NCBI RefSeq assembly: GCF_009740395.1
Contig: NZ_WOXT01000001.1
Location: 864,464-928,463 of the forward strand
DNA from: Noviluteimonas gilva
Lineage (GTDB): Bacteria; Pseudomonadota; Gammaproteobacteria; Xanthomonadales; Xanthomonadaceae
DNA: 64,000 bases
Reading direction: 5' to 3'
Part shown: positions 1-64,000 of the stretch, piece by piece
Position numbering within the stretch: the first letter of the stretch is position 1
Layout: the number at the start of each line of letters is the position of its first letter
Made by a program: the position numbers and the translations under genes
Notes under the pieces: generated by a model
What the model saw: only the letters and a program-made list of their open reading frames with translations
Databases searched by the model: none
What the model was told of the DNA's origin: nothing

Positions 1-96
1 CCAAGGCGGGACTGTGCCCATGATTTAGTCGTTCCTCAATTCCGGCTTGTATGTAATGCAAATGGAAATACACGAGACACGAAATAGAGATGCCAG

Positions 97-1440
97 ATGC
101 ATAAGCAGAAACGAATGTTAGACAGCAGTGAGCATGACGTCGATGAAGACGGCAGCTACCTAGGTCAGACCATTGCCGAGATCATCCGGCGTGACTCGCG
201 GCATGAACTTGCGACAACGCTCCTGTGTGAGCAAACGCCTCTGGCGCAGGTGTTTGGCTACAACACCGACGACGAGCACTTGCTGAACTTCATGCCGAAA
301 CTGCGGCGGCTTTACACCTGGATCATGGCGGGAGATAACCCGCCAGTCGAACCCGTGTTCGATGGTTGGGCTAACCGGCCCGGGTACAAGCTCACCAGGC
401 TGGGCAGGCAGGCTCTAGATGCGTGCAATTACTACGCCTCCCAGGAGGAGGACGGGCGCAATTGGCAAGAAGCGTATTCCCACCACCGGTTCCATCCGAT
501 CGTCGCGGTAATGCTGCGCGCGGTGATGCGCTGGGGGCTGACAATCACTCGCTGGTCGAACCCAGAGCACGCAATGCTTGACGGTGGGCGGGACGCAGAG
601 GCCGTAGAGAAGCTACGCCAGTTGGTGGCATTCGTCCGGCGCACGTGCCGTTCGCAGGCTTTTCAGAACCTCCTGCACGACCATGAGCGCAAAGCGGAAG
701 ACAACTTCCGGAGTGGTTGCGACTATCTGTCTGCGCTGTTCGAGCGTCACTCGCGCTTGCTTATTCTGCGCATTGACCTGTACTTCCGTCCCGATGCCAA
801 AGGGTGGGGCTATAGCAAAGCGGCGGATAGGGCCGTCTCGAACTACCTCCGCGGGTTGCGCATGTGTCGCATCGTACCCGGCTATCGCGGCTTCCTCATC
901 AAGCGTGAGAACGGCATCAGCCGCGGGATGCACTACCACCTGATGGTCGTCCTGGACGGGCATATGCATCGCAGCGCCTATTACCTGACACGGGTTATGG
1001 GGGAGGCATGGATCAAGCGGGTGGGGGCGGACAAGGGCAGCTACTTCAACTGCTACGCAAACAGGAACCGGTACTGCTACAACGGCTTGGGTCTGGTACA
1101 CGTCAGCGATACGGAGAAGCTGCTGGGTCTCCGAATCGCGCTCTGGTACATGAGTAAGCAGGATTCCGAATTGAAGGTGGACGAAGCGAAGGTCAAGAAC
1201 TTCTGGCGTGGCCTGATGCCGGGGGAGGCCGATCGCCGGGGCGCGACCCGCAAGGGCGGGGACGGCATGCCGCTGGTGCGGCGCCTGCTGGGCGGGGCGC
1301 GTAGCAAGTACCCACTGGGCTTCGAGCCACCGAAAGGGAGCGTCTCCCCCCGGCGCCGGCAACCGAGCTGCGCCAGGATCAATCGGATGTCGCAGGGATC
1401 GGGACAGGCTGTCCCTACCCTGTCAGCTCACGCAGAATAG
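97..1440 (+). CDS. Inovirus Gp2 / YagK-YfjJ family replication-initiator-like protein
   Basis: The 447-residue protein resembles the inovirus Gp2 / YagK-YfjJ C-terminal family, found in filamentous phages, phage-like islands and small integrated elements and thought to act in element replication. The family-like core is at about residues 215-375. It includes a His-x-His pair, H279-Y-H281, in a hydrophobic strand (MHYHLMVV) like the metal-binding HUH motif of rolling-circle initiators, followed by conserved Trp/Tyr-rich stretches. The N-terminal 200 residues are not recognised and the Arg-rich tail looks disordered. It sits 70 bp upstream of the defence cluster on the same strand. Family assignment comes from remembered motifs; the replication role is inference. 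It marks this end of the window as mobile DNA. Confidence 0.75.
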   Translation: MHKQKRMLDSSEHDVDEDGSYLGQTIAEIIRRDSRHELATTLLCEQTPLAQVFGYNTDDEHLLNFMPKLRRLYTWIMAGDNPPVEPVFDGWANRPGYKLTRLGRQALDACNYYASQEEDGRNWQEAYSHHRFHPIVAVMLRAVMRWGLTITRWSNPEHAMLDGGRDAEAVEKLRQLVAFVRRTCRSQAFQNLLHDHERKAEDNFRSGCDYLSALFERHSRLLILRIDLYFRPDAKGWGYSKAADRAVSNYLRGLRMCRIVPGYRGFLIKRENGISRGMHYHLMVVLDGHMHRSAYYLTRVMGEAWIKRVGADKGSYFNCYANRNRYCYNGLGLVHVSDTEKLLGLRIALWYMSKQDSELKVDEAKVKNFWRGLMPGEADRRGATRKGGDGMPLVRRLLGGARSKYPLGFEPPKGSVSPRRRQPSCARINRMSQGSGQAVPTLSAHAE

Positions 1441-1442
1441 GT

Positions 1443-1509
1443 ACTTAGGGGGCGGGTCCGGGAATCGTGGCTCATAGGCCCCTAAAGCCTAAGTCCGCAA
1501 AGCCCGCCC
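1443..1509. repeat. Two interleaved inverted repeats between Rep-like gene and helicase
   Basis: ACTTAGG at 1443-1449 pairs with CCTAAGT at 1488-1494, and GGGCGGG at 1450-1456 pairs with CCCGCCC at 1503-1509. The arms are in the order A-B-A'-B', so the two stems cannot form as a simple nested hairpin. The pair fills the gap between the Rep-like stop codon and the helicase start. It could be an origin-like or regulatory site, or could limit readthrough. No promoter can be named with confidence. Confidence 0.4.
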
Positions 1510-1510
1510 G

Positions 1511-4390
1511 ATGCCCCATACCCTGCTAACCCCCTACCAAAGCCAGTACGTAGCATGGCTGCTGACTCGCAAGGCCCCGGGCGACACTGTCGAGTCCCTG
1601 GCGTCCACGCTGGTGGACTCGCAGGTCGACCTCAACCCCCATCAGGTGGATGCCGCACTGTTCGCCTGTCGCAACCCCCTGTCGCGGGGCGTGCTCCTCG
1701 CTGACGAGGTCGGTCTGGGCAAGACCATCGAAGCAGGCTTGGTCATCTCACAACGCTGGGCCGAGCGGCGGCGCAGGATCCTGATCGTCGTACCGGCCAA
1801 CCTGCGCAAGCAGTGGCACCAGGAATTGCAGGACAAGTTCGGCCTGCAGGGCCTGATCCTGGAAGCTAAAAGTTACAACGCCATCCGCAAGCAGGGACGG
1901 ATTCCCTTCCAGACGATTACCGGGCCGGTGATCTGCTCCTACCAGTTCGCCAAGTCCAAGTCCAAGGACGTCAAGGACATCGCCTGGGACCTGGTTGTGC
2001 TAGACGAAGCGCACCGCCTGCGAAACGTCTACAAGAAGGGAAACGTCATCGCTGCGACCTTGAAGGACGCGTTCGATCACGTTCATTCGAAGGTGCTGCT
2101 GACGGCGACGCCGCTGCAGAATTCGCTGCTGGAGCTCTATGGCCTCGTCAGCATCATCGATGACCGCGTCTTCGGCGACCTGGACAGCTTCCGAACCCAG
2201 TACACCGGAACCGGTAGGGAACAGGGCTTTGGCGCATTGCGTGAGCGCCTGTCGTCCATCTGCAAGCGCACCCTGCGCAAGCAGGTGCAGGCCTACGTCT
2301 CCTACACGGCGCGCAAGGCCATCGTGCAGGAGTTCACGCCGTCGGCAGAAGAGCAGGAGCTGAGAAGGCTCGTTGCCGAGTACCTGCGCAGGCCTAATCT
2401 TCAGGCGTTGCCCCAAAGCCAGCGCCAGCTGATCTCGCTGGTTCTGTGGAAACTGTTGGCTTCCAGCACGCATGCCATCGCGGGCGCATTGGCAACGATG
2501 AGTAATCGCCTGCAGGGCGTACTGGACGAGGCCCCCGTAGTCGACCTGACTGAAGCACTGGACGAGGACTACGAGGCGCTCGACGAGCTGGCCGATGAGG
2601 GCGGTGACGAGGATGCGGCCGGCGAATCCGAGAAGCCCCTGGCCCTGTCCCAGGAAGAGCGGGACGCGCTTTCTTCGGAGATCGACGAACTTCGCCACTT
2701 CAAGAATCTGGCGACCAACATTCGCGAGAACGCCAAGGGCAAAGCGCTGTTGACCGCGCTAGATCGGGCCTTCTCCGAACTGGACCGGCTGGGGGCGGAG
2801 AAGAAGGCCATCATCTTCACCGAATCCAAGCGGACCCAGGAATACCTGCTCGGGTTGCTGGCCGATACGCCCTACGGCGACGGCATCGTCCTGTTCAACG
2901 GCACCAACAATGATGCGCGGGCGCAGGCCATCTACAAGGAGTGGTTGAAGCGCCACGAAGGCACTGACCGCATTTCAGGATCCAAGACCGCCGACACCCG
3001 CGCTGCCCTGGTCGAGCATTTCAAGGAGCGTGGCACGATCATGATCGCCACCGAGGCAGGCGCGGAAGGCATCAATCTGCAGTTCTGCTCGCTAGCCATC
3101 AATTACGACCTGCCTTGGAACCCGCAACGTATCGAGCAACGCATCGGTCGCTGCCACCGCTACGGACAGAAGTTCGACGTGGTGGTGGTCAACTTTGTCG
3201 ATCGCAGCAACGAGGCCGACCGCCGCGTATACGAGCTGCTAGAGCAGAAGTTCCAACTATTCGACGGCGTGTTCGGTGCCAGCGACGAGGTGCTGGGTGC
3301 CATCGGCTCGGGCGTGGATTTCGAACGCCGAATTGCCGACATCTACCAGAACTGCCGGGATACGAACGAGATCAGGGCGAGCTTCGAGCAATTGCAGCTC
3401 GACCTTTCCAGCGAGATCAGCGAGGCGATGGTCAAGACGCGTCAGGCGCTGCTGGAAAACTTCGACGAGCAGGTGCAGGAGAAACTACGCGTCAGTGCCG
3501 AGGACAGCAAGAGCGCCCGTAGTCGCTACGAGCGGATGCTGATGGACCTGACGCGTGCTGAGCTTGGCGACCTGGCCAGCTTCGACGATGAAGGGTTCAG
3601 CCTGCATCGCATCCCCGATGGTCTTGCGCCTGAAAGCGTCAGTCCGGGGCGTTACGAGCTGCCACGACGTACCGGGGAGGCGCATCTATATCGCATTGGC
3701 CATCCGCTGGCGGTGTTGCTCGCGGAACAGGCCAAGGCTCGAAAGCTGGATGGCGCGAAGCTTGTTTTCGATTATGCAGCTCACGGCCAGAAGATCAGTA
3801 CGGTGGAGACCTATCGGGGCAAGGCGGGCTGGCTAACGGTCAAGCTGATCGAGGTCAAATCACTGAGCGAAAGCGAGCAGCATCTGATGGTGGCAGCAAG
3901 CACTGCCGATGGCGCGGTTCTGGAAGAAGACGACCCGGTCAAGCTACTCCGCATGCCTGCCTCGCAGACGCAAGGCGGAATCTCTGCTCCGGAAAGTGCG
4001 TTGTTAGCCGATGTCGAGACTCGAAAGACCGAGCTTCTGCGAGAAATCAATCAGCGCAACCTTGGCTATTTCGAGCAGGAGGTCCAAAAGCTGGATGCCT
4101 GGGCGGACGATCTCAAGCTCGGCCTGGAGCAGGAGATCAAGGAGATCGACCGCGAAATCAAGGATGTGCGCCGCACCGCCGCAACCTCACCCACGCTTGA
4201 AGAAAAGCTGGCGCACCAGAAACATCAGCGCGAACTGGAAGCCAAGCGCAGCAAGTTGCGTCGTGAACTATTTGCGCGCCAGGACGAAGTGGAGGAACAG
4301 CGCAATGGGCTAATCAGCCAACTGGAAGAACAACTCCAGCAGCAAGTTGAGGAGCGCACGCTGTTTACAGTTGAGTGGGAACTGATCTAA
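1511..4390 (+). CDS. SNF2/HepA-like superfamily 2 helicase of a defence system
   Basis: This 959-residue protein is an SNF2/RapA(HepA)-type DNA translocase. The first RecA-like lobe has Walker A (ADEVGLGKT, residues 64-72), the DEAH box at 165-168 and an LLTATP motif III. The second lobe carries motif VI in the form QRIGRCHRYGQ. An acidic insertion (Glu/Asp-rich, about residues 355-380) separates the lobes. The C-terminal 150 residues are a charged coiled coil. Helicases of this type occur in DISARM, Hma-like and type III-like defence loci, where they are thought to move along incoming DNA. It is the first gene of the cluster, with the 58-residue gene 9 bp downstream. The fold is certain; a defence role is inferred from its neighbours. 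Confidence 0.88.
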   Translation: MPHTLLTPYQSQYVAWLLTRKAPGDTVESLASTLVDSQVDLNPHQVDAALFACRNPLSRGVLLADEVGLGKTIEAGLVISQRWAERRRRILIVVPANLRKQWHQELQDKFGLQGLILEAKSYNAIRKQGRIPFQTITGPVICSYQFAKSKSKDVKDIAWDLVVLDEAHRLRNVYKKGNVIAATLKDAFDHVHSKVLLTATPLQNSLLELYGLVSIIDDRVFGDLDSFRTQYTGTGREQGFGALRERLSSICKRTLRKQVQAYVSYTARKAIVQEFTPSAEEQELRRLVAEYLRRPNLQALPQSQRQLISLVLWKLLASSTHAIAGALATMSNRLQGVLDEAPVVDLTEALDEDYEALDELADEGGDEDAAGESEKPLALSQEERDALSSEIDELRHFKNLATNIRENAKGKALLTALDRAFSELDRLGAEKKAIIFTESKRTQEYLLGLLADTPYGDGIVLFNGTNNDARAQAIYKEWLKRHEGTDRISGSKTADTRAALVEHFKERGTIMIATEAGAEGINLQFCSLAINYDLPWNPQRIEQRIGRCHRYGQKFDVVVVNFVDRSNEADRRVYELLEQKFQLFDGVFGASDEVLGAIGSGVDFERRIADIYQNCRDTNEIRASFEQLQLDLSSEISEAMVKTRQALLENFDEQVQEKLRVSAEDSKSARSRYERMLMDLTRAELGDLASFDDEGFSLHRIPDGLAPESVSPGRYELPRRTGEAHLYRIGHPLAVLLAEQAKARKLDGAKLVFDYAAHGQKISTVETYRGKAGWLTVKLIEVKSLSESEQHLMVAASTADGAVLEEDDPVKLLRMPASQTQGGISAPESALLADVETRKTELLREINQRNLGYFEQEVQKLDAWADDLKLGLEQEIKEIDREIKDVRRTAATSPTLEEKLAHQKHQRELEAKRSKLRRELFARQDEVEEQRNGLISQLEEQLQQQVEERTLFTVEWELI

Positions 4391-4399
4391 GGGAGATGT

Positions 4400-4576
4400 A
4401 TGGGGGCGCCATCAGAAGATGTAGTCAAGGAAGTTGTCCGGGTACTGACAGAGGAAAACTTGTTGTTGCCGAATGATGGCGAAAAGCTGAAGTCCAAGAT
4501 TGCAACTGGAACCATAAAGGCGGAGGACTGGCTTCTCGCTGCCCAGAAGGCGGTCGACAAGGAGGCCGACCAGTGA
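4400..4576 (+). CDS. Small 58-residue protein coupled to the SMC-like ATPase
   Basis: This short reading frame begins with ATG at 4400, preceded by the ribosome-binding sequence GGGAG at 4391-4395. It encodes 58 mostly charged, probably helical residues starting MGAPSEDVVKEVV. Its stop codon overlaps the GTG start of the next gene (GTGA), a mark of translational coupling. I do not recognise a family. The position, just ahead of a gene for a possible toxic nuclease-ATPase, would suit a small partner, activator or antidote, but that is inference. It is probably real because it exactly fills the gap between two cluster genes with a good Shine-Dalgarno. Confidence 0.6.
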   Translation: MGAPSEDVVKEVVRVLTEENLLLPNDGEKLKSKIATGTIKAEDWLLAAQKAVDKEADQ

Positions 4577-6894
4577 CCGCTCCTGCAATCGTCAGCTTGT
4601 CCATTGAGAACCTTCGGGGCTCAGTGACTCCTTTTACCCTGGCTTTTGAGAAGAACAAGAAACTTACGATCGTCTACGGTGAGAACGGAACGGGAAAATC
4701 CACCATTTCCGATGCGCTCGACCTGCTCGGGAACGAAAAGGTTGGCTCGTTAGAAAACAGAGGCGTGGGCGCTGCGACGCGGCCATACTGGCCCTCTGTT
4801 GGTAAAGCACATGCCGATGTCAAGGTAGCGCTCACGACGCTGGCAGGCACATGCACCCTATCGCTCGGCAAGATGGCTGCGGTTGTCGATAACCCGTCCC
4901 TGAAGCCGCAGGTGGCCGTGTTGCGGCGCAGTCAGATACTGAACTTGATCGCCGCGCAACCGGCTGATCGCTACAAGGCAATTAGTCGATTTGTTGATGT
5001 CTCAGGAGTGGAAGCGTCCGAGAGCACTCTGCGCAAGCTAATCAACGACAAAAACAAAGATTTCGATAACGCGACGGCGCGCGTGGGTGCCAATCGGACT
5101 TCCATCGAGAACTTCTGGGAACAGGCGGGAAAGGCTCCGCCTGATGCGTTTTCATGGGCAAAGTCCGAAGTACAGAAAGATCAAAAGGAGCTTGATCAAA
5201 AGAAGGCTGCAATTGACGAGTTGGTCTCCCGCTGGGACAAGGTCATCCCACATCAGAATAGGCTTATCGAACTTAGCGGCCAATTAAAGACGGCTGAAGC
5301 TGCTTTGGAAAAGGCCGAAGTCGACCTGGAGGCGATCACGAGCGATGCGGCTGATGGCTATGTGGAAGTTCTGGAGATTCTGAAGGCCGCGCAAAAGCAC
5401 TTCACCACGCATCCCCATCCATCGGTATGCCCGCTGTGCGAAAGCAACGAAAAGGCTGGAGAGCTCGTTACTGAAGTCAATCGGCGGATCGAGGCCCAAG
5501 GTTTACATTCCAAGCTGGATGCCGCCAAAAAGGCCGTAGCAGCCCAGCGCGGCGTTGTCCAAGCGGCGACGCAACGGCTCGAAGATTTCAAGAAGGATGC
5601 CGCAAATGACTTTGCAGCATTGGAATCCTATTGTACGGATGGAAGCAGGCTGGCCGAGCTGGAACTTCCCGCCTTTCCTGTCCCGAGCCAGCCAGAGCAA
5701 TGGGCAGATTGGATAGACGGAAACAAGGATAAGCGTGACGAATGGAAGCGGACCTCTGATGCATGCGTGGACGCCAAGATGTTCGTTGAAACCCTGCGTC
5801 TTTCCTTGAAGAATCTTGAAGAGAGTGAGGCGGCGGCCAAAGAGCTGGAGGTGGTTCTCCCGCGTCTTCGAGAAATTCTGAAAATCGTAGAACGCGAACG
5901 CAAGAAGTACACCGACTCGGTGCTGGATGCCATATCCACTCGGGTTGGTGAGCTATACGAGGCAATTCATCCAGGCGAAGGGTTGAACAAGATTGTTCTG
6001 GCGCTGGATGCAGCCAAGCGCGGCTCTTTGGACATCGCAACGGAGTTTGCAGGCAGGCAAGACAGTCCGCCGCAGGCGTACCTAAGCGATTCCCATCTGG
6101 ATACGTTGGGCCTGTGTGTTTTCCTGGCACTGGCCGAGCACGAAGTCCCAGAACAAAAGATCCTGGTTCTGGATGACGTGCTGGGTAGCGTTGATGAACC
6201 CCACGTGGAGAGGGTGATTGGCCTGATTTACGAAGTTAGCCAGAAATTCCGGCATGCCCTCATTACGACGCACTACCGCCCCTGGCGGGAGAAGTTCCGT
6301 TGGGGAATCCTGAAGCCTGACCAGGTTTGTCAGTTCGTCGAGCTAAGGGGCTGGTCTCTTAGCGACGGAATGGCGTTGAGTGGATCGATACCGGAGATCG
6401 CGCGGCTAAAGGTTCTGTTGGATGACCAGAATCCAGATATTCAAGCTATCACTGGAAAGGCGGGGGTCATTCTGGAGGCTTTGCTGGACTTCATCACTCT
6501 CAAGTACGGGTGCGCAGTGCCTAGGCGAGCGGGTAATGCTTACGTACTTAGCGATCTGCTCGACGCGGTGAACGGGAAGTTGATGGCCGCCTTGACCGGT
6601 GAGTTGGTGGTCGTGGACGACACCGGTTCTCAGGCCGTCACACCTGTGCCGATCAAGCCAATTTTAGAAGAGATCAAGACAATCGCCCAAGCAAGAAATG
6701 TGTTGGGAGCGCACTTCAATGCGCTAGCGTTTGATCTGTATCCGAGCGAAGGAATTAGGTTCGCGCGGCTAGTCGAGCAACTCTGTGACGCATTGATTTG
6801 TCCGGATCACGGCTGGCCTACCAAAGACACGGGCAGCTATTGGAAGAACGGCGGCGACACGCGCCGCCTTCACCCATTGAAGAAGCCGAGTTAA
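4573..6894 (+). CDS. SMC/Rad50-like zinc-hook AAA ATPase with possible C-terminal HEPN nuclease domain (RloC-like)
   Basis: The 773-residue protein has a split ABC-type ATPase. Walker A (GENGTGKST) is at residues 36-44. A long coiled coil is broken by a zinc hook, CPLC, at 286-289. A signature-like segment (SDSHLDTLG, about 505) is followed by Walker B, LVLDDVLGSVD, near 530-541. About 130 residues after the ATPase form a helical tail ending in R708-NVLGA-H714, an R-N-x4-H pattern like the catalytic R-x4-6-H of HEPN ribonucleases. Zinc-hook ATPase plus RNA-cutting tail recalls the anticodon nuclease RloC, which also lies near restriction systems. The start is GTG, chosen for its GTGA overlap with the gene before. 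ATPase fold and hook are seen directly; the nuclease call is inference. Confidence 0.82.
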   Translation: MTAPAIVSLSIENLRGSVTPFTLAFEKNKKLTIVYGENGTGKSTISDALDLLGNEKVGSLENRGVGAATRPYWPSVGKAHADVKVALTTLAGTCTLSLGKMAAVVDNPSLKPQVAVLRRSQILNLIAAQPADRYKAISRFVDVSGVEASESTLRKLINDKNKDFDNATARVGANRTSIENFWEQAGKAPPDAFSWAKSEVQKDQKELDQKKAAIDELVSRWDKVIPHQNRLIELSGQLKTAEAALEKAEVDLEAITSDAADGYVEVLEILKAAQKHFTTHPHPSVCPLCESNEKAGELVTEVNRRIEAQGLHSKLDAAKKAVAAQRGVVQAATQRLEDFKKDAANDFAALESYCTDGSRLAELELPAFPVPSQPEQWADWIDGNKDKRDEWKRTSDACVDAKMFVETLRLSLKNLEESEAAAKELEVVLPRLREILKIVERERKKYTDSVLDAISTRVGELYEAIHPGEGLNKIVLALDAAKRGSLDIATEFAGRQDSPPQAYLSDSHLDTLGLCVFLALAEHEVPEQKILVLDDVLGSVDEPHVERVIGLIYEVSQKFRHALITTHYRPWREKFRWGILKPDQVCQFVELRGWSLSDGMALSGSIPEIARLKVLLDDQNPDIQAITGKAGVILEALLDFITLKYGCAVPRRAGNAYVLSDLLDAVNGKLMAALTGELVVVDDTGSQAVTPVPIKPILEEIKTIAQARNVLGAHFNALAFDLYPSEGIRFARLVEQLCDALICPDHGWPTKDTGSYWKNGGDTRRLHPLKKPS

Positions 6895-6900
6895 TCGCAC

Positions 6901-8697
6901 ATGGCAAAGCTAGAAGCTCACTACATGACGATTCTGAAGAAGGTTCTGGCTGAACGTTTCGTCCCGTTCTTGCCGCCACTCTTGGACACTAGCAAACCTG
7001 CCAGCGATCAGGAGGCCAAGCAACTATCTAGGGGCTTCAGCGCCTTTGTGCTTCACAAGCTACTCGGCATCTCTCCGCAAGATGCCGCAGCTTCGGTCGT
7101 AGATGACTTCAACGACAAGGGACTCGACGCAGTCCACTATGACGAGGGCTCGGAAACGCTGTATTTGCTGCAGACCAAGCTCAAGGAGTCAGAGCAGTTC
7201 AAGCAGGAGGACGCCCTTCCATTCTGCGAAGGAATCCGTCTCATGCTCAAGCAGGACTTTGCTGCTTTCAACGCCAACGTCCAAAGCCGCAAGGTTGAGA
7301 TCGAGGCGGCGCTAGATGCGTGTAGTCAAATCAAGCTCGTCGCCACGTATACGGGCGACGGTATCTCTCAGACCGCAAGCGATGCGCTGCAGTCGCTCCT
7401 TGACGATGAGAGTCTCGACGAGGAGCGCCTTGTAAAGCAGGTGACGCACTACACAGCCACTGAGGTTGCAAGGGACCTTTTGGCAGAGCAAGCCTATCAG
7501 CCCGTTCACACGGAAATCGGCCTTCAAAAGCATTCTAAGGTCGAGGAGCCGAGGGCAACGTACTACGGCATCGCTAGGCTTACCGATCTGGTGACGCTGC
7601 ACCTCGAAAAAGGCAGGGCGCTGTACGAACGCAACATCCGCTATTTCTTGGGCAGTCGCTCCGATGTTAACAAGGCCATAAAGAATACGTTGCGAGATGA
7701 CCCCGGGAGCTTTTTCTACCTCAATAATGGCGTGACCGCCGTTTGCGACAGTATTGAGGTAAAGGGAAACAACCCCAATAGTGGCTTTAGGAAGTTCAAG
7801 GTTCGCGGCCTGTCCATCATCAACGGTGCGCAGACTGTGGCCTCGGCGGCTGAGTTTGTGTCGCAAAACGCGAGCAGTGACATTAGCGACGCTAAGGTAA
7901 TGCTCACTCTCATCAAAGCTCCGACCGACAGCCAGTTCGGTAGACGTGTCACCAAAGCACGCAATCATCAAAACCCCGTCCAGACTGCAAACTTCGCGTC
8001 ATTGGACGAGAACCAAGAGCGCTTGCGGCAAGAGATCAGCTATCTTGGATACACGTATCACTACCGGCCGGAAGCCAGCGTCGCCGGAGCGAATTCAATT
8101 ACGTTGGACGAAGGCATTCGCGCATTGGCGCTACAGCAGAAGGATGCCCGCTATCCAGCCTGGATAAAGACCGAGTTCGGTCGCCTTTCCGATCCTGAAG
8201 GGGTTGAGTATCAGGCTCTGTTTCCGTCAACGCTGACCAGCTTTAGCCTGGTCAACAGCGTTTTGCTCTATCGGGTCATACGTGACCTTGTTGCGGACTA
8301 TGATGCGCGCGCCGCGGCAGGAAGCCAGGAACGACTGATTTACAGGCATGGGAACCATGTGATTGCGTCGGTTATGATGAAACGGCTGCGCAACCGCATC
8401 GCCAAAGCGGAGCTAGCTGATGGCGCTGCCATCAACGGATTGATTGGTCCATCCCTCGATCAGCTTCGTCAGGAGACGGCCAACTTGGGGGCTTCCCAGT
8501 TGGGGCTAAGTGGGCCGTTGTCCTTCTTCAGAAGCCAAGGAAATGTTGTTTCCTTCATGGCATCGCTGATGGAAACACATTATGGGTTGGTCGCCGATCC
8601 AACTGTGATTCATTTGCGCAGTGTCGCAAACGCAGCGGACGAATATCCGCGCAAGAGCTTGGTCAATTACCTTTCTGATCGCGCTCCTCAGATTTGA
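6901..8697 (+). CDS. AIPR family abortive phage infection protein
   Basis: This 598-residue protein matches the AIPR (abortive infection phage resistance) family. The core begins near residue 221 with a YYGIARLTDLV-like segment, then ERNIRYFLG, a stretch ending FFYLNNGVTAVCD, and INGAQTVASA, which are typical AIPR blocks. AIPR proteins occur in phage-resistance loci, often beside restriction-modification genes, and their biochemical activity is not settled. The N-terminal 200 residues include a DKGLDAVHYD / LLQTKLKES stretch resembling a restriction-endonuclease-like D...Q-x-K core, so a nuclease domain is possible. The gene starts 6 bp after the ATPase and its stop overlaps the region of the Mod ribosome-binding site. 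Confidence 0.85.
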   Translation: MAKLEAHYMTILKKVLAERFVPFLPPLLDTSKPASDQEAKQLSRGFSAFVLHKLLGISPQDAAASVVDDFNDKGLDAVHYDEGSETLYLLQTKLKESEQFKQEDALPFCEGIRLMLKQDFAAFNANVQSRKVEIEAALDACSQIKLVATYTGDGISQTASDALQSLLDDESLDEERLVKQVTHYTATEVARDLLAEQAYQPVHTEIGLQKHSKVEEPRATYYGIARLTDLVTLHLEKGRALYERNIRYFLGSRSDVNKAIKNTLRDDPGSFFYLNNGVTAVCDSIEVKGNNPNSGFRKFKVRGLSIINGAQTVASAAEFVSQNASSDISDAKVMLTLIKAPTDSQFGRRVTKARNHQNPVQTANFASLDENQERLRQEISYLGYTYHYRPEASVAGANSITLDEGIRALALQQKDARYPAWIKTEFGRLSDPEGVEYQALFPSTLTSFSLVNSVLLYRVIRDLVADYDARAAAGSQERLIYRHGNHVIASVMMKRLRNRIAKAELADGAAINGLIGPSLDQLRQETANLGASQLGLSGPLSFFRSQGNVVSFMASLMETHYGLVADPTVIHLRSVANAADEYPRKSLVNYLSDRAPQI

Positions 8698-8708
8698 GAG
8701 CAATACGC

Positions 8709-10511
8709 ATGAGCAAGCAAAAACTAGAGCTGACCTGGATTGGGAAAGAGAAGCGGCCCAGGCTGGAGCCACGCATCCTGCTCGAAGATCCAGAAAGGTC
8801 CTACCACGCCAAGCATCGCGTGACGGACAGCGACGTCTTCGACAACAAGCTGATCTTTGGTGACAACCTGCTTGCGCTGAAGGCGCTAGAGCATGAGTTC
8901 GCTGGCAAGGTGAAATGTGTCTACATCGACCCACCTTTTAACACGCAGCAGGCTTTTGACCACTACGACGACGGATACGAACATTCCATATGGCTCGGAC
9001 TCATTCGTGATCGCGTCGAATCAATTCGCCGATTGCTGTCAGACGACGGGACGCTTTTCGTTCACATCGATGACAATGAGCTTGGCTACTTGATCGTGCT
9101 GCTTGACGAAATATTTGGCCGTCGTAACCGCATCGGAGTAATAACCTTTAAGCAGAGTTCCGCTTCTGGTCCGAAGGCCATCAATCCTGGGCTCGTCACG
9201 ACGAACAACTACATTTTGTACTACGCAAAGAACAAGGACGCATGGTCTCCGAATCGCGTCTTCGTTCCGGGGCCGCGTGATGATAGGTACTCCAAGTACA
9301 TCGAGAACTACGATCATGATTTCCGAGACTGGCATCTTACCGGTCTGCGCGAGGCGTTTCTTCGGAGCAACAGGCTGCATGCATGGGACGAGGCCAAGGC
9401 GAAGTTCGCTGATAAGCTCGAAGCCAAGCTCACCGAATTCGTAGTTGCCAATGCGCACCGAGTTGTTCGCACTGCACGAGTGGCGCCCAAAGATGTTAAT
9501 GAGTCAGCACGGGAGGCCCTTAGTCAGTCAACCGCTGATCGAACAAAGGTCTATCGGTCGAAACGGGAAGATAGAGATGATTACTACTTCCTTGGCGGTG
9601 AGCAGTTGGTTTTCTACAAGGCTAAGACTCGGATAATTGACGGGGAAGCAACGACCGCATCGCCACTGACAAATCTTTGGGATGATTTGCTGTCGAACAA
9701 CTTGCATAACGAGGGCGGCGTTTCATTTCCTAACGGGAAAAAGCCTGAAGGATTGATCAAGAGATGCCTCGAGCTCGCGACGAAACCAGGGGATATCGTT
9801 CTTGATTCGTTTGCGGGCTCCGGTACTACCGGTGCTGTTGCGCACAAGATGGGGCGCCGCTGGATCATGTTGGAGTTGGGCGAACATTGCGATACCCACA
9901 TCATCCCTCGACTTCGGAAGGTCATCGATGGAGAAGATTTGTCTGGAGTAACAAAGGCAGTTGGCTGGCCGGGAGGCGGGGGTTTCCGCTACTACAGGCT
10001 CGCGCCTAGCCTCATCGTGGACGACCGCTGGGGCAATCCAGTCATTAACCCGGAGTACAACTCCGCGATGCTGACCGAGGCGCTGACTAAGCTGGAGGGC
10101 TTTTCCTACGCGCCATCGGAGGCGATCTGGTGGCGGCACGGTCATTCCAGTGAGCGGGACTTTATCTACGTCACTACCCAGAATCTATCCGCAGACCAGT
10201 TGCAGGCACTGTCCGAGGAGGTAGGCTCAGACAAGAGCCTGCTTGTTTGTTGCTCAGCCTTCCATGCTGTTACGGCGGCTCAGGCTGCAACGCGCTGGCC
10301 GAACCTGACGCTGAAGAAGATCCCGAAGATGGTGCTGGCCCGCTGCGAGTGGGGCCACGACGACTACAGCCTCAACGTGACAAACCTGCCGGTGGCGACA
10401 CCTGATCCTGTCGTACCTACGGTTCCGGCTACTGGTAGCAGGAGCCGCAGGACGCCTGCAAATGAGGACCAGGGCGACATCTTTGGCCAGAACGTCGGGG
10501 AGGATGCATGA
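8709..10511 (+). CDS. Site-specific DNA methyltransferase, type III Mod-like (beta class)
   Basis: This 600-residue adenine-type (N6) or N4-cytosine methyltransferase carries the catalytic motif DPPF at residues 74-77 and the S-adenosylmethionine-binding motif FAGSGTTG at 368-375. Motif IV before motif I is the beta-class order of type III Mod subunits. The roughly 270 residues between them would hold the target-recognition domain. The start is taken as ATG 8709 rather than an upstream TTG that overlaps the AIPR stop. The stop overlaps the ATG of the next gene (ATGA), and that gene encodes a Res-like helicase. Expected role: modification of host DNA so that the system spares it. The recognition sequence cannot be read from the gene. 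Confidence 0.92.
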   Translation: MSKQKLELTWIGKEKRPRLEPRILLEDPERSYHAKHRVTDSDVFDNKLIFGDNLLALKALEHEFAGKVKCVYIDPPFNTQQAFDHYDDGYEHSIWLGLIRDRVESIRRLLSDDGTLFVHIDDNELGYLIVLLDEIFGRRNRIGVITFKQSSASGPKAINPGLVTTNNYILYYAKNKDAWSPNRVFVPGPRDDRYSKYIENYDHDFRDWHLTGLREAFLRSNRLHAWDEAKAKFADKLEAKLTEFVVANAHRVVRTARVAPKDVNESAREALSQSTADRTKVYRSKREDRDDYYFLGGEQLVFYKAKTRIIDGEATTASPLTNLWDDLLSNNLHNEGGVSFPNGKKPEGLIKRCLELATKPGDIVLDSFAGSGTTGAVAHKMGRRWIMLELGEHCDTHIIPRLRKVIDGEDLSGVTKAVGWPGGGGFRYYRLAPSLIVDDRWGNPVINPEYNSAMLTEALTKLEGFSYAPSEAIWWRHGHSSERDFIYVTTQNLSADQLQALSEEVGSDKSLLVCCSAFHAVTAAQAATRWPNLTLKKIPKMVLARCEWGHDDYSLNVTNLPVATPDPVVPTVPATGSRSRRTPANEDQGDIFGQNVGEDA

Positions 10512-13243
10512 TGAATCCCCGCGTTCTGCATGCCATCACTGGCCGCCTGTCCCTTCGCCCGCCGCAAGAGGAATCCCTCAAGCGGCTGGCTCGAGCGATA
10601 GAGATCTCGCCAGACCTCCTGCAGCATGAGCGAGAGGTCTTAGCCATTTTATCCACGCTGAAGGCCGAGTTCAGCACGCTGGAAGATTTTGAACGCGAAT
10701 TCCCCTCGCTGTGTTTCGCGCTGGCTACGGGAGTGGGCAAGACACGTCTGATGGGTGCGTTCATCGCCTATATGCACTTGGCGCACGGCATCAATAACTT
10801 CTTCGTGCTCGCCCCGAACCTGACCATTTACAACAAGCTGATCGCGGACTTCACGCGTAACACGCCCAAGTACGTGTTCAAGGGGATCGCCGAGTTTGCG
10901 CAGCAGCCACCCCTGATCATCACCGGTGACAACTATGACCAGACCGGCGCTGCGGTGGAGGACCAGCCTAGGGGTTTTGCTCACGACGTTCGCATCAACA
11001 TCTTCAACATCTCCAAGATCAATTCTGAAGTGCGCGGCGGCAAAGAGCCGCGCATTAAGCGGATGCGGGAAGTGCTGGGCGACAGTTATTTCAACCACCT
11101 GGCGAACCTGTCCGACCTCGTGTTGCTGATGGACGAATCGCACCGCTACCGTGCCCAGGCCGGTATGCGGGCAATCAACGAGCTGAAACCGTTGTTCGGA
11201 CTAGAGGTCACGGCGACGCCGTTCGTCGAATCCAGTAGGGGGCCGGTGCCGTTCAAAAACGTGGTAATGGACTATCCGCTGGCGCAGGCGATGGAGGACG
11301 GCTTCGTCAAGGAGCCCGCCGCCGTCACCCAGCGCAACTTCGACGCCAAGGCCCACACGTCGGAGGAGATCGAAAAAACCAAGCTGGAGGACGGAGTTCG
11401 TCTTCACGAGACAACAAAGGTGGAGCTGGTGACCTACGCTCGTGAGAGCGGCGTCAAAGCGGTCAAGCCCTTCATGCTCGTCATTGCGCGCGATACCACG
11501 CACGCAGCGCAACTACTGGATCTGCTGGAATCCGACGCGTTCTACGAGGGGCGATACAGGGGCAAGGTGATCCAGGTCGATTCCAGCCGTACCGGTGCGG
11601 AAGAGGAAGAGATGATCACCCGCCTGCTGGCCGTGGAGAGCGTCGACGAGCCAACCGAGATTGTCATCCACGTCAACATGCTCAAGGAAGGCTGGGACGT
11701 AACTAACCTGTACACGATCGTTCCGCTGCGCGCTGCTAATGCACGTACACTGATCGAGCAGAGCATCGGCCGCGGCCTGCGCCTGCCCTATGGCAAGCGC
11801 ACAGGCGTGGCGGCGGTAGATCGGCTGAACATCGTCGCCCACGACAAGTTCCAGGAGATCGTCGATGAGGCCAACCGCGGCGACTCCCCGATTCGCCTGA
11901 AGCAGGTCATCCTCGATGCGCCGAGCGCAGACGACAAGAAGGTCAGCGTACAGATTGAGTCGGGAGCGGCTGCCCGCATGGGGCTTGCGTCCAATCCCGC
12001 GATCGGTCCGGCGATAGGTGTCATTGGTACCGACGCCGCGTCTGCGCCAGTGCCCGTGTTCAACACCGAAGTGGAGAGGCAGGTTGCTCGCGCGGTCATG
12101 GAGGTAATCGGTACGTACGAGGTCAAGCCCGACCTGGTGCCTACAAGCGACACATTGCTCAACGCGGGCATCCAGAAGGACATACAGGAGAAGGTCGCCG
12201 AACTGCTGAAGCCGAAGCAGGGCGAGCTGCTGAAGGGCGTGGACGATCAAGCGCTGACTATCGATCTGCCCGCTTTGGTTGCGAAGGCCACCGAAGTGGT
12301 GGTTCAGCAGACCATCGACATCCCACGTATCGCGGTAGTGCCGAAGGGCGAGGTCACGACCGGCTTCCGACCATTCACGCTGGATGTCAGCCGGCTTCAC
12401 CTGCAGCCAGGCGAACGAGAGATCGTCGGACAAAACCTGCGTACCAATGAACAATTCACCTTGGCCGCCGAGATCGGCTTGAAGGAGCAGCGGCCGGAGG
12501 ACTACATCGTCCACGCCCTGATCGACTTCGATGATGTCGACTACTTCACACATGCTGACCTGCTGTACGAGCTCGCGAGCCAGATGGTCCAGCATTTGAA
12601 TGGCTACCTTTCGGACACCGAAGTCGTCAGCGTGCTGGATCGGGACCGACGACTGATCGCCAAGGAGATCCACGCGCAGATGATGTTGCACTTCTTTGAG
12701 GATGCGGCTGAGTTCGAGGTGCAAGTCAGTCGTGGGTTCACCGAACTCAAGCCATGCAACTACACGGTGACAGCGGGGCAGCCGCCGCGCCACTATCGCG
12801 AGACCGTCGACGATGTAGGTCGCATCAAGCAGATGCTGTTCGGTGGTTTCAAGAAATGTCTCTATCAGCTGCAGAAGTTCGACTCGGACACGGAACGTCG
12901 CTTCGCGGTCATCCTGGAAAGGGACGCCATCAAATGGTTCAAGCCTGCGAAGGGGCAGTTCCAGATCTACTACAAGTTAGGCACAGAGCAACCGGAGTAT
13001 GTGCCCGACTTCGTTGTCGAGACCGCTGCGGCAATCCTCATGGTTGAAACCAAGAGGCGGGACGACTTGCAGACTCCCGAGGTGAAGGCTAAGGCCGAGG
13101 CGGCGGCACGTTGGTGCAAGCATGCCTCCGACTATGCCGCGACCGTCGGCGGAAAGCCTTGGAAGTATCTGCTGATCCCGCACGATGAGGTTGCCGAGAA
13201 CAAGACGTTGGCCGACTACATGCGGTTCGAGCAGAAGGCCTAG
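10508..13243 (+). CDS. Type III restriction Res-like DEAD/DEAH helicase-endonuclease
   Basis: The 911-residue protein has the layout of type III Res. Walker A (ATGVGKT) is at residues 73-79 and a DESH box at 209-212. Helicase motif VI reads SIGRGLRLPYG. Near the C terminus, D834 and E847-x-K849 (PDF, then VETKRR) give the PD-(D/E)xK nuclease core. Together with the upstream Mod it forms what looks like a complete restriction-modification pair, translationally coupled by an ATGA overlap. No frameshift or missing catalytic residue is seen. Length suits the family (about 900-1000 residues). In a composite system its nuclease might be steered by the SNF2 helicase or the zinc-hook ATPase, but that is not visible in the sequence. 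Confidence 0.92.
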   Translation: MMNPRVLHAITGRLSLRPPQEESLKRLARAIEISPDLLQHEREVLAILSTLKAEFSTLEDFEREFPSLCFALATGVGKTRLMGAFIAYMHLAHGINNFFVLAPNLTIYNKLIADFTRNTPKYVFKGIAEFAQQPPLIITGDNYDQTGAAVEDQPRGFAHDVRINIFNISKINSEVRGGKEPRIKRMREVLGDSYFNHLANLSDLVLLMDESHRYRAQAGMRAINELKPLFGLEVTATPFVESSRGPVPFKNVVMDYPLAQAMEDGFVKEPAAVTQRNFDAKAHTSEEIEKTKLEDGVRLHETTKVELVTYARESGVKAVKPFMLVIARDTTHAAQLLDLLESDAFYEGRYRGKVIQVDSSRTGAEEEEMITRLLAVESVDEPTEIVIHVNMLKEGWDVTNLYTIVPLRAANARTLIEQSIGRGLRLPYGKRTGVAAVDRLNIVAHDKFQEIVDEANRGDSPIRLKQVILDAPSADDKKVSVQIESGAAARMGLASNPAIGPAIGVIGTDAASAPVPVFNTEVERQVARAVMEVIGTYEVKPDLVPTSDTLLNAGIQKDIQEKVAELLKPKQGELLKGVDDQALTIDLPALVAKATEVVVQQTIDIPRIAVVPKGEVTTGFRPFTLDVSRLHLQPGEREIVGQNLRTNEQFTLAAEIGLKEQRPEDYIVHALIDFDDVDYFTHADLLYELASQMVQHLNGYLSDTEVVSVLDRDRRLIAKEIHAQMMLHFFEDAAEFEVQVSRGFTELKPCNYTVTAGQPPRHYRETVDDVGRIKQMLFGGFKKCLYQLQKFDSDTERRFAVILERDAIKWFKPAKGQFQIYYKLGTEQPEYVPDFVVETAAAILMVETKRRDDLQTPEVKAKAEAAARWCKHASDYAATVGGKPWKYLLIPHDEVAENKTLADYMRFEQKA

Positions 13244-13261
13244 AGCTGACGGGAGTGAAGT

Positions 13262-14479
13262 GTGTCGGGAAGAATGTTGCCCGTGTCGGTTGCTGATTGG
13301 TCCCAAGTAATCCTCTCAGCCGAGAAGCCGCTCGACTTTCTGCTAAGAAAGGGTGTTGCCGTGTATATCAAGGTTCGGCGAGATAGCGAGATCGTGTATC
13401 GCCATTACAAGGTACCTTTAGCTCAATGGGAGCGGAGCACGCTCCCCTTCCCAGCATTCCAGAACACGAGAGCTCCAATGTCGCCTGGAGATCTGGCGCC
13501 GGCGGAACTTTCTGAGTCTCATCCTCTGTTTGGTCTGGAGAAGGTCGACTCTCTTCCCCGTGTGGGGTTCCTTGAGGAGGCGGCTTTTCTGCGCCTGGAC
13601 GATGGGGCGCTCGCAGAGATTGCCGTGTCTCGGTCCTGCTTTGTCTCAAGCTTTTCGGGTGAAGGGTTTTTGACTCCACGCCCTTGCGAGGTCACCGATC
13701 AAACGCTCGGTGGATACTCCATCAAGAAGCCGCTGCGAATCGAGGCTGCTGACTTGGCGAGATTCGAGTTCGATCGCGCCATCATCGTCGACAAGAGAAG
13801 ACTAGATTGGGTGTTGGCAAGGATCTCCCCAATGGAGGCGCCTCCCCCTGAGCAATTCGCTATCCAGATCGAGGTGGGTGAGAGCGACTTGTATGTGACT
13901 TCAGTCGACTTCGAGGCGCTGAGACACGAAGAACGGCTGGACCGCCAGCTGATCGAATATCCCTTCTTGCACAAAGAGCAAATGCCAGGAATCTATTGGA
14001 TGTTCCAGGCTGCGTACGCGCATAATCACCTAGAGTCGGTGCCTAGAGATAAAGTTGGTGAGTGGCTGAAGGAAAATGCGCCGAAAGGCACCTACCGCTA
14101 CAAGAGTATCCGAACGGCAACGAAGTTTGTCTGGCCTGAAGTCGATAGAGCTAGTGGCGGCAAAGGTCGCGGAGAGTTCGTCCTTGAGGATCTCGATGAC
14201 TGGACGGTTGCAGATGATTACAAGTTTCCCTTTATCAGCAAAGGACTCTCGTTCGTTCTTGCCATTGCAGACTGGTGGGTAAAAGTCCTACGCAAAAATC
14301 CGGATACAGCCGCGGTGACTCTTGCCGAGAAGCTCGTGGAGAACAAATTCGCTGGCTTGGAAGTAGGCGACCTCGTGTATCTCATCAGCGGGGCACAGAT
14401 CACGGAGGAAGAGGCTGCGTCCTTTGGGTCGTATCTGAAGGAGATGGGCAAAAGAGTGCGGCCTATTATTAGTAAATAG
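13262..14479 (+). CDS. Unrecognised protein, last gene of the defence cluster
   Basis: I do not recognise this 405-residue protein. The start is GTG at 13262, behind GGGAG (13251-13255); ATG at 13274 is an alternative. It has no signal peptide or membrane segment. It looks like a soluble, mixed alpha/beta protein, with Trp/Tyr-rich segments in the centre (QMPGIYWMFQ) and an ENKFAGLEVGDLVYLISG block near the end. It begins 18 bp after the Res gene, so it is probably co-transcribed with the restriction genes. A decayed copy of its last part lies 260 bp downstream. A partner, specificity or immunity function in the same system is possible but unproven. Confidence 0.7.
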   Translation: MSGRMLPVSVADWSQVILSAEKPLDFLLRKGVAVYIKVRRDSEIVYRHYKVPLAQWERSTLPFPAFQNTRAPMSPGDLAPAELSESHPLFGLEKVDSLPRVGFLEEAAFLRLDDGALAEIAVSRSCFVSSFSGEGFLTPRPCEVTDQTLGGYSIKKPLRIEAADLARFEFDRAIIVDKRRLDWVLARISPMEAPPPEQFAIQIEVGESDLYVTSVDFEALRHEERLDRQLIEYPFLHKEQMPGIYWMFQAAYAHNHLESVPRDKVGEWLKENAPKGTYRYKSIRTATKFVWPEVDRASGGKGRGEFVLEDLDDWTVADDYKFPFISKGLSFVLAIADWWVKVLRKNPDTAAVTLAEKLVENKFAGLEVGDLVYLISGAQITEEEAASFGSYLKEMGKRVRPIISK

Positions 14480-14549
14480 GCCGAGTAGAAGTCTCTCAGC
14501 TGCCCCCGAAACAGGAGGTCGGCTTCGCCAAGCTCCAATTGGGGCACGA

Positions 14550-14666
14550 TCATCCTGCCTTGCGATTAATTGTCACTACATTGCCGCCGCTATCAGCCCG
14601 CAAGGCATCCAGATAGTCAGCCCATTTCTGCACGGCCTTTCGGCACTCGTCCAGAGTCCCGGTGAG
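14550..14666 (-). pseudogene. C-terminal fragment of a phage-type tyrosine integrase
   Basis: Read on the minus strand, this stretch encodes TLDECRKAVQKWADYLDALR followed by 15 further residues and a stop at 14550. The AVQKWADYLDALR pattern is typical of the extreme C terminus of P4-like tyrosine integrases. The frame closes with a stop codon at 14667-14669, and no catalytic part of the enzyme lies next to it. It is therefore a remnant of about 35 codons. It shows that an integrase gene once lay here and was cut off at about 14,664, exactly where the relic of the unrecognised gene begins. Confidence 0.7.
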
Positions 14667-14771
14667 TCAAACACAACTCTCGCCAGGAAGCTGATTGAGA
14701 ACAAGTTTGGGGGCTTGGAAGTGGATGACCTCGTATATCTCATTAGCGGATCCAGCCTCGCGAACCAATAA
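14664..14771 (+). pseudogene. Relic of a second copy of the last defence-cluster gene
   Basis: This frame reads ESNTTLARKLIENKFGGLEV then DDLVYLISG and a stop at 14769. It is clearly related to the ending of the intact gene at about 14,309-14,395 (VTLAEKLVENKFAGLEV then GDLVYLISG). Only about 35 codons remain, with no start codon. The protein-level match is stronger than the DNA match, so the copy diverged before it was truncated, pointing to a second related element rather than a fresh duplication. It abuts the integrase fragment. Confidence 0.75.
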
Positions 14772-15090
14772 GCTTTGTCAGTCCAGAAGAATCTAAGCGC
14801 GCCACCTAACCGCTTTGATTGCTCCTGGCGTCAGTTGGAGGGCAATCTGTAGAACGTGGGCCGTCAGTGAAATCACTGCTGAATTCGCTGGCCACAGAGC
14901 TTCAGGCGCTGAGCGGCGCAAGTCCCCCAGGCCCGGCGCATCGGATCCCGAACTTGATAGGCGTCCTGAGCCCGTCGGGCCGTCAAATGGCTTCGGGCAG
15001 GACTCGGACACCGCCAGCACTTCAATGTACTTCCGATGCTCTCTTCATATCGGCAGGATCAGGTGTCGCGCCCGAGCTGGAATGTCAAAT
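14772..15090. other. Intergenic stretch without a recognisable gene
   Basis: About 320 bases between the relics and the metal island. Short frames exist on both strands, for example a minus-strand frame at 14793-15020 ending LQLTPGAIKAVRWRA, but none has a convincing start site or known family. It is most likely eroded mobile-element DNA at a junction between two insertions. Confidence 0.5.
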
Positions 15091-15110
15091 GTGAGTCAGA
15101 TTGGGAGTCA
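15091..15110 (+). repeat. Left 20-bp direct repeat of the metal island (possible attL)
   Basis: The sequence GTGAGTCAGATTGGGAGTCA matches GTGAGTCAGATCGTGAGTCA at 34511-34530 in 18 of 20 positions, in the same orientation. The two copies enclose every metal-resistance gene in the window and nothing else. A further GTGAGTCA lies at 14663-14670 at the relic junction. This is the pattern expected of attachment-site core repeats, although no intact integrase lies inside. Confidence 0.5.
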
Positions 15111-15170
15111 TTACTAAGCGGTGGCTTGCAGATAGATCATTGAAAGCAATGGGTTGCGACTACCCAACGG

Positions 15171-15614
15171 CTACAACGAGGGCGAACGACGATCCTGTGC
15201 CTTGGATGCGGCCGTATCGGCCGGTTGGCGCAAGGCGCCGAGGATCGCGCAATGATCGCGTTCGCCGCCGGCGCACTGGGTGATGACTCGTTCCAACTCG
15301 GCGGCCATGTTGCTCAACTCACGGATGCGGTTACGGATATCGGTTAGGTGTTCGCGCGCAATGACGTCCACGTCGCAGCAGGACATCGTCGGATCGTCAT
15401 CGAGGCTGAGCAGGCTGCGGATCTCCTCCAGGCTGAAGCCGAGCTCGCGCCCGCGGCTAATGAAACGCAGCCGGTCGACTTCGGCCGTGCTGTATTCGCG
15501 GTAGCCACTCGCGGTGCGGGCGGGCGAGGGCATGAGGCCCGAGCGTTCGTAGTAGCGGATGGTCTCCAGGTGGCAGCCGCTGGCGGCCGCCGCTTCACTG
15601 ATTTTCATTCGCAT
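15171..15614 (-). CDS. pbrR: MerR family heavy-metal regulator, PbrR/CadR-like
   Basis: This 147-residue MerR-type activator has an N-terminal winged helix-turn-helix (residues 1-70, with the TIRYYERSGL family motif), a dimerisation helix and a metal loop. Cysteines at 14, 79, 80, 114 and 122 nearly match the C14/C79/C114/C123 set of lead sensor PbrR, so Pb(II)/Cd(II) sensing is likely; CueR-type sensing is less likely. It is divergent from the PbrT-like permease, and a MerR-type promoter with a 19-bp spacer lies between them. It would bend the DNA to activate that promoter when metal binds. Class is certain; the exact metal is inferred. Confidence 0.85.
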   Translation of the reverse strand: MRMKISEAAAASGCHLETIRYYERSGLMPSPARTASGYREYSTAEVDRLRFISRGRELGFSLEEIRSLLSLDDDPTMSCCDVDVIAREHLTDIRNRIRELSNMAAELERVITQCAGGERDHCAILGALRQPADTAASKAQDRRSPSL

Positions 15615-15620
15615 TGGCTC

Positions 15621-15651
15621 TTGACCCTGTAGTAGCTACGGACTTTACGCT
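15621..15651 (+). promoter_or_regulatory. MerR-type promoter/operator of the pbrT-czc operon
   Basis: A -35 TTGACC (15621-15626) and a -10-like TACGCT (15646-15651) are separated by 19 bp, the overlong spacer typical of MerR-activated promoters. Within the spacer is an imperfect dyad, CTGTAG-TAG-CTACGG (15627-15641). It lies 6 bp beyond the start of the regulator and reads toward the permease gene. Confidence 0.8.
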
Positions 15652-15686
15652 GGGCTCCTGCGTGGTGCCAGCCCGGCATCCCCTCG

Positions 15687-17657
15687 ATGGGGTTTGAGCC
15701 TGTGCGTTGCTTGATTCGATTCGCTTTGCTCGCCTGGCTGGCCCTGGCTGTTGGCCTCGGGACGGTCCAGGCGGCGGAAACCCCTGGCGCGAACCCACGC
15801 CAAACCTGGCAGCTCTTGGACTACGTGGCCGTGGACTACGCCGGCGCGGTTCAAGCCGGGCAGGTGGTCGCGCCGGCGGAATACGCCGAGATGCGCGAGT
15901 TTGCAGGCACGGTGCGGATTCAGCTGGCGGCGTTGCCCACGACGCCGGCCCAGCCGGCCTTGCTGGCGCAGGCTGACCGTCTCATCGCAGCCGTCGAGGC
16001 CAAAGCTGAGGCACGAGACGTGGCCACCTTGGCGCATCAGCTGGCCGACGCGCTGCTGAAGAGCTACCCCATCGCTGCGGCGCCCACGATGCCGCCCGAC
16101 CTGGCACGGGCCGCTCCGCTGTACGCACAGCAGTGCGCAGGCTGCCACGGCGCCTCGGGGCGGGGTGACGGACCGGTCGCGGCCAGCCTTAACCCGCCGC
16201 CGATCAATTTCACCGATGCCGAACGCGCGGCGCGACGTAGCCCCCTGGCGCTGTATCAGGCGATCTCGCAGGGCATCCAAGGCACGGCGATGACCGGCTT
16301 TACCGGATTGTCCGATGCCGATCGCTGGGCGCTGGCGTTCTACGTCGGCGGCTTGGCGTATCCCCAAGAAGCGCGAGCGAAGGGCGAAGCCTTGTGGCGC
16401 GACAACGCCGCGTTGCACCGCCAACTCCCGACCCTCGAGTCGCTTACCCGAACCAGCGAAGCGGATCTCGCCTCCTCGCTCGGGCAAGCGCAGCAAGCCC
16501 AGGCAATCGTGGCGTACCTGCGCTCGCAGCCTCAGGCTGTCACCGCTCACGCCCCGGGCCCAACTGGCGGCCCGTTCGCGCTGGCGCGGCAGCGTCTGGC
16601 CGACAGCGTGCAAGCCTTCGCCGCAGGCGATGCCACGCAGGCCAAGGCCTTGGCCCTCTCGTCTTATCTGGACGGCGTCGAGCCCGTCGAGCCCACGCTC
16701 GCCGCCCGCGATCGTGCCCGGATGCGCCAAATCGAAACCGCCATGAGTGCGTACCGCGCGCAACTCGGCCGAAATACCCCAGCGACCGAAGTGACGCGGC
16801 AAGCAGACCAGATCACAGTCCTGTTCGATCGCGCAGAGAAGGTGTTGCAGGACAGTCACACCGACAGCACCACCGCGTTCCTCGGCAGCTTCACCATCCT
16901 GCTCCGCGAAGGCCTAGAGGCGTTGCTGATCGTGATCGGCATGATCGCCTTCCTGCGCAAGGCTGAGCGGCGCGAGGTGCTGCCTTACGTGCACGCAGGC
17001 TGGGTGGGTGCCTTGCTGGCAGGGGTAGTGACCTGGGCGATTGCCACCTATCTGGTCGGCGTCAGCGGCGCCAATCGTGAAGTTACTGAAGGACTGTCAG
17101 CGCTGTTCGCCGCCGTTGTACTGCTCATCGTCGGCATCTGGATGCACCAGAAGAGTCTCGCCGGCCGTTGGCAGCAGTACCTGCACGCCAAGATGTCGGC
17201 CGCGCTGACACGGCGCTCGGCGATCTTTTTGTTCTCGCTCGCGTTCATTGCGGTCTACCGCGAAGTGTTCGAGACAATCCTGTTCTTCATCGCGATGTGG
17301 AGCGAGCACAACGGCGGCGCGATTGTCGCCGGGCTGGTCGCCGGCAGCGCGGCGCTGGCGGCGATCGCGTACTGGATGCTGCGCGTGAGCAAGCGCTTGC
17401 CGATCGGCCAGTTCTTCTCGATCAGTTCGCTCCTGATCGCCGTGCTCGCGGTCGTGCTGGTGGGCAAGGGCATCGCCGCCTTGCAGGAGGCCGGTTGGGT
17501 CGGGCAAGCGCTGGTGGCCGTGCCGCGCATCGACTGGCTCGGCGTGTATCCATCCTGGCAATCGCTGCTGGCCCAGCTTGCCGTCGCGGTGATCGCCGCC
17601 GGTGGTTTCTATTTCAACGCCCGTTCTTCACGCGCTATGGCGCGCGTCAGCAAATGA
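15687..17657 (+). CDS. pbrT: Cytochrome c / FTR1 family permease, PbrT-like
   Basis: The 656-residue protein is a fusion. It has a signal peptide (about residues 6-30, ending VQAAE), a helical periplasmic region, a c-type cytochrome domain with CxxCH at 150-154 (CAGCH), and a C-terminal FTR1-type permease. The permease shows two REGLE-type metal motifs, REGLE at 407-411 and REVFE at 525-529, among several transmembrane helices. This is the architecture of PbrT, linked to Pb(II) uptake in Cupriavidus, and of related iron permeases. Start codon: ATG 15687, with GTG 15702 as an alternative that gives a tighter signal peptide. It faces a PbrR-like regulator and heads the operon that continues into czc. 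Confidence 0.85.
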   Translation: MGFEPVRCLIRFALLAWLALAVGLGTVQAAETPGANPRQTWQLLDYVAVDYAGAVQAGQVVAPAEYAEMREFAGTVRIQLAALPTTPAQPALLAQADRLIAAVEAKAEARDVATLAHQLADALLKSYPIAAAPTMPPDLARAAPLYAQQCAGCHGASGRGDGPVAASLNPPPINFTDAERAARRSPLALYQAISQGIQGTAMTGFTGLSDADRWALAFYVGGLAYPQEARAKGEALWRDNAALHRQLPTLESLTRTSEADLASSLGQAQQAQAIVAYLRSQPQAVTAHAPGPTGGPFALARQRLADSVQAFAAGDATQAKALALSSYLDGVEPVEPTLAARDRARMRQIETAMSAYRAQLGRNTPATEVTRQADQITVLFDRAEKVLQDSHTDSTTAFLGSFTILLREGLEALLIVIGMIAFLRKAERREVLPYVHAGWVGALLAGVVTWAIATYLVGVSGANREVTEGLSALFAAVVLLIVGIWMHQKSLAGRWQQYLHAKMSAALTRRSAIFLFSLAFIAVYREVFETILFFIAMWSEHNGGAIVAGLVAGSAALAAIAYWMLRVSKRLPIGQFFSISSLLIAVLAVVLVGKGIAALQEAGWVGQALVAVPRIDWLGVYPSWQSLLAQLAVAVIAAGGFYFNARSSRAMARVSK

Positions 17658-17667
17658 GGTTCATCCG

Positions 17668-18339
17668 ATGAGCGATTGTGGTTGCCACGACACTGCCACC
17701 ACGCTGAGCAAGAACACCGATCACGCTCGTCGCCGGGTTCTGTGGGTCGTGCTGGCGATCAATGTGCTGCTGTTCGTCGGCGAGTTCAGTGCCGGCTGGT
17801 GGGCAGACTCCAGCGCATTGCAGGCTGATTCTCTCGACAGTCTGGGCGATGCGTTGGTCTACATCCTGAGCCTGTGGGTGATCGGCGGCACGCTGCGGCA
17901 ACGGACCAAGGCGGTGTTTCTCAAAGGTGGAATCCAGGCTCTGTTCGGAGTGGCCGTGCTGGTCGAAGTCGCTCGCCGCGCCTGGTTAGGTGCCGAACCC
18001 GTCGCGCCGATCATGGCCGTCGCTGCCGGCATTGCCCTCGTTGGCAACCTGATCTGTTTCGGATTGCTGACGCGCTTTCGCAGCGACGACATGAACATGC
18101 GCTCGGTCTGGCTGTGTTCGCGCAACGACTTGGTAAACAACGTCGGCGTGATCGCCGCCGCCGGGCTAGTGGCGTGGATCGAGAGTCCATGGCCCGACCT
18201 CGTGATCGGCACACTGGTCGCGTTGCTGTTTCTGCGCACAGCCGCACATGTGTTGTCCGGGGCCCTTAAGGATTGGCGGCAAGGCGACGTTTCCGTGCCG
18301 TCGGCGACGAAGGAGTCGACATGCACCTCCGGCTGCTGA
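17668..18339 (+). CDS. Cation diffusion facilitator family transporter
   Basis: This 223-residue protein is a compact CDF transporter lacking the usual long C-terminal cytoplasmic domain. It has about six transmembrane helices. The D57-x3-D61 pattern in the second helix (ADSLDSLGD) is a typical metal site, and RNDLVNN lies in the fifth. Both ends carry cysteine pairs (CGCH at the start; CTSGC at the end) that could hand metal over in the cytoplasm. It would export a divalent metal such as Zn, Cd, Co or Pb in exchange for protons. It starts 10 bp after the PbrT-like gene, in the same operon. Confidence 0.85.
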   Translation: MSDCGCHDTATTLSKNTDHARRRVLWVVLAINVLLFVGEFSAGWWADSSALQADSLDSLGDALVYILSLWVIGGTLRQRTKAVFLKGGIQALFGVAVLVEVARRAWLGAEPVAPIMAVAAGIALVGNLICFGLLTRFRSDDMNMRSVWLCSRNDLVNNVGVIAAAGLVAWIESPWPDLVIGTLVALLFLRTAAHVLSGALKDWRQGDVSVPSATKESTCTSGC

Positions 18340-18377
18340 AATTTCATAACGTACCGAGCGGTGTGTATGGTGCGCGG

Positions 18378-18737
18378 ATGTCCGCGCGCACCTTCCCTCC
18401 AATGCTGGCTCGTCTACGCGCATCGGCGGGTCTGGGAGTGCTCGTGTTGCTGGTGTTCGTGATGAAGATTGACATGGCGACCGCCTGCCAGGCCAACGAT
18501 GCGCGCCAGGCGCTTGGCGGTGACGCGCCGGTTGCTTTCGTCGATGCCGCGGCAGCATATGACAAGGGTTGTTGTTTGTTGTCTGGGTGCGGCGACTGTT
18601 GTGCCCACACACTGGCCCTGGTTCCGCAGTCTCGCGTCCTGCCACCACTGGTGGCGACTGCGGCATTGCCGCAATGGGCGATTGGTTGGGCGCCCACCAC
18701 CTATCCGGTAGCGATGCGACCTCCGATCGCCGTGTGA
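18378..18737 (+). CDS. Small Cys-rich exported protein preceding czcCBA
   Basis: A 119-residue protein of unknown function. It has a hydrophobic N-terminal segment (LGVLVLLVFVMKI) that could be a signal or anchor. A dense cysteine patch, CCLLSGCGDCCAH, lies in the middle. ATG 18378 is chosen; an earlier in-frame start at 18320 is possible. Small Cys-rich secreted proteins are often encoded next to metal-efflux RND genes, and metal binding or sensing in the periplasm is a fair guess. No family is recognised. Confidence 0.6.
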   Translation: MSARTFPPMLARLRASAGLGVLVLLVFVMKIDMATACQANDARQALGGDAPVAFVDAAAAYDKGCCLLSGCGDCCAHTLALVPQSRVLPPLVATAALPQWAIGWAPTTYPVAMRPPIAV

Positions 18738-18788
18738 CGTCGTCTGCCGGCTTGGCTGGTTGATCGTTACCTCTTTCGGAGAAAGCCT

Positions 18789-20068
18789 ATGTGGTTGCGT
18801 CTGGCGGCGATTGCCGTCGTGGCGTTGGCGTGGTGCAGTGGAACTGCCGCGCAGACGCGTTCTGTGTTGTCCCTCGACGACGCCTTTGCGCGCGTCGCCG
18901 AATCTCACCCGGAGTTGCGCCTGCTGGGCGCTCGTCGCGATGTGCTCAGCGCCGAACGCGATCGTGCAGGGCTGCGCTCCCCGTTGATTGCCGGTGCGAG
19001 CATTGAGAATGCGTTCGGCACGGGTGAGGCCAGCGGCCTGCAAAGCGCGGAGCTGACGCTTTCTTTGGCGTCGGTGCTCGAACGCGGTGGCAAGCTCGAT
19101 GCGCGCCGCACGCTGGCGCAAAGCCGGATCGATGCCCTGGCAGTGGAACGGGAGTCGCGCCGTCTGGACCTGCTAGCCGAGGTGGCGCGTCGCTACCTGG
19201 CCATGGTGGCCGCAAAGCGCCAGGGCGAGATTGCCCAACTCGACATCGCTCAGCGCCAACGCACGGTTGCCGGCGCCCGCCAGCGTCTGCAGGCCGGCGC
19301 CTCGCCGGAGTCGGTAGTGCTGACCGCACAAGCGGCGTTGGCCCGCGCAGAGTTGGAGCGCGCACGCGCAGAACAAGCCTACGCCGCAGCGCGTCAACAT
19401 CTGGCGGCGCTGTGGGGCGAGCGTGCGCCGACTTTCGACATCGTCGGTGCTGATCCTTTGGTGCTGCCGCCCGTCGCGGACTTCGCCACGCTGACGACCT
19501 TGCTGGATCACACGCCGGAACTCGCGCAGTTCGCCGACGAGCGTCGTATTCGCGAAGCCCGCCTGCAACTGGCGCGCAGCGAGGTCTCTGCTGATCTCGA
19601 CTGGCAGGTAGGCGTGCGTCGCCTGCAGGCCACCGATGACGTGGCGCTGATCGGCAGTGTGTCGATGCCACTGGGCGCGCGTCGCCGCGCAGAACCCGAG
19701 ATCCGAGCCGCAGACGCCGAGCTGGCATCGCTCGAAATCGAGCGCGAGGCCAAAGGTTTGTCGTTGTACTCGACGCTGGCCGACGCACACGGCAGCTACC
19801 GCACTGCACAGCTTGAGGTCGAGCGCCTGCAGAAGGACGTGCTGCCAAGACTCGCGAAGGCCGAAGCCGCCGCGGAGCGCGCCTATCGCGCTGGCGCCAT
19901 CAGCTATCTCGAATGGGCGCAGTTGCAGTCCGAGCGGACCAGCGCCAGTAAACAGCAATTGGATGCCGCGCTGGAAGCCCAGCGCGCCCTGATCGAAATC
20001 CAGCGATTGACCGGCGAGCCCTTCGTGGCCACTCCCGCCGCACCCGCTGCCACCGGAGAGTCACCGTG

Positions 20069-20069
<1 letters not shown>
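18789..20069 (+). CDS. czcC: Outer-membrane efflux protein CzcC (TolC family)
   Basis: The 426-residue protein has a signal peptide (residues 1-20, ending GTAAQ). Its long helical repeats (about 90-210 and 300-400) are typical of TolC/OEP channels, with the CzcC-like opening LSLDDAFARVAESHPEL. It forms the outer-membrane duct of the tripartite Czc pump. A clear GGAGAAA ribosome-binding site precedes ATG 18789. The stop overlaps the start of the adaptor gene by one base. Confidence 0.88.
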
Positions 20070-24227
<4,158 letters not shown>

Positions 24228-24240
24228 GGGAGACGCAGGC

Positions 24241-25506
24241 ATGACCCGCATCCATAACGCTGTGCGCGAGTTCGTCGTTCCGGTCGCTGTGGCTGTGGCC
24301 GCGGTAGTCCCGGCGGTCTATTTGCGCCTGACCTCGGGCAGCGCGGGTCCGTTGGGCGATGCGGCATTGTTCGGCGTCGCCATCTTGGCGTCGGGCTTTC
24401 TGTTGTCATGGGGCGCCGAAGCGGCGGAGAAGTACATCGCCACCGGCTTCGTGCTGGCGGTGGTAGCACTGATCACCGTGCTCCCGGAGTATGCAGTCGA
24501 CTTCTACTACGCGTATCGCGCGGGCCAGGATCCGGCGTCTGGCTATGTCGCGTATGCCGCCGCCAACATGACCGGCGCCAATCGCCTGTTGATCGGCTTG
24601 GCCTGGCCACTGCTGGTGGGGTTGCACTGGTGGCACTCGCGGCAGCGCGGCATCGCCCTGCAACGCGAGAACGCTGTGGAGATTGTTTTCCTGGCGTTGG
24701 CCAGCGCGTACGCGTTTGTCATCGTGCTCAAGGATCGCATCGGGGTGATCGACTTCATGATCCTTGGATCGTTGTTCTGCATCTACCTGTGGCGTGTGTC
24801 GCAGGCAGAGAATGAGGAGGAAGAGGAGGACGAGGAACCGGGCCCCGGGGCCGTGATTGCGCTGTGGTCGCCTGCCAGGCGCTGGACTGCGATGGCGGTA
24901 ATGAGCGTGGTGGCAGCCGGCGTCATCCTGCTGGCTGCCGAACCGTTCGCCGAATCGTTGGTTTCTACGGGCCGTCAGCTAGGCATGGACGAATTCCTGC
25001 TAATCCAGTGGCTAGCGCCGCTGGCCAGTGAGGCGCCGGCCGTGACGATCACCATCCTGTTCGTCCTCGACGGCCGTGCTCGCGCCGGCCTGACCACGAT
25101 GATCAGCGACAAGATCAACCAATGGACGCTGCTGGTGGGCATGCTGCCGATCGCGATGAGCGTCGGTGCCGGTTCACTGACCTCGTTGCCGTTGGATGCC
25201 CGGCAGCATGAGGAGTTCTTTCTGACCGCAGCGCAATCATTGTTTGCGCTGGCGCTCCTGCTGCAATGGCGTCTGAGTCTTTTGGGTGCAGCTGCCTTGG
25301 CGGTGCTCTTCATGACTCAGCTTGGATTGGCCTTCTTCTATCAGGCCACGCCGGCACGAGAGATCGAGGTGCTCACCACGATGGCCTGGATTTATTTGGC
25401 GCTGGCTGCGCTGCTGTTGGTGCGTCATGGAGGCCAGGTCCCAAGCATCGCGCGAGCCGTATGGTCTACGCGGAGTGACGCCACCAATGCGCGGGCAAGC
25501 GACTGA
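24241..25506 (+). CDS. Sodium/calcium exchanger-like (CaCA family) membrane protein
   Basis: This 421-residue protein has about ten transmembrane helices in two inverted halves. Each half has an acidic alpha-repeat-like motif: ITVLPEYAVDF in the first and LASEAPAVTITILF in the second. A very acidic cytoplasmic loop (ENEEEEEDEE, about residue 195) lies between them. These fit the cation/Ca2+ exchanger superfamily. It starts 13 bp after czcA and is probably the last gene of the operon. It may move a divalent metal or restore ion balance; its substrate is unknown. Confidence 0.8.
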   Translation: MTRIHNAVREFVVPVAVAVAAVVPAVYLRLTSGSAGPLGDAALFGVAILASGFLLSWGAEAAEKYIATGFVLAVVALITVLPEYAVDFYYAYRAGQDPASGYVAYAAANMTGANRLLIGLAWPLLVGLHWWHSRQRGIALQRENAVEIVFLALASAYAFVIVLKDRIGVIDFMILGSLFCIYLWRVSQAENEEEEEDEEPGPGAVIALWSPARRWTAMAVMSVVAAGVILLAAEPFAESLVSTGRQLGMDEFLLIQWLAPLASEAPAVTITILFVLDGRARAGLTTMISDKINQWTLLVGMLPIAMSVGAGSLTSLPLDARQHEEFFLTAAQSLFALALLLQWRLSLLGAAALAVLFMTQLGLAFFYQATPAREIEVLTTMAWIYLALAALLLVRHGGQVPSIARAVWSTRSDATNARASD

Positions 25507-25569
25507 CGAGATGATGCCAATCAGTCTGTAGGTATGGGGGAAGGGATTAGCTCTGCGTTTTCCGTCCGG

Positions 25570-25977
25570 TCACGCATCCGCATGTTCTAGACGGCCGAGG
25601 GTCGGACACGACTCGCCGGTAGGTGCTTGACTGCATTCGGCGATGAGGTTCATCAGATCGCCTTCCAATCGATGTAACGCATCGAGTCGTTGGCGAACAT
25701 CGGCCAGTTTGAGCTCGGTCAGCTGACGCGTTTGTTCGCAGGCTCGCTTGCCCTTGAGGTCTAGCAGTCCGGCAATTTCATCCAGGGTGAACCCCATCGT
25801 CTGGGCGCGCCGAATGAACTGCAGGCGGGTGACATCGGCCGGTCCGTAGTGGCGAAAGCCGCCCAAGGGCCGCTGGGGTTCCGGCAATAATCGGCGGCGC
25901 TGGTAATAGCGCACGGTTTCGACATTCACGCCGGCCGATGCCGCCAGTTTGCTGATGGTGAGGGCGCCCGCGGCCAT
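25570..25977 (-). CDS. merR: Mercury-responsive regulator MerR
   Basis: The 135-residue protein has the MerR winged helix-turn-helix (TVRYYQRRRL, residues 21-30) and the three mercury-binding cysteines C80, C115 and C124, with the Tn501 MerR spacing (C82/C117/C126) shifted by two. The start is taken at 25977 (MAAGALTISK), because the longer frame runs through the operator and into merT. It is divergent from merT and should repress, then activate, the shared promoter. Confidence 0.93.
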   Translation of the reverse strand: MAAGALTISKLAASAGVNVETVRYYQRRRLLPEPQRPLGGFRHYGPADVTRLQFIRRAQTMGFTLDEIAGLLDLKGKRACEQTRQLTELKLADVRQRLDALHRLEGDLMNLIAECSQAPTGESCPTLGRLEHADA

Positions 25978-25980
25978 GGC

Positions 25981-26012
25981 TTGACTCCGTACCCAGGTAC
26001 GGACCGTAGTAT
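25981..26012 (+). promoter_or_regulatory. mer operator/promoter
   Basis: A -35 TTGACT (25981-25986) and a -10 TAGTAT (26007-26012) are spaced by 20 bp, and the perfect dyad TCCGTACC-CA-GGTACGGA (25986-26003) lies at the -35 and spacer. This is a classic MerR binding site. The predicted transcription start is about seven bases after the -10, which falls on or next to the merT ATG at 26019. Confidence 0.88.
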
Positions 26013-26018
26013 GCGCCC

Positions 26019-26375
26019 ATGGCCAGTCTCCCCGCAAAATCCTCCCTTCCAGCCATCGTTGCAGCGAGTCTTGCCGCCATCGCGGCCTCCGTGTGCTGCG
26101 TGGTGCCCCTGGTCCTGGTCCTGCTGGGCATCAGTGGCGCGTGGATCGCCAACCTCACCGCGCTGGATGCCTGGCGCCCCTGGTTCAGTGCAGCCACGCT
26201 GGTGTGCCTGGGCCTGGCTTTCTGGAACCTCTATGGGCCGGCGTCCCGCTGCCGTACCGACGGGGAGTGCGTGGACCCTCTGGCCCTGCGCCGCCGCAGA
26301 CGGTGGCTATGGCTCGCCACGGTACTGATTAGCCTGCTGCTGCTCTTTCCTTATTACGTGGGCTGGTTTCTGTAG
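26019..26375 (+). CDS. merT: Mercuric ion transporter MerT
   Basis: The 118-residue inner-membrane protein has three transmembrane helices. The first helix carries the vicinal cysteines C26-C27 (SVCCVVPL), and the cytoplasmic loop has C78 and C84, the four-cysteine relay of MerT. It moves Hg(II) from MerP into the cytoplasm. The start lies at the predicted transcription start, so the message may be leaderless. Confidence 0.93.
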   Translation: MASLPAKSSLPAIVAASLAAIAASVCCVVPLVLVLLGISGAWIANLTALDAWRPWFSAATLVCLGLAFWNLYGPASRCRTDGECVDPLALRRRRRWLWLATVLISLLLLFPYYVGWFL

Positions 26376-26385
26376 GAGATGATCG

Positions 26386-26673
26386 ATGCGTAAATCCATA
26401 TTGAGCTTGGTGATGTTGACTTGGGTCGGCGCGGCGACTGCGGCGACGCCCAAGCAGGTCGTGCTTAACGTCGAAAACATGACCTGCCCCGCTTGCAGCA
26501 TCACGATCGAGAAGGCCCTGGACCAAGTGCCGGGCGTAACGGGCAAGCAGGTCAATACCCAGGCGGCCACGGTGGTGGTGACGTTTGACGCCGAACGTAC
26601 GAGCTTGCCTGTCGTAACACGTGCCATTACGGACGCCGGCTTTCCTGCCAGCCTGAGAGCGAAGGGTGACTGA
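26386..26673 (+). CDS. merP: Periplasmic mercury-binding protein MerP
   Basis: The 95-residue protein has a signal peptide (ending GAATAA) and one heavy-metal-associated domain with the motif MTCPAC (C34 and C37). It captures Hg(II) in the periplasm and passes it to MerT. It follows merT by 10 bp and overlaps the next gene by 8 bp. Confidence 0.94.
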   Translation: MRKSILSLVMLTWVGAATAATPKQVVLNVENMTCPACSITIEKALDQVPGVTGKQVNTQAATVVVTFDAERTSLPVVTRAITDAGFPASLRAKGD

Positions 26674-26878
26674 GCTGCAACTGCAGAGCACGCTGACGTG
26701 TCCGCAATGCGGGCACCAAGCCGTCGAGACAATGCCGACGACGGCGTGCCAGTTCTTCTACGAGTGCACGGCCTGTGGCGAGCTGCTGCGGCCAGCACCG
26801 GGCGACTGCTGTGTTTTCTGCTCCTACGGCACGGTGCCATGTCCGCCCATCCAGCAGCAAAAGCCCTGTTGCGGATAG
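26666..26878 (+). CDS. GDCCVxC domain protein
   Basis: This 70-residue protein carries the signature GDCCVFC (residues 46-52) that names the GDCCVxC family of small (seleno)proteins often linked to mercury operons. It also has zinc-ribbon-like pairs CPQC (12-15) and CTAC (34-37) and a terminal CCG. All positions here are cysteine; no in-frame UGA is present in the motif. It starts at GTG inside the end of merP, which suggests translational coupling. The biochemical role is unknown; a cytoplasmic thiol-based mercury ligand or reductant is plausible. Confidence 0.85.
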   Translation: MTELQLQSTLTCPQCGHQAVETMPTTACQFFYECTACGELLRPAPGDCCVFCSYGTVPCPPIQQQKPCCG

Positions 26879-26976
26879 CCGGCTGGCCACCGGGGGTAGG
26901 CGCGGGGAACTCGCCGCGCTAAACCACGTCTATGGCTAACCGGCTTGCCCACCGCCAGAGGAGTACCATCCTGCCC

Positions 26977-27357
26977 ATGACCCGGCGCGCCCGCCACCGC
27001 TTACGGATTGCCCTGACGGTGATCTTCTGCCTGCTGTTCCAGCAGGCGGCGCTGGCTGCGTACCTGTGCCCGATGGAGCAGATGCCTGCTGAAGCATCGG
27101 CGATGGCCGAGCATTGCGCCGAGATGGGTATGGAGCAGGCCCGGGATAACCCGGGCTTGTGCGAGAAGCACTGCAATCCGGACCACTCCGTCGCGGCTGA
27201 CGCCGCCAAGCTGTCGGTGCCACCCTTGGCCCTGCCACCGCTGGTCATGTCGCCGGTGTATGTGCAGCCCATCTCCCACGGTGCCGTCCATGCCGACGTA
27301 CCGATCGCCCGATCGGATCCGCCGCCTCGACTGCGTTTCTGCAGTCTTCTGATTTAG
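26977..27357 (+). CDS. Small Met/Cys/His-rich exported protein preceding the cus operon
   Basis: A 126-residue protein with a signal peptide (residues 1-26, ending QQAALAAY). The mature part is rich in metal-binding side chains, for example LCPMEQMPAEASAMAEHCAEM followed by CEKHCNPDH. Start ATG 26977 gives the clean signal peptide; an earlier in-frame ATG at 26932 is less likely. It lies just ahead of the CusC-like gene. It probably binds copper or silver in the periplasm. No family is recognised. Confidence 0.65.
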   Translation: MTRRARHRLRIALTVIFCLLFQQAALAAYLCPMEQMPAEASAMAEHCAEMGMEQARDNPGLCEKHCNPDHSVAADAAKLSVPPLALPPLVMSPVYVQPISHGAVHADVPIARSDPPPRLRFCSLLI

Positions 27358-27432
27358 CCCCCGAAACGACGTAGCGAATCCGCGCCGGCGCCGATGCGCC
27401 GTGCGTGTTGCCATGTCCGTTTCGGAGGTGTC

Positions 27433-28725
27433 ATGAACTCCCGTTTTGATCGTTGTCGGTCCTGGGGCGCACTTGAGCGTACGCTGATCCGGACCGTGTG
27501 CGTCGCCGTGCTGGTGACGCCATTTGCGGCCTTGGCCGCATCCCACGCGCTCACGCTGCCGGAGGCTGTCCGTCTGGCCAGCGAGCGTGCGCCCATGCTC
27601 GATGCCCGTCGAGCCGGTGTCTCGGCTGCACAAGAAGAGGCCGCCCGAGCCGGCGCGTTGCCCGATCCGATATTGACGGTGGGCATCGACAACCTGCCGG
27701 TCACCGGAAGCGACGCCTTCGACGCAAGCGCCGATGACATGACCATGAAAGAGATCGGGCTGCGGCAAGAGATTCCGTCGCGCGCGAAACGCTCGGTGCG
27801 TCAGTCTTTCGCCGCGCGCCAGATCGACGAGGCCCAGGCGCAAGCAGAAGCCGAGGTACTGGCCGTGCGCCGTGCCACGGCCGAAGCCTGGATCGCGGTT
27901 TGGGCGGCGCAACGTCAGTTGGCAGCGCTGCAGAAGCTGCGGGAGCAAGCGGCTCTGGCGGCGAAAGTGTCAAAGGCGCGAGTGGCCAGCGGCAGCGAAC
28001 CGGTGAGCGATGCACTCGCCACCGAAGCGGCACTGCTGGAACTCGACAACCGCATCGAAGCCGCGCGTGCCGAGGAGATGGCGGCGCAGGCCGGACTGGC
28101 GCGCTGGCTGGGCGATGCGACGGTCGAAGCGGCCGACCAAGCCCCGGACTTCGACTCTCTGCCGATGCCGGAAGCGCGATTGCTCGCAGAGGCGGATCGG
28201 GTCGGACCGTTGCTCCCCGTCACGGCCCAAGTCGAAACCGCCGCGGCCGCGATCGATGTTGCCCGCGCCGACAAACGACCGGACTGGAGCGTGGGTGCTT
28301 CCTATGGCCAGCGTGCCGGCGGCCGGAGCGACATGATCATGTTCGAGGTAGGCATCGGCCTGCCGCTGTTCTCGCGCAACCGGCAGGATCGCGGCATTGC
28401 CGCTCGCGAAGCGGACTATCAGGCCGCCCTTGCCACGCGGGAAGACTTGCGCCGCCAGGAAACTGCGCGCATTCGTGCCGACCTCGCCCGTTGGGAAGGG
28501 TTGAAGCGCCAGGTCGCCTTGCACGAGGACTCCCTATTGCCGCTCGCGCAGGACCGCAGCGCAACGACGCTCGCCGCGTACCGCGCTGGCGGCGACCTGC
28601 AGCCATGGCTCAACGCCCGCCGTGATGAACTCGATGTCCACCTGGCGCACGCCGAACACCTCGGTGAACTCGGACGTGCCTGGGCCGCGTTGGCCTTCCT
28701 GCTGCCATCGGAGAGGCAGCCATGA
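27433..28725 (+). CDS. cusC: Outer-membrane efflux protein, CusC-like (TolC family)
   Basis: A 430-residue TolC/OEP-family protein. It has a signal peptide (ending ALAASHA), two OEP domains of long helices, and the opening LTLPEAVRLASERAP. Start ATG 27433 follows GGAGGT. It overlaps the adaptor gene (ATGA). With the following two genes it forms a tripartite copper/silver efflux pump. It differs clearly from CzcC upstream, so the two pumps have separate outer-membrane channels. Confidence 0.85.
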   Translation: MNSRFDRCRSWGALERTLIRTVCVAVLVTPFAALAASHALTLPEAVRLASERAPMLDARRAGVSAAQEEAARAGALPDPILTVGIDNLPVTGSDAFDASADDMTMKEIGLRQEIPSRAKRSVRQSFAARQIDEAQAQAEAEVLAVRRATAEAWIAVWAAQRQLAALQKLREQAALAAKVSKARVASGSEPVSDALATEAALLELDNRIEAARAEEMAAQAGLARWLGDATVEAADQAPDFDSLPMPEARLLAEADRVGPLLPVTAQVETAAAAIDVARADKRPDWSVGASYGQRAGGRSDMIMFEVGIGLPLFSRNRQDRGIAAREADYQAALATREDLRRQETARIRADLARWEGLKRQVALHEDSLLPLAQDRSATTLAAYRAGGDLQPWLNARRDELDVHLAHAEHLGELGRAWAALAFLLPSERQP

Positions 28726-30272
28726 ACACCATTCATCGCAGCGCGGTGATTGCTGCTGTTTCCCTTGCGCTGCTGGCAGCGGTCGGTATCGGTTACTGGT
28801 GGGGGCGCTCCGGCGAAAGTGTGTCCGCCACCGGCACATCGAGCACGCAGCCCGAACGCAAAGCCCTCTACTGGTACGACCCGATGGTGCCCGACCAGCA
28901 CTTCGACAAACCCGGCAAGTCGCCCTTCATGGACATGCAGATGGTGCCGAAGTACGCCGACGAGGCGACGGCCGGCGGCATTGCCGTTGCGCCGGGCGTG
29001 CGCCAGAACCTCGGCATCCGCACGGTGGTGGTCAAGCGCGGCCAGCTAGCGGCAGCTATCCGCGTGCCCGGCACCATCGGTTGGGATCTGCGGCAGGAAC
29101 GCATCGTCAGTGCGCGGGTCGACGCCATCGTCGAACGCTTGCACGTGCGCGCCCCGTTTGAGCCGGTGCGCGCCGGACAACCCTTGGCCAGCATCATCGC
29201 GCCCAGCTGGAACACAGCGATAGCCGAAGCACGGGCACTGGGTGGCGCTCGTTCGGCCGCAGCACGGGGGTTGCAGTCCGCCGCCCACGAACGGCTGCGT
29301 GCGTTGGGATTGCCCGCGGGCAGTGGCGCCGGGCAGGGCGGGCGCCTCACGTTGACCTCGCCCGTGACTGGCGTCGTCAGCGAAATCGGCGTGCGCGAAG
29401 GTCAGTCCGCACCGATGGGTACGCTGTTGTTCCGCGTCAACGGCACGCAGACGGTCTGGCTCGAGGCGTCGATTCCGCAAGCGGGCAGCGCGGGTATCGC
29501 GACAGGCACGTCGGTGGAGGCGGCCGTCGACGCCTTGCCAGGCGAGACCTTCCACGGCCGCGTGGAAACGTTGTTGCCGCAGGTGGACGTGAGCAGCCGC
29601 ACGCAGCGGGCTCGCATCGTCCTGGACAACCCGGACGGTCTGCTCGCGCCGGGCATGTTCGCGCAGATCGCCCTACAGCCAACCTCGGGCGCCGAACGGC
29701 CGCTGGTGCCGACGGATGCGTTGATCGGAACGGGGGCGCAGGCCCGCGTGATCGTGCTCGGCGCCGACGACTCGTTTCATCCGGTGCGCGTGCAGACCGG
29801 TCGCAGTAGCGACGGCATGACCGAAATTCTCGCCGGCCTCAATGGCGGCGAAAAAGTGGTGGCCTCGGGGCAGTTCCTGATCGATTCGGAAGCGAACCTG
29901 TCAGGCGCACTCGAACGCCTCAATGCCGACGCAGGCGATGAAGAAGCGAACATGCCGAGTGATGTCATGCCCGGTATGCCGGACACGGCGATACCGGCTC
30001 CGCCGCAGACCGCGCCCATGCGCACGACGCCATCCGAGACGCTGCCCAAGAAGCAGACGCCCCCGGCCGTTGCAAAGCCAGCGGTCAGCGCGCCAACCAA
30101 GGCGCGGCAATGCCCGGTGGCCTATTGGTACGACCCGATGGTGCCGGACAAGCATTTCGACCAGCCTGGCAAGTCGCCCTTCATGGATATGCAACTGGTG
30201 CCGAAGTTCGCGCCGGAGGCGAGCCCGGATTGCACCATTCGGGATGTGCCTGCTGTGGAGCGACAGCCATGA
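28722..30272 (+). CDS. cusB: CusB-like efflux adaptor with two heavy-metal-binding domains
   Basis: The 516-residue adaptor has an N-terminal membrane anchor (residues 9-28) and a first heavy-metal-binding domain (about 48-80; [13 protein letters not shown], then [12 protein letters not shown]). Lipoyl, beta-barrel and membrane-proximal adaptor domains follow. After a Pro-rich linker, a second copy of the same domain lies at about 464-500 ([17 protein letters not shown]). One such domain is usual; two is odd. It would collect Cu(I)/Ag(I) in the periplasm and load CusA. It overlaps cusC and cusA by 4 bp each. Confidence 0.9.
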
Positions 30273-33200
30273 TCGCCCGCATCATTCGCGCTTCGATCGC
30301 CAACCGGCTGTTCGTGCTGGTAGCCGCCATCGCGCTGGCGGTGGCCGGCATCTGGTCCGTGCTGCACACACCGCTCGATGCCTTGCCGGACCTGTCCGAT
30401 ACGCAGGTCATCATTCGCACCGAGTGGCCGGGGCAGACGCCGCGCATCGTTGAAGATCAGGTCACATACCCGCTGACGACGACGCTGCTGTCCGTCCCCG
30501 GCGTCAAGGCGGTGCGCGGTTTCTCGTTTTTTGGCGATTCGTTCGTCTACGTGCTGTTCGACGACAAGACCGACTTGTACTGGGCTCGCTCGCGCGTGCT
30601 CGAGTATTTGAGCCAGGTCCGCGATCGCTTGCCGGAACAGGTCAATCCGGCGATAGGACCGGATGCCACGGGGTTGGGCTGGATCTACGAGTACGCACTC
30701 GTCGACCGCACCGGTCGTCACGACCTGGGACAGCTGCGGGCGTTGCAGGACTGGTTCCTGCGCTACGACCTCAAGACCGTGCCCGACGTGGCCGAAGTCG
30801 CGAGCGTCGGCGGCATGGTGCAAGCCTGGCAGATCACCCCCGACCCACAGGCGCTGGCCGCCCGCGGGATCACGATCAACCAGCTGACGGACGCCATCCA
30901 GGCCGCCAACGGCGCCACCGGCGGTTCGGTGATCGAACAGGGCGAAGCCGAGTTCATTGTCCGCAGCGAAGGCTACCTGCGCTCTCGCGCCGACTTCGAA
31001 CGCGTGCCGGTGACGACAGGCACCGATGGCGTGCCGGTCTTGCTGCAGGACGTGGCGACGGTGCAACGCGGCCCGACCTTGCGGCGCGGTATCACCGAGC
31101 TCGACGGGGAAGGGGAGGTCGCCGGTGGTGTGATCATCCTGCGTTCGGGCAAGAACGCGCTCGCGGCAATCGAAGCCGTCAAGGCCAGGCTGCAGGATTT
31201 GAAAACAAGCCTTCCGCCTGGCGTCGAGATCGTCCCGACCTACGACCGCTCCGAGCTGATCCTCGAGGCCGTGCGCAATCTCACTCGCAAGCTCGGTGAG
31301 GAATTTCTCGTCGTGGCGCTGGTGTGTGCGTTGTTCTTGTGGCACATACGCTCCTCGCTGGTGGCGGTAATTACCTTGCCGCTGGGCGTGCTCGCGGCAT
31401 TCATCGTGATGCACTATCAGGGCATCACCGCAAATCTGCTGTCGCTGGGTGGCATTGCGATCGCGATCGGCGCGATGGTCGATGCGGCGGTCGTGATGAT
31501 CGAGAACGCGCACAAGCACCTTGAACATTTCCGCGAGGCTCGGGGCCGCGAACCGGAGGGCGCCGAACGCTGGGAGCTGATGGCGGAATCCGCCAGCGAG
31601 GTCGGTCCGGCGCTGTTCGTCAGTCTGTTGGTGATCACGCTGTCATTCGTGCCTGTGTTCGCTTTGCAGGCGCAGGAAGGTCGGCTGTTCTCGCCGCTGG
31701 CCTATACCAAGACCTACGCCATGGCTGCAGCGGCGGGCCTGTCCATCACGTTGATCCCGGTGCTGATGGGATACCTGATCCGTGGTCATATCCGATCTGA
31801 GAAGGACAACCCACTCAATCGCGCCTTGATCGCGCTGTATCGGCCGGCGCTGGACGCGGTGCTGCGCTTTCCGAAACTGACGTTGGCGCTGGCGGGCGCT
31901 GTGCTGCTGCTGAGCCTGATTCCGTTCCTGCGTCTGGGCAGCGAGTTCATGCCGCCGCTGGAGGAGGGCACCTTGCTGTACATGCCATCGGCGCTGCCGG
32001 GATTGTCCGCCGGCAAGGCCGGTCAACTGCTGCAACTGACCGATCGCATGCTCAAAACCGTGCCCGAAGTGGACCACGTGTTCGGCAAGGCAGGCAGGGC
32101 AGAGAGCGCCACCGACCCGGCACCACTGGAGATGTTCGAGACCACGATCACCTTCAAGCCGCGCAACCAGTGGCGGCCCGGCATGACGCCGGAGAAGCTG
32201 CGCGAGGAACTCGACCGCGCAGTCAAGGTGCCGGGCCTGACGAACCTGTTCGTGCCGCCGATCCGCAACCGCATCGACATGCTGGCCACCGGCATCAAGA
32301 GCCCAATCGGCATCAAAGTCTCCGGCCCAGACGTCGCCGTGCTGGCGCAGGTAAGCGATCGCATCGAGCGGGTAGCACGCACCGTACCCGGCGTGAGTTC
32401 GGCGCTGGCCGAACGCATCGCGGATGGTCGCTACATCGACGTGAAGGTGCGGCCCGACGCGGCCGCCCGGTACGGTTTGAGTCAGGCCGACGTGCAGCGT
32501 TTGATTGCGACCGTAGTGGGTGGCGAACCGGTCGCGGAGACCATCCAGGGCCGCGAACGCTACCCCGTGGTGGTGCGCTATCCGCGCACGATCCGCGACT
32601 CGCCGGCCGCGCTCGCGCAGCTGCCGTTGCTCGCGCCAGGTGGTGTGCAGCTGACGTTGGGACAGGTGGCCGAGCTGAGCTACAGCGAAGGCCCGCCGAT
32701 GCTGCGCAGCGAAAACGCCCGCCTAGCCAACTATGTATACGTCGACGTGGCCGGACGCGACCTCGGTTCGGTGGTTGCCGATCTGCAACGTGCCGTCGCC
32801 AAGCAGGTGCCGATGCCGGCCGGTTACGCCGTGGGCTGGTCCGGCCAGTACGAGTACCTCAAGCGCGCCGGCGAACGCTTGCGCGTGGTGGTGCCCGCGA
32901 CGCTGGTGATCATCTTCGGGCTGATCTACCTGGTGTTCCGCCGGGCGTCGGAAGCCGCGATCATCATGCTCAGCCTTCCGTTGGCCTTGGTCGGCGGCCT
33001 CTGGCTGATCTGGGCCATGGGCCACGCGGTCTCGGTCGCAACCTTGATCGGCTTCATCGCCCTGGCCGGCGTGGCGGCGGAGTTCGGCATCATCATGCTG
33101 CTGTACCTACGCCATGCCTGGGAGCGGCAACTCGCTGCCAACCCGGCCTCCGGCGAGGCCGAGCTTGACGCTGCCATTCGCGAAGGCGCCGTGCAACGCG

Positions 33201-33442
33201 TGCGCCCGAAGGCGATGACCGTTGCCGTGATCCTCGCGGGTCTGCTCCCGATCCTGATCGGTAGTGGTGCCGGCTCCGAAGTCATGCAGCGCATCGCTGC
33301 GCCCATGGTCGGCGGCATGCTCAGTGCACCGCTGCTCTCCATGGTCGTGATCCCGGCCGCCTACCGGCTGCTGCAGCGTCATCGCCTGGCGCGATCACGG
33401 TGGACTCGTGACCCACTTCCTTCGTCGGCGTTGCCGACATGA
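30269..33442 (+). CDS. cusA: Copper/silver RND efflux pump CusA
   Basis: The 1057-residue inner-membrane pump begins [15 protein letters not shown] and has the RND layout. Its fourth helix carries [15 protein letters not shown], the form found in monovalent-metal (Cu/Ag) pumps, in contrast to the DFGLIVDGA form in CzcA upstream. Start ATG 30269 overlaps the CusB stop (ATGA). It drives Cu(I)/Ag(I) export through CusB and CusC. Confidence 0.93.
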
Positions 33443-33509
33443 CGGACCACGGCGAGCGACGCGCTTGGCGCTCGCCGTGCCACTCCCTCTGGCTTATCAG
33501 GAGGTTTCC

Positions 33510-33875
33510 ATGAAATTGCATCTGACATCGCTCGCCATCAGCCTGCTGCTCCCGATCGCCGCTGCGGCCGCGCCGCGTGAGCGAGCCCCAGTCGGCTCGG
33601 TCCATCAGGTCGGCGATCATCAGCTCCAAGTGTGCTTCAAGCACACGCCGCGACCGGACGTCGGCATGTCACTGGCGATTCAACGCGGCTCCATCCCCTT
33701 CAAGAGCAGCGGTGCGACGCTGTTCAAAACCATCGGGCACGCGCGCGTCACCGCCACCGAGGCCTCGTGTGTGACCGCCGAGTTGGTGGATGGCGTCGCG
33801 AAGCGCTACGACCGCGTCATCATGACGGACGCGACCGCTGCTACCGAAAAGGGCGATTGCCGTTGCCCTTGCTGA
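33510..33875 (+). CDS. Small exported protein downstream of cusA
   Basis: The 121-residue protein has a signal peptide (MKLHLTSLAISLLLPIAAAA) and a short mature domain ending in the cysteine cluster CRCPC. A strong AGGAGG ribosome-binding site (33499-33504) precedes the ATG. No family is recognised. Its place after cusA and the terminal cysteines suggest a periplasmic metal-linked accessory. Confidence 0.65.
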   Translation: MKLHLTSLAISLLLPIAAAAAPRERAPVGSVHQVGDHQLQVCFKHTPRPDVGMSLAIQRGSIPFKSSGATLFKTIGHARVTATEASCVTAELVDGVAKRYDRVIMTDATAATEKGDCRCPC

Positions 33876-33955
33876 CGAAGCCTGACCACCTGCGCATTGC
33901 TAGCTGCACGTGGATGGTCTCTTTTTTCACCAATCACCTCGACCAAGGAGTTCCC

Positions 33956-34350
33956 ATGAAAACGCCCACCCTGGTGCTCACGCTTGCCCTGCTGACCGCC
34001 TTTCGTCGCCGTCGTATGACGCGAATGCCCCAGTGACCGCCGCCACTCCGGAAACGCCCGCAGAATCGAAGGCGCCCGCGCCAGCTCCGGCCGAATCGAT
34101 GTCCATGCCAGAAACGGCACAAGCAGCCGCCACGGCCTCAGCCAGTGGCACGGTCGAGGCGGTCGACGCCGCCGCCAAGACGATCACGATCGCGCACGGA
34201 CCTGTCGAGGCACTGAAATGGCCGGCGATGACCATGACCTTCAAGGCACCCGATGTGGATCTGGCGTCGGTCAAGCAAGGCGATCAAGTCGAGTTCGAGT
34301 TCACCTCGAGCGGTATGGACGGCACGATCACCAAGATCACGCACAAATAG
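33956..34350 (+). pseudogene. cusF: CusF-like copper chaperone with a one-base frameshift in its signal peptide
   Basis: Downstream of the break is an intact CusF domain. It has the copper-site residues H (IAHGPVEAL), W and two Met (KWPAMTMTF), then VKQGDQVEFEF as in CusF. The start at 33956 gives a good signal, MKTPTLVLTLALLTA, but then runs out of frame into RRRRM and a stop. Adding one base at about 34001 would restore a lipobox, LTAC, joined to SSPSYDANAPV in the correct frame. It is therefore either a recent loss-of-function mutation or a sequence error. The domain itself is untouched. Confidence 0.8.
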
Positions 34351-34510
34351 TTCGGCTCCTCGACCTATAAGTCCGAGGCGTCAAACCTGGGGCTTCTGGC
34401 CCCAGCACTCGGGGAAGTGGGCTTGTTCGGTACCCTAGTAGGGGAATAGGCTCGCCAACCACAGGCAACGCATATGCGCGTCCGCAGTCTTTGGCGGAGA
34501 CTTCGCGGAA
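34351..34510. other. Non-coding stretch at the end of the metal island, with a weak hairpin
   Basis: No gene is seen. A hairpin CTGGGGC-TTCTG-GCCCCAG lies at 34387-34405 but is not followed by a run of T, so it is at best a weak terminator of the cus operon. The right copy of the island's direct repeat follows at 34511. Confidence 0.4.
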
Positions 34511-34530
34511 GTGAGTCAGATCGTGAGTCA
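34511..34530 (+). repeat. Right 20-bp direct repeat of the metal island (possible attR)
   Basis: GTGAGTCAGATCGTGAGTCA matches the copy at 15091-15110 in 18 of 20 positions. Beyond it the genes are ordinary chromosomal ones, so this is a sensible right boundary. The copy also contains GTGAGTCA twice in tandem. Confidence 0.5.
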
Positions 34531-34640
34531 GGATCTGGGGCGCTTCGGGTGGTTTGTATTATTCATCAGGTGGTTACGCAATCTTTTCGGTTGCTGGTGG
34601 GCCCACCACGATCCAGTCGCGCGGCCCTACACTGGCCGGC

Positions 34641-35192
34641 ATGGCCGCCCCCGACCCCACCACGATCGTCTTGCACAAGCCGGTCGGCTACGACGCGATC
34701 GAGGGCCGCAAACTCGCGCGCACGCTGATCACGCCGGAATCGCGCTGGACCGAATTCGCCACGCGCATCGAATCGATCGACGACCACTTCGTGCGACTGA
34801 CGCCGCTGGTGCCGCTCGATCGCGAAGACAGTGGGATGATGGTGTTCTCGCAGGACGGCCGCATCTGGCGTCGCCTCACGGAAGACGCGGACAGCATCGA
34901 GCACGAGTACATCGTCGAGGTGTCCGGTGAGATCGCGCCGTGGGGACTGCGGCGACTCAACCATGGGTTGTTCTACCGCCGACGTGAGCTGCCGCCGTGC
35001 AAGGTGAGCTGGCAGAACGAGATCCGCCTGCGCTTCGCGATCAAGGGCGCGGAGCCGGGGCAACTGCGCGACATGTGCAAGCAAGTCGGCTTGGACGTTG
35101 TGGCGATCAAGCGCATCCGCATCGGCAAGGTGTCGCTGGGCAAGATGCCGGTGGGGACGTGGCGCTATTTCCCGGTGGGTGAAAAATTCTGA
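34641..35192 (+). CDS. rRNA pseudouridine synthase, RluF/RsuA family
   Basis: The 183-residue protein resembles the RsuA/RluB/E/F family. It carries the catalytic-loop form PLDREDSGMMVFSQDG, with Asp in the place of the catalytic residue, and the C-terminal KRIRIGKVSLGKMPVG segment typical of the family. It lacks the N-terminal S4 RNA-binding domain of many members. Start ATG 34641. The likely role is modification of a uridine in ribosomal RNA. It is the first clearly chromosomal gene after the metal island. Confidence 0.82.
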   Translation: MAAPDPTTIVLHKPVGYDAIEGRKLARTLITPESRWTEFATRIESIDDHFVRLTPLVPLDREDSGMMVFSQDGRIWRRLTEDADSIEHEYIVEVSGEIAPWGLRRLNHGLFYRRRELPPCKVSWQNEIRLRFAIKGAEPGQLRDMCKQVGLDVVAIKRIRIGKVSLGKMPVGTWRYFPVGEKF

Positions 35193-35205
35193 CGAGGTGC
35201 CGTGC

Positions 35206-35595
35206 ATGGCCATGAAGAAGTCCATTCCGGCTGCATCCCCAGACGCGTATCTCGCCGCGCTCGACGGCTGGCGCAAACCGCTCGTCGAGCGCCTGCGCAA
35301 GGCCACGCTGTCGGCGGGCGCGCTCGAAGAACGCATCAAGTGGGGCCACCTCGTTTACTTCCACAACGGCCCGGTGTTGTTGATTCGCGCCGAAGACGAG
35401 CGCGTGCTGTTCGGCTTCTGGCGCGGCAAGCGCTTGCGCGACCTGGATGACCGGCTCAAGGGCAACGGCAAGTACGAACTCGCGACGATCGAATTGAGGG
35501 AAGGCGACGCACTCACTGCCACCAAGGCGAAGCAGATGGTCGTCGCCGCGATCGCGTTGAACGACACGCTGGGCGATCCCACCGCGAAAACATGA
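35206..35595 (+). CDS. DUF1801 domain protein
   Basis: A 129-residue protein matching the DUF1801 (YdhG-like) family. It has the typical WRKPLVERLRKATL opening and the EERIKWGHLVYFHNGPVLLI core. No enzymatic role is established for the family. Start ATG 35206. Its stop overlaps the start of the phosphatase-like gene (ATGA). Confidence 0.75.
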   Translation: MAMKKSIPAASPDAYLAALDGWRKPLVERLRKATLSAGALEERIKWGHLVYFHNGPVLLIRAEDERVLFGFWRGKRLRDLDDRLKGNGKYELATIELREGDALTATKAKQMVVAAIALNDTLGDPTAKT

Positions 35596-35918
35596 CCAAC
35601 GTTCTTTTTCTCTGCAGCCAGAATCGACTGCGCAGTCCCACCGCCGAGCAGGTCTTCGCCAATTGGCCCGGCATCGAAACCTCGTCGGCCGGCCTCAACC
35701 ACGACGCCGAGAATCCGCTCACGCCCGAGCTGTTGCAGTGGGCGGACCTGGTGTTCGTCATGGAGCGCGCGCATCGCAACAAGCTGTCGACGCGCTTCCG
35801 CGCGCACATCGGCGGCAAACGCATCGTGGTGCTGGGGATCCCGGACGATTACGCGTACATGGATCCCGCGCTCGTGACGCTGTTGAAGGCGAAGGTGCCG
35901 AAACACCTTCGCGCTTGA
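35592..35918 (+). CDS. Low-molecular-weight protein tyrosine phosphatase-like protein
   Basis: A 108-residue protein with the phosphate-binding loop C8-SQNRL-R14-S near the N terminus (C-x5-R-S), as in low-molecular-weight phosphatases. It is shorter than the usual 150-170 residues. The C-terminal general-acid Asp is not obvious, though DDYAYMDP near the end may serve. It is coupled to the DUF1801 gene by an ATGA overlap. Substrate unknown. Confidence 0.75.
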   Translation: MTNVLFLCSQNRLRSPTAEQVFANWPGIETSSAGLNHDAENPLTPELLQWADLVFVMERAHRNKLSTRFRAHIGGKRIVVLGIPDDYAYMDPALVTLLKAKVPKHLRA

Positions 35919-35919
35919 T

Positions 35920-37215
35920 TCAATGCATCGCGCGTAGGGGCGCCTGCGTCGTCGTCGCTTCCACCACGCCGATGCGCGATCCCCGCAGCCCGTACCAGGC
36001 GATGTACGCGTAGCACAGCAGCGGCAGCACGAAGGCCGGCTGGATGCCGATGCGATCGGCCAGCATGCCCTGCAGCAGCGGCACGATCGCGCCGCCCACG
36101 ATCGCCATCACCAGCAGGCTCGACGCCTTGCCGGTCAGCGAGCCCATGCCTTCGATCGCCGAAGTGAAGATCGTCGGGAACATGATCGAGTTGAACAGGC
36201 CGATCGCGAGCACGCTGTACATCGCGACGTTGCCCTTCGTGCCCATCGTGATGGCCAGCAACACCGCGGCGACGACCGCGCACAGCGCGAGCAACTTGCG
36301 TGCATCGACGACGGTCATCAACGCGGCGCCGATGAAGCGGCCCACCATCGCGCCGCCCCAGTAGTAGACGAGATAGCGGCTCGCGGTGGCTTCGCTCAGG
36401 CCGCCGATTTCCGGGCGCGCCATGTAGTTGATCAGGAAGCTGCCGATCGCGACTTCCGCGCCCACGTACAGGAAGATCGCGATCACGCCCCAACGCAAGT
36501 GCGCGCGTTGCAACGCATGGCGATAGCTGTGGTGGCGTTCTTCGCCCGCGTCGACGCCCTGCTTCAGCGAGGGAATGCGCAGCACCAGCACGAGGATCGC
36601 CATCGCGACCAGGCCGCCGGCGAGCAACAGGTACGGCACCTGCACCGAACGCGCCTGCGTCGTGCGATAGGCCTCCAGCGCATCGGGCGAGAGCGCGGCG
36701 AGTTGATCGGCGCCGAGCACTGCGGCAGACAGGATCAGCGGGCCGATGAAGAACGGGAACACCGTCGTGCCCAGCGAGTTGAGTGCCTGCGCGAGATTGA
36801 GGCGGCTGTGCGACGTCGCCGCCGGGCCGAGCAGGCTGATGTAGGGATTGGCGGCCACCTGCAGCAAGGTGATGCCGCTCGCCAGCACGAAGAGCGCCAG
36901 CAGGAAGACGTTGTAGGACGGCAGGCGTGCCGCGGGGTAGAACAGTGCCGCGCCGATGGCCGCCGTGATCAGCCCGACGACGATGCTGGGCTTGTAGCCG
37001 ATGCGCGAAACGATCGCGCCAGACGGCAGCGACATCAGGAAATACGCACCGAAGAAGGTGAACTGGATCAGCATCGTCTGCGCGTAGTTCATCGAGAACA
37101 CGGCTTTCAGATGCGGGATCAGCACGTCGTTGAGGCTCGTCATGCCGCCCCATGCGAAGAAGATGAGGCTGACGATCGCGATGGCGACGGGACTGGAGAG
37201 TTCGCGTGTCTTCAT
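35920..37215 (-). CDS. Sugar MFS transporter, FucP/GlcP family
   Basis: The 431-residue protein has twelve predicted membrane helices and the FucP-family opening FFAWGGMTSLNDVLIPHLK. It belongs to the fucose/glucose/N-acetylglucosamine proton symporters. In this operon, after a GH3 glucosidase, glucose or a short glucoside is the likely cargo. The start at 37215 overlaps the deacetylase stop (ATGA). It is the last gene of the minus-strand operon. Confidence 0.88.
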   Translation of the reverse strand: MKTRELSSPVAIAIVSLIFFAWGGMTSLNDVLIPHLKAVFSMNYAQTMLIQFTFFGAYFLMSLPSGAIVSRIGYKPSIVVGLITAAIGAALFYPAARLPSYNVFLLALFVLASGITLLQVAANPYISLLGPAATSHSRLNLAQALNSLGTTVFPFFIGPLILSAAVLGADQLAALSPDALEAYRTTQARSVQVPYLLLAGGLVAMAILVLVLRIPSLKQGVDAGEERHHSYRHALQRAHLRWGVIAIFLYVGAEVAIGSFLINYMARPEIGGLSEATASRYLVYYWGGAMVGRFIGAALMTVVDARKLLALCAVVAAVLLAITMGTKGNVAMYSVLAIGLFNSIMFPTIFTSAIEGMGSLTGKASSLLVMAIVGGAIVPLLQGMLADRIGIQPAFVLPLLCYAYIAWYGLRGSRIGVVEATTTQAPLRAMH

Positions 37216-38036
37216 TTGGGTTCCCGTCGTGAGCGAATGTAGGTGGCGATGTCGTCGAAGGTCGCGACCCAAAGGGTATCGCGATGCGCGGCCAGGTAAT
37301 CGAGCAATGCGTCGTGCGCCTGCGCGGAGGTGGTGAGGTAATCGCCACCCACGCCATGGAAGGTGAAGCTGACCATCGTTCCCTTGCGCGCGGCGTCTTC
37401 GACGAGGGCGATCAGTTGCGCGCCTGTCAGGCCGACCGGCGCCATGACGGGCACGGCGTTCGGATCGAGCGCCGCCATTTCGGACACCACCGCATCGCCG
37501 GGGACGCGCAGACCGTCGAACAGGGGCGATACGCCGTCGACGTAATCCTTGCCGCCCGCAAGCCGATCACCGCAGGGCGGCGTGAACGTGCGGCGATCCC
37601 GTCCGTCGATCGCGTGCAACATCGCATTCGCGAGGCGCACCTCCTCATGCATCTGCGGCGGCGTCATCGTGTCGAGATTGCGATACGGCACGACCCACTC
37701 GCGACCTTCCTGCGATGCCGAGCACGGGTGAAACAGCGTGTGGTTGCCGAGCTCGTTGCCGTCGGCGGCCACGGCGCGCCAATCGTCGAGTCGCTTCGCC
37801 ACGGTGTCGTTCGCCAGCGTCAGGTAGAACGATGCCTTCAACCCGCGCTTCTTCAACGCGGGGACGGCGATATCCAACTGCGAGGGCAACGCATCATCGT
37901 AGGCCAGGCTCACCGCGGCCCTGCGTCCATCGGGCCATGCGAAGCCTTGCGCATGCGCCGATGCGGCGCATGCGAGCAACAAGAGACCGAGCGCGCTCCG
38001 CACCGAAGGCTCAGGGCGTGCCGCAGTCGATCGCAT
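37212..38036 (-). CDS. Secreted polysaccharide deacetylase-like protein
   Basis: The 274-residue protein has a signal peptide (ending ASAHAQ) and a NodB-type deacetylase fold. SLAYDDALPSQLD supplies the Asp pair and GNHTLFHPC the metal His pair (H-x4-H type), with a closing SFTFHGVGGDY segment. It would remove acetyl groups from a polysaccharide or cleave a related bond. It lies between the GH3 enzyme (26-bp overlap) and the sugar transporter (4-bp overlap), so it is part of the glucoside operon. Confidence 0.8.
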   Translation of the reverse strand: MRSTAARPEPSVRSALGLLLLACAASAHAQGFAWPDGRRAAVSLAYDDALPSQLDIAVPALKKRGLKASFYLTLANDTVAKRLDDWRAVAADGNELGNHTLFHPCSASQEGREWVVPYRNLDTMTPPQMHEEVRLANAMLHAIDGRDRRTFTPPCGDRLAGGKDYVDGVSPLFDGLRVPGDAVVSEMAALDPNAVPVMAPVGLTGAQLIALVEDAARKGTMVSFTFHGVGGDYLTTSAQAHDALLDYLAAHRDTLWVATFDDIATYIRSRREPK

Positions 38037-40557
38037 CGGCAGCGCGCGCCGCGCCCGCGACGACCGCGATGCGCGTGAATGAGGCCGAGAACGGCGCGGT
38101 CACCGACACACTGAACGGCTCGACCACCGCACCGACATCGACCTTGCGCTGCGAGAAGCACTTCAACGGCACCTTGAGCGTCGCCTTCGTACCGATCGCG
38201 AGCTTCGACAGGGCAGGCGCGATATCGACGCCGTCGCAGGTCTTGCCGCAATTCATCGCCAGCACGACCGGCGAAGTCGGCGCCGCATGCACGATGACAT
38301 CGAACTGCAGCGCGCCGTCGGCGAACGCGATGTTGTTGAGATTGACGGGGCCCGCGCTGCGCGCGAACACGCGCGCAGGCGCATGCCACGTCACGCGCTT
38401 GGCGTCCTGCTGCGTGTTGACCTGGCTGGTCGCGACTTCGATCGCGGGCTTGGCCGTCGGGAAGCGCAGCGTGTCGTTGAGCGATGCACCGATGGCCTGC
38501 GTCGCGCCGTTCGCTTCGACCTGCAGCGCGAAGGGCGCGGCCGCGGCGGTGTTGAACACCGGCACCGAGGTCGCTTCACCGCAGCTCGTCACCGTCGATT
38601 CGTCGAGATGCGCGACCGGCGCGGGCTTCGCGTAGGTCAGCCCGTACATGCGTGCGAACAGCGGCGGGTTCTTCGGGTCGGGCCGGTTCTCCGGCGCCGG
38701 GCAGGGCGTGCCCGGCCACGAAAACGGCAGGCGCCCCTGGAAATCGAAGCGCGGCTTGCCATCCTTCGATGCGACGAGCACATCGGTGATGCCGCCGCCT
38801 TCCGAACCCGGCCACCACGCGGCGACGAACGCGTTGGACAGATTCAACAAATCGTTGGTGTACAGCGGACGGCCCGACAACAGCACCGTGACCACCGGCT
38901 TGCCCGTCGCCGCCGCGGCGCGCACCGCGGCAAGGTCCGCGGGAAAACGACGGCTATGCGACATCGTTTCGGACGCGATGATGTCGCCATTGGTTTCGGC
39001 GTACGGCGTTTCGCCGATCACCGCGACGACCGCATCGAACTTGCTCGCGTCGACGTTCTCGCCGCGCGCATCGAATGTCACGTGATCCGCACCGAGCGCT
39101 TCGCGCATCGCGGCCAACACCGTATCGGCGTTGCGATAGTCCGCGTTCGTGTTGTCCGTGCCCTGCCAGGTGAGCGACCAGCCACCGGCCTGGCGCGGCA
39201 TGTCGTCGGCGCCCGGGCCCACCACCAGCACGCGCATGCCCGGCTTCAGCGGCAACGCGCCGTTCTCGTTCTTCAGCAGCACCAGCGATTTGCGCACGGC
39301 TTCGCGCGCGAGCTCGCGGTGCACGACGGCCGATTCCTTGCCGGCGTAACGCCCATCGGACGGCTTGCGGTCGAACAACCCCGCGCGCAGCTTCACCCGC
39401 AGGATGCGCGTCACCGCATCGTCGATGCGCGACATCGGGATTTCGCCCGCCTCCACTTGTTTCGTCGTGTTGGCGATGAAGGCCTTCCAGTCCTCGGGCA
39501 CCATCACCATGTCCATGCCCGCGTTGATCGACTGCGGGCAGCTCGCGTTCGAACAACCGGGCACCTGCGCGATGCCGTTCCAGTCGGAGACGAGCAGGCC
39601 GTCGAAGCCCATCTTCTGCTTGAGCGCGACGGTCAGCAGTTCGTGCGTGCCGTGCATCTTGCCGTAGTCGACGCCGGCTTCGACGTCGTGCCAACTGTTG
39701 AACGACGCCATCACCGTCTGCACGCCTTCTCCGAGCGCGCCGTAATAGCCCTGGCCGTGCACGTTGATCATTTCGCGCAGGGGAATGACCGCGTTGCCCT
39801 GGTCGTGGCCCTGGTCGGTCGCGCCATCGCCGATGTAGTGCTTCGCGGTCGCGACCACCGTGCCGTCGCCGCGCAAATCGCCCTGGAAGCCGCGGATGTA
39901 GTCGGCCGCGTACGCACGCACGAGCGCGGGATCGGAGGAGAAGCTTTCGTAACTGCGGCCCCAGCGCACGTTCTGCGCGACGGCCAGCGTCGGCGCGAAC
40001 ACCCAGTCGATGCCGGTGGCGCGCGTGGCTTGCGCGGTCGCCTGCCCGATGCGCTCGACGAGGGCCGGCTCATGGGCCGCGCCCAGGCCGATGTTGTGCG
40101 GGAACAGCGTCGCGCCGAAGACGTTGCTGTGGCCATGCACGGCGTCGGTGCCCCAGATCACGGGGATCGGCGTCTTCGCGTCGCTGCGCATCGAGGCATC
40201 GTGGTACGCATCGGCCAGCCGCAGCCAATCGGTGACGGTCGCGTGCTTGTTCATCGACGGCCAGGAGCCACCGCCGTTCAACACCGAGCCGATGTGGTAG
40301 CGGCGCACTTCGTCCGGCGTGATCGCCTTGATCTCCGGCTGCGTCATCTGGCCGATCTTCTCGGCCAGCGTCATGTCCGAAAGGATGCGCGCGATGCGCG
40401 CTTCCAGCACCGCGTCGGTTTTCACCGGGCTTTCGATGCGCGGCCAATCCGCGAGCGGCGCGGCCGTCGTGGATGCGGGCTGCGCCGCGTCGCTGCTTGC
40501 GGTCATTGCGAGGCCCATGGCCAACGCGCCTGCTCCCACGAAGACGTTCGCCTGCAC
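38011..40557 (-). CDS. Glycoside hydrolase family 3 beta-glucosidase (exo-1,3/1,4-glucosidase type)
   Basis: The 848-residue enzyme has a signal peptide, the GH3 N-terminal TIM barrel, with nucleophile D325 in LLVSDWNGI, the C-terminal sandwich domain and an extra C-terminal galactose-binding-like region of about 200 residues. Its opening, LSDMTLAEKIGQMTQPE, is typical of the Xanthomonas exo-glucosidases. The start is taken as GTG 40557, because AGGAG lies 7 bp before it and this gives the right signal peptide; a longer frame upstream has no such site. It probably frees glucose from beta-glucan oligomers in the periplasm. A LacI-type operator lies 62 bp upstream. Confidence 0.92.
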   Translation of the reverse strand: MQANVFVGAGALAMGLAMTASSDAAQPASTTAAPLADWPRIESPVKTDAVLEARIARILSDMTLAEKIGQMTQPEIKAITPDEVRRYHIGSVLNGGGSWPSMNKHATVTDWLRLADAYHDASMRSDAKTPIPVIWGTDAVHGHSNVFGATLFPHNIGLGAAHEPALVERIGQATAQATRATGIDWVFAPTLAVAQNVRWGRSYESFSSDPALVRAYAADYIRGFQGDLRGDGTVVATAKHYIGDGATDQGHDQGNAVIPLREMINVHGQGYYGALGEGVQTVMASFNSWHDVEAGVDYGKMHGTHELLTVALKQKMGFDGLLVSDWNGIAQVPGCSNASCPQSINAGMDMVMVPEDWKAFIANTTKQVEAGEIPMSRIDDAVTRILRVKLRAGLFDRKPSDGRYAGKESAVVHRELAREAVRKSLVLLKNENGALPLKPGMRVLVVGPGADDMPRQAGGWSLTWQGTDNTNADYRNADTVLAAMREALGADHVTFDARGENVDASKFDAVVAVIGETPYAETNGDIIASETMSHSRRFPADLAAVRAAAATGKPVVTVLLSGRPLYTNDLLNLSNAFVAAWWPGSEGGGITDVLVASKDGKPRFDFQGRLPFSWPGTPCPAPENRPDPKNPPLFARMYGLTYAKPAPVAHLDESTVTSCGEATSVPVFNTAAAAPFALQVEANGATQAIGASLNDTLRFPTAKPAIEVATSQVNTQQDAKRVTWHAPARVFARSAGPVNLNNIAFADGALQFDVIVHAAPTSPVVLAMNCGKTCDGVDIAPALSKLAIGTKATLKVPLKCFSQRKVDVGAVVEPFSVSVTAPFSASFTRIAVVAGAARAADAIDCGTP

Positions 40558-40619
40558 GCTCGCGCTCCTGTTGCATCCAATGCGGGGGGAACCGCGCGGG
40601 CGCGAGCCCGCCGGTTTGC

Positions 40620-40633
40620 TGACAGCGCTGTCA
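40620..40633. promoter_or_regulatory. LacI-type operator upstream of the GH3 operon
   Basis: TGACAGCGCTGTCA is a perfect 14-bp palindrome with the central CG of LacI-family sites. It lies between the divergent GH3 and lacI-type genes. An identical site lies upstream of the TonB receptor. Confidence 0.85.
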
Positions 40634-40791
40634 ATACAGGCGCCCAAGGGGGTTGTCAATTCGTGCGGCGCAGCATTTCGCGCGCGACTGCAGACCGACC
40701 GGGCATACCGGCAGGTATGGGAACCACGCGCGTGCTCGTGCATCCATTCTGGCAAGATGCGCCGCGCCCACGACCCCATTCACGCCACGTG

Positions 40792-41799
40792 ATGCGAAAC
40801 CGAATCGAAGATGTCGCAGCCGCCGCGGGCGTGTCGATGAAGACCGTCTCGCGCGTGCTCAACAACGAGCCGAACGTGCGCGCCGAAATGCGCGAGCGCG
40901 TGATGCGCGCTGTCGAGAAGCTGCAGTACAAGCCCAATCCGTCGGCGCGCAGCCTCGCGGGGCATCGTTCGTACAGCGTCGCGCTGGTCTACAACAATCC
41001 ATCGCGCAACTACCTGATGGAGATCCAGGGCGGCATGCTCGAAGCGTGCCACGACAGCGGCTACAACCTGTTCCTCTCGCCGCTGAGCACGGGCAAGGAA
41101 AAAGTCGCGGAGATCCAGACGCTGTTCCGCAACTTCGGTCCCGATGGCGTGGTGCTGATTCCGCCGCTGACCGACGACAAGGTCGTGCTCGATTTCCTCG
41201 AACAACGCGGCGTGCCGTTCGCATGCATCGCGCCGAAACACGCAGCCGACCGCATCGGCGTGGGAATGGACGAAACCACGGCCGTGCTCGATCTGATGGC
41301 GCAATTGATCAAGCTCGGGCATCGCCGCATCGGGCACATCAAGGGCCCGAGCGCGCACGGCGCCAGCCAGTGGCGTTACTCGGGTTACAAGCAGGCCTTG
41401 CAACGCGCGGGCATCGAATACGATCCCGCGCTCGTCGTGCCAGGCGCATTCTCGTTCGATTCGGGCGAGCAGGGTGCGAACGCATTGCTCGCACTCAAGC
41501 ATCCGCCGACCGCGATTTTCGCGGCCAACGACGACATGGCCGCGGGCGTGATTCGTGCCGCAGCGTTGCGCGGTTTGTCCGTGCCGCGCGATCTCTCTGT
41601 TTGCGGTTTCGACGACACGCCCATCTCGCGACACATCCATCCGGCACTCACGACGATCCGCCAGCCCACGTCCGAAATGGGGCGCATGGCCACGCTCGAG
41701 TTGCTTGCACGCATCAAGTCGCCCGAAGCCGGGCGCATGTTGCGCGTCGACCACGCGGTGCTCATCCGCGAATCCACCGCGGCACCCCGTCGCCGGTGA
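40792..41799 (+). CDS. LacI family transcriptional regulator of the glucoside locus
   Basis: This 335-residue repressor has the LacI helix-turn-helix and hinge (IEDVAAAAGVSMKTVSRVLN, residues 5-24) and a periplasmic-binding-like sugar domain. It begins at ATG 40792; GTG 40789 also fits. It sits between two operons that carry the same palindrome, so it probably represses both until a glucan-derived sugar binds. The inducer cannot be read from the sequence. Confidence 0.92.
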   Translation: MRNRIEDVAAAAGVSMKTVSRVLNNEPNVRAEMRERVMRAVEKLQYKPNPSARSLAGHRSYSVALVYNNPSRNYLMEIQGGMLEACHDSGYNLFLSPLSTGKEKVAEIQTLFRNFGPDGVVLIPPLTDDKVVLDFLEQRGVPFACIAPKHAADRIGVGMDETTAVLDLMAQLIKLGHRRIGHIKGPSAHGASQWRYSGYKQALQRAGIEYDPALVVPGAFSFDSGEQGANALLALKHPPTAIFAANDDMAAGVIRAAALRGLSVPRDLSVCGFDDTPISRHIHPALTTIRQPTSEMGRMATLELLARIKSPEAGRMLRVDHAVLIRESTAAPRRR

Positions 41800-41892
41800 G
41801 CGATCGCCGCGCTGGATTTCGCTGCGCCGCAACATCAATCGCGTCGATTCCCCCGGTTTCGGACCGATTGCCGCCCCTTTGACCGCGACCTG

Positions 41893-41908
41893 TTGACAGC
41901 GCTGTCAA
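41893..41908. promoter_or_regulatory. LacI-type operator upstream of the TonB receptor operon
   Basis: TTGACAGCGCTGTCAA is a perfect 16-bp palindrome 90 bp before the receptor start. Its inner 14 bases are identical to the site at 40620-40633. Its TTGACA may also be the -35 of the receptor promoter. Confidence 0.85.
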
Positions 41909-41998
41909 CGTCGCTGTAATCATCGCCCCGCTATCGCCGTGCACCCCGCCCGGACGACTGCCCGCATCACCGTCGTGAATTTCCTGGGAGAAGTTCTG

Positions 41999-44900
41999 AT
42001 GAAGCACCGGCACGTCGTTCCGCAGCGCACCTTGCTCGCTTCGGCCCTGCTCCTGGCCCTCGGCCAACCCGTGTACGCGCAATCGACCGACGCGCAGACC
42101 CCCGCGCAATCGACTGATGCAGCGCAACAATCCGGGCAGGCCACCGTCAGCGGCGACGAGGAAGCCAGGACGCTCGACACGGTGACCATCCAGGGCATCA
42201 AGGGCAGCCTGACGTCCTCGATGAACATGAAGCGCGACGCGCAGGGTGTCGTCGACGGCATCGTCGCCGAGGACATCGGCAAGTTCCCCGACACCAACCT
42301 CGCCGAATCGCTGCAACGCATCAGCGGCGTGTCGATCGACCGTTCGTTGGGCGAAGGCTCGCGCGTCACGGTGCGCGGCGTCGGCCCCGACTACAACCTC
42401 GTGCTGCTCAACGGGCGCCAGATGCCCGCATCGAGCAACGCCAACGGCGCGGGCATTTCCAACTCGCGCGCCTTCGACTTCGCCAACCTCGCCTCCGAAG
42501 CGATTTCGGCGGTGGAGGTCTACAAGACCAGCCGCGCGAACACGCCACCCGGCGGCATCGGCGCGACGATCAACATCAAGACCGCGCGTCCGCTGGAGAG
42601 CGATCCGGTCGCGAACATCGGCATCAAGGCCGTCAACGATTCGTCCAACGGCAACCTGCCCGACTCGTTGCAGGGCGATGACTTCACGCCCGAAATCTCG
42701 GGCATCTGGAGCCAGACCTTCGCCGATGGGCGCTTCGGCGTCGCGGTGTCGGGCAGCTACCAGGAGCGCGATTTCGGTTACAGCCAGGTCTCGGTGCCCA
42801 ATGGCTGGCGCCCGTTCCGTGGCGACGAAAACAACTGGGGCACGATTCCGCAGCCGGGCTCGCCCGGTTCGGAGAACATCATCAATCGCCCCGAGGCCAC
42901 CGACATCTATTCGGTGCCGCAGAACCTGAATTTCAGCATCAACGGCGTGCAGCGCAAGCGCACCAACGGCCAGGTCGCCTTCCAGTGGGCGCCGACCGAT
43001 GCCATCACCACGACGCTCGACTACACGTACTCCGAAAACAAGATCCAGCAGCAACGCAACGAGTTGTCGGTGTGGTTCAACTTCGGTCCGTCGGTGACCT
43101 CGTGGACCGATGGTCCGGTGGCCGCGCCGATCATCTACTCCGAAATCATCAACCCGGCGACCAGCGACTTGTCGATGGGCGGCATGCAGCTGGCCAACGT
43201 CAACGAGAACAAGTCGCTCGGCTTCAACGTGGCGTGGGAAGTGAGCGACGGCCTCGACCTGGCGCTCGACTACCACGACTCCTCCGCCGAAACGCGTCCC
43301 GACAGCCCGTGGGGTTCGGCGGGCGTGCTCGGTGTCGCCGCATTCGTGCGCGGCACGACGACCGCCGATTTCAGCGGCGACTTCCCCGTGCTCACCGTCG
43401 CGTTGCCGCCGGGTGTGGCGGCGGTCGCGCCCTCGCAGGCACTGGTCACCGGTTCGGTGTTCCAGAACGCGTACACGCGTGCGGACATCAAGCAGTTGCA
43501 ACTCAGTGGCCGCGCCGAATTCGGCGAGGCCTCGGGCCTGGACTTCGGCGTTTCGCGGACCGAAGTGGAAAACCGCACCGCCTACGGCTTCATGCAGCGC
43601 GATACGTGGGGCGGCGTCGGTACGCCGGCCGACTACGACGACAGCATCTGGTTCGCGGACAACATGGGGAACTACTTCGATTCGTTCTCCGGTTCGAACG
43701 ACCCGCGATTCACCGACCAGTTCCTGCTGTTCGACTTCGAACGCCTGCGCAACCGCGCCGTCGAACTCACCGGACGTCCGGACTGGTACCAGGCGCCGGG
43801 CAGGTTCGAGCGCGACCTGCGCACGCAGGAGAACTCCACCGGCGCGTACGCGCAGTACACGACGACCTTCGATTGGCAGATGCCGCTCGACGTCGCGATC
43901 GGCGCGCGCTGGGAAAGCACCCGCATCACCGCATCGGCGCTGGTTCCGGTTGCGACCGGCATCGCGTGGGGCTCGGCGAACGAGCTCAACCTGGTCTTCG
44001 CCGATCCGGCCTTCGCCACGATCCAGGGCAAATACGATTACCTGCTGCCCAACGTGGACCTGACGTGGCACGTCCGCGACGACATGATCCTGCGCGGCAG
44101 CTACAGCGAGACCATCGGTCGGCCGGGCTGGGCGGACATGCAGGGCGGTCGCACGCTCGACCGTATCGTCCGCGTCGACGGCGGTACCGGTTCGCAGGGT
44201 GATCCGAACCTCAAGCCGTTGCAGTCGGAGAACTTCGACCTTTCGGCCGAGTGGTACTTCGCCGAGTCGAGCTACGCGTCGGTCGGCTATTTCCGCAAGA
44301 ACATCAAGAATTACATCGGCACCGAACAGATCCTCGACGTGGGCGGCAGCGACGGCCAGACGCCGTTCAACCTGCACACCCCGGTCGGCGGCGCGTACTG
44401 GAACGCCGCGATCGGCAGTGGCTGCGCGACCACCGATGTCGTCTGTATCCGCAACTTCATTTTCGCCAACTTCGACGGTCAGCCCGGCGTGGATGCCGAT
44501 GGCACGCCCGAAAACGGCAACACGCCGACGATCACCGGACTGCCGACCGATCCCCTGGCGACCTTCCGCATCACGACGCCCGCGAACACCGAAGACTCGA
44601 CGCTCGATGGTTGGGAACTCAACCTGCAGTACGTCTTCGGCGACTCGGGTTTCGGCGTGGCCACCAACTACACGATCGTCGACAGCCCCAACCTCAACTA
44701 CAACAACTACCAGTTGGGTGGGCAGTTCGCGCTGGTCGGCCTGAGCGATTCGGCCAACCTGGTCGTGTTCTACGAGAACTACGACTGGTCGGTGCGTGCG
44801 GCGTACAACTGGCGCGACGAATTCCTGTCCGGCCTGTTCGATGGATCGGGCATTCCGAACCCGAATTACACCGAGGCCTACGGGCAACTCGATCTGAGCA

Positions 44901-45055
44901 TCGGCTACAAGCTAAACGAGCACCTGTCGTTCCAGTTCGAGGCCATCAATCTCACCGACGAGACCATCCGCATCCATGGCCGCAACGAGCATCAACTGCT
45001 CTACGCGACCCAGAACGGCCCGCGCTACATGTTCGGCGTGCGCTACAACTTCTGA
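41999..45055 (+). CDS. TonB-dependent receptor (Xanthomonas/Caulobacter type), carbohydrate-linked
   Basis: The 1018-residue outer-membrane receptor has a signal peptide (ending PVYAQS), a TonB-box-like stretch (TVTIQGI), a plug domain (FPDTNLAESLQRISGVSIDR) and a 22-strand barrel ending RYMFGVRYNF. The large size and plug form are typical of receptors that import glycans. The start ATG 41999 has a GGGAG site; a frame from 41939 is longer but less likely. It heads the operon with halogenase-like and GH5 genes. Probable cargo: beta-glucan oligosaccharides. Confidence 0.92.
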   Translation: MKHRHVVPQRTLLASALLLALGQPVYAQSTDAQTPAQSTDAAQQSGQATVSGDEEARTLDTVTIQGIKGSLTSSMNMKRDAQGVVDGIVAEDIGKFPDTNLAESLQRISGVSIDRSLGEGSRVTVRGVGPDYNLVLLNGRQMPASSNANGAGISNSRAFDFANLASEAISAVEVYKTSRANTPPGGIGATINIKTARPLESDPVANIGIKAVNDSSNGNLPDSLQGDDFTPEISGIWSQTFADGRFGVAVSGSYQERDFGYSQVSVPNGWRPFRGDENNWGTIPQPGSPGSENIINRPEATDIYSVPQNLNFSINGVQRKRTNGQVAFQWAPTDAITTTLDYTYSENKIQQQRNELSVWFNFGPSVTSWTDGPVAAPIIYSEIINPATSDLSMGGMQLANVNENKSLGFNVAWEVSDGLDLALDYHDSSAETRPDSPWGSAGVLGVAAFVRGTTTADFSGDFPVLTVALPPGVAAVAPSQALVTGSVFQNAYTRADIKQLQLSGRAEFGEASGLDFGVSRTEVENRTAYGFMQRDTWGGVGTPADYDDSIWFADNMGNYFDSFSGSNDPRFTDQFLLFDFERLRNRAVELTGRPDWYQAPGRFERDLRTQENSTGAYAQYTTTFDWQMPLDVAIGARWESTRITASALVPVATGIAWGSANELNLVFADPAFATIQGKYDYLLPNVDLTWHVRDDMILRGSYSETIGRPGWADMQGGRTLDRIVRVDGGTGSQGDPNLKPLQSENFDLSAEWYFAESSYASVGYFRKNIKNYIGTEQILDVGGSDGQTPFNLHTPVGGAYWNAAIGSGCATTDVVCIRNFIFANFDGQPGVDADGTPENGNTPTITGLPTDPLATFRITTPANTEDSTLDGWELNLQYVFGDSGFGVATNYTIVDSPNLNYNNYQLGGQFALVGLSDSANLVVFYENYDWSVRAAYNWRDEFLSGLFDGSGIPNPNYTEAYGQLDLSIGYKLNEHLSFQFEAINLTDETIRIHGRNEHQLLYATQNGPRYMFGVRYNF

Positions 45056-46606
45056 TTGGGCGAAGTCCGGAATATCGTCATCCTGGGGGGCGGATCAGCC
45101 GGTTGGCTGACCGCCGCCGTGCTGGCCGCCGACCACGACGCGGCCAGCGGCAGCGGCGTTCGCATCACGCTGATCGAATCGCCCGACGTCGCAACCATCG
45201 GCGTCGGCGAAGGCACGTGGCCGACGATGCGCGACACGTTGCGCCGCACGGGCGTCACCGAAACCGACTTCATCCGCAACTGCGACGCGGCCTTCAAGCA
45301 AGGCTCGAAATTCGCACGCTGGCGGCGCGACCACGACGACGATTACTACTACCACCCGTTCGTGCTGCCGCAGGGTTACCTGGACACGAACATCGTCGCG
45401 GGCTGGATGCAACACAGCCAGGTGCCGTTCGGCAAGCTCGTGAGCTTCCAGCCGCACCTGTGCGAAGCGGGCAAGGCGCCGAAGCAATTCTCGACACCGG
45501 AGTGGGCAGGCGTCGCGAACTACGCCTACCACCTCGACGCCGGCAAGCTCGGCGTGTTCATGCGCAAGCATTGCATCGAGCGCCTCGGCGTTCGCCACGT
45601 CTCCGACCACATGACGGGCGTCAACGCGCACGACAACGGCGACATCGCGTCGTTGCAGACGCGCGAGCACGGTGCGATCGAGGGCGATCTGTTCATCGAC
45701 TGCTCCGGCATGCGCGCGCTGCTGATCGGCCAGCACTACGGCATCGACATCGCCTCGCAGAAGCATGTGCTCTTCAACGATCGCGCGATCGCCCTGCAGG
45801 TGCCCTACACCGATCCGGAATGGCCGATCGCGTGCCAGACCATTTCGACCGCGCAGAGCGCCGGCTGGGTCTGGGACATCGGCCTGCAAACCCGGCGCGG
45901 CGTGGGCCACGTGTTTTCGAGCACGCACACGACCGACGAAGCGGCCGAGCGCGAGTTGATGCAGTACGTCGTCGCGACCGGCGGCCGCGAGCAGGACATC
46001 ACGACGCTGCCTCGCATCACCATTCGCCCCGGCTACCGCCCGAAGTCCTGGCATCGCAACTGCGTCGCCATCGGTCTGTCGAGCGGCTTCATGGAACCGC
46101 TGGAAGCCTCGTCGCTGGTGCTGGTCGAACTCGCGGCCTCGATGCTCAGCGATCAATTGCCCGCCACGCGCGCGGCGATGGACATCGTCGCCGGCCGCTA
46201 CAACGACGCGTTCCAGTACCGCTGGGAGCGTGTCGTCGACTTCCTCAAGCTGCATTACGTGCTCACGCAACGCACCGACACCGACTACTGGCGCGACAAC
46301 CTGCGCCCCGAATCGATCCCGCAGCGGCTGCAGGACCTGCTCGAGCTCTGGCGACACCAGCCGCCGTCGAAGTACGACCTGTATCGCGTCGAGGAAGTGT
46401 TCCCCTCCGCCAGTTACCAATACATCCTCTACGGCATGAACTTCATGCCCGACGCACGGCCGGCGACACGACGGATGGACGACGTGGCGCGCGCGGAAGG
46501 CTATTTCCGCGAAGCCGCCGACCTCACCCGCAAGATGCTCGCGGCCCTGCCGGGCCATCGCGAGATGCTCGACCACGTGATGTCGCGCGGCATGCCCCGC
46601 ATTTAG
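45056..46606 (+). CDS. Tryptophan-halogenase-like flavoprotein 1
   Basis: The 516-residue protein belongs to the tryptophan halogenase family. It has the FAD motif GGGSAG (residues 11-16) and a Lys at 81 in the place of the halogenase catalytic lysine. The family motif W-x-W-x-I-P reads W271-VWDI-G276 here, with Gly for Pro. These proteins are common next to TonB receptors in Xanthomonas and Caulobacter sugar loci; no halogenation has been shown for that group. The start is TTG 45056, directly after the receptor stop. The protein may not halogenate at all. Confidence 0.85.
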   Translation: MGEVRNIVILGGGSAGWLTAAVLAADHDAASGSGVRITLIESPDVATIGVGEGTWPTMRDTLRRTGVTETDFIRNCDAAFKQGSKFARWRRDHDDDYYYHPFVLPQGYLDTNIVAGWMQHSQVPFGKLVSFQPHLCEAGKAPKQFSTPEWAGVANYAYHLDAGKLGVFMRKHCIERLGVRHVSDHMTGVNAHDNGDIASLQTREHGAIEGDLFIDCSGMRALLIGQHYGIDIASQKHVLFNDRAIALQVPYTDPEWPIACQTISTAQSAGWVWDIGLQTRRGVGHVFSSTHTTDEAAERELMQYVVATGGREQDITTLPRITIRPGYRPKSWHRNCVAIGLSSGFMEPLEASSLVLVELAASMLSDQLPATRAAMDIVAGRYNDAFQYRWERVVDFLKLHYVLTQRTDTDYWRDNLRPESIPQRLQDLLELWRHQPPSKYDLYRVEEVFPSASYQYILYGMNFMPDARPATRRMDDVARAEGYFREAADLTRKMLAALPGHREMLDHVMSRGMPRI

Positions 46607-46678
46607 CGCGAGGCATGTTCCCCGCGCACGCGAAACCCGCATAGGATGGGACCCAGCGCCGCATCGCACGACACGACC

Positions 46679-47386
46679 ATGGCCAACCACGCACTGCTGA
46701 ACAACATCGAGCATCGCCACCTGCGGATCGACAGCCGCCACGCGGCCGCGCTCGGCGACGACGTGATGTCGGCGCCCACGTTCCCCGCCGAATTCCGCAA
46801 CGTGCAGGCGCACTACCCGATCGTCTTCCACAAGGCGGCCGATGGTGCGATGCAGCCGCTGGCGCTGTTCGGCTTCCAGCAGGGCGAGAATCTCTTTCTG
46901 GATGGCGAGCGTTGGGATGCGACGTACGTGCCGCTCGCGATCGAACGCCAGCCCTTCCTCATCGGCCGCGACGGCGATGCGCTGATGGTGCACGTGGATC
47001 TCGATCATCCACGCGTGCGCAACGGCGGCGACGAAGCGCTGTTCCGCGAACAAGGCGGCACCACCGAATACCTGGATCGCATCAGCTCGGTGCTGCGTGC
47101 GCTGCACGAAGGCCTGGAGACCGTGCCGGACTTCATGGCCGCGATGCTCGACAACGACCTGATCGAATCCTTCGCGCTCGATGTCGAACTTGACGACGGC
47201 ACCGTCAATCGCCTCGTCGGCTTCTACATCGTCAACGAAGAACGCTTGCGCGCGCTGTCCGGCCCCGCGCTGGAAGCCTTGCATCGCGCGGGCCACCTTG
47301 AAGCGGCGTACATGGTGGTCGCCTCCGTCGCGCGGTTCCGCGACCTCATCGAGCGGATGAATCGCCGCCATGTGGCCCGACGCTAA
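46679..47386 (+). CDS. SapC family protein
   Basis: A 235-residue protein of the SapC family, named for an S-layer gene cluster in Campylobacter and often found beside halogenase-like and TonB genes. It shows the typical FPAEFRNVQAHYPIVF opening and LFLDGERWDATYVPLAI core. No signal peptide. The start is taken at 46679. It overlaps the cupin gene by 17 bp. Function unknown. Confidence 0.85.
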   Translation: MANHALLNNIEHRHLRIDSRHAAALGDDVMSAPTFPAEFRNVQAHYPIVFHKAADGAMQPLALFGFQQGENLFLDGERWDATYVPLAIERQPFLIGRDGDALMVHVDLDHPRVRNGGDEALFREQGGTTEYLDRISSVLRALHEGLETVPDFMAAMLDNDLIESFALDVELDDGTVNRLVGFYIVNEERLRALSGPALEALHRAGHLEAAYMVVASVARFRDLIERMNRRHVARR

Positions 47387-48389
47387 GCCGATCCCCGAGC
47401 TTTCCAACGTCGATCCGCACGCCTTGCCGGATGCGACGTTGCACGGCGGCCAGCCGGTCGTGCTGCGTGGCGTGGTGTCGGACTGGCCGATCGTGCGCGC
47501 CGCGCGCACGTCCGCGAAGACGGCCGTCGACTATCTCAAGCAGTTCGATCGACGCGAGTCGCCGCCGGTCGTCGCGACGGTCGGCCCTCCGGAAATCGGC
47601 GGGCGCTTCTTCTACAACGACGATCTGAGCGGCTTCAATTTCCGGCAGGAGCAAGTGCCGCTCGGCGTCGCGCTGGACACATTGCTCAAGTACGAAAGCG
47701 ATGCAGCGCCGCCGGCGATCTACGTCGCATCGACGACGATCGACACGTGGCTGCCGGGCTTTCGCAACGAAAACGATTTGGGCCTGCGCGATCGCGATCC
47801 GCTCGCGAGCATCTGGATCGGCAATCGCACGCGCATCGCCGCGCACCAGGATGTGCCGGACAATCTCGCGTGCGTCGTCGCGGGACGCCGCCGCGTCACC
47901 CTGTTTCCGCCCGACCAGTTGTCGAATCTCTACATCGGTCCGCTCGACTACACGCCGGCCGGCCAGGCGATCAGCCTCGTGGATTTCGCCGCACCCGACG
48001 AAGCGCGCTTCCCGCGTTTCGCCGAAGCACGCAGGCACGCGCTGACGGCCGAACTCGAACCCGGCGACGCGGTGCTGATCCCGAGCATGTGGTGGCATCA
48101 CATGGAAGGCCTCGAGACCTTCAACGTGCTCGTGAACTATTGGTGGCGGCAGACACCGGCGTGGATGGACACGCCGATGAACGCGCTGATGCTCGCGATG
48201 ATGACCGTGCGCGATTTGCCGGCGGACCAACGCGCGATCTGGGAAGACGTCTTCCGCCATTACGTGTTCCAACCCGGCGACGACACCGCCGGACACATCC
48301 CCGAACCGGCGCGCCGCGTACTGGCGCCGCTCGACGAAACACGCGCACGCAACCTGCGCGCCCGACTGCTGCAACGACTCAATCGCTGA
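47370..48389 (+). CDS. Cupin_8 (JmjC-like) 2-oxoglutarate/Fe(II) oxygenase-like protein
   Basis: The 339-residue protein has the cupin_8 fold with H159-x-D161 (AAHQDVPDNL) and a distal His at 243/244 (MWWHHMEG), the two-His/one-Asp iron site of JmjC-type hydroxylases. It lies between SapC and the second halogenase-like gene, the usual arrangement for this locus type. It may hydroxylate a protein or sugar, but the substrate is unknown. Confidence 0.85.
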   Translation: MWPDAKPIPELSNVDPHALPDATLHGGQPVVLRGVVSDWPIVRAARTSAKTAVDYLKQFDRRESPPVVATVGPPEIGGRFFYNDDLSGFNFRQEQVPLGVALDTLLKYESDAAPPAIYVASTTIDTWLPGFRNENDLGLRDRDPLASIWIGNRTRIAAHQDVPDNLACVVAGRRRVTLFPPDQLSNLYIGPLDYTPAGQAISLVDFAAPDEARFPRFAEARRHALTAELEPGDAVLIPSMWWHHMEGLETFNVLVNYWWRQTPAWMDTPMNALMLAMMTVRDLPADQRAIWEDVFRHYVFQPGDDTAGHIPEPARRVLAPLDETRARNLRARLLQRLNR

Positions 48390-48400
48390 GGTCAGATGCC

Positions 48401-49930
48401 GTGAACGACTCCGCCGCCGACATCCGCAACAAGCCCATTCGCCGCGTCGTGATCGCCGGTGGCGGCACCGCGGGGTGGATGGCGGCGGCCGCGTTATCGC
48501 GCACGCTGGGCAAGGTGCTCGACATCACGTTGGTCGAATCCGAAGAGATCGGCACCGTCGGCGTTGGTGAAGCGACGATCCCCACGCTGGTCACCTTCCA
48601 TCGCCTGCTCGACATCAAGGAGCAGGAATACATGTCGGCGGTGAAGGGCACGATCAAGCTCGGCATCTCGTTCGAAAACTGGCTGCAGAAGGGGCATCGC
48701 TACATCCATTCCTTTGGCATGAGCGGCAAGGATCATTGGTCCGCGGGCTTCCAGCATTTCTGGCAGCGCGGACGCGAGCTCGGCATCGCAGGCGGATACG
48801 AGGATTACTGCTTCGAGCTCAAGGCCGCGTTGCAGGACAAGTTCGCGCATCTGCCGCGTGGCGGCATCAACTACGCGTACCACATGGATGCGAGTCTCTA
48901 TGCCCGCTTCCTGCGGACGCTGAGCCAGAACGCCGGAGCCAAGCGCGTCGAAGGCAAGATCGTCGAGGTCGAGACCGACCTCGAATCGGGCTACATCACA
49001 GCGCTGAAACTGGCCGATGGCTCGCTGATCGAAGGCGACCTGTTCATCGATTGCACGGGCTTCCGTGCGTTGCTGATCGGCAAGACGCTCAACGTGGGTT
49101 TCGAAGATTGGTCGCACTGGCTGTTCAACGACAGCGCGCTGGCGACGCAAACCACCGCCGTGCGCGACGCCGTGCCGTACACGCGCGCGATCGCCGGCAC
49201 CGCGGGTTGGCAATGGCGCATTCCGCTGCAGCATCGCGTCGGCAACGGCATCGTGTACTCGAGCCGCTACATCAGCGACGACGAAGCGCGGCAGGAATTC
49301 CTGTCGAGCCTCGAAGGCGAAATGATCAAGGAACCGTGGCCCGTGCGCTTCCGCCCCGGCCAGCGCCTGAAGTCCTGGTACAAGAACTGCGTCGCGCTCG
49401 GTCTGGCCGGCAGTTTCATCGAGCCGCTGGAATCGACCACAATTCACCTCATCCAGCGCGGCATTGTGCATCTGTTGCGCATGTTCCCGCAGGTGATCAG
49501 TGAGCCCGAAGTCGATCAGTACAACGCGCAGCTCGCTTCCGAGTTGGAGCACGTGCGCGATTTCGTCGTGCTGCATTACACCTTGACGGAGCGACGCGAC
49601 ACGCCGTACTGGCGCGCGATCGCGCAGATGGACATCCCGCCGTCGCTGCGCCATCGCATCGAGTTGTTCCGCGAAACCGGCAGCGTGTATCGCGTGCCCG
49701 ACGAGTTGTTCGCCGAGAACTCCTGGATCCAGGTGATGATGGGCCAGGGCGTGATGCCCAAGCGCCACCATCCGACGGCCGACGTGATGAGTCGCGAGGA
49801 TCTCGTGCGCTTCCTCGACGAGATCAAGCGCACCGTCGACTCGCAGGTCAACGGCTTGCCGTCGCACCAGGCCTACATCGACCAGTATTGCCCCGGCCCG
49901 CGCGAACCCGCGCCCGCGGGCGCTGCGTGA
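48401..49930 (+). CDS. Tryptophan-halogenase-like flavoprotein 2
   Basis: This 509-residue paralogue of the first halogenase-like protein has the FAD motif GGGTAG, the catalytic-type Lys K86 (GTIKLGISF) and the intact motif W270-QWRI-P275. It starts at GTG 48401, 11 bp after the cupin gene. All classical halogenase hallmarks are present, unlike its partner. Its substrate is unknown; the genomic setting suggests a sugar-import role rather than secondary metabolism. Confidence 0.87.
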   Translation: MNDSAADIRNKPIRRVVIAGGGTAGWMAAAALSRTLGKVLDITLVESEEIGTVGVGEATIPTLVTFHRLLDIKEQEYMSAVKGTIKLGISFENWLQKGHRYIHSFGMSGKDHWSAGFQHFWQRGRELGIAGGYEDYCFELKAALQDKFAHLPRGGINYAYHMDASLYARFLRTLSQNAGAKRVEGKIVEVETDLESGYITALKLADGSLIEGDLFIDCTGFRALLIGKTLNVGFEDWSHWLFNDSALATQTTAVRDAVPYTRAIAGTAGWQWRIPLQHRVGNGIVYSSRYISDDEARQEFLSSLEGEMIKEPWPVRFRPGQRLKSWYKNCVALGLAGSFIEPLESTTIHLIQRGIVHLLRMFPQVISEPEVDQYNAQLASELEHVRDFVVLHYTLTERRDTPYWRAIAQMDIPPSLRHRIELFRETGSVYRVPDELFAENSWIQVMMGQGVMPKRHHPTADVMSREDLVRFLDEIKRTVDSQVNGLPSHQAYIDQYCPGPREPAPAGAA

Positions 49931-51606
49931 TGCGCGCGAGGGCCGTGCGCGCGTTGGCCGCGTGCGTCCTCGTCGCGTGCGCGCCGTTGGCGCATGCGCA
50001 ATCGCAGGGCTTCCTGCGCGCGAAAGACGGCCAGATCGTCGGCGAAACCGGGCAGCCGGTGTTGTTGCGCGGCGTTGGCCTCGGTGGCTGGATGCTGCAG
50101 GAAGGCTACATGCTCGAAGTGCCCGGCGAGGGCACCCAACACTCGATTGAAGCGCGCATCACCGATCTGATCGGCGACGAAAAGATGCGCGCGTTCCAGC
50201 AGGCCTGGCGCGACAACTACGTCACCAAGGCGGACATCGACGCGATGGCCGCGTGGGGTTTCAACTCCGTGCGCCTGCCGATGCATTACGCGTTGTTCAC
50301 CGCGCCGATCGAAGGCGAACCGATCGCCGGGAAACAGACCTGGCGCGAAGAAGGCTTCCAACGCACCGATGCGCTGTTGTCGTGGGTGAAAGCCAACGGC
50401 ATGTACCTCGTGCTCGACCTGCACGCCGCGCCCGGCGGACAAGGCAACGACAACAACATCGCCGATCGCGATCCGTCGAAGCCTTCGCTGTGGGACGCCC
50501 AGGCGAACCAGGACAAGATGGTCGCGCTCTGGCAGAAGCTTGCCGAGCGTTACAAGGACGAGCCGGCGATCGCGGCCTACGACATCATCAACGAGCCGAA
50601 CTGGGGCTTTGCCGACCGCAACGACAAACATGGTTGCAACGAAACCGGCAACGCGCCGCTGCGGGCCTTGCTCGAACGCACGACGCGCGCGATCCGCGAA
50701 ATCGACAAGCGCCACATGATCGTCATCGAAGGCAACTGCTGGGGCAACAATTATCGCGGCGTGCTCGATGCGGGCCTGTGGGACGACAACCTCGTCCTGA
50801 GCTTCCACAAATACTGGAACGGCACGACGCGCGAGACGATCGCCGATCAACTCGCCTTGCGTGCGAAATGGAAGCTCCCGTTGTGGCTCGGCGAGACGGG
50901 CGAGAACTCCAACGACTGGTTCGCACGCACGGTGCAGACGGTGGAGGCCGAAGGGATCGGTTGGGCGGCGTGGCCGTTGAAGAAGATCCGCTACAACAAT
51001 CCGCTGCAAATCGTGCCGAATCCAGGGTATGCGCGCGTGCTGGCGTACTGGAAAGGCGAGGGCCCCAAGCCTTCCGCCGCGCAGGCCGAGGACGCGTTGA
51101 TGCGCCTGGCCACGCACGACATTCGTTTCGAGAACAACGTCCAGCACCCCGACGTCGTCGATGCCTGGCTGCTTGCGCCCACGCGCGAATCCGGGATGCC
51201 GTTCAAACCGCATCGCGTCGCCTCCGCAGGCACGGACATCGACGCGCTCGATTTCGACATGGGCCGCAACGGCATCGCGTATTTCGATACCACCGCCGCG
51301 AACGAAAGCGGCAAGCCCAACACCGACTGGAATCCGTCGGCCGCGTATCGCAACGACGGGATGGAGCTGACCGGCGATGGCGTCGCGATGCAGGTGGGCG
51401 AATGGATCCAATACACCGTCGAAGTCGAGCGCGCGGGCCCTTATCGGCTGCAGATCGTCGGCGACGGGACATTCCGTGCCCGGGTGAATGGCGCCATCGT
51501 CCAAGCAGGCGATGTCGCGCTGTCCGAAGGACGCAACACGCTCCGGATCGAAGCGCTGGCAGTGGGCACCCTTCAGTCGCTGGCGGTCGACCCCGTGCGC
51601 GACTGA
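49930..51606 (+). CDS. Secreted GH5 glucanase with a C-terminal CBM6-like domain
   Basis: The 558-residue enzyme has a signal peptide (ending LAHAQS), a GH5 barrel beginning LRGVGLGGWMLQEGYML, acid/base E222 (INEPN) and nucleophile E322 (WLGETGEN). The GVGLGGW form recalls GH5 exo-beta-1,3-glucanases. The last 150 residues (GEWIQYTVEVERAGPYRLQ) look like a CBM6-type sugar-binding domain. The start overlaps the halogenase stop by one base (TGATG). It would cut beta-glucan in the periplasm or outside the cell. Confidence 0.88.
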   Translation: MRARAVRALAACVLVACAPLAHAQSQGFLRAKDGQIVGETGQPVLLRGVGLGGWMLQEGYMLEVPGEGTQHSIEARITDLIGDEKMRAFQQAWRDNYVTKADIDAMAAWGFNSVRLPMHYALFTAPIEGEPIAGKQTWREEGFQRTDALLSWVKANGMYLVLDLHAAPGGQGNDNNIADRDPSKPSLWDAQANQDKMVALWQKLAERYKDEPAIAAYDIINEPNWGFADRNDKHGCNETGNAPLRALLERTTRAIREIDKRHMIVIEGNCWGNNYRGVLDAGLWDDNLVLSFHKYWNGTTRETIADQLALRAKWKLPLWLGETGENSNDWFARTVQTVEAEGIGWAAWPLKKIRYNNPLQIVPNPGYARVLAYWKGEGPKPSAAQAEDALMRLATHDIRFENNVQHPDVVDAWLLAPTRESGMPFKPHRVASAGTDIDALDFDMGRNGIAYFDTTAANESGKPNTDWNPSAAYRNDGMELTGDGVAMQVGEWIQYTVEVERAGPYRLQIVGDGTFRARVNGAIVQAGDVALSEGRNTLRIEALAVGTLQSLAVDPVRD

Positions 51607-51610
51607 CGCC

Positions 51611-52258
51611 TCACTTCACCGCGACGAGCTTCCCCGACATCTCGTCGTGCATGTGCATCATCGATTCCATCATCTGCTCGTCCGCGCTCGAACACACACC
51701 CAGCAGCAGCACTTCCTCGCAGCCTTCGGCGGCGATGTACGCGTGGCCCATGTTCGAATCGATGTACACCGATTCGCCCGCTTCGAGCACGATCGGGTCG
51801 TAGAACTCGGTGTGCACTTCGGCGCGGCCTTCGATGACGTGGATGTATTCCTCGCCGGGGTGGCGCACGAGTTCGCCGAACTCGGCGATGCTCTTCGCAC
51901 GCACGCGCGTGAGCACCGGAATCATGCGTTTACGGCGCAATTCCGGGCACAAATAGAAATAGTCGTAGTTCGGCGTGGTGACGCGCACGGCGTCGTCGAT
52001 GCGGCCGATGCTGCGGCGCGCGGTGATCGCCGGTTCCGGCGTCGCGTCTTCTTCGGCGAACAATTCCGACATGCGCAGGTTCAAGCGCTGGCTGATCTGC
52101 AGCAACTTGTCGTAAGTGAGACTGAGGCGGTCGTGTTCGACCTTCGACAGCGTGGAGAGCGGAATCCCGCAACGCTGGCTCATTTCCTTCAGGGTCCAGT
52201 CGTTGCGCGTGCGCAGTCCGCGAAGGAGGGCGCCGATCGTCGGGTGTTGCCTTGTCAT
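51611..52258 (-). CDS. XRE family regulator with a cupin domain
   Basis: The 215-residue regulator has an N-terminal XRE helix-turn-helix (about 8-62, MSQRCGIPLSTLSKVEHDR) and a C-terminal cupin (about 120-200; GEEYIHVIEGRAEVHTE). This design is common in regulators of amino-acid and peptide use, including the D-glutamate regulator type that accompanies dgcN/dgcA. It is divergent from the serine hydrolase gene and probably controls the cluster downstream, perhaps through the shared ATCAGGA sites. Confidence 0.88.
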   Translation of the reverse strand: MTRQHPTIGALLRGLRTRNDWTLKEMSQRCGIPLSTLSKVEHDRLSLTYDKLLQISQRLNLRMSELFAEEDATPEPAITARRSIGRIDDAVRVTTPNYDYFYLCPELRRKRMIPVLTRVRAKSIAEFGELVRHPGEEYIHVIEGRAEVHTEFYDPIVLEAGESVYIDSNMGHAYIAAEGCEEVLLLGVCSSADEQMMESMMHMHDEMSGKLVAVK

Positions 52259-52354
52259 GCCGGTTCCATGCCTCTTGGGCCTTGTGCCGCCCCACCCAGG
52301 GGCGCCCTGACTACGTTACTGGAGAGGATTCTAGGCCGGAATGACCAAAGTAGG

Positions 52355-52385
52355 TTGACAATTCTCCGATCAGGACGGTTATTCT
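52355..52385 (+). promoter_or_regulatory. Promoter of the serine hydrolase gene, sharing a motif with the downstream TonB receptor
   Basis: TTGACA (52355-52360) is followed by ATTCTCCGATCAGGAC and a -10-like TTATTC or TATTCT. The block TTGACA-n-TTyTCC-n-ATCAGGA also occurs at 56855-56875 upstream of the receptor. This suggests one factor reads both, probably the adjacent XRE-cupin regulator. Confidence 0.65.
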
Positions 52386-52445
52386 CACCAGCGGCCAAAA
52401 CGCGTGGGGCGCGGCGGCCTTCGAGATCACCCTGGGGAGAGGAAG

Positions 52446-54467
52446 ATGCGATTGATCCAACGTCCGTTGTTCACCGCTTTGCTGGCGCTCGGCGTCGCGT
52501 TCACCGCGGCCGCACAGCAACCGCCGGTGACGGCGCCGCCCATCGAGCAAGCGCCCGCGACGTCCGCCGCGCCCCCGCCGTCCGATGCGATGCCGGGTCC
52601 GACCGACCGCATGACCGCCACCGATGTCGAAGCCTGGCTCGACGGCTTCATGCCGTATGCGCTCGAGCAGACCGACGTCGCCGGTTCGGTCGTGGTCGTG
52701 GTGAAGGACGGCAAGGTGTTGCTGAAGAAGGGCTACGGGTTCTCGGACCTGGCCAAGCGCACGCCGGTCGACCCGGACAAGACGCTGTTCCGCCCGGGTT
52801 CGATCTCCAAGCTGTTCACCTGGACGGCGGTGATGCAGCTGGTCGAGCAGGGCAAGCTGGACCTCGACGCCGACGTCAACCAGTACATCGACTTCAAGAT
52901 TCCGCCGTACGAAGGCAAGCCGGTCACGTTGCGCAACATCATGACGCACACCACCGGCATGGAAGAGGTGATCCGCGGCCTGATCGCGAACAACGAGAGC
53001 GAGATCCTGCCGCTCGACGCGACGCTCAAGCATTGGATCCCCGAGCGCATCTACGCGCCGGGCACCACGCCGGCGTATTCCAACTACGCCACCGCGCTCG
53101 CCGGCTACATCGTGCAGCGCGTGTCGGGCCAGCCGTTCGACCAGTACATCGCGCAGCACATCTTCTCGCCGCTGGGCATGAAGCATTCCTCGTTCAGCCA
53201 GCCGGTCCAGAAGGACCTGCTCGCGATGACGTCGAAGGGCTACGAGTCCGCGTCCGACGGCAAGGAGAAGCCCTACGAGTACATCAACCTCGCACCGGCC
53301 GGCAGCCTGACGGCGAGCGGCGCGGACATGGGCAACTTCATGATCGCGCACCTGCAGAACGGCGCGTTCGACGGCCAGCGCATCCTGCGCGAAGAAACCG
53401 CGCACGAAATGCACGAGACCGGGCAGACCTCGGTCGGTCCGCTCAACAAGATGATGCTCGGCTTCTACGAAACCACCGCCAACGGCCATCGCGCGATCGC
53501 GCACGGCGGCGATACGCAGTGGTTCCATAGCGACCTGCAGCTGTTCCCGGACGACAACGTCGGCATCTACGTGTCGACCAATAGCTCGGGCAAGGAAGGC
53601 AGTGCGCGCCTGATCCGCGATGGCCTGGTCACCGCGTTCGTCAATCGCTACCTGCCGCCGAAGGCCCCGGCCGCCGAAGCCGCCGGTGTCGACGAAGCCA
53701 CCGCGAAGCAGCACGCGCAGATGATCGCCGGCACGTACAACAGCAGCCGCCGCGCCGATTCGAACTTCATGAACCTGGTCTACGTGCTGGGCCAGACCAA
53801 GGTCATCGCCAACGAAGACGGCACCATCAGCGTGCCGATGCTCGCCGCCTACAGCGGCGCGCCGAAGAAGTGGCGCGAAGTCAGCCCGTTCGTGTGGAAG
53901 GACACCAACAGCGGCGACCGCCTCGCGGCCGACGTCGTCGACGGCAAGGTCACGCGCTTCAGCGCCGAACCGATCGCCTCGATCATGGTGTTCCAGCGCG
54001 CCGCGTTCTGGCAGACGCCGGCGGTCTTCCTGCCGATGTTGTTCGGCAGCCTGATCGTGCTCCTGCTGACCGTGCTCGCCTGGCCGGTGTCGGCGATGGT
54101 GCGCCGCCACTACGGCACGAAGTACGCGCTGGCGGGCCAGGATGCGCGCGCGCATCGCTGGATCCGCATCGCCTCGCTCGCCGTGCTCGTCGCCTTCGGC
54201 GGGATGCTGGCCTTCGTGGTGTCGATGTTGTCGAACTTCGACCTCATGACGCCCGCGCAGGACGGCATGATCATCGCGATTCGTTCGCTGGTCTCGATCC
54301 TGTTGCCGCTCGGCGCGATCGTCGCGGTGTGGAACGCCTGGAAAGTGCTGACCAGCAACCGCCGCAAGTGGGCGAAGGTGTGGGCGATCGTGATCGCCGC
54401 CGCTTTCCTCTCGCTGCTGTTCATCGGCTTCGCTACTCACGTCATCGGCTTCTCGGCCGACTATTGA
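52446..54467 (+). CDS. Serine beta-lactamase-like hydrolase with a C-terminal membrane domain
   Basis: The 673-residue protein has a signal peptide (ending AAAQQ) and a class C beta-lactamase-like domain with S119-ISK-122 (nucleophile and Lys), Y211-SN and H353-GG. The C-terminal 170 residues have four or so membrane helices. Such proteins act as D-aminopeptidases, esterases or peptidoglycan-related peptidases; they are not usually antibiotic-resistance enzymes. Start ATG 52446 follows GGAGAGGAAG. A strong terminator follows. Its likely job here is to release D-residue peptides at the inner membrane. Confidence 0.87.
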   Translation: MRLIQRPLFTALLALGVAFTAAAQQPPVTAPPIEQAPATSAAPPPSDAMPGPTDRMTATDVEAWLDGFMPYALEQTDVAGSVVVVVKDGKVLLKKGYGFSDLAKRTPVDPDKTLFRPGSISKLFTWTAVMQLVEQGKLDLDADVNQYIDFKIPPYEGKPVTLRNIMTHTTGMEEVIRGLIANNESEILPLDATLKHWIPERIYAPGTTPAYSNYATALAGYIVQRVSGQPFDQYIAQHIFSPLGMKHSSFSQPVQKDLLAMTSKGYESASDGKEKPYEYINLAPAGSLTASGADMGNFMIAHLQNGAFDGQRILREETAHEMHETGQTSVGPLNKMMLGFYETTANGHRAIAHGGDTQWFHSDLQLFPDDNVGIYVSTNSSGKEGSARLIRDGLVTAFVNRYLPPKAPAAEAAGVDEATAKQHAQMIAGTYNSSRRADSNFMNLVYVLGQTKVIANEDGTISVPMLAAYSGAPKKWREVSPFVWKDTNSGDRLAADVVDGKVTRFSAEPIASIMVFQRAAFWQTPAVFLPMLFGSLIVLLLTVLAWPVSAMVRRHYGTKYALAGQDARAHRWIRIASLAVLVAFGGMLAFVVSMLSNFDLMTPAQDGMIIAIRSLVSILLPLGAIVAVWNAWKVLTSNRRKWAKVWAIVIAAAFLSLLFIGFATHVIGFSADY

Positions 54468-54476
54468 CGGACCCCC

Positions 54477-54508
54477 GCGCGGCGGCCAAAAGCCGCCGCG
54501 CCTTTTTT
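54477..54508 (+). terminator. Strong rho-independent terminator between the serine hydrolase and the epimerase gene
   Basis: A perfect 10-bp stem GCGCGGCGGC (54477-54486) and GCCGCCGCGC (54492-54501), with loop CAAAA, is followed by C and six T (54503-54508). It starts 9 bp after the hydrolase stop and ends 11 bp before the GTG of the epimerase gene. Confidence 0.93.
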
Positions 54509-54519
54509 CGGGAATTCCT

Positions 54520-55536
54520 GTGATCCAGACCGACCGCGTCGAGCTCGTGCTGCGGAATGAACTGCTGCGCCTGTCCGAACCCTTCCGCATCTCCGGCCAC
54601 GTGTTCGAAGCCTCGCCGGTGACCGTCGTCAACCTGCGCCAGGGCCAGATCATCGGCCGCGGCGAAGCCTCCGGCGTGTACTACCTGCGCGACGAACCGA
54701 GCGACATGCTGCGCACGCTCGATTCGATGCGCGACCGCATCCAGGCCGGCATCACACGCGACGAACTGCGCGACCTCCTGCCGCCCGGCGGCGCACGCAA
54801 TGCACTGGACTGCGCGTTGTGGGAACTCGAAGCGCGCATCGCCGGCATCCCCGCGTGGCAACTCGCGGGCATGGAAAAGCCCAAGCCGCTGACGACGACG
54901 TTCACCGTCGGCGCCGACGATCCGGACGTGATGGCCGAGAAAGCCCTGGCCTACACGCACGCTCGCGCGATCAAGCTCAAGCTCACCGGCGACGTCGAAC
55001 TCGACATCGCGCGATTGAACGCCGTGCGCGCCGTGCGTCCCGATGCGTGGATCGGCGTCGATGCGAACCAGGGCTACATCCCCGGCACGCTGCAGCGCCT
55101 GCTGCCCGCGCTCGTCGATGCGAAGGTCTCCCTGCTCGAACAGCCGTGCCGCCGCGGCCACGAACGCGAGCTCGATGGCGTCGACCGCACCGTGCCGATC
55201 GCAGCCGACGAAAGCATCCTGTCGCTGATCGAACTCGAAGAGCGCGCGCACTGGTTCGACGTCGTCAACATCAAGCTCGACAAGTGCGGCGGCCTCACCG
55301 AAGGCCTGTTGATGGCCACGCGCGCACGCGAGCTGGGCAAGAAGGTGATGGTCGGCAACATGGTCGGCACGAGCCTGGCGATGGCGCCGGCGTTCCTGCT
55401 CGGCCAGTTCTGCGACATCGTCGACCTCGACGGCCCGATCTTCCTCCAGCGCGATCGCACGCCGGGCGTGGTGTATTACGACGGGCTCGTCGATTGCCCC
55501 GCATCGGTGTGGGGTTCGCCGGACGCCGTGTTGTGA
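54520..55536 (+). CDS. dgcA: N-acetyl-D-glutamate racemase / dipeptide epimerase (DgcA-like)
   Basis: This 338-residue enolase-superfamily enzyme is of the muconate-lactonising / dipeptide-epimerase type. K152-L-K154 holds the base, and acid metal ligands lie in VDANQ, LEQPC and ADES, followed by the NIKLDKCGG lysine. Close relatives act on L-Ala-D/L-Glu or, as DgcA, on N-acetyl-D-glutamate. A DgcN-like gene in the same cluster favours the second. The start is GTG 54520, only 11 bp after the terminator. It overlaps the transporter start (GTGA). Confidence 0.85.
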   Translation: MIQTDRVELVLRNELLRLSEPFRISGHVFEASPVTVVNLRQGQIIGRGEASGVYYLRDEPSDMLRTLDSMRDRIQAGITRDELRDLLPPGGARNALDCALWELEARIAGIPAWQLAGMEKPKPLTTTFTVGADDPDVMAEKALAYTHARAIKLKLTGDVELDIARLNAVRAVRPDAWIGVDANQGYIPGTLQRLLPALVDAKVSLLEQPCRRGHERELDGVDRTVPIAADESILSLIELEERAHWFDVVNIKLDKCGGLTEGLLMATRARELGKKVMVGNMVGTSLAMAPAFLLGQFCDIVDLDGPIFLQRDRTPGVVYYDGLVDCPASVWGSPDAVL

Positions 55537-56858
55537 ACGCAGTGACGCAGTCCATCGCCAAACCTGGCTGGCTGCGTCAGCCGCCGGGCCTGGCGATCCT
55601 GTTCTTCACCCAGATGTGGGAGATCTTCTCCTACTACGGAATGCGCACGCTGCTCGTCTACTACATGACGAAGCAGTTGCTGTTCTCGCAACAGCACGCG
55701 TCGATGGTGTACGGCGTTTACATCGCGACGTTCTACTTCACGCCGATCCTCGGCGGCATCGTGTCGGACCGTTGGCTCGGGCGGAAACGCTCGGTGATCA
55801 TCGGCGCGGTCATCATGTCCTTCGGCCATTTCCTGATGGCGTCGGAGTCGATGCTGTACTTCGCGCTCGCGGCGATCGCGATCGGCAACGGCCTGTTCCT
55901 GCCGAGCCTGCCGAGCCAGATCGACGATCTGTACGCGAAGGACGATCCGCGCCGCGGCTCGGCTTACAACTTCTATTACGTCGGCATCAATGTCGGCGGA
56001 TTGCTCGCACCGCTCGTGTGCGGCACGCTGGGCGAGTTGTACGGATGGCATTACGGCTTCGGCGCGGCGGGCGTCGGCATGTTGGCCGGCCTTGCGATCT
56101 ACACGCTGGGCGGACGGTGGTTGCCGCCGGAACGACCCAAGGTCAAAGATCTCGCGCCCGCGCAACGCATGCCGTTCGCGGCGATGAAGCAACGCATCCT
56201 CACCCTGGCCGCCGTCGCCGTCTGCGTGATGGTGTTCCGCGGCGCTTACGAACAAACGGGCAACACGATCGCGTTGTGGGCGGATGTCGGGCTCGATCGC
56301 AACGCGGGCGACTTCGTCATTCCGATGACGTGGTTCCAGTCGCTCAATCCGTTCCTCGTGATCTTCATGACGCCGGTGCTCGTCGCGATGTGGACGAAGC
56401 AGGCCAGCCGCGGCCGCGAACCCGCACCGGCGAAAAAGATGGCGCTGGGTGCGTTCGGTGTGTCGCTCGCGTTCCTGCTGCTCGCGTTGGTCGATGCGAG
56501 CGCGCAAGGGCACGCGCATTGGGTGTGGCTCGCCGCGTTCTTCGTGCTGTTCACCGCGGGCGAGCTTTTCATTCTTCCGATCGGGTTGAGCCTGTTCGCG
56601 CGCCTCGCGCCGGCGGGTTACGCGGCGACGTCGATCGCGGCCTGGTACTTCGCCTCGTTCGGCGGAAATCTTCTGGCCGGCGCGCTCGGCACCTTGTGGA
56701 GCGCGATGGGGCACGCGGCGTTCTTCGCCGTGATGGCCGGCGTCGCGGCACTCGCGGGGACCTTGTTGCGACTGCTCGACCCGGCCGTTACGCGCGCAGA
56801 AACCATGAATGGGCAGGCCTCCGACGAGCGGTCCCGGATTCCGTCCTATACCGATTGA
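55533..56858 (+). CDS. POT-type peptide transporter with an altered proton motif
   Basis: The 441-residue protein has twelve or more membrane helices and the POT opening FFTQMWEIFSYYGMRTLLVYY. The canonical E-x-x-E-R-F motif reads Q27-MW-E30-I31-F, so the first Glu and the Arg are replaced. Start GTG 55533, overlapping dgcA. In this cluster di- or tripeptides with D-residues are the likely cargo. Membership of the family is clear, but proton coupling may differ. Confidence 0.85.
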   Translation: MNAVTQSIAKPGWLRQPPGLAILFFTQMWEIFSYYGMRTLLVYYMTKQLLFSQQHASMVYGVYIATFYFTPILGGIVSDRWLGRKRSVIIGAVIMSFGHFLMASESMLYFALAAIAIGNGLFLPSLPSQIDDLYAKDDPRRGSAYNFYYVGINVGGLLAPLVCGTLGELYGWHYGFGAAGVGMLAGLAIYTLGGRWLPPERPKVKDLAPAQRMPFAAMKQRILTLAAVAVCVMVFRGAYEQTGNTIALWADVGLDRNAGDFVIPMTWFQSLNPFLVIFMTPVLVAMWTKQASRGREPAPAKKMALGAFGVSLAFLLLALVDASAQGHAHWVWLAAFFVLFTAGELFILPIGLSLFARLAPAGYAATSIAAWYFASFGGNLLAGALGTLWSAMGHAAFFAVMAGVAALAGTLLRLLDPAVTRAETMNGQASDERSRIPSYTD

Positions 56859-56890
56859 CAGTTTTCCAATCAGGATGCTTACATCCTGAT
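56855..56890 (+). promoter_or_regulatory. Promoter/operator of the second TonB receptor, with a perfect palindrome
   Basis: TTGACA (56855-56860) overlaps the transporter stop codon. ATCAGGATG (56869-56877) and CATCCTGAT (56882-56890) form a perfect 9-bp inverted repeat around CTTA, covering the -10 region (TTACAT). The left arm and TTGACA block match the hydrolase promoter at 52355. Confidence 0.75.
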
Positions 56891-56922
56891 AAGGCCACAG
56901 CAAACCTTCTGGGGAGAAAGGC

Positions 56923-59256
56923 ATGCAACAGAAACACCGCAACACGGCGATGCGCCGTCATTCGCTGACGTCGGCGATCACGATCACCCTCGCGCTCGGC
57001 CTCGCAGGCCCGGCCCTGGCGCAGCAGGCCGCGCCGGCGGACCCGCAGCAGGCAGCGACCGCGCAGGAACTCGACGTCGTCACCGTCACCGCGAACAAGC
57101 GCACGGAGAACATCCGCGAAGTCGCCACCGCGGTGACCAAGCTGAGCGCGGAGCAGCTGGAAAACATCAACGCCACGCAGATGTCCGACTACGCGAACTA
57201 CGTGCCGGGCCTGCAGATCCAGGATTCGGGTTCGCCGGGCCAGACGCAGGTGTCGATGCGCGGCATCGCGGCGCTTTCGCCGGGATCGACCGTCGGCACG
57301 TATGTCGATGAAGCGCCGCTGGGTTCCAACAGCCTTTACCAGCAGGCCACGCTGTTCACGCTCGACCTGCTGCCCTACGACATCGACAGCATCGAAGTGC
57401 TGCGCGGCCCGCAGGGCACGCTGTACGGCGCCGGCGCGATGGGCGGCCTGATCAAGTACGTGATGAAGAAGCCCGACACCACGCAGAACGAATTCCGCGT
57501 CGGCATGGGCATCGCCGATACGCAGGGCGCCGGTGGCAACTCGTTCAACTACCGCGCCGGCGGCAACCTCGTGCTTGCGCAGGATGAAGTCGCGCTGCGC
57601 GCGAGCTTCGCGAGCAACGAGCCCAACGGCTACGTCGACAACCTCGTCAACGGCCGCGAAGACATCAACGATGCGTCGCAGTTCAGCGGCCGTGCGTCGA
57701 TCCTGTTCAAGAACGACAAGGCGAGCGTGCAGTTCGCCCTGATGAAGCAGAAGATCGACAGCCCGAACAATTCGACGATCGCGCTCGACCCGACCACGCA
57801 CGACGACATCTACGGCCTGGCCAACTTCGTCGTCGTCGACGAAGCGTTCAAGAAGGACATCGAGAACTACGCGCTCACCGTCGACTACGACCTGGGTTGG
57901 GCCAACCTGGTTTCGGCGACGAGCTACTCCGACGTCTTCACCTCGATCACGACCGACCAGACCTACACCTACGGCGACTACACCACGCTGTTCGGCCTGC
58001 CCGGCGGCAGCGCGTACCTCACCAACGACCTGCGCCTGAAGCAGTTCACGCAGGAAGTGCGCCTGAGCTCGAAGGCCGACGCGCCGTTCGAATGGCTGCT
58101 CGGCGCGTTCTACGACGACGAGCGCGGCGACAACCACCAGTTCGTGCCGCTCACGCAGTTCGACGGCAGCCCGCTGCCCGAACCGTTCAACTCGATCGTG
58201 GGTTCGCTGGGCGATCTGTACCTGCCGAGCACGTACGAAGAAACGGCGGTGTTCGGCAACGCGGCCTACAAGTTCAACGATTGGTTCAAGCTCGGCGCCG
58301 GCTTGCGCTGGGCGCAGAACAAGCAGGAGTTCACGCAGGATGTCGTCGCCGGCCTGCTCGCGCCGATCGGCACGGAGTTCAACACGTCCGAAGAAGACGT
58401 CGTGACGTGGAGCGTGACGCCGCAGTTCCAGGTGACCAAGGACGTGATGGTGTACGGCAAGGTGTCGACCGGCTACCAGCCCGGCGGCCCGAACATCGTC
58501 GCCGTCGGTCTTCCGCGCCAGGTCGATTCCTCCACGCTCACCAGCTACGAAATCGGCATGAAGTCCGCGTTCGCCGACAGCCGCGTGCTGCTCGACGTCG
58601 TCGGCTACCAGATCCATTGGGAAGACATCCAGGTCGCCTCGCTCGTCAACGGTGTCAGCGGCCTGGTCAATGGCGGCGAAGCCACGAGCCAGGGCCTCGA
58701 AATCGCGGCGAACTTCCGTCCGATCGACGGTTTGACGCTCGGCCTCAACGCGGCGTTCAACGATTCGAACATCGACGAAGACTTCCCGACGATCGTCGTG
58801 CCCGATGGCGCGGGTCCCGGCGCCGACGTGCTGATCAACACCGGCCTGAAGGGCGATCGCATGCCCTACGTGCCGGACCTGACGTGGTCGGCCACCGCCG
58901 ATTACTACCTGCCGCTCACGGGCGATTGGGGCCTGAACGTCGGTGGCGGCTATCGCTTCGTCGACGACCGCATCACGGCGACGACGCAGCGCCAGGCCGT
59001 CGCGGTCGGCGGCACGGTGGTCTTCGAAGAGTTCACGCCCGGCCTGAACATCGACAGCTACCAGGCGCTCGACCTGTACCTGTCGGTCTCCAACGCGCAC
59101 TGGTCGGTCCGCGGCTACATGAAGAACGCGTTCGACGAACGCGCCTATTCGACGATGTCCGACATCACCAACCAGGTCACCGGCGTGACGCACCACACCG
59201 CGGCGACGCCGATCATGCCGCGCACCTTCGGGCTCGAGGTCGACTACCGCTTCTGA
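56923..59256 (+). CDS. TonB-dependent receptor of the peptide/D-amino-acid cluster
   Basis: The 777-residue outer-membrane receptor has a signal peptide (ending GPALAQQA), a TonB box-like segment (DVVTVTANKR), a plug (ANYVPGLQIQDS; IEVLRGPQGTLYGAGAMGG) and a barrel ending FGLEVDYRF. It lies between the POT transporter and the DgcN-like gene, and its promoter carries the palindrome described. Probable cargo: peptides or muropeptide fragments, by context only. Confidence 0.92.
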   Translation: MQQKHRNTAMRRHSLTSAITITLALGLAGPALAQQAAPADPQQAATAQELDVVTVTANKRTENIREVATAVTKLSAEQLENINATQMSDYANYVPGLQIQDSGSPGQTQVSMRGIAALSPGSTVGTYVDEAPLGSNSLYQQATLFTLDLLPYDIDSIEVLRGPQGTLYGAGAMGGLIKYVMKKPDTTQNEFRVGMGIADTQGAGGNSFNYRAGGNLVLAQDEVALRASFASNEPNGYVDNLVNGREDINDASQFSGRASILFKNDKASVQFALMKQKIDSPNNSTIALDPTTHDDIYGLANFVVVDEAFKKDIENYALTVDYDLGWANLVSATSYSDVFTSITTDQTYTYGDYTTLFGLPGGSAYLTNDLRLKQFTQEVRLSSKADAPFEWLLGAFYDDERGDNHQFVPLTQFDGSPLPEPFNSIVGSLGDLYLPSTYEETAVFGNAAYKFNDWFKLGAGLRWAQNKQEFTQDVVAGLLAPIGTEFNTSEEDVVTWSVTPQFQVTKDVMVYGKVSTGYQPGGPNIVAVGLPRQVDSSTLTSYEIGMKSAFADSRVLLDVVGYQIHWEDIQVASLVNGVSGLVNGGEATSQGLEIAANFRPIDGLTLGLNAAFNDSNIDEDFPTIVVPDGAGPGADVLINTGLKGDRMPYVPDLTWSATADYYLPLTGDWGLNVGGGYRFVDDRITATTQRQAVAVGGTVVFEEFTPGLNIDSYQALDLYLSVSNAHWSVRGYMKNAFDERAYSTMSDITNQVTGVTHHTAATPIMPRTFGLEVDYRF

Positions 59257-59294
59257 TCCATCCGACCTCGACGAACCTGGTGAATACCGCCGCG

Positions 59295-60311
59295 ATGAAC
59301 ACCATTGCGTTGCCTCAGCCTTACTTGTTGTTCCTTGGCGATACCACCGAGCCGGGCTATGCGAAGACGGCGTTCGGGTTGCGCGATTGGGCGCCCGAAC
59401 GCTGCATCGGCGAGTTCTCGGTGCCTGGCGCAACGGTCACGACGGGCCTGCCTTTCCTGACACCCGCGCAGGCCGCCAGCGCAGGCGCGAAAGCGATGGT
59501 GATCGGCGTTGCCAACGCAGGCGGATTCATTCCGCCTGCTTGGCTCGACGCACTCGTGGAAGCGATGGAAGCCGGGCTCGACCTGATCGGCGGCATGCAT
59601 GCGCGCCTTCGTGATTTCCCGCGACTGCGCGAAACCGCCGAACGACTCGGTCGGCGGCTGATCGACATCCGCATTCCACCCGAGCGCATTCCGGTCGCGA
59701 CGGGTAAAGCGCGCACTGGTCGTCGATTGCTCACCATCGGCACCGACTGCGCACTCGGCAAGAAATACACCGCGCTCTCGCTCGCGCGTGCGTTCCAGTC
59801 CCGGGGCGTCGATGCGACGTTCCGCGCGACGGGACAGACCGGCATATTGATTGCCGGCGGCGGGATCCCGATGGACGCAGTCGTGGCCGACTTCGCCGCC
59901 GGGGCCGCCGAGCTCCTCACGCCCGATGCGGCGCCGTCGCATTGGGACGTGATAGAAGGCCAGGGGTCGCTGCACCATCCGGCGTATGCGGGCGTGTCGC
60001 TCGCGTTGCTGCATGGCAGCCAGCCCGACGTGATCGTCGTGTGCCACGAACCCGGACGCGATCGCGTGCTCGGCCATCCGGATTATCCGGTGCCGGGGTT
60101 GCGCGAAACGATCGAACTCGCGTTGCGTCTTGGTGCGCGCACGTCGCCGCGCATTCGCTGCGCGGGCATCAGCCTCAACACCGGCAAGCTCGACGCCGAC
60201 GAGGCCGCACGCGTGATCGCGGCGGAAAGCGAGCGCATCGGCTTGCCCGTCGCCGATCCGATCCGCGGCGGCGATGCGTTCGACCGCCTCGTGGCATCCT
60301 GCCTGGCATGA
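59295..60311 (+). CDS. dgcN: DUF1611 protein, DgcN-like
   Basis: The 338-residue protein belongs to the DUF1611 family. It has an N-terminal Rossmann-like half and a P-loop-like segment, GTDCALGKKYTALSLARA, at about 152-169, then GQTGILIAGGG and IEGQGSLHHPAYAG, which are hallmarks of the family. Members named DgcN are N-acetyltransferases of D-glutamate that work with DgcA in marine bacteria. Both partners occur here, which supports that pathway. It overlaps the permease start by 4 bp. Confidence 0.85.
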   Translation: MNTIALPQPYLLFLGDTTEPGYAKTAFGLRDWAPERCIGEFSVPGATVTTGLPFLTPAQAASAGAKAMVIGVANAGGFIPPAWLDALVEAMEAGLDLIGGMHARLRDFPRLRETAERLGRRLIDIRIPPERIPVATGKARTGRRLLTIGTDCALGKKYTALSLARAFQSRGVDATFRATGQTGILIAGGGIPMDAVVADFAAGAAELLTPDAAPSHWDVIEGQGSLHHPAYAGVSLALLHGSQPDVIVVCHEPGRDRVLGHPDYPVPGLRETIELALRLGARTSPRIRCAGISLNTGKLDADEAARVIAAESERIGLPVADPIRGGDAFDRLVASCLA

Positions 60312-61435
60312 GCGCGCCCGCAAGCAGCAGCCGCTTCCAACGCTGGATCCTGCCGGGCCTGGCGTTCAAGGCCGCCGTCATCGGCGGCGGTTATGCGACG
60401 GGGCGCGAACTCGCGGAGTACTTCATCCCGAGCGGCCCGCAGGGCGGCGTGATGGCGATCCTCGTGGCGATGTTCGCGTGGAGCGCGTTGTGCGCGCTGA
60501 CCTTCGCGCTCGCGCACGCCACGCGCAGTTACGACTATCGAAGCTTCTTCGCCAACTTGCTCGGTCCGTTCGCGATCGTGTTCGAGCTCGCGTACCTGGT
60601 GTTCATGGTCTTGATTCTCGCCGTGTTCGGCGCGGCCGCGGGTGCGATCGGGCAGGCGGTGTTCGGATGGCCGACGCTGGTCGGCACCTTGCTGCTGATG
60701 CTGGCGATCGGTGCGTTCACCGCGTTCGGCAATCATTCGGTCGAACGCTTGTTCAAGTACGTCTCGTTCCTGCTGTACGGCGTGTACGTGCTGCTGTTCG
60801 TGTTCGTGCTCACGCAATTCGGCAACCAGGCCATGCAGCAGTTCGCCACGCCCGTGCCGACCGATGGCTGGCTTTCGGGGGGGTTGACCTACGCCGGTTA
60901 CAACATCGTCGGCGCGGTGATGGTGCTGCCGCTCGCGCGCCACTTCCTCACCAAGCGCGATGCCGTCGTCGCGGGCGTGATCGCAGGGCCGCTCGCGATG
61001 CTGCCGGGCCTGTTGTTCTTCGTGTGCATGATCGCGTGGTACCCGTCGATCGGCGCCGAAGCCTTGCCGTCCGATTTCATGCTGCGCCAATTGAACATGC
61101 CGGTCTTCCACGTGCTGTTCCAGGCGATGATCTTCAGCGCGCTGCTCGAAAGCGGCGCGGCCTGCGTGCATGCGGCGAACGAGCGCATCGCGGCGACGTG
61201 GCGCACGCAGCGCGGCGTCGAGTTGTCGAACGTCGCGCGTTTCTCCATCGCCACCGTGCTGCTCGTCGGCTCGATCTTCATCGCGGCGCGCTTCGGCCTG
61301 GTCGAGTTGATCGCAAGCGGTTATCGCGGCCTGGCGTGGCTGTTCCTCGTCGTCTACGTGCTTCCTCTCTTGACCGTCGGCGTTTGGCGCCTGCGGAATC
61401 GCGCGCCGCGACCCATCGCCGCGCCGCAATCCTGA
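60308..61435 (+). CDS. YkvI-like membrane permease (amino-acid transporter superfamily)
   Basis: The 375-residue protein has ten to eleven membrane helices and the opening LPGLAFKAAVIGGGYATGRELAEYF, resembling YkvI and related LIVCS/APC-type permeases. The unwound helix-1 motif GGGYATGRE probably binds substrate. It is coupled to dgcN (ATGA). It may carry an amino acid such as D-glutamate or one released from peptides. Substrate is inferred. Confidence 0.78.
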   Translation: MSAPASSSRFQRWILPGLAFKAAVIGGGYATGRELAEYFIPSGPQGGVMAILVAMFAWSALCALTFALAHATRSYDYRSFFANLLGPFAIVFELAYLVFMVLILAVFGAAAGAIGQAVFGWPTLVGTLLLMLAIGAFTAFGNHSVERLFKYVSFLLYGVYVLLFVFVLTQFGNQAMQQFATPVPTDGWLSGGLTYAGYNIVGAVMVLPLARHFLTKRDAVVAGVIAGPLAMLPGLLFFVCMIAWYPSIGAEALPSDFMLRQLNMPVFHVLFQAMIFSALLESGAACVHAANERIAATWRTQRGVELSNVARFSIATVLLVGSIFIAARFGLVELIASGYRGLAWLFLVVYVLPLLTVGVWRLRNRAPRPIAAPQS

Positions 61436-61467
61436 ATTTCCAACCTTTCGTGAAAGGAAACCGATCG

Positions 61468-63069
61468 ATGGCTCGATCTCTCGTTCGTTCCGCGCTCGCC
61501 ATGGCGACGCTGCTGGTCATCGCCGACACCGCCTTCGCCGCAGTGCCCACCGATCTCGACGCGCGCGTGGAAGCCGCGATGCGCGAAAACGGCGTGCCCG
61601 GCATGGCGATCGCGATCGTCGAAGACGGCAAGCCGGTGCTCGCGAAGGGCTACGGCGTGCGCAAGCTCGGTGCGCCCGAGCGCGTGGATGCCGACACGAT
61701 CTTCCCGACCGGTTCGACCGGCAAGGCGATCACCACCGCGGCGCTCGCGGTGCTCGTCGACGACGGCAAGCTGAAGTGGGACGACAAGATCATCGACCAC
61801 ATGCCGTGGTTCCGCATGTACGACCCGTGGGTCACGAACGAGATGACGGTGCGCGACCTGCTCACGCACCGCAGCGGCCTGGGCCTGGGCGCGGGCGACC
61901 TGATGTTCGTTCCGAGTTCCTCGCGCAGCCGCGCCGACACGGTGCGCGCGCTGCGTTACATCAAGCCCGCGACGAGTTTCCGCAGCGGCTATGCGTACGA
62001 CAATCTGTTGTACGCCGTCGCCGGCCAGTTGATCGAAGAGATCAGCGGGCAAACGTGGGAAGTGTTCGTGCGCGAGCGCGTGCTGAAGCCCGCGGGCATG
62101 ACGAGCTCGGTGACCGAGCAGTCCGCGCGCTTCGCCAATCCGAATCGCGCGTGGCCGCATGCGCGCCTCGGCGGACGCGTGCGTGGCCTGGGCGAACAGG
62201 GCGTGCTCGACGAACGCAAGACGCTCGGCGACAACGCCGCGCCGGCGGGTGGTCTGTCGTCGAGCGCGAACGACATGGCGCACTGGATGCAGGTGCAGCT
62301 CGGCCACGGCACGTGGAAGAACGCCGACGGCAAGCAGGTCAAGGTCTTCAGCGAAGAACAGTCGAAGCAGATGTGGACGCCCGCGATCCTCACGCCCACC
62401 GCGAAGTACCCGGGCAAGCTGGCGCCGTTCTCGCCGAACTTCTCCGCCTACGCGCTCGGCTGGAGCGTGCGCGACTATCGCGGCGTGAAGGTGATCGACC
62501 ACGGCGGCGCGGTCTTCGGCGTGCAGACCTACGTCGCGCTCGTGCCGGAAAAGAACATCGGCATCGCGGTGCAGATCAATTCGGAAGACTTCCAGGCGAT
62601 GCGTGGCGTCGCGATGGAGTTGCTCGACCATTACCTCGGCGCGCCGGACACCGATTGGCTGGCCGCGTTCGATGAGTTCGCCGACAACCGCATCGCGGGC
62701 GGCGTCGCTGCGCTCGATGAAGCGGCGAAGGCGCGCGGCCCGTCGCCGGGCAAGGCCTCGCTCGCGACAGCCGACTACGCGGGCCGTTACAACGACCCGT
62801 GGTACGGCCCGATCGAGATCAAGAACGAAAAGGGCGGGCTGCGCATCGACTTCACGCGCACGCCCGGCATGGTCGGCCGCCTGGAACACGCGCACCACGA
62901 CACCTTCCGCGCCGTGTGGGACGACCCGAACATCGAACCGGCCTACGTGACCTACGCCCTCGACGCGGAAGGCAAGATCGACCACGTGACGATGAAGGCC
63001 GTCTCGCCGATCGCCGACTTCAGCTTCGACTACCAGGACCTGATGTTCACCCCGGTCAAGAAGCAGTAA
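61468..63069 (+). CDS. Secreted serine beta-lactamase-like hydrolase
   Basis: The 533-residue enzyme has a signal peptide (ending TAFAAVP), the nucleophile motif S83-TGK-86, Y177-DN and H345-GG, and a C-terminal DUF3471-like beta domain. It is a soluble counterpart of the hydrolase at the start of this cluster. D-aminopeptidase or esterase activity is likely. RBS: AAAGGA at 61453-61458. Confidence 0.87.
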   Translation: MARSLVRSALAMATLLVIADTAFAAVPTDLDARVEAAMRENGVPGMAIAIVEDGKPVLAKGYGVRKLGAPERVDADTIFPTGSTGKAITTAALAVLVDDGKLKWDDKIIDHMPWFRMYDPWVTNEMTVRDLLTHRSGLGLGAGDLMFVPSSSRSRADTVRALRYIKPATSFRSGYAYDNLLYAVAGQLIEEISGQTWEVFVRERVLKPAGMTSSVTEQSARFANPNRAWPHARLGGRVRGLGEQGVLDERKTLGDNAAPAGGLSSSANDMAHWMQVQLGHGTWKNADGKQVKVFSEEQSKQMWTPAILTPTAKYPGKLAPFSPNFSAYALGWSVRDYRGVKVIDHGGAVFGVQTYVALVPEKNIGIAVQINSEDFQAMRGVAMELLDHYLGAPDTDWLAAFDEFADNRIAGGVAALDEAAKARGPSPGKASLATADYAGRYNDPWYGPIEIKNEKGGLRIDFTRTPGMVGRLEHAHHDTFRAVWDDPNIEPAYVTYALDAEGKIDHVTMKAVSPIADFSFDYQDLMFTPVKKQ

Positions 63070-63120
63070 CGCCGCCGCGAAGTGGGGCTATGATCGGCCC
63101 CACGACGGGGAGGGGCATCG

Positions 63121-63528
63121 ATGCGTGCGAGCCGATGGTGGTTGTCCGGTCTGATCGTTGTCGCCGGCCCTGCGTTCGCGGGGGATCCGCCGCCGCCCAT
63201 GAGCCCGCAGCAGTTGGAAGCGGAGTTGTGCGGCAATCCGCAGCGCCCCTGCCAACGCGATGTGCACATCGTGCTGAAGCAGGCCGATGGCACGACGTTC
63301 GACCGGACCTACCCGGTCTTCCAGCCGATCCTGCACGACACGTTCTTTACCGTCGTGCCCGGGCAGACGGTCTACATCGAAGCCGAGCTCGTCGACGGAA
63401 AGGTGCGCGCGACGTCCAGTTGCCCGATGACGGGTGGCAGTTACGAGCTGTGGAGCGAAGCGCTTTTCCAGGTCTTGATCGGCAGCGGCCGCGTAGTTGA
63501 AGGGGACGACGCGACCGTGTGTTCCTGA
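63121..63528 (+). CDS. Small exported protein of unknown function
   Basis: The 135-residue protein has a signal peptide (MRASRWWLSGLIVVAGPAFA) and four further cysteines that could form two disulfides. No family is recognised. It lies between the second serine hydrolase and the amidohydrolase gene. A GTGGGGC/GCCCCAC hairpin (63082-63103) lies just upstream. Confidence 0.7.
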   Translation: MRASRWWLSGLIVVAGPAFAGDPPPPMSPQQLEAELCGNPQRPCQRDVHIVLKQADGTTFDRTYPVFQPILHDTFFTVVPGQTVYIEAELVDGKVRATSSCPMTGGSYELWSEALFQVLIGSGRVVEGDDATVCS

Positions 63529-63571
63529 GCCGCCGCGCCAGCGGCATCGCAACAACACGAGGAGAGCGCGG

Positions 63572-64000
63572 ATGCGCCGGATCGTCGGAATCGCTTGCCT
63601 GACCGCAATCGCGGGATTCGCTGCATTCGCCGGCAACGCGCAGACGCCTGCGCCGGACGCCAAACCCATCGTGCTGCAAGCCGCGCACCTGTTCGACGGC
63701 GCCAGCGGGAAGCTCGTCTCGCCCGGCCGCATCCTCGTGCGCGGCAAGACCATCGAAGCGATCGGCGATGCCCCCGCGCCCGCCGGCGCGCAGGTCATCG
63801 ATCTCGGTGATGCGACGCTGGTACCCGGCTACATCGACGCGCACACGCACATGACCAGCGACTACGACGAATCGTGGACGCGCGGTTTCTACAACTCGAT
63901 GATGCGATTGCCCGTCGAGCAGGCCTACCACGCCGAGCGCAACGCACACATCACGCTGCAGGCGGGCGTCACGACGATCCGTGAAGTCGGCGCCGGCGAT
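63572..64000 (+). CDS. Amidohydrolase (imidazolonepropionase-like), cut by the window end
   Basis: The first 143 residues are visible. They show a signal peptide (ending FAGNAQ), the beta-sandwich start (VLQAAHLFDGASGKL) and the metal motif DAHTH (in PGYIDAHTHM), typical of amidohydrolases that hydrolyse peptides or amides, including prolidase- and carboxypeptidase-like enzymes. AGGAG is 9 bp before the ATG. The rest lies beyond 64000. A peptidase would fit the cluster. Confidence 0.85.
   Translation, partial: MRRIVGIACLTAIAGFAAFAGNAQTPAPDAKPIVLQAAHLFDGASGKLVSPGRILVRGKTIEAIGDAPAPAGAQVIDLGDATLVPGYIDAHTHMTSDYDESWTRGFYNSMMRLPVEQAYHAERNAHITLQAGVTTIREVGAGD

Follow-up and report, generated by a model that had tools for sequence, protein, structure and literature searches.

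What is a Rad50-like ATPase with a possible RNase domain doing inside a restriction operon? The question is raised by a gene of Noviluteimonas gilva that lies in the stretch of 64,000 nucleotides analysed here (the window). A first-pass annotation had placed this gene inside a restriction cluster, and this was confirmed by the genes found around it, which encode an SNF2 helicase, a methyltransferase (Mod) and a restriction subunit (Res):

1511..4390, + strand: SNF2-family helicase of 959 aa, distantly DrmD-like, the upstream border of the slot discussed below (Pfam SNF2-rel_dom, E 2.8e-33)
4400..4576, + strand: conserved small gene of 58 aa, overlapping the start of the ATPase gene by 4 nt
4573..6894, + strand: Rad50/SMC-like ABC ATPase of 773 aa, with a zinc-hook coiled coil and a HEPN-like C-terminal tail
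6901..8697, + strand: AIPR-matching gene (Pfam AIPR, E 7.5e-38, 131 bits)
8694..10511, + strand: type III-like adenine methyltransferase (Mod) of 605 aa, the downstream border of the slot (Pfam N6_N4_Mtase, E 1.3e-41)
10508..13243, + strand: type III-like restriction subunit (Res) of 911 aa (PADLOC REase_III, 694 bits; Pfam ResIII, E 6.8e-24)

The Mod and Res genes are adjacent, as expected of a type III restriction-modification (RM) system, and overlap by 4 nt; Mod also gave 655 bits with MTase_III of PADLOC. In DISARM systems DrmD is found together with DrmA and DrmB. The helicase of the window is related to DrmD but reached 661 bits with the NCBIfam model DISARM_DrmD_b, whose cut-off is 950, and no second DISARM gene was found among the matches listed for the other six proteins scanned.

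The position between helicase and methylase was compared across related operons. The census started from 45 rows in which the helicase was at least 39% identical over at least 580 aligned residues and a methylase match lay downstream, Res being counted when matched anywhere along the stretch. L193 (same contig as L109), five rows lacking a match to Res and only weakly matched to the methylase (L112, L113, L115, L118, L214) and two in which the sequence stops before Res (L091, L114) were dropped, leaving 37 operons that are all bordered by a helicase relative by construction of the census. In L051, L110 and L117, which were retained, the methylase matches are partial (28-34%), and L087, labelled empty_RloCdown, was entered as an empty slot. 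The slot between the helicase and methylase/Res is empty in 12 of the 37 operons and filled in 25, the occupants including SIR2_2, Abi_2, PIN, Schlafen, PLD-type, ThsA macro, AAA_21 with DUF4276, and AIPR, the last in 8/37. All slot ORFs except those of L188 and L192 were scanned for families, and two of the hits, PLD in L110 and PHP in L111, fall short of the Pfam cut-offs. The ATPase occupies the slot in 5/37 operons, a count that is not a frequency, because the restriction-linked ATPase loci were found by ATPase or tail searches: this is the origin of all seven besides the window, one of which (L051) also surfaced in the helicase scan, as L107. A scan driven by Res (E 1e-100) found Res in 20 of 398 genomes, several as short contigs, and an adjoining ATPase only in the window's own.

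The contents of the slot vary along the helicase tree, where 15 occupant states require 18 changes (floor 14; 21-27 in shuffles) when each double occupant is entered under a single label (the ATPase taking precedence, then AIPR, then the rest). Moreover, the trees of host and guest disagree: on the helicase tree L029 clusters with L081 and L106 and then with L091 and L095, whereas on the ATPase tree L091 and L094 join the window set and L029 joins the plasmid stand-alones. The two contexts of the ATPase, "in RM slot" and "elsewhere", take a single change on its own tree, so that this count does not support repeated insertion into the slot. The small gene and the ATPase thus share a position that in related operons is empty or taken by other defence genes, and are probably an exchangeable back-up suicide defence. 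If true, this family of restriction operons has a standard slot for swapping defence effectors, which supplies a ready-made set of guard-toxin candidates, several of them lacking a family name, and opens a direct question: is the slot cargo set off when the restriction enzymes are blocked?

It could be argued that the two genes form a free-standing defence or toxin-antitoxin module which landed in the operon without any functional link to it. Copies of the ATPase away from restriction operons do exist on Hymenobacter and Fibrella plasmids (plasmid records examined were 10 of 25 from one search and 8 of 26 from another), relatives elsewhere adjoin AbiE genes or another restriction gene, and genes such as Abi, PIN and SIR2 cluster in defence islands anyway. 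In L028 the ORF upstream of the pair, presumably AbiEii-like, has no match to the SNF2 helicase. We nevertheless consider this explanation unlikely, given the short gaps in the window operon (helicase stop at 4390 and small gene start at 4400; ATPase stop at 6894 and AIPR start at 6901) and the fact that in 6/6 loci with helicase and methylase around a close-clade ATPase (the window, L018, L027, L029, L051 and L091) the ATPase gene separates these two and shares their strand, which is not a frequency either since every locus but the window was retrieved by searching with the ATPase.

New relative to the first-pass annotation is the conserved 58-aa gene overlapping the ATPase start. It is directly preceded by a ribosome-binding-like site, AAGGGAG, and its comparison with L018 gave 21, 14 and 37 changes at codon positions 1, 2 and 3, which is a coding signature. 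Homologues occur in 13/13 close-clade loci, an equivalent small ORF lies upstream of the ATPase in 24 of 25 loci examined, and W44 is invariant in the 12 proteins aligned. The protein, which is unannotated, had no match in the libraries scanned; it is a candidate regulator. A small ORF is also found upstream of L026, a homologue that has no tail.

The ATPase ORF begins with GTG, and the overlapping frames on the opposite strand are shorter (180 and 103 aa only). Its translation contains the zinc hook and the RNVLGAH stretch (residues 708-714) that had been read in it at the outset:

4678..4701, + strand: Walker A, residues 36-43, GENGTGKS (E37, N38, G39, G41 and K42 invariant in 10/10)
5428..5439, + strand: zinc hook CPLC, residues 286-289, flanked by two long helices
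6085..6105, + strand: ABC signature-like motif, residues 505-511, SDSHLDT (S505, S507, H508, L509 and T511 invariant in 10/10)
6160..6195, + strand: Walker B and D-loop, residues 530-541, ILVLDDVLGSVD (conservation over 10 rows; L533, D534, D535, V536, S539 and D541 invariant in 10/10)
6370..6891, + strand: predicted HEPN-like tail, residues about 600-773 (model of residues 590-773), with a zinc-ribbon-like stretch, partly decayed, at its end
6475..6477, + strand: invariant E635, corresponding to the Glu of an R-x3-E helix in distant relatives (29/29 homologues, both clades)
6694..6720, + strand: RNVLGAHFN, residues 708-716, candidate RNase active site (close-clade conservation)

The ATPase motifs are intact. 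Whole-protein identity to the window ATPase falls to 28% in the ten-row comparison. Both hook cysteines are kept in all 13 c-rows of the motif table, the short Streptomyces row being a gap. The flanking helices (204-279 and 311-355) come from a full-length model of low confidence (pLDDT 54.7, pTM 0.36), too poor for a fold search. The best PADLOC match was Lamassu LmuB (82 bits), which was rejected; its matches fall on the ATPase and the coiled coil and leave out the tail. At E 1e-5 the ATPase had zero matches in 50,697 phage records, and no tRNA genes were found within the 64-kb window.

An intact ATPase would also suit a component with a structural or translocating role in the restriction complex, involved in DNA looping or end holding, whose tail, a HEPN-like or other helical domain, would contact partners or nucleic acid but leave RNA uncut. 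MORC/paraMORC ATPases of other RM operons have indeed been proposed in PMC2292703 as DNA-looping engines, L026 does without a tail, and the RNase role of the tail is a prediction. This explanation seems to us rather unlikely: the slot is empty in 12 of the 37 sister operons, which means that such a part is not needed, the slot is often filled by toxin-like genes otherwise, homologues also exist outside RM operons, and the catalytic-type residues rank among the most conserved positions of the tail.

HEPN domains are defined in PMC3710099 by an R-x4-6-H motif in which a polar residue follows the arginine, and R708-N-x4-H714 conforms to this, as had been noticed from the sequence. Poor conservation of R708 and H714 would have spoken against it, but both are identical in all 14 close-clade rows (window ATPase included), together with N709 and E635, and H714 is kept in 29/29 homologues of both clades, while identity to the window tail is 26-30% in five far rows. 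A second, acidic pattern found in many HEPN families but not all, E-x3-[KR], is replaced by E-x3-D in the window. The Rx4-6H pattern, which occurs four times in the ATPase where 5000 composition shuffles average 2.3, was dropped as stand-alone evidence since a frequency so close to chance says little. RN-x4-H occurs once, the expected number being 0.026, or 0.006 for residues 601-773. For the candidate active site it is residue conservation, not motif frequency, that is the real evidence.

The tail was modelled (residues 590-773; mean pLDDT 60, pTM 0.64, built on 3 sequences). This modest model is mostly helical, as had been proposed, but contains strands as well; at the tail's end relatives keep zinc-ribbon-like cysteines, some of which are missing in the window ATPase. 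Realigned with VIA-align 2, the model has HEPN-type structures in its top 12 rows at Z 6.5-7.7, values below the Z of 8 under which, by the program's own warning, a match can reflect a common helical arrangement. Ten of these rows were assigned by title or paper and two we take to be HEPN-type; the HEPN protein AbiV scored 5.2 and the first unrelated row 4.9. Foldseek alone gave no HEPN among the 50 matches listed, and its neighbours (superoxide dismutases and similar, E 0.23 or worse) were rejected. A Pfam scan of four tails up to E 10 gave no relevant family, and three tail profiles found no HEPN structure among PDB sequences. The fold comparison suggested earlier thus places HEPN toxins first when the model is realigned, but finds none by sequence profiles or Foldseek alone. 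Taken with the conserved residues, the model makes it likely that the tail is a HEPN-type RNase domain. Its best structural neighbours are the HEPN toxins of HepT/MntA pairs, whose active motif is R-x4-H-x-Y (PMC7641770). These are stand-alone toxins silenced by a nucleotidyltransferase, whereas the window motif is R-x5-H in a tail joined to an ATPase, and the operon proteins scanned gave no match to a nucleotidyltransferase.

The assignment to the RloC type made in the first-pass annotation did not hold. RloC and PrrC, as described in PMC2610378 and PMC3710099, are anticodon nucleases in which an ABC ATPase is followed by a C-terminal HEPN domain. RloC likewise has a Rad50-like ATPase with a CxxC coiled-coil hook, here the CPLC of residues 286-289 beside intact ATPase motifs, and PrrC is likewise embedded in an RM locus, of type I. 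That the window protein is a true RloC, excising the wobble nucleotide of tRNA, is very improbable, despite this common build, a weak match to Pfam AAA_13 and an R-x3-E with a downstream H in distant relatives. The RloC catalytic triad is R-x3-E-x36-52-H (PMC2610378); it is present in the RloC-like L276-L278 and L189 and absent from the window ATPase, which has Gly at position -4 from E635. The AAA_13 score is 33.8 bits, under the cut-off of 36, with its best stretch at residues 26-260, against 139 bits for L189. Moreover, the window tail profile failed to align with that of four RloC-like tails (29 columns, hhalign probability 0.3%), and separate RloC/PrrC-like genes come after Res in two related loci. 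The window protein also differs from RloC and PrrC in its RN-x4-H tail motif, in its type III-like host operon with an SNF2 helicase and in the small partner gene that overlaps its start. Other fusions of an N-terminal ABC ATPase to a C-terminal HEPN domain, the APECO1_4465 and ERFG_01251 types, were reported in 2013, the first often in mobile islands; the comparison drew on their descriptions in PMC3710099, which say nothing of a small partner gene or of a slot in a type III RM operon.

Back-up effectors with HEPN, PIN, Schlafen, TOPRIM/OLD and other domains are described inside or beside the core operons of BREX and BREX-related systems in PMC12839542, in the main text of which "RloC" and "zinc hook" do not appear. 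One relative, L268, is flanked by PglX and PglZ in a BREX-5 locus, a similar arrangement in a different host system; being a single case, it was rejected as a general rule. Within this analysis the module is unmatched by any named defence family.

The best reading is that of an exchangeable guard toxin, a variation on the PrrC/RloC idea, and we are inclined to favour, by a little, a two-gene guard module composed of the 58-aa protein and the ATPase in an accessory slot of the SNF2-helicase/type III-like RM operon. It is supported by the operon, the partner gene, the ATPase motifs, the invariant candidate site, the HEPN-leaning model and the varying slot contents; the RNase activity, its target, the trigger and the role of the partner we infer. 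The hook and coiled-coil ATPase would sense abnormal DNA or a disabled restriction complex, and ATP-driven movement of its heads would release the C-terminal tail, which could then cut cellular RNA using R708, N709, E635 and H714 and so halt the infected cell. The 58-aa protein, probably made coupled to the ATPase, would most likely keep it inactive or tie it to the host complex. The last line of defence imagined at the outset is plausible, since related slots hold known abortive-infection-type effectors; the RNA cleavage attached to that idea is a prediction from the tail model.

The candidate arginine itself appears to occupy two positions in this family. The motif table has 30 rows, of which the RloC-like L189, misaligned at H714, was not counted; it leaves out L026 (tail-less), L017 (a fragment of L031), L007 and L032 (only the ATPase part matches), L098 (broken frame) and other weak ATPase-only matches. 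The arginine stands before the histidine in 14/14 close-clade homologues and in an R-x3-E helix, as in RloC, in 15/15 distant ones, and the two positions never occur together. The distant homologues keep H714 and E635 and have R at position -4 from the Glu, the layout of the proven RloC triad, and their tail profile matches that of the close clade (98.5%, E 3.6e-15). Since the alignment of the distant homologues has gaps close to column 708, the position was also checked directly, and 0/15 have R 4-8 residues ahead of the histidine; L030 and L269 have one three residues ahead, and L267 has K in column 708. A relocation of this kind, if true, would tie the unusual arrangement in RloC/PrrC to that of common HEPN RNases.

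We would propose only tentatively, as a possibility that falls somewhat short of an even chance, that a mobile two-gene guard (a small W-motif protein and a hook ATPase with a HEPN RNase tail) inserts into restriction systems unrelated to each other, a type III-like one with an SNF2 helicase and, in a single case, BREX-5, as one of about eleven interchangeable kinds of cargo, its catalytic arginine having moved between R-x3-E and R-N-x4-H within one family.

A tail piece can also be read in the frame-broken homologue L098, and it contains RN-x4-H.

The ATPase gene of the window stands, with a small partner gene, in a restriction operon, in the place between a SNF2 helicase and a type III-like Mod that we call the slot. 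The features of the operon and of the ATPase are:

1511-4390, SNF2 helicase
4400-4576, + strand, small partner gene, 58 aa, AAGGGAG just upstream, 4-nt overlap with the ATPase start
4573-6894, + strand, ATPase ORF, GTG start, 773 aa, with a CPLC hook (residues 286-289) and an RNVLGAH motif (residues 708-714)
6901-8697, AIPR
8694-10511, type III-like Mod
10508-13243, Res

With Res, the helicase and the ATPase as baits 45 rows were gathered, and 37 operons were kept after leaving out one duplicate, five rows without Res and with a weak methylase, and two ending at a contig end. The slot was empty in 12 of the 37 operons (helicase-methylase gap of at most 129 nt) and filled in 25, by AIPR in 8 operons and by the window-type ATPase in 5. 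Further occupants include Abi_2, SIR2_2, PIN, RhuM, ThsA macro, AAA_21 with DUF4276, Schlafen AlbA_2 (2), PLD-type proteins (2, one below the cut-off) and an AAA_21 protein weakly matching PHP, and five slot proteins had no family name or lay outside the family scan. Beyond the 37, three loci carry the ATPase beside some of the operon genes. L091 has the helicase, the ATPase and Mod up to where its contig stops; in L095/L094 the helicase lies on one contig and the ATPase on another from a single genome; in L028, which has the ATPase, Mod and Res, no helicase was seen, and the upstream ORF 85-789 is not one. This ORF, which we take to be AbiEii-like, is perhaps another slot occupant. The operon was also observed on plasmids of Salmonella (L044, with IS256 in the slot and resistance genes elsewhere downstream in its record) and Aeromonas (L047, with the methylase split by an insertion element).

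A second cargo place was found between Mod and Res (L072:13452-14534, L073:612-1679 and L075:13426-14544), holding a YhcG-type PD-(D/E)XK nuclease, RhuM and Fic. RloC/PrrC-like AAA_13 genes with a CPFC hook lie directly 3' of same-family Res genes (L189:2894-5206 and L087:8493-10400, the latter incomplete as it runs off the end of its stretch), and in Halorhabdus tiamatea pHTIA (L268:2024-10667) a relative of the ATPase with a small upstream gene is placed between the BREX-5 genes pglX and pglZ.

The turnover of slot contents was counted on a quickly built helicase tree (39 sequences) with 15 occupant states and 300 label shuffles. Since 18 changes were obtained, against a floor of 14 and 21-27 in the shuffles, the occupants track the host tree somewhat yet turn over often; presence of the ATPase alone required 4 changes (shuffles 4-7, mean 6.6). 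In the helicase tree the window, L018 and L027, all with the ATPase, make up with L072, where SIR2 takes its place, a group of four that has full support. L044 (Abi_2) pairs with L082 (AIPR), and L029 joins L081 and L106, both AIPR-only (95), and then L091 and L095 (100). In the ATPase tree L091 and L094 belong with the window set (support 100/100), L029 with Hymenobacter/Fibrella copies (99/97), so that host and guest trees disagree. On the other side, the contexts slot and elsewhere require just one change on the ATPase tree, and one departure from the slot would thus be enough to account for the stand-alone copies.

The small gene lies in the interval from the helicase stop (4390) to the ATPase start. 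Of 25 loci including the window, 24 have a small ORF that overlaps the ATPase start coordinate used or ends at most 16 nt from it, the sole exception being that of a short Streptomyces protein. In the close clade (14 ATPase rows including the window) the small proteins are one family, with a tryptophan invariant in 12 of 12 aligned; those of the window and L018 share 29 of 58 residues, and their genes differ by 21, 14 and 37 changes at codon positions 1, 2 and 3. In the distant clade (12 bacterial and 3 archaeal rows) the small ORFs are similar in length and position and only loosely so in sequence. Those of the small proteins that were scanned gave no match in Pfam, NCBIfam or PADLOC. In L018 (9590-9820) and L027 (reverse complement of 6879-7109) a conserved ORF of 76 aa, presumably KTSC-like, lies between the helicase and the small gene.

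The 773-aa protein matches Pfam AAA_23 (40.3 bits, cut-off 27) and AAA_15 (36.6, cut-off 32.1), with weak sequence matches to SMC and Rad50 in the PDB, and by sequence it is a member of the Rad50/SMC/RecF-type ABC ATPases. In a ten-row comparison identity to the window protein was 28-37% for seven rows and 72% for two. Because Walker A, the signature-like SDSHLDT, Walker B with DD, the D-loop and H567 vary little or not at all across ten homologues, the ATPase looks functional.

The RNVLGAH motif and the CPLC hook, noticed in the first-pass annotation, are indeed present in this zinc-hook ATPase. Rx4-6H occurs 4 times in the protein (2.3 expected) and RN-x4-H once (0.026 expected); conservation, rather than such chance counts, is the useful test. 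In a 30-row alignment R708, N709, H714 and E635 are identical in all 14 close-clade rows, which comprise the window, Methylomonas, genomes of the same class and phylum, plasmids of Hymenobacter (four) and Fibrella (one), an IMG/VR contig and the short Streptomyces protein. This last one (L023:11086-12807, plasmid, 573 aa) lacks the coiled coil and the hook, has no small gene overlapping its start and keeps RN-x4-H intact. A homologue on a Halomontanus plasmid (L026:6495-8468) has the small upstream gene and no HEPN-like tail.

A model of the tail (residues 590-773) was built on three sequences (mean pLDDT 60, pTM 0.64). Sequence profiles did not find HEPN for the tail, nor was it among the best 50 Foldseek matches listed (best E 0.23), whereas VIA-align 2, run on 998 of the top Foldseek chains, placed HEPN-type structures at ranks 1-12, with Z of 6.5-7.7, a range in which the tool warns of a possible common arrangement (Z below 8, or below 13 for helical bundles). 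Ten of these twelve were assigned by title or paper; the others, YutE and a Thermus protein, we take to be HEPN-type. DrrA (Z 5.6) and AbiV (5.2) followed, and the top unrelated row had Z 4.9. The HEPN domain proposed at first pass is therefore graded as likely.

The further proposal of a RloC-type nuclease did not hold. In RloC and PrrC the triad is R-x3-E followed by H, all three residues being needed in RloC, according to the part of PMC2610378 consulted. The window protein has glycine four residues before E635, its AAA_13 score (33.8) is below the cut-off of 36, and hhalign superposes the corresponding RloC helix weakly (0.3% for the close clade, 3.8% for the distant one); RloC membership was rejected. 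The tail profiles of the two clades match each other (98.5%, E 3.6e-15), and E635 and H714 are kept in 15 of 15 distant rows. None of these 15 has an arginine 4-8 residues before H714; all have one four residues before E635, a position at which each of the 14 rows of the close clade has glycine. The arginine is thus complementary between the clades, and the active-site arginine appears to have been relocated. The RloC-like proteins L276-L278 and L189 have the triad, and as L276-L278 carry a further arginine just ahead of the histidine, both positions may be occupied in RloC itself.

PrrC is described as kept silent by its type I RM enzyme until a phage blocks restriction, which frees it (PMC2610378, PMC3710099, in part). 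By analogy the best reading of the pair is that of a guard hosted by the restriction operon, in which the ATPase would be the sensor, its tail the RNase and the 58-aa protein a regulator or adaptor. Fusions of ABC ATPases with HEPN domains and the presence of HEPN proteins at RM loci (2013, PMC3710099), suicide effectors inside BREX loci (2026, PMC12839542) and AIPR in RM operons, where it is commonly encoded (2008, PMC2292703), are already known from the portions of these papers seen. A slot for exchangeable guards that here holds a two-gene module is the richer finding, well supported in its anatomy and putative in its guard function. Among the literature listings searched we found no paper on the slot-bearing operon family, the small gene or the two arginine layouts, and excerpts of PMC5608340 and PMC9122601 hold nothing further on the operon; the ABC ATPase classification PMC7544218, cited in PMC12839542, may name the clade.

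Directly after Res lies an ORF of 405 aa (13262-14479, + strand) with no Pfam, NCBIfam or PADLOC match. Just upstream of the operon a 447-aa ORF (97-1440, + strand) gave a YagK/YfjJ C-terminal match of 21.4 bits (cut-off 25.8), and is possibly the trace of a mobile element.
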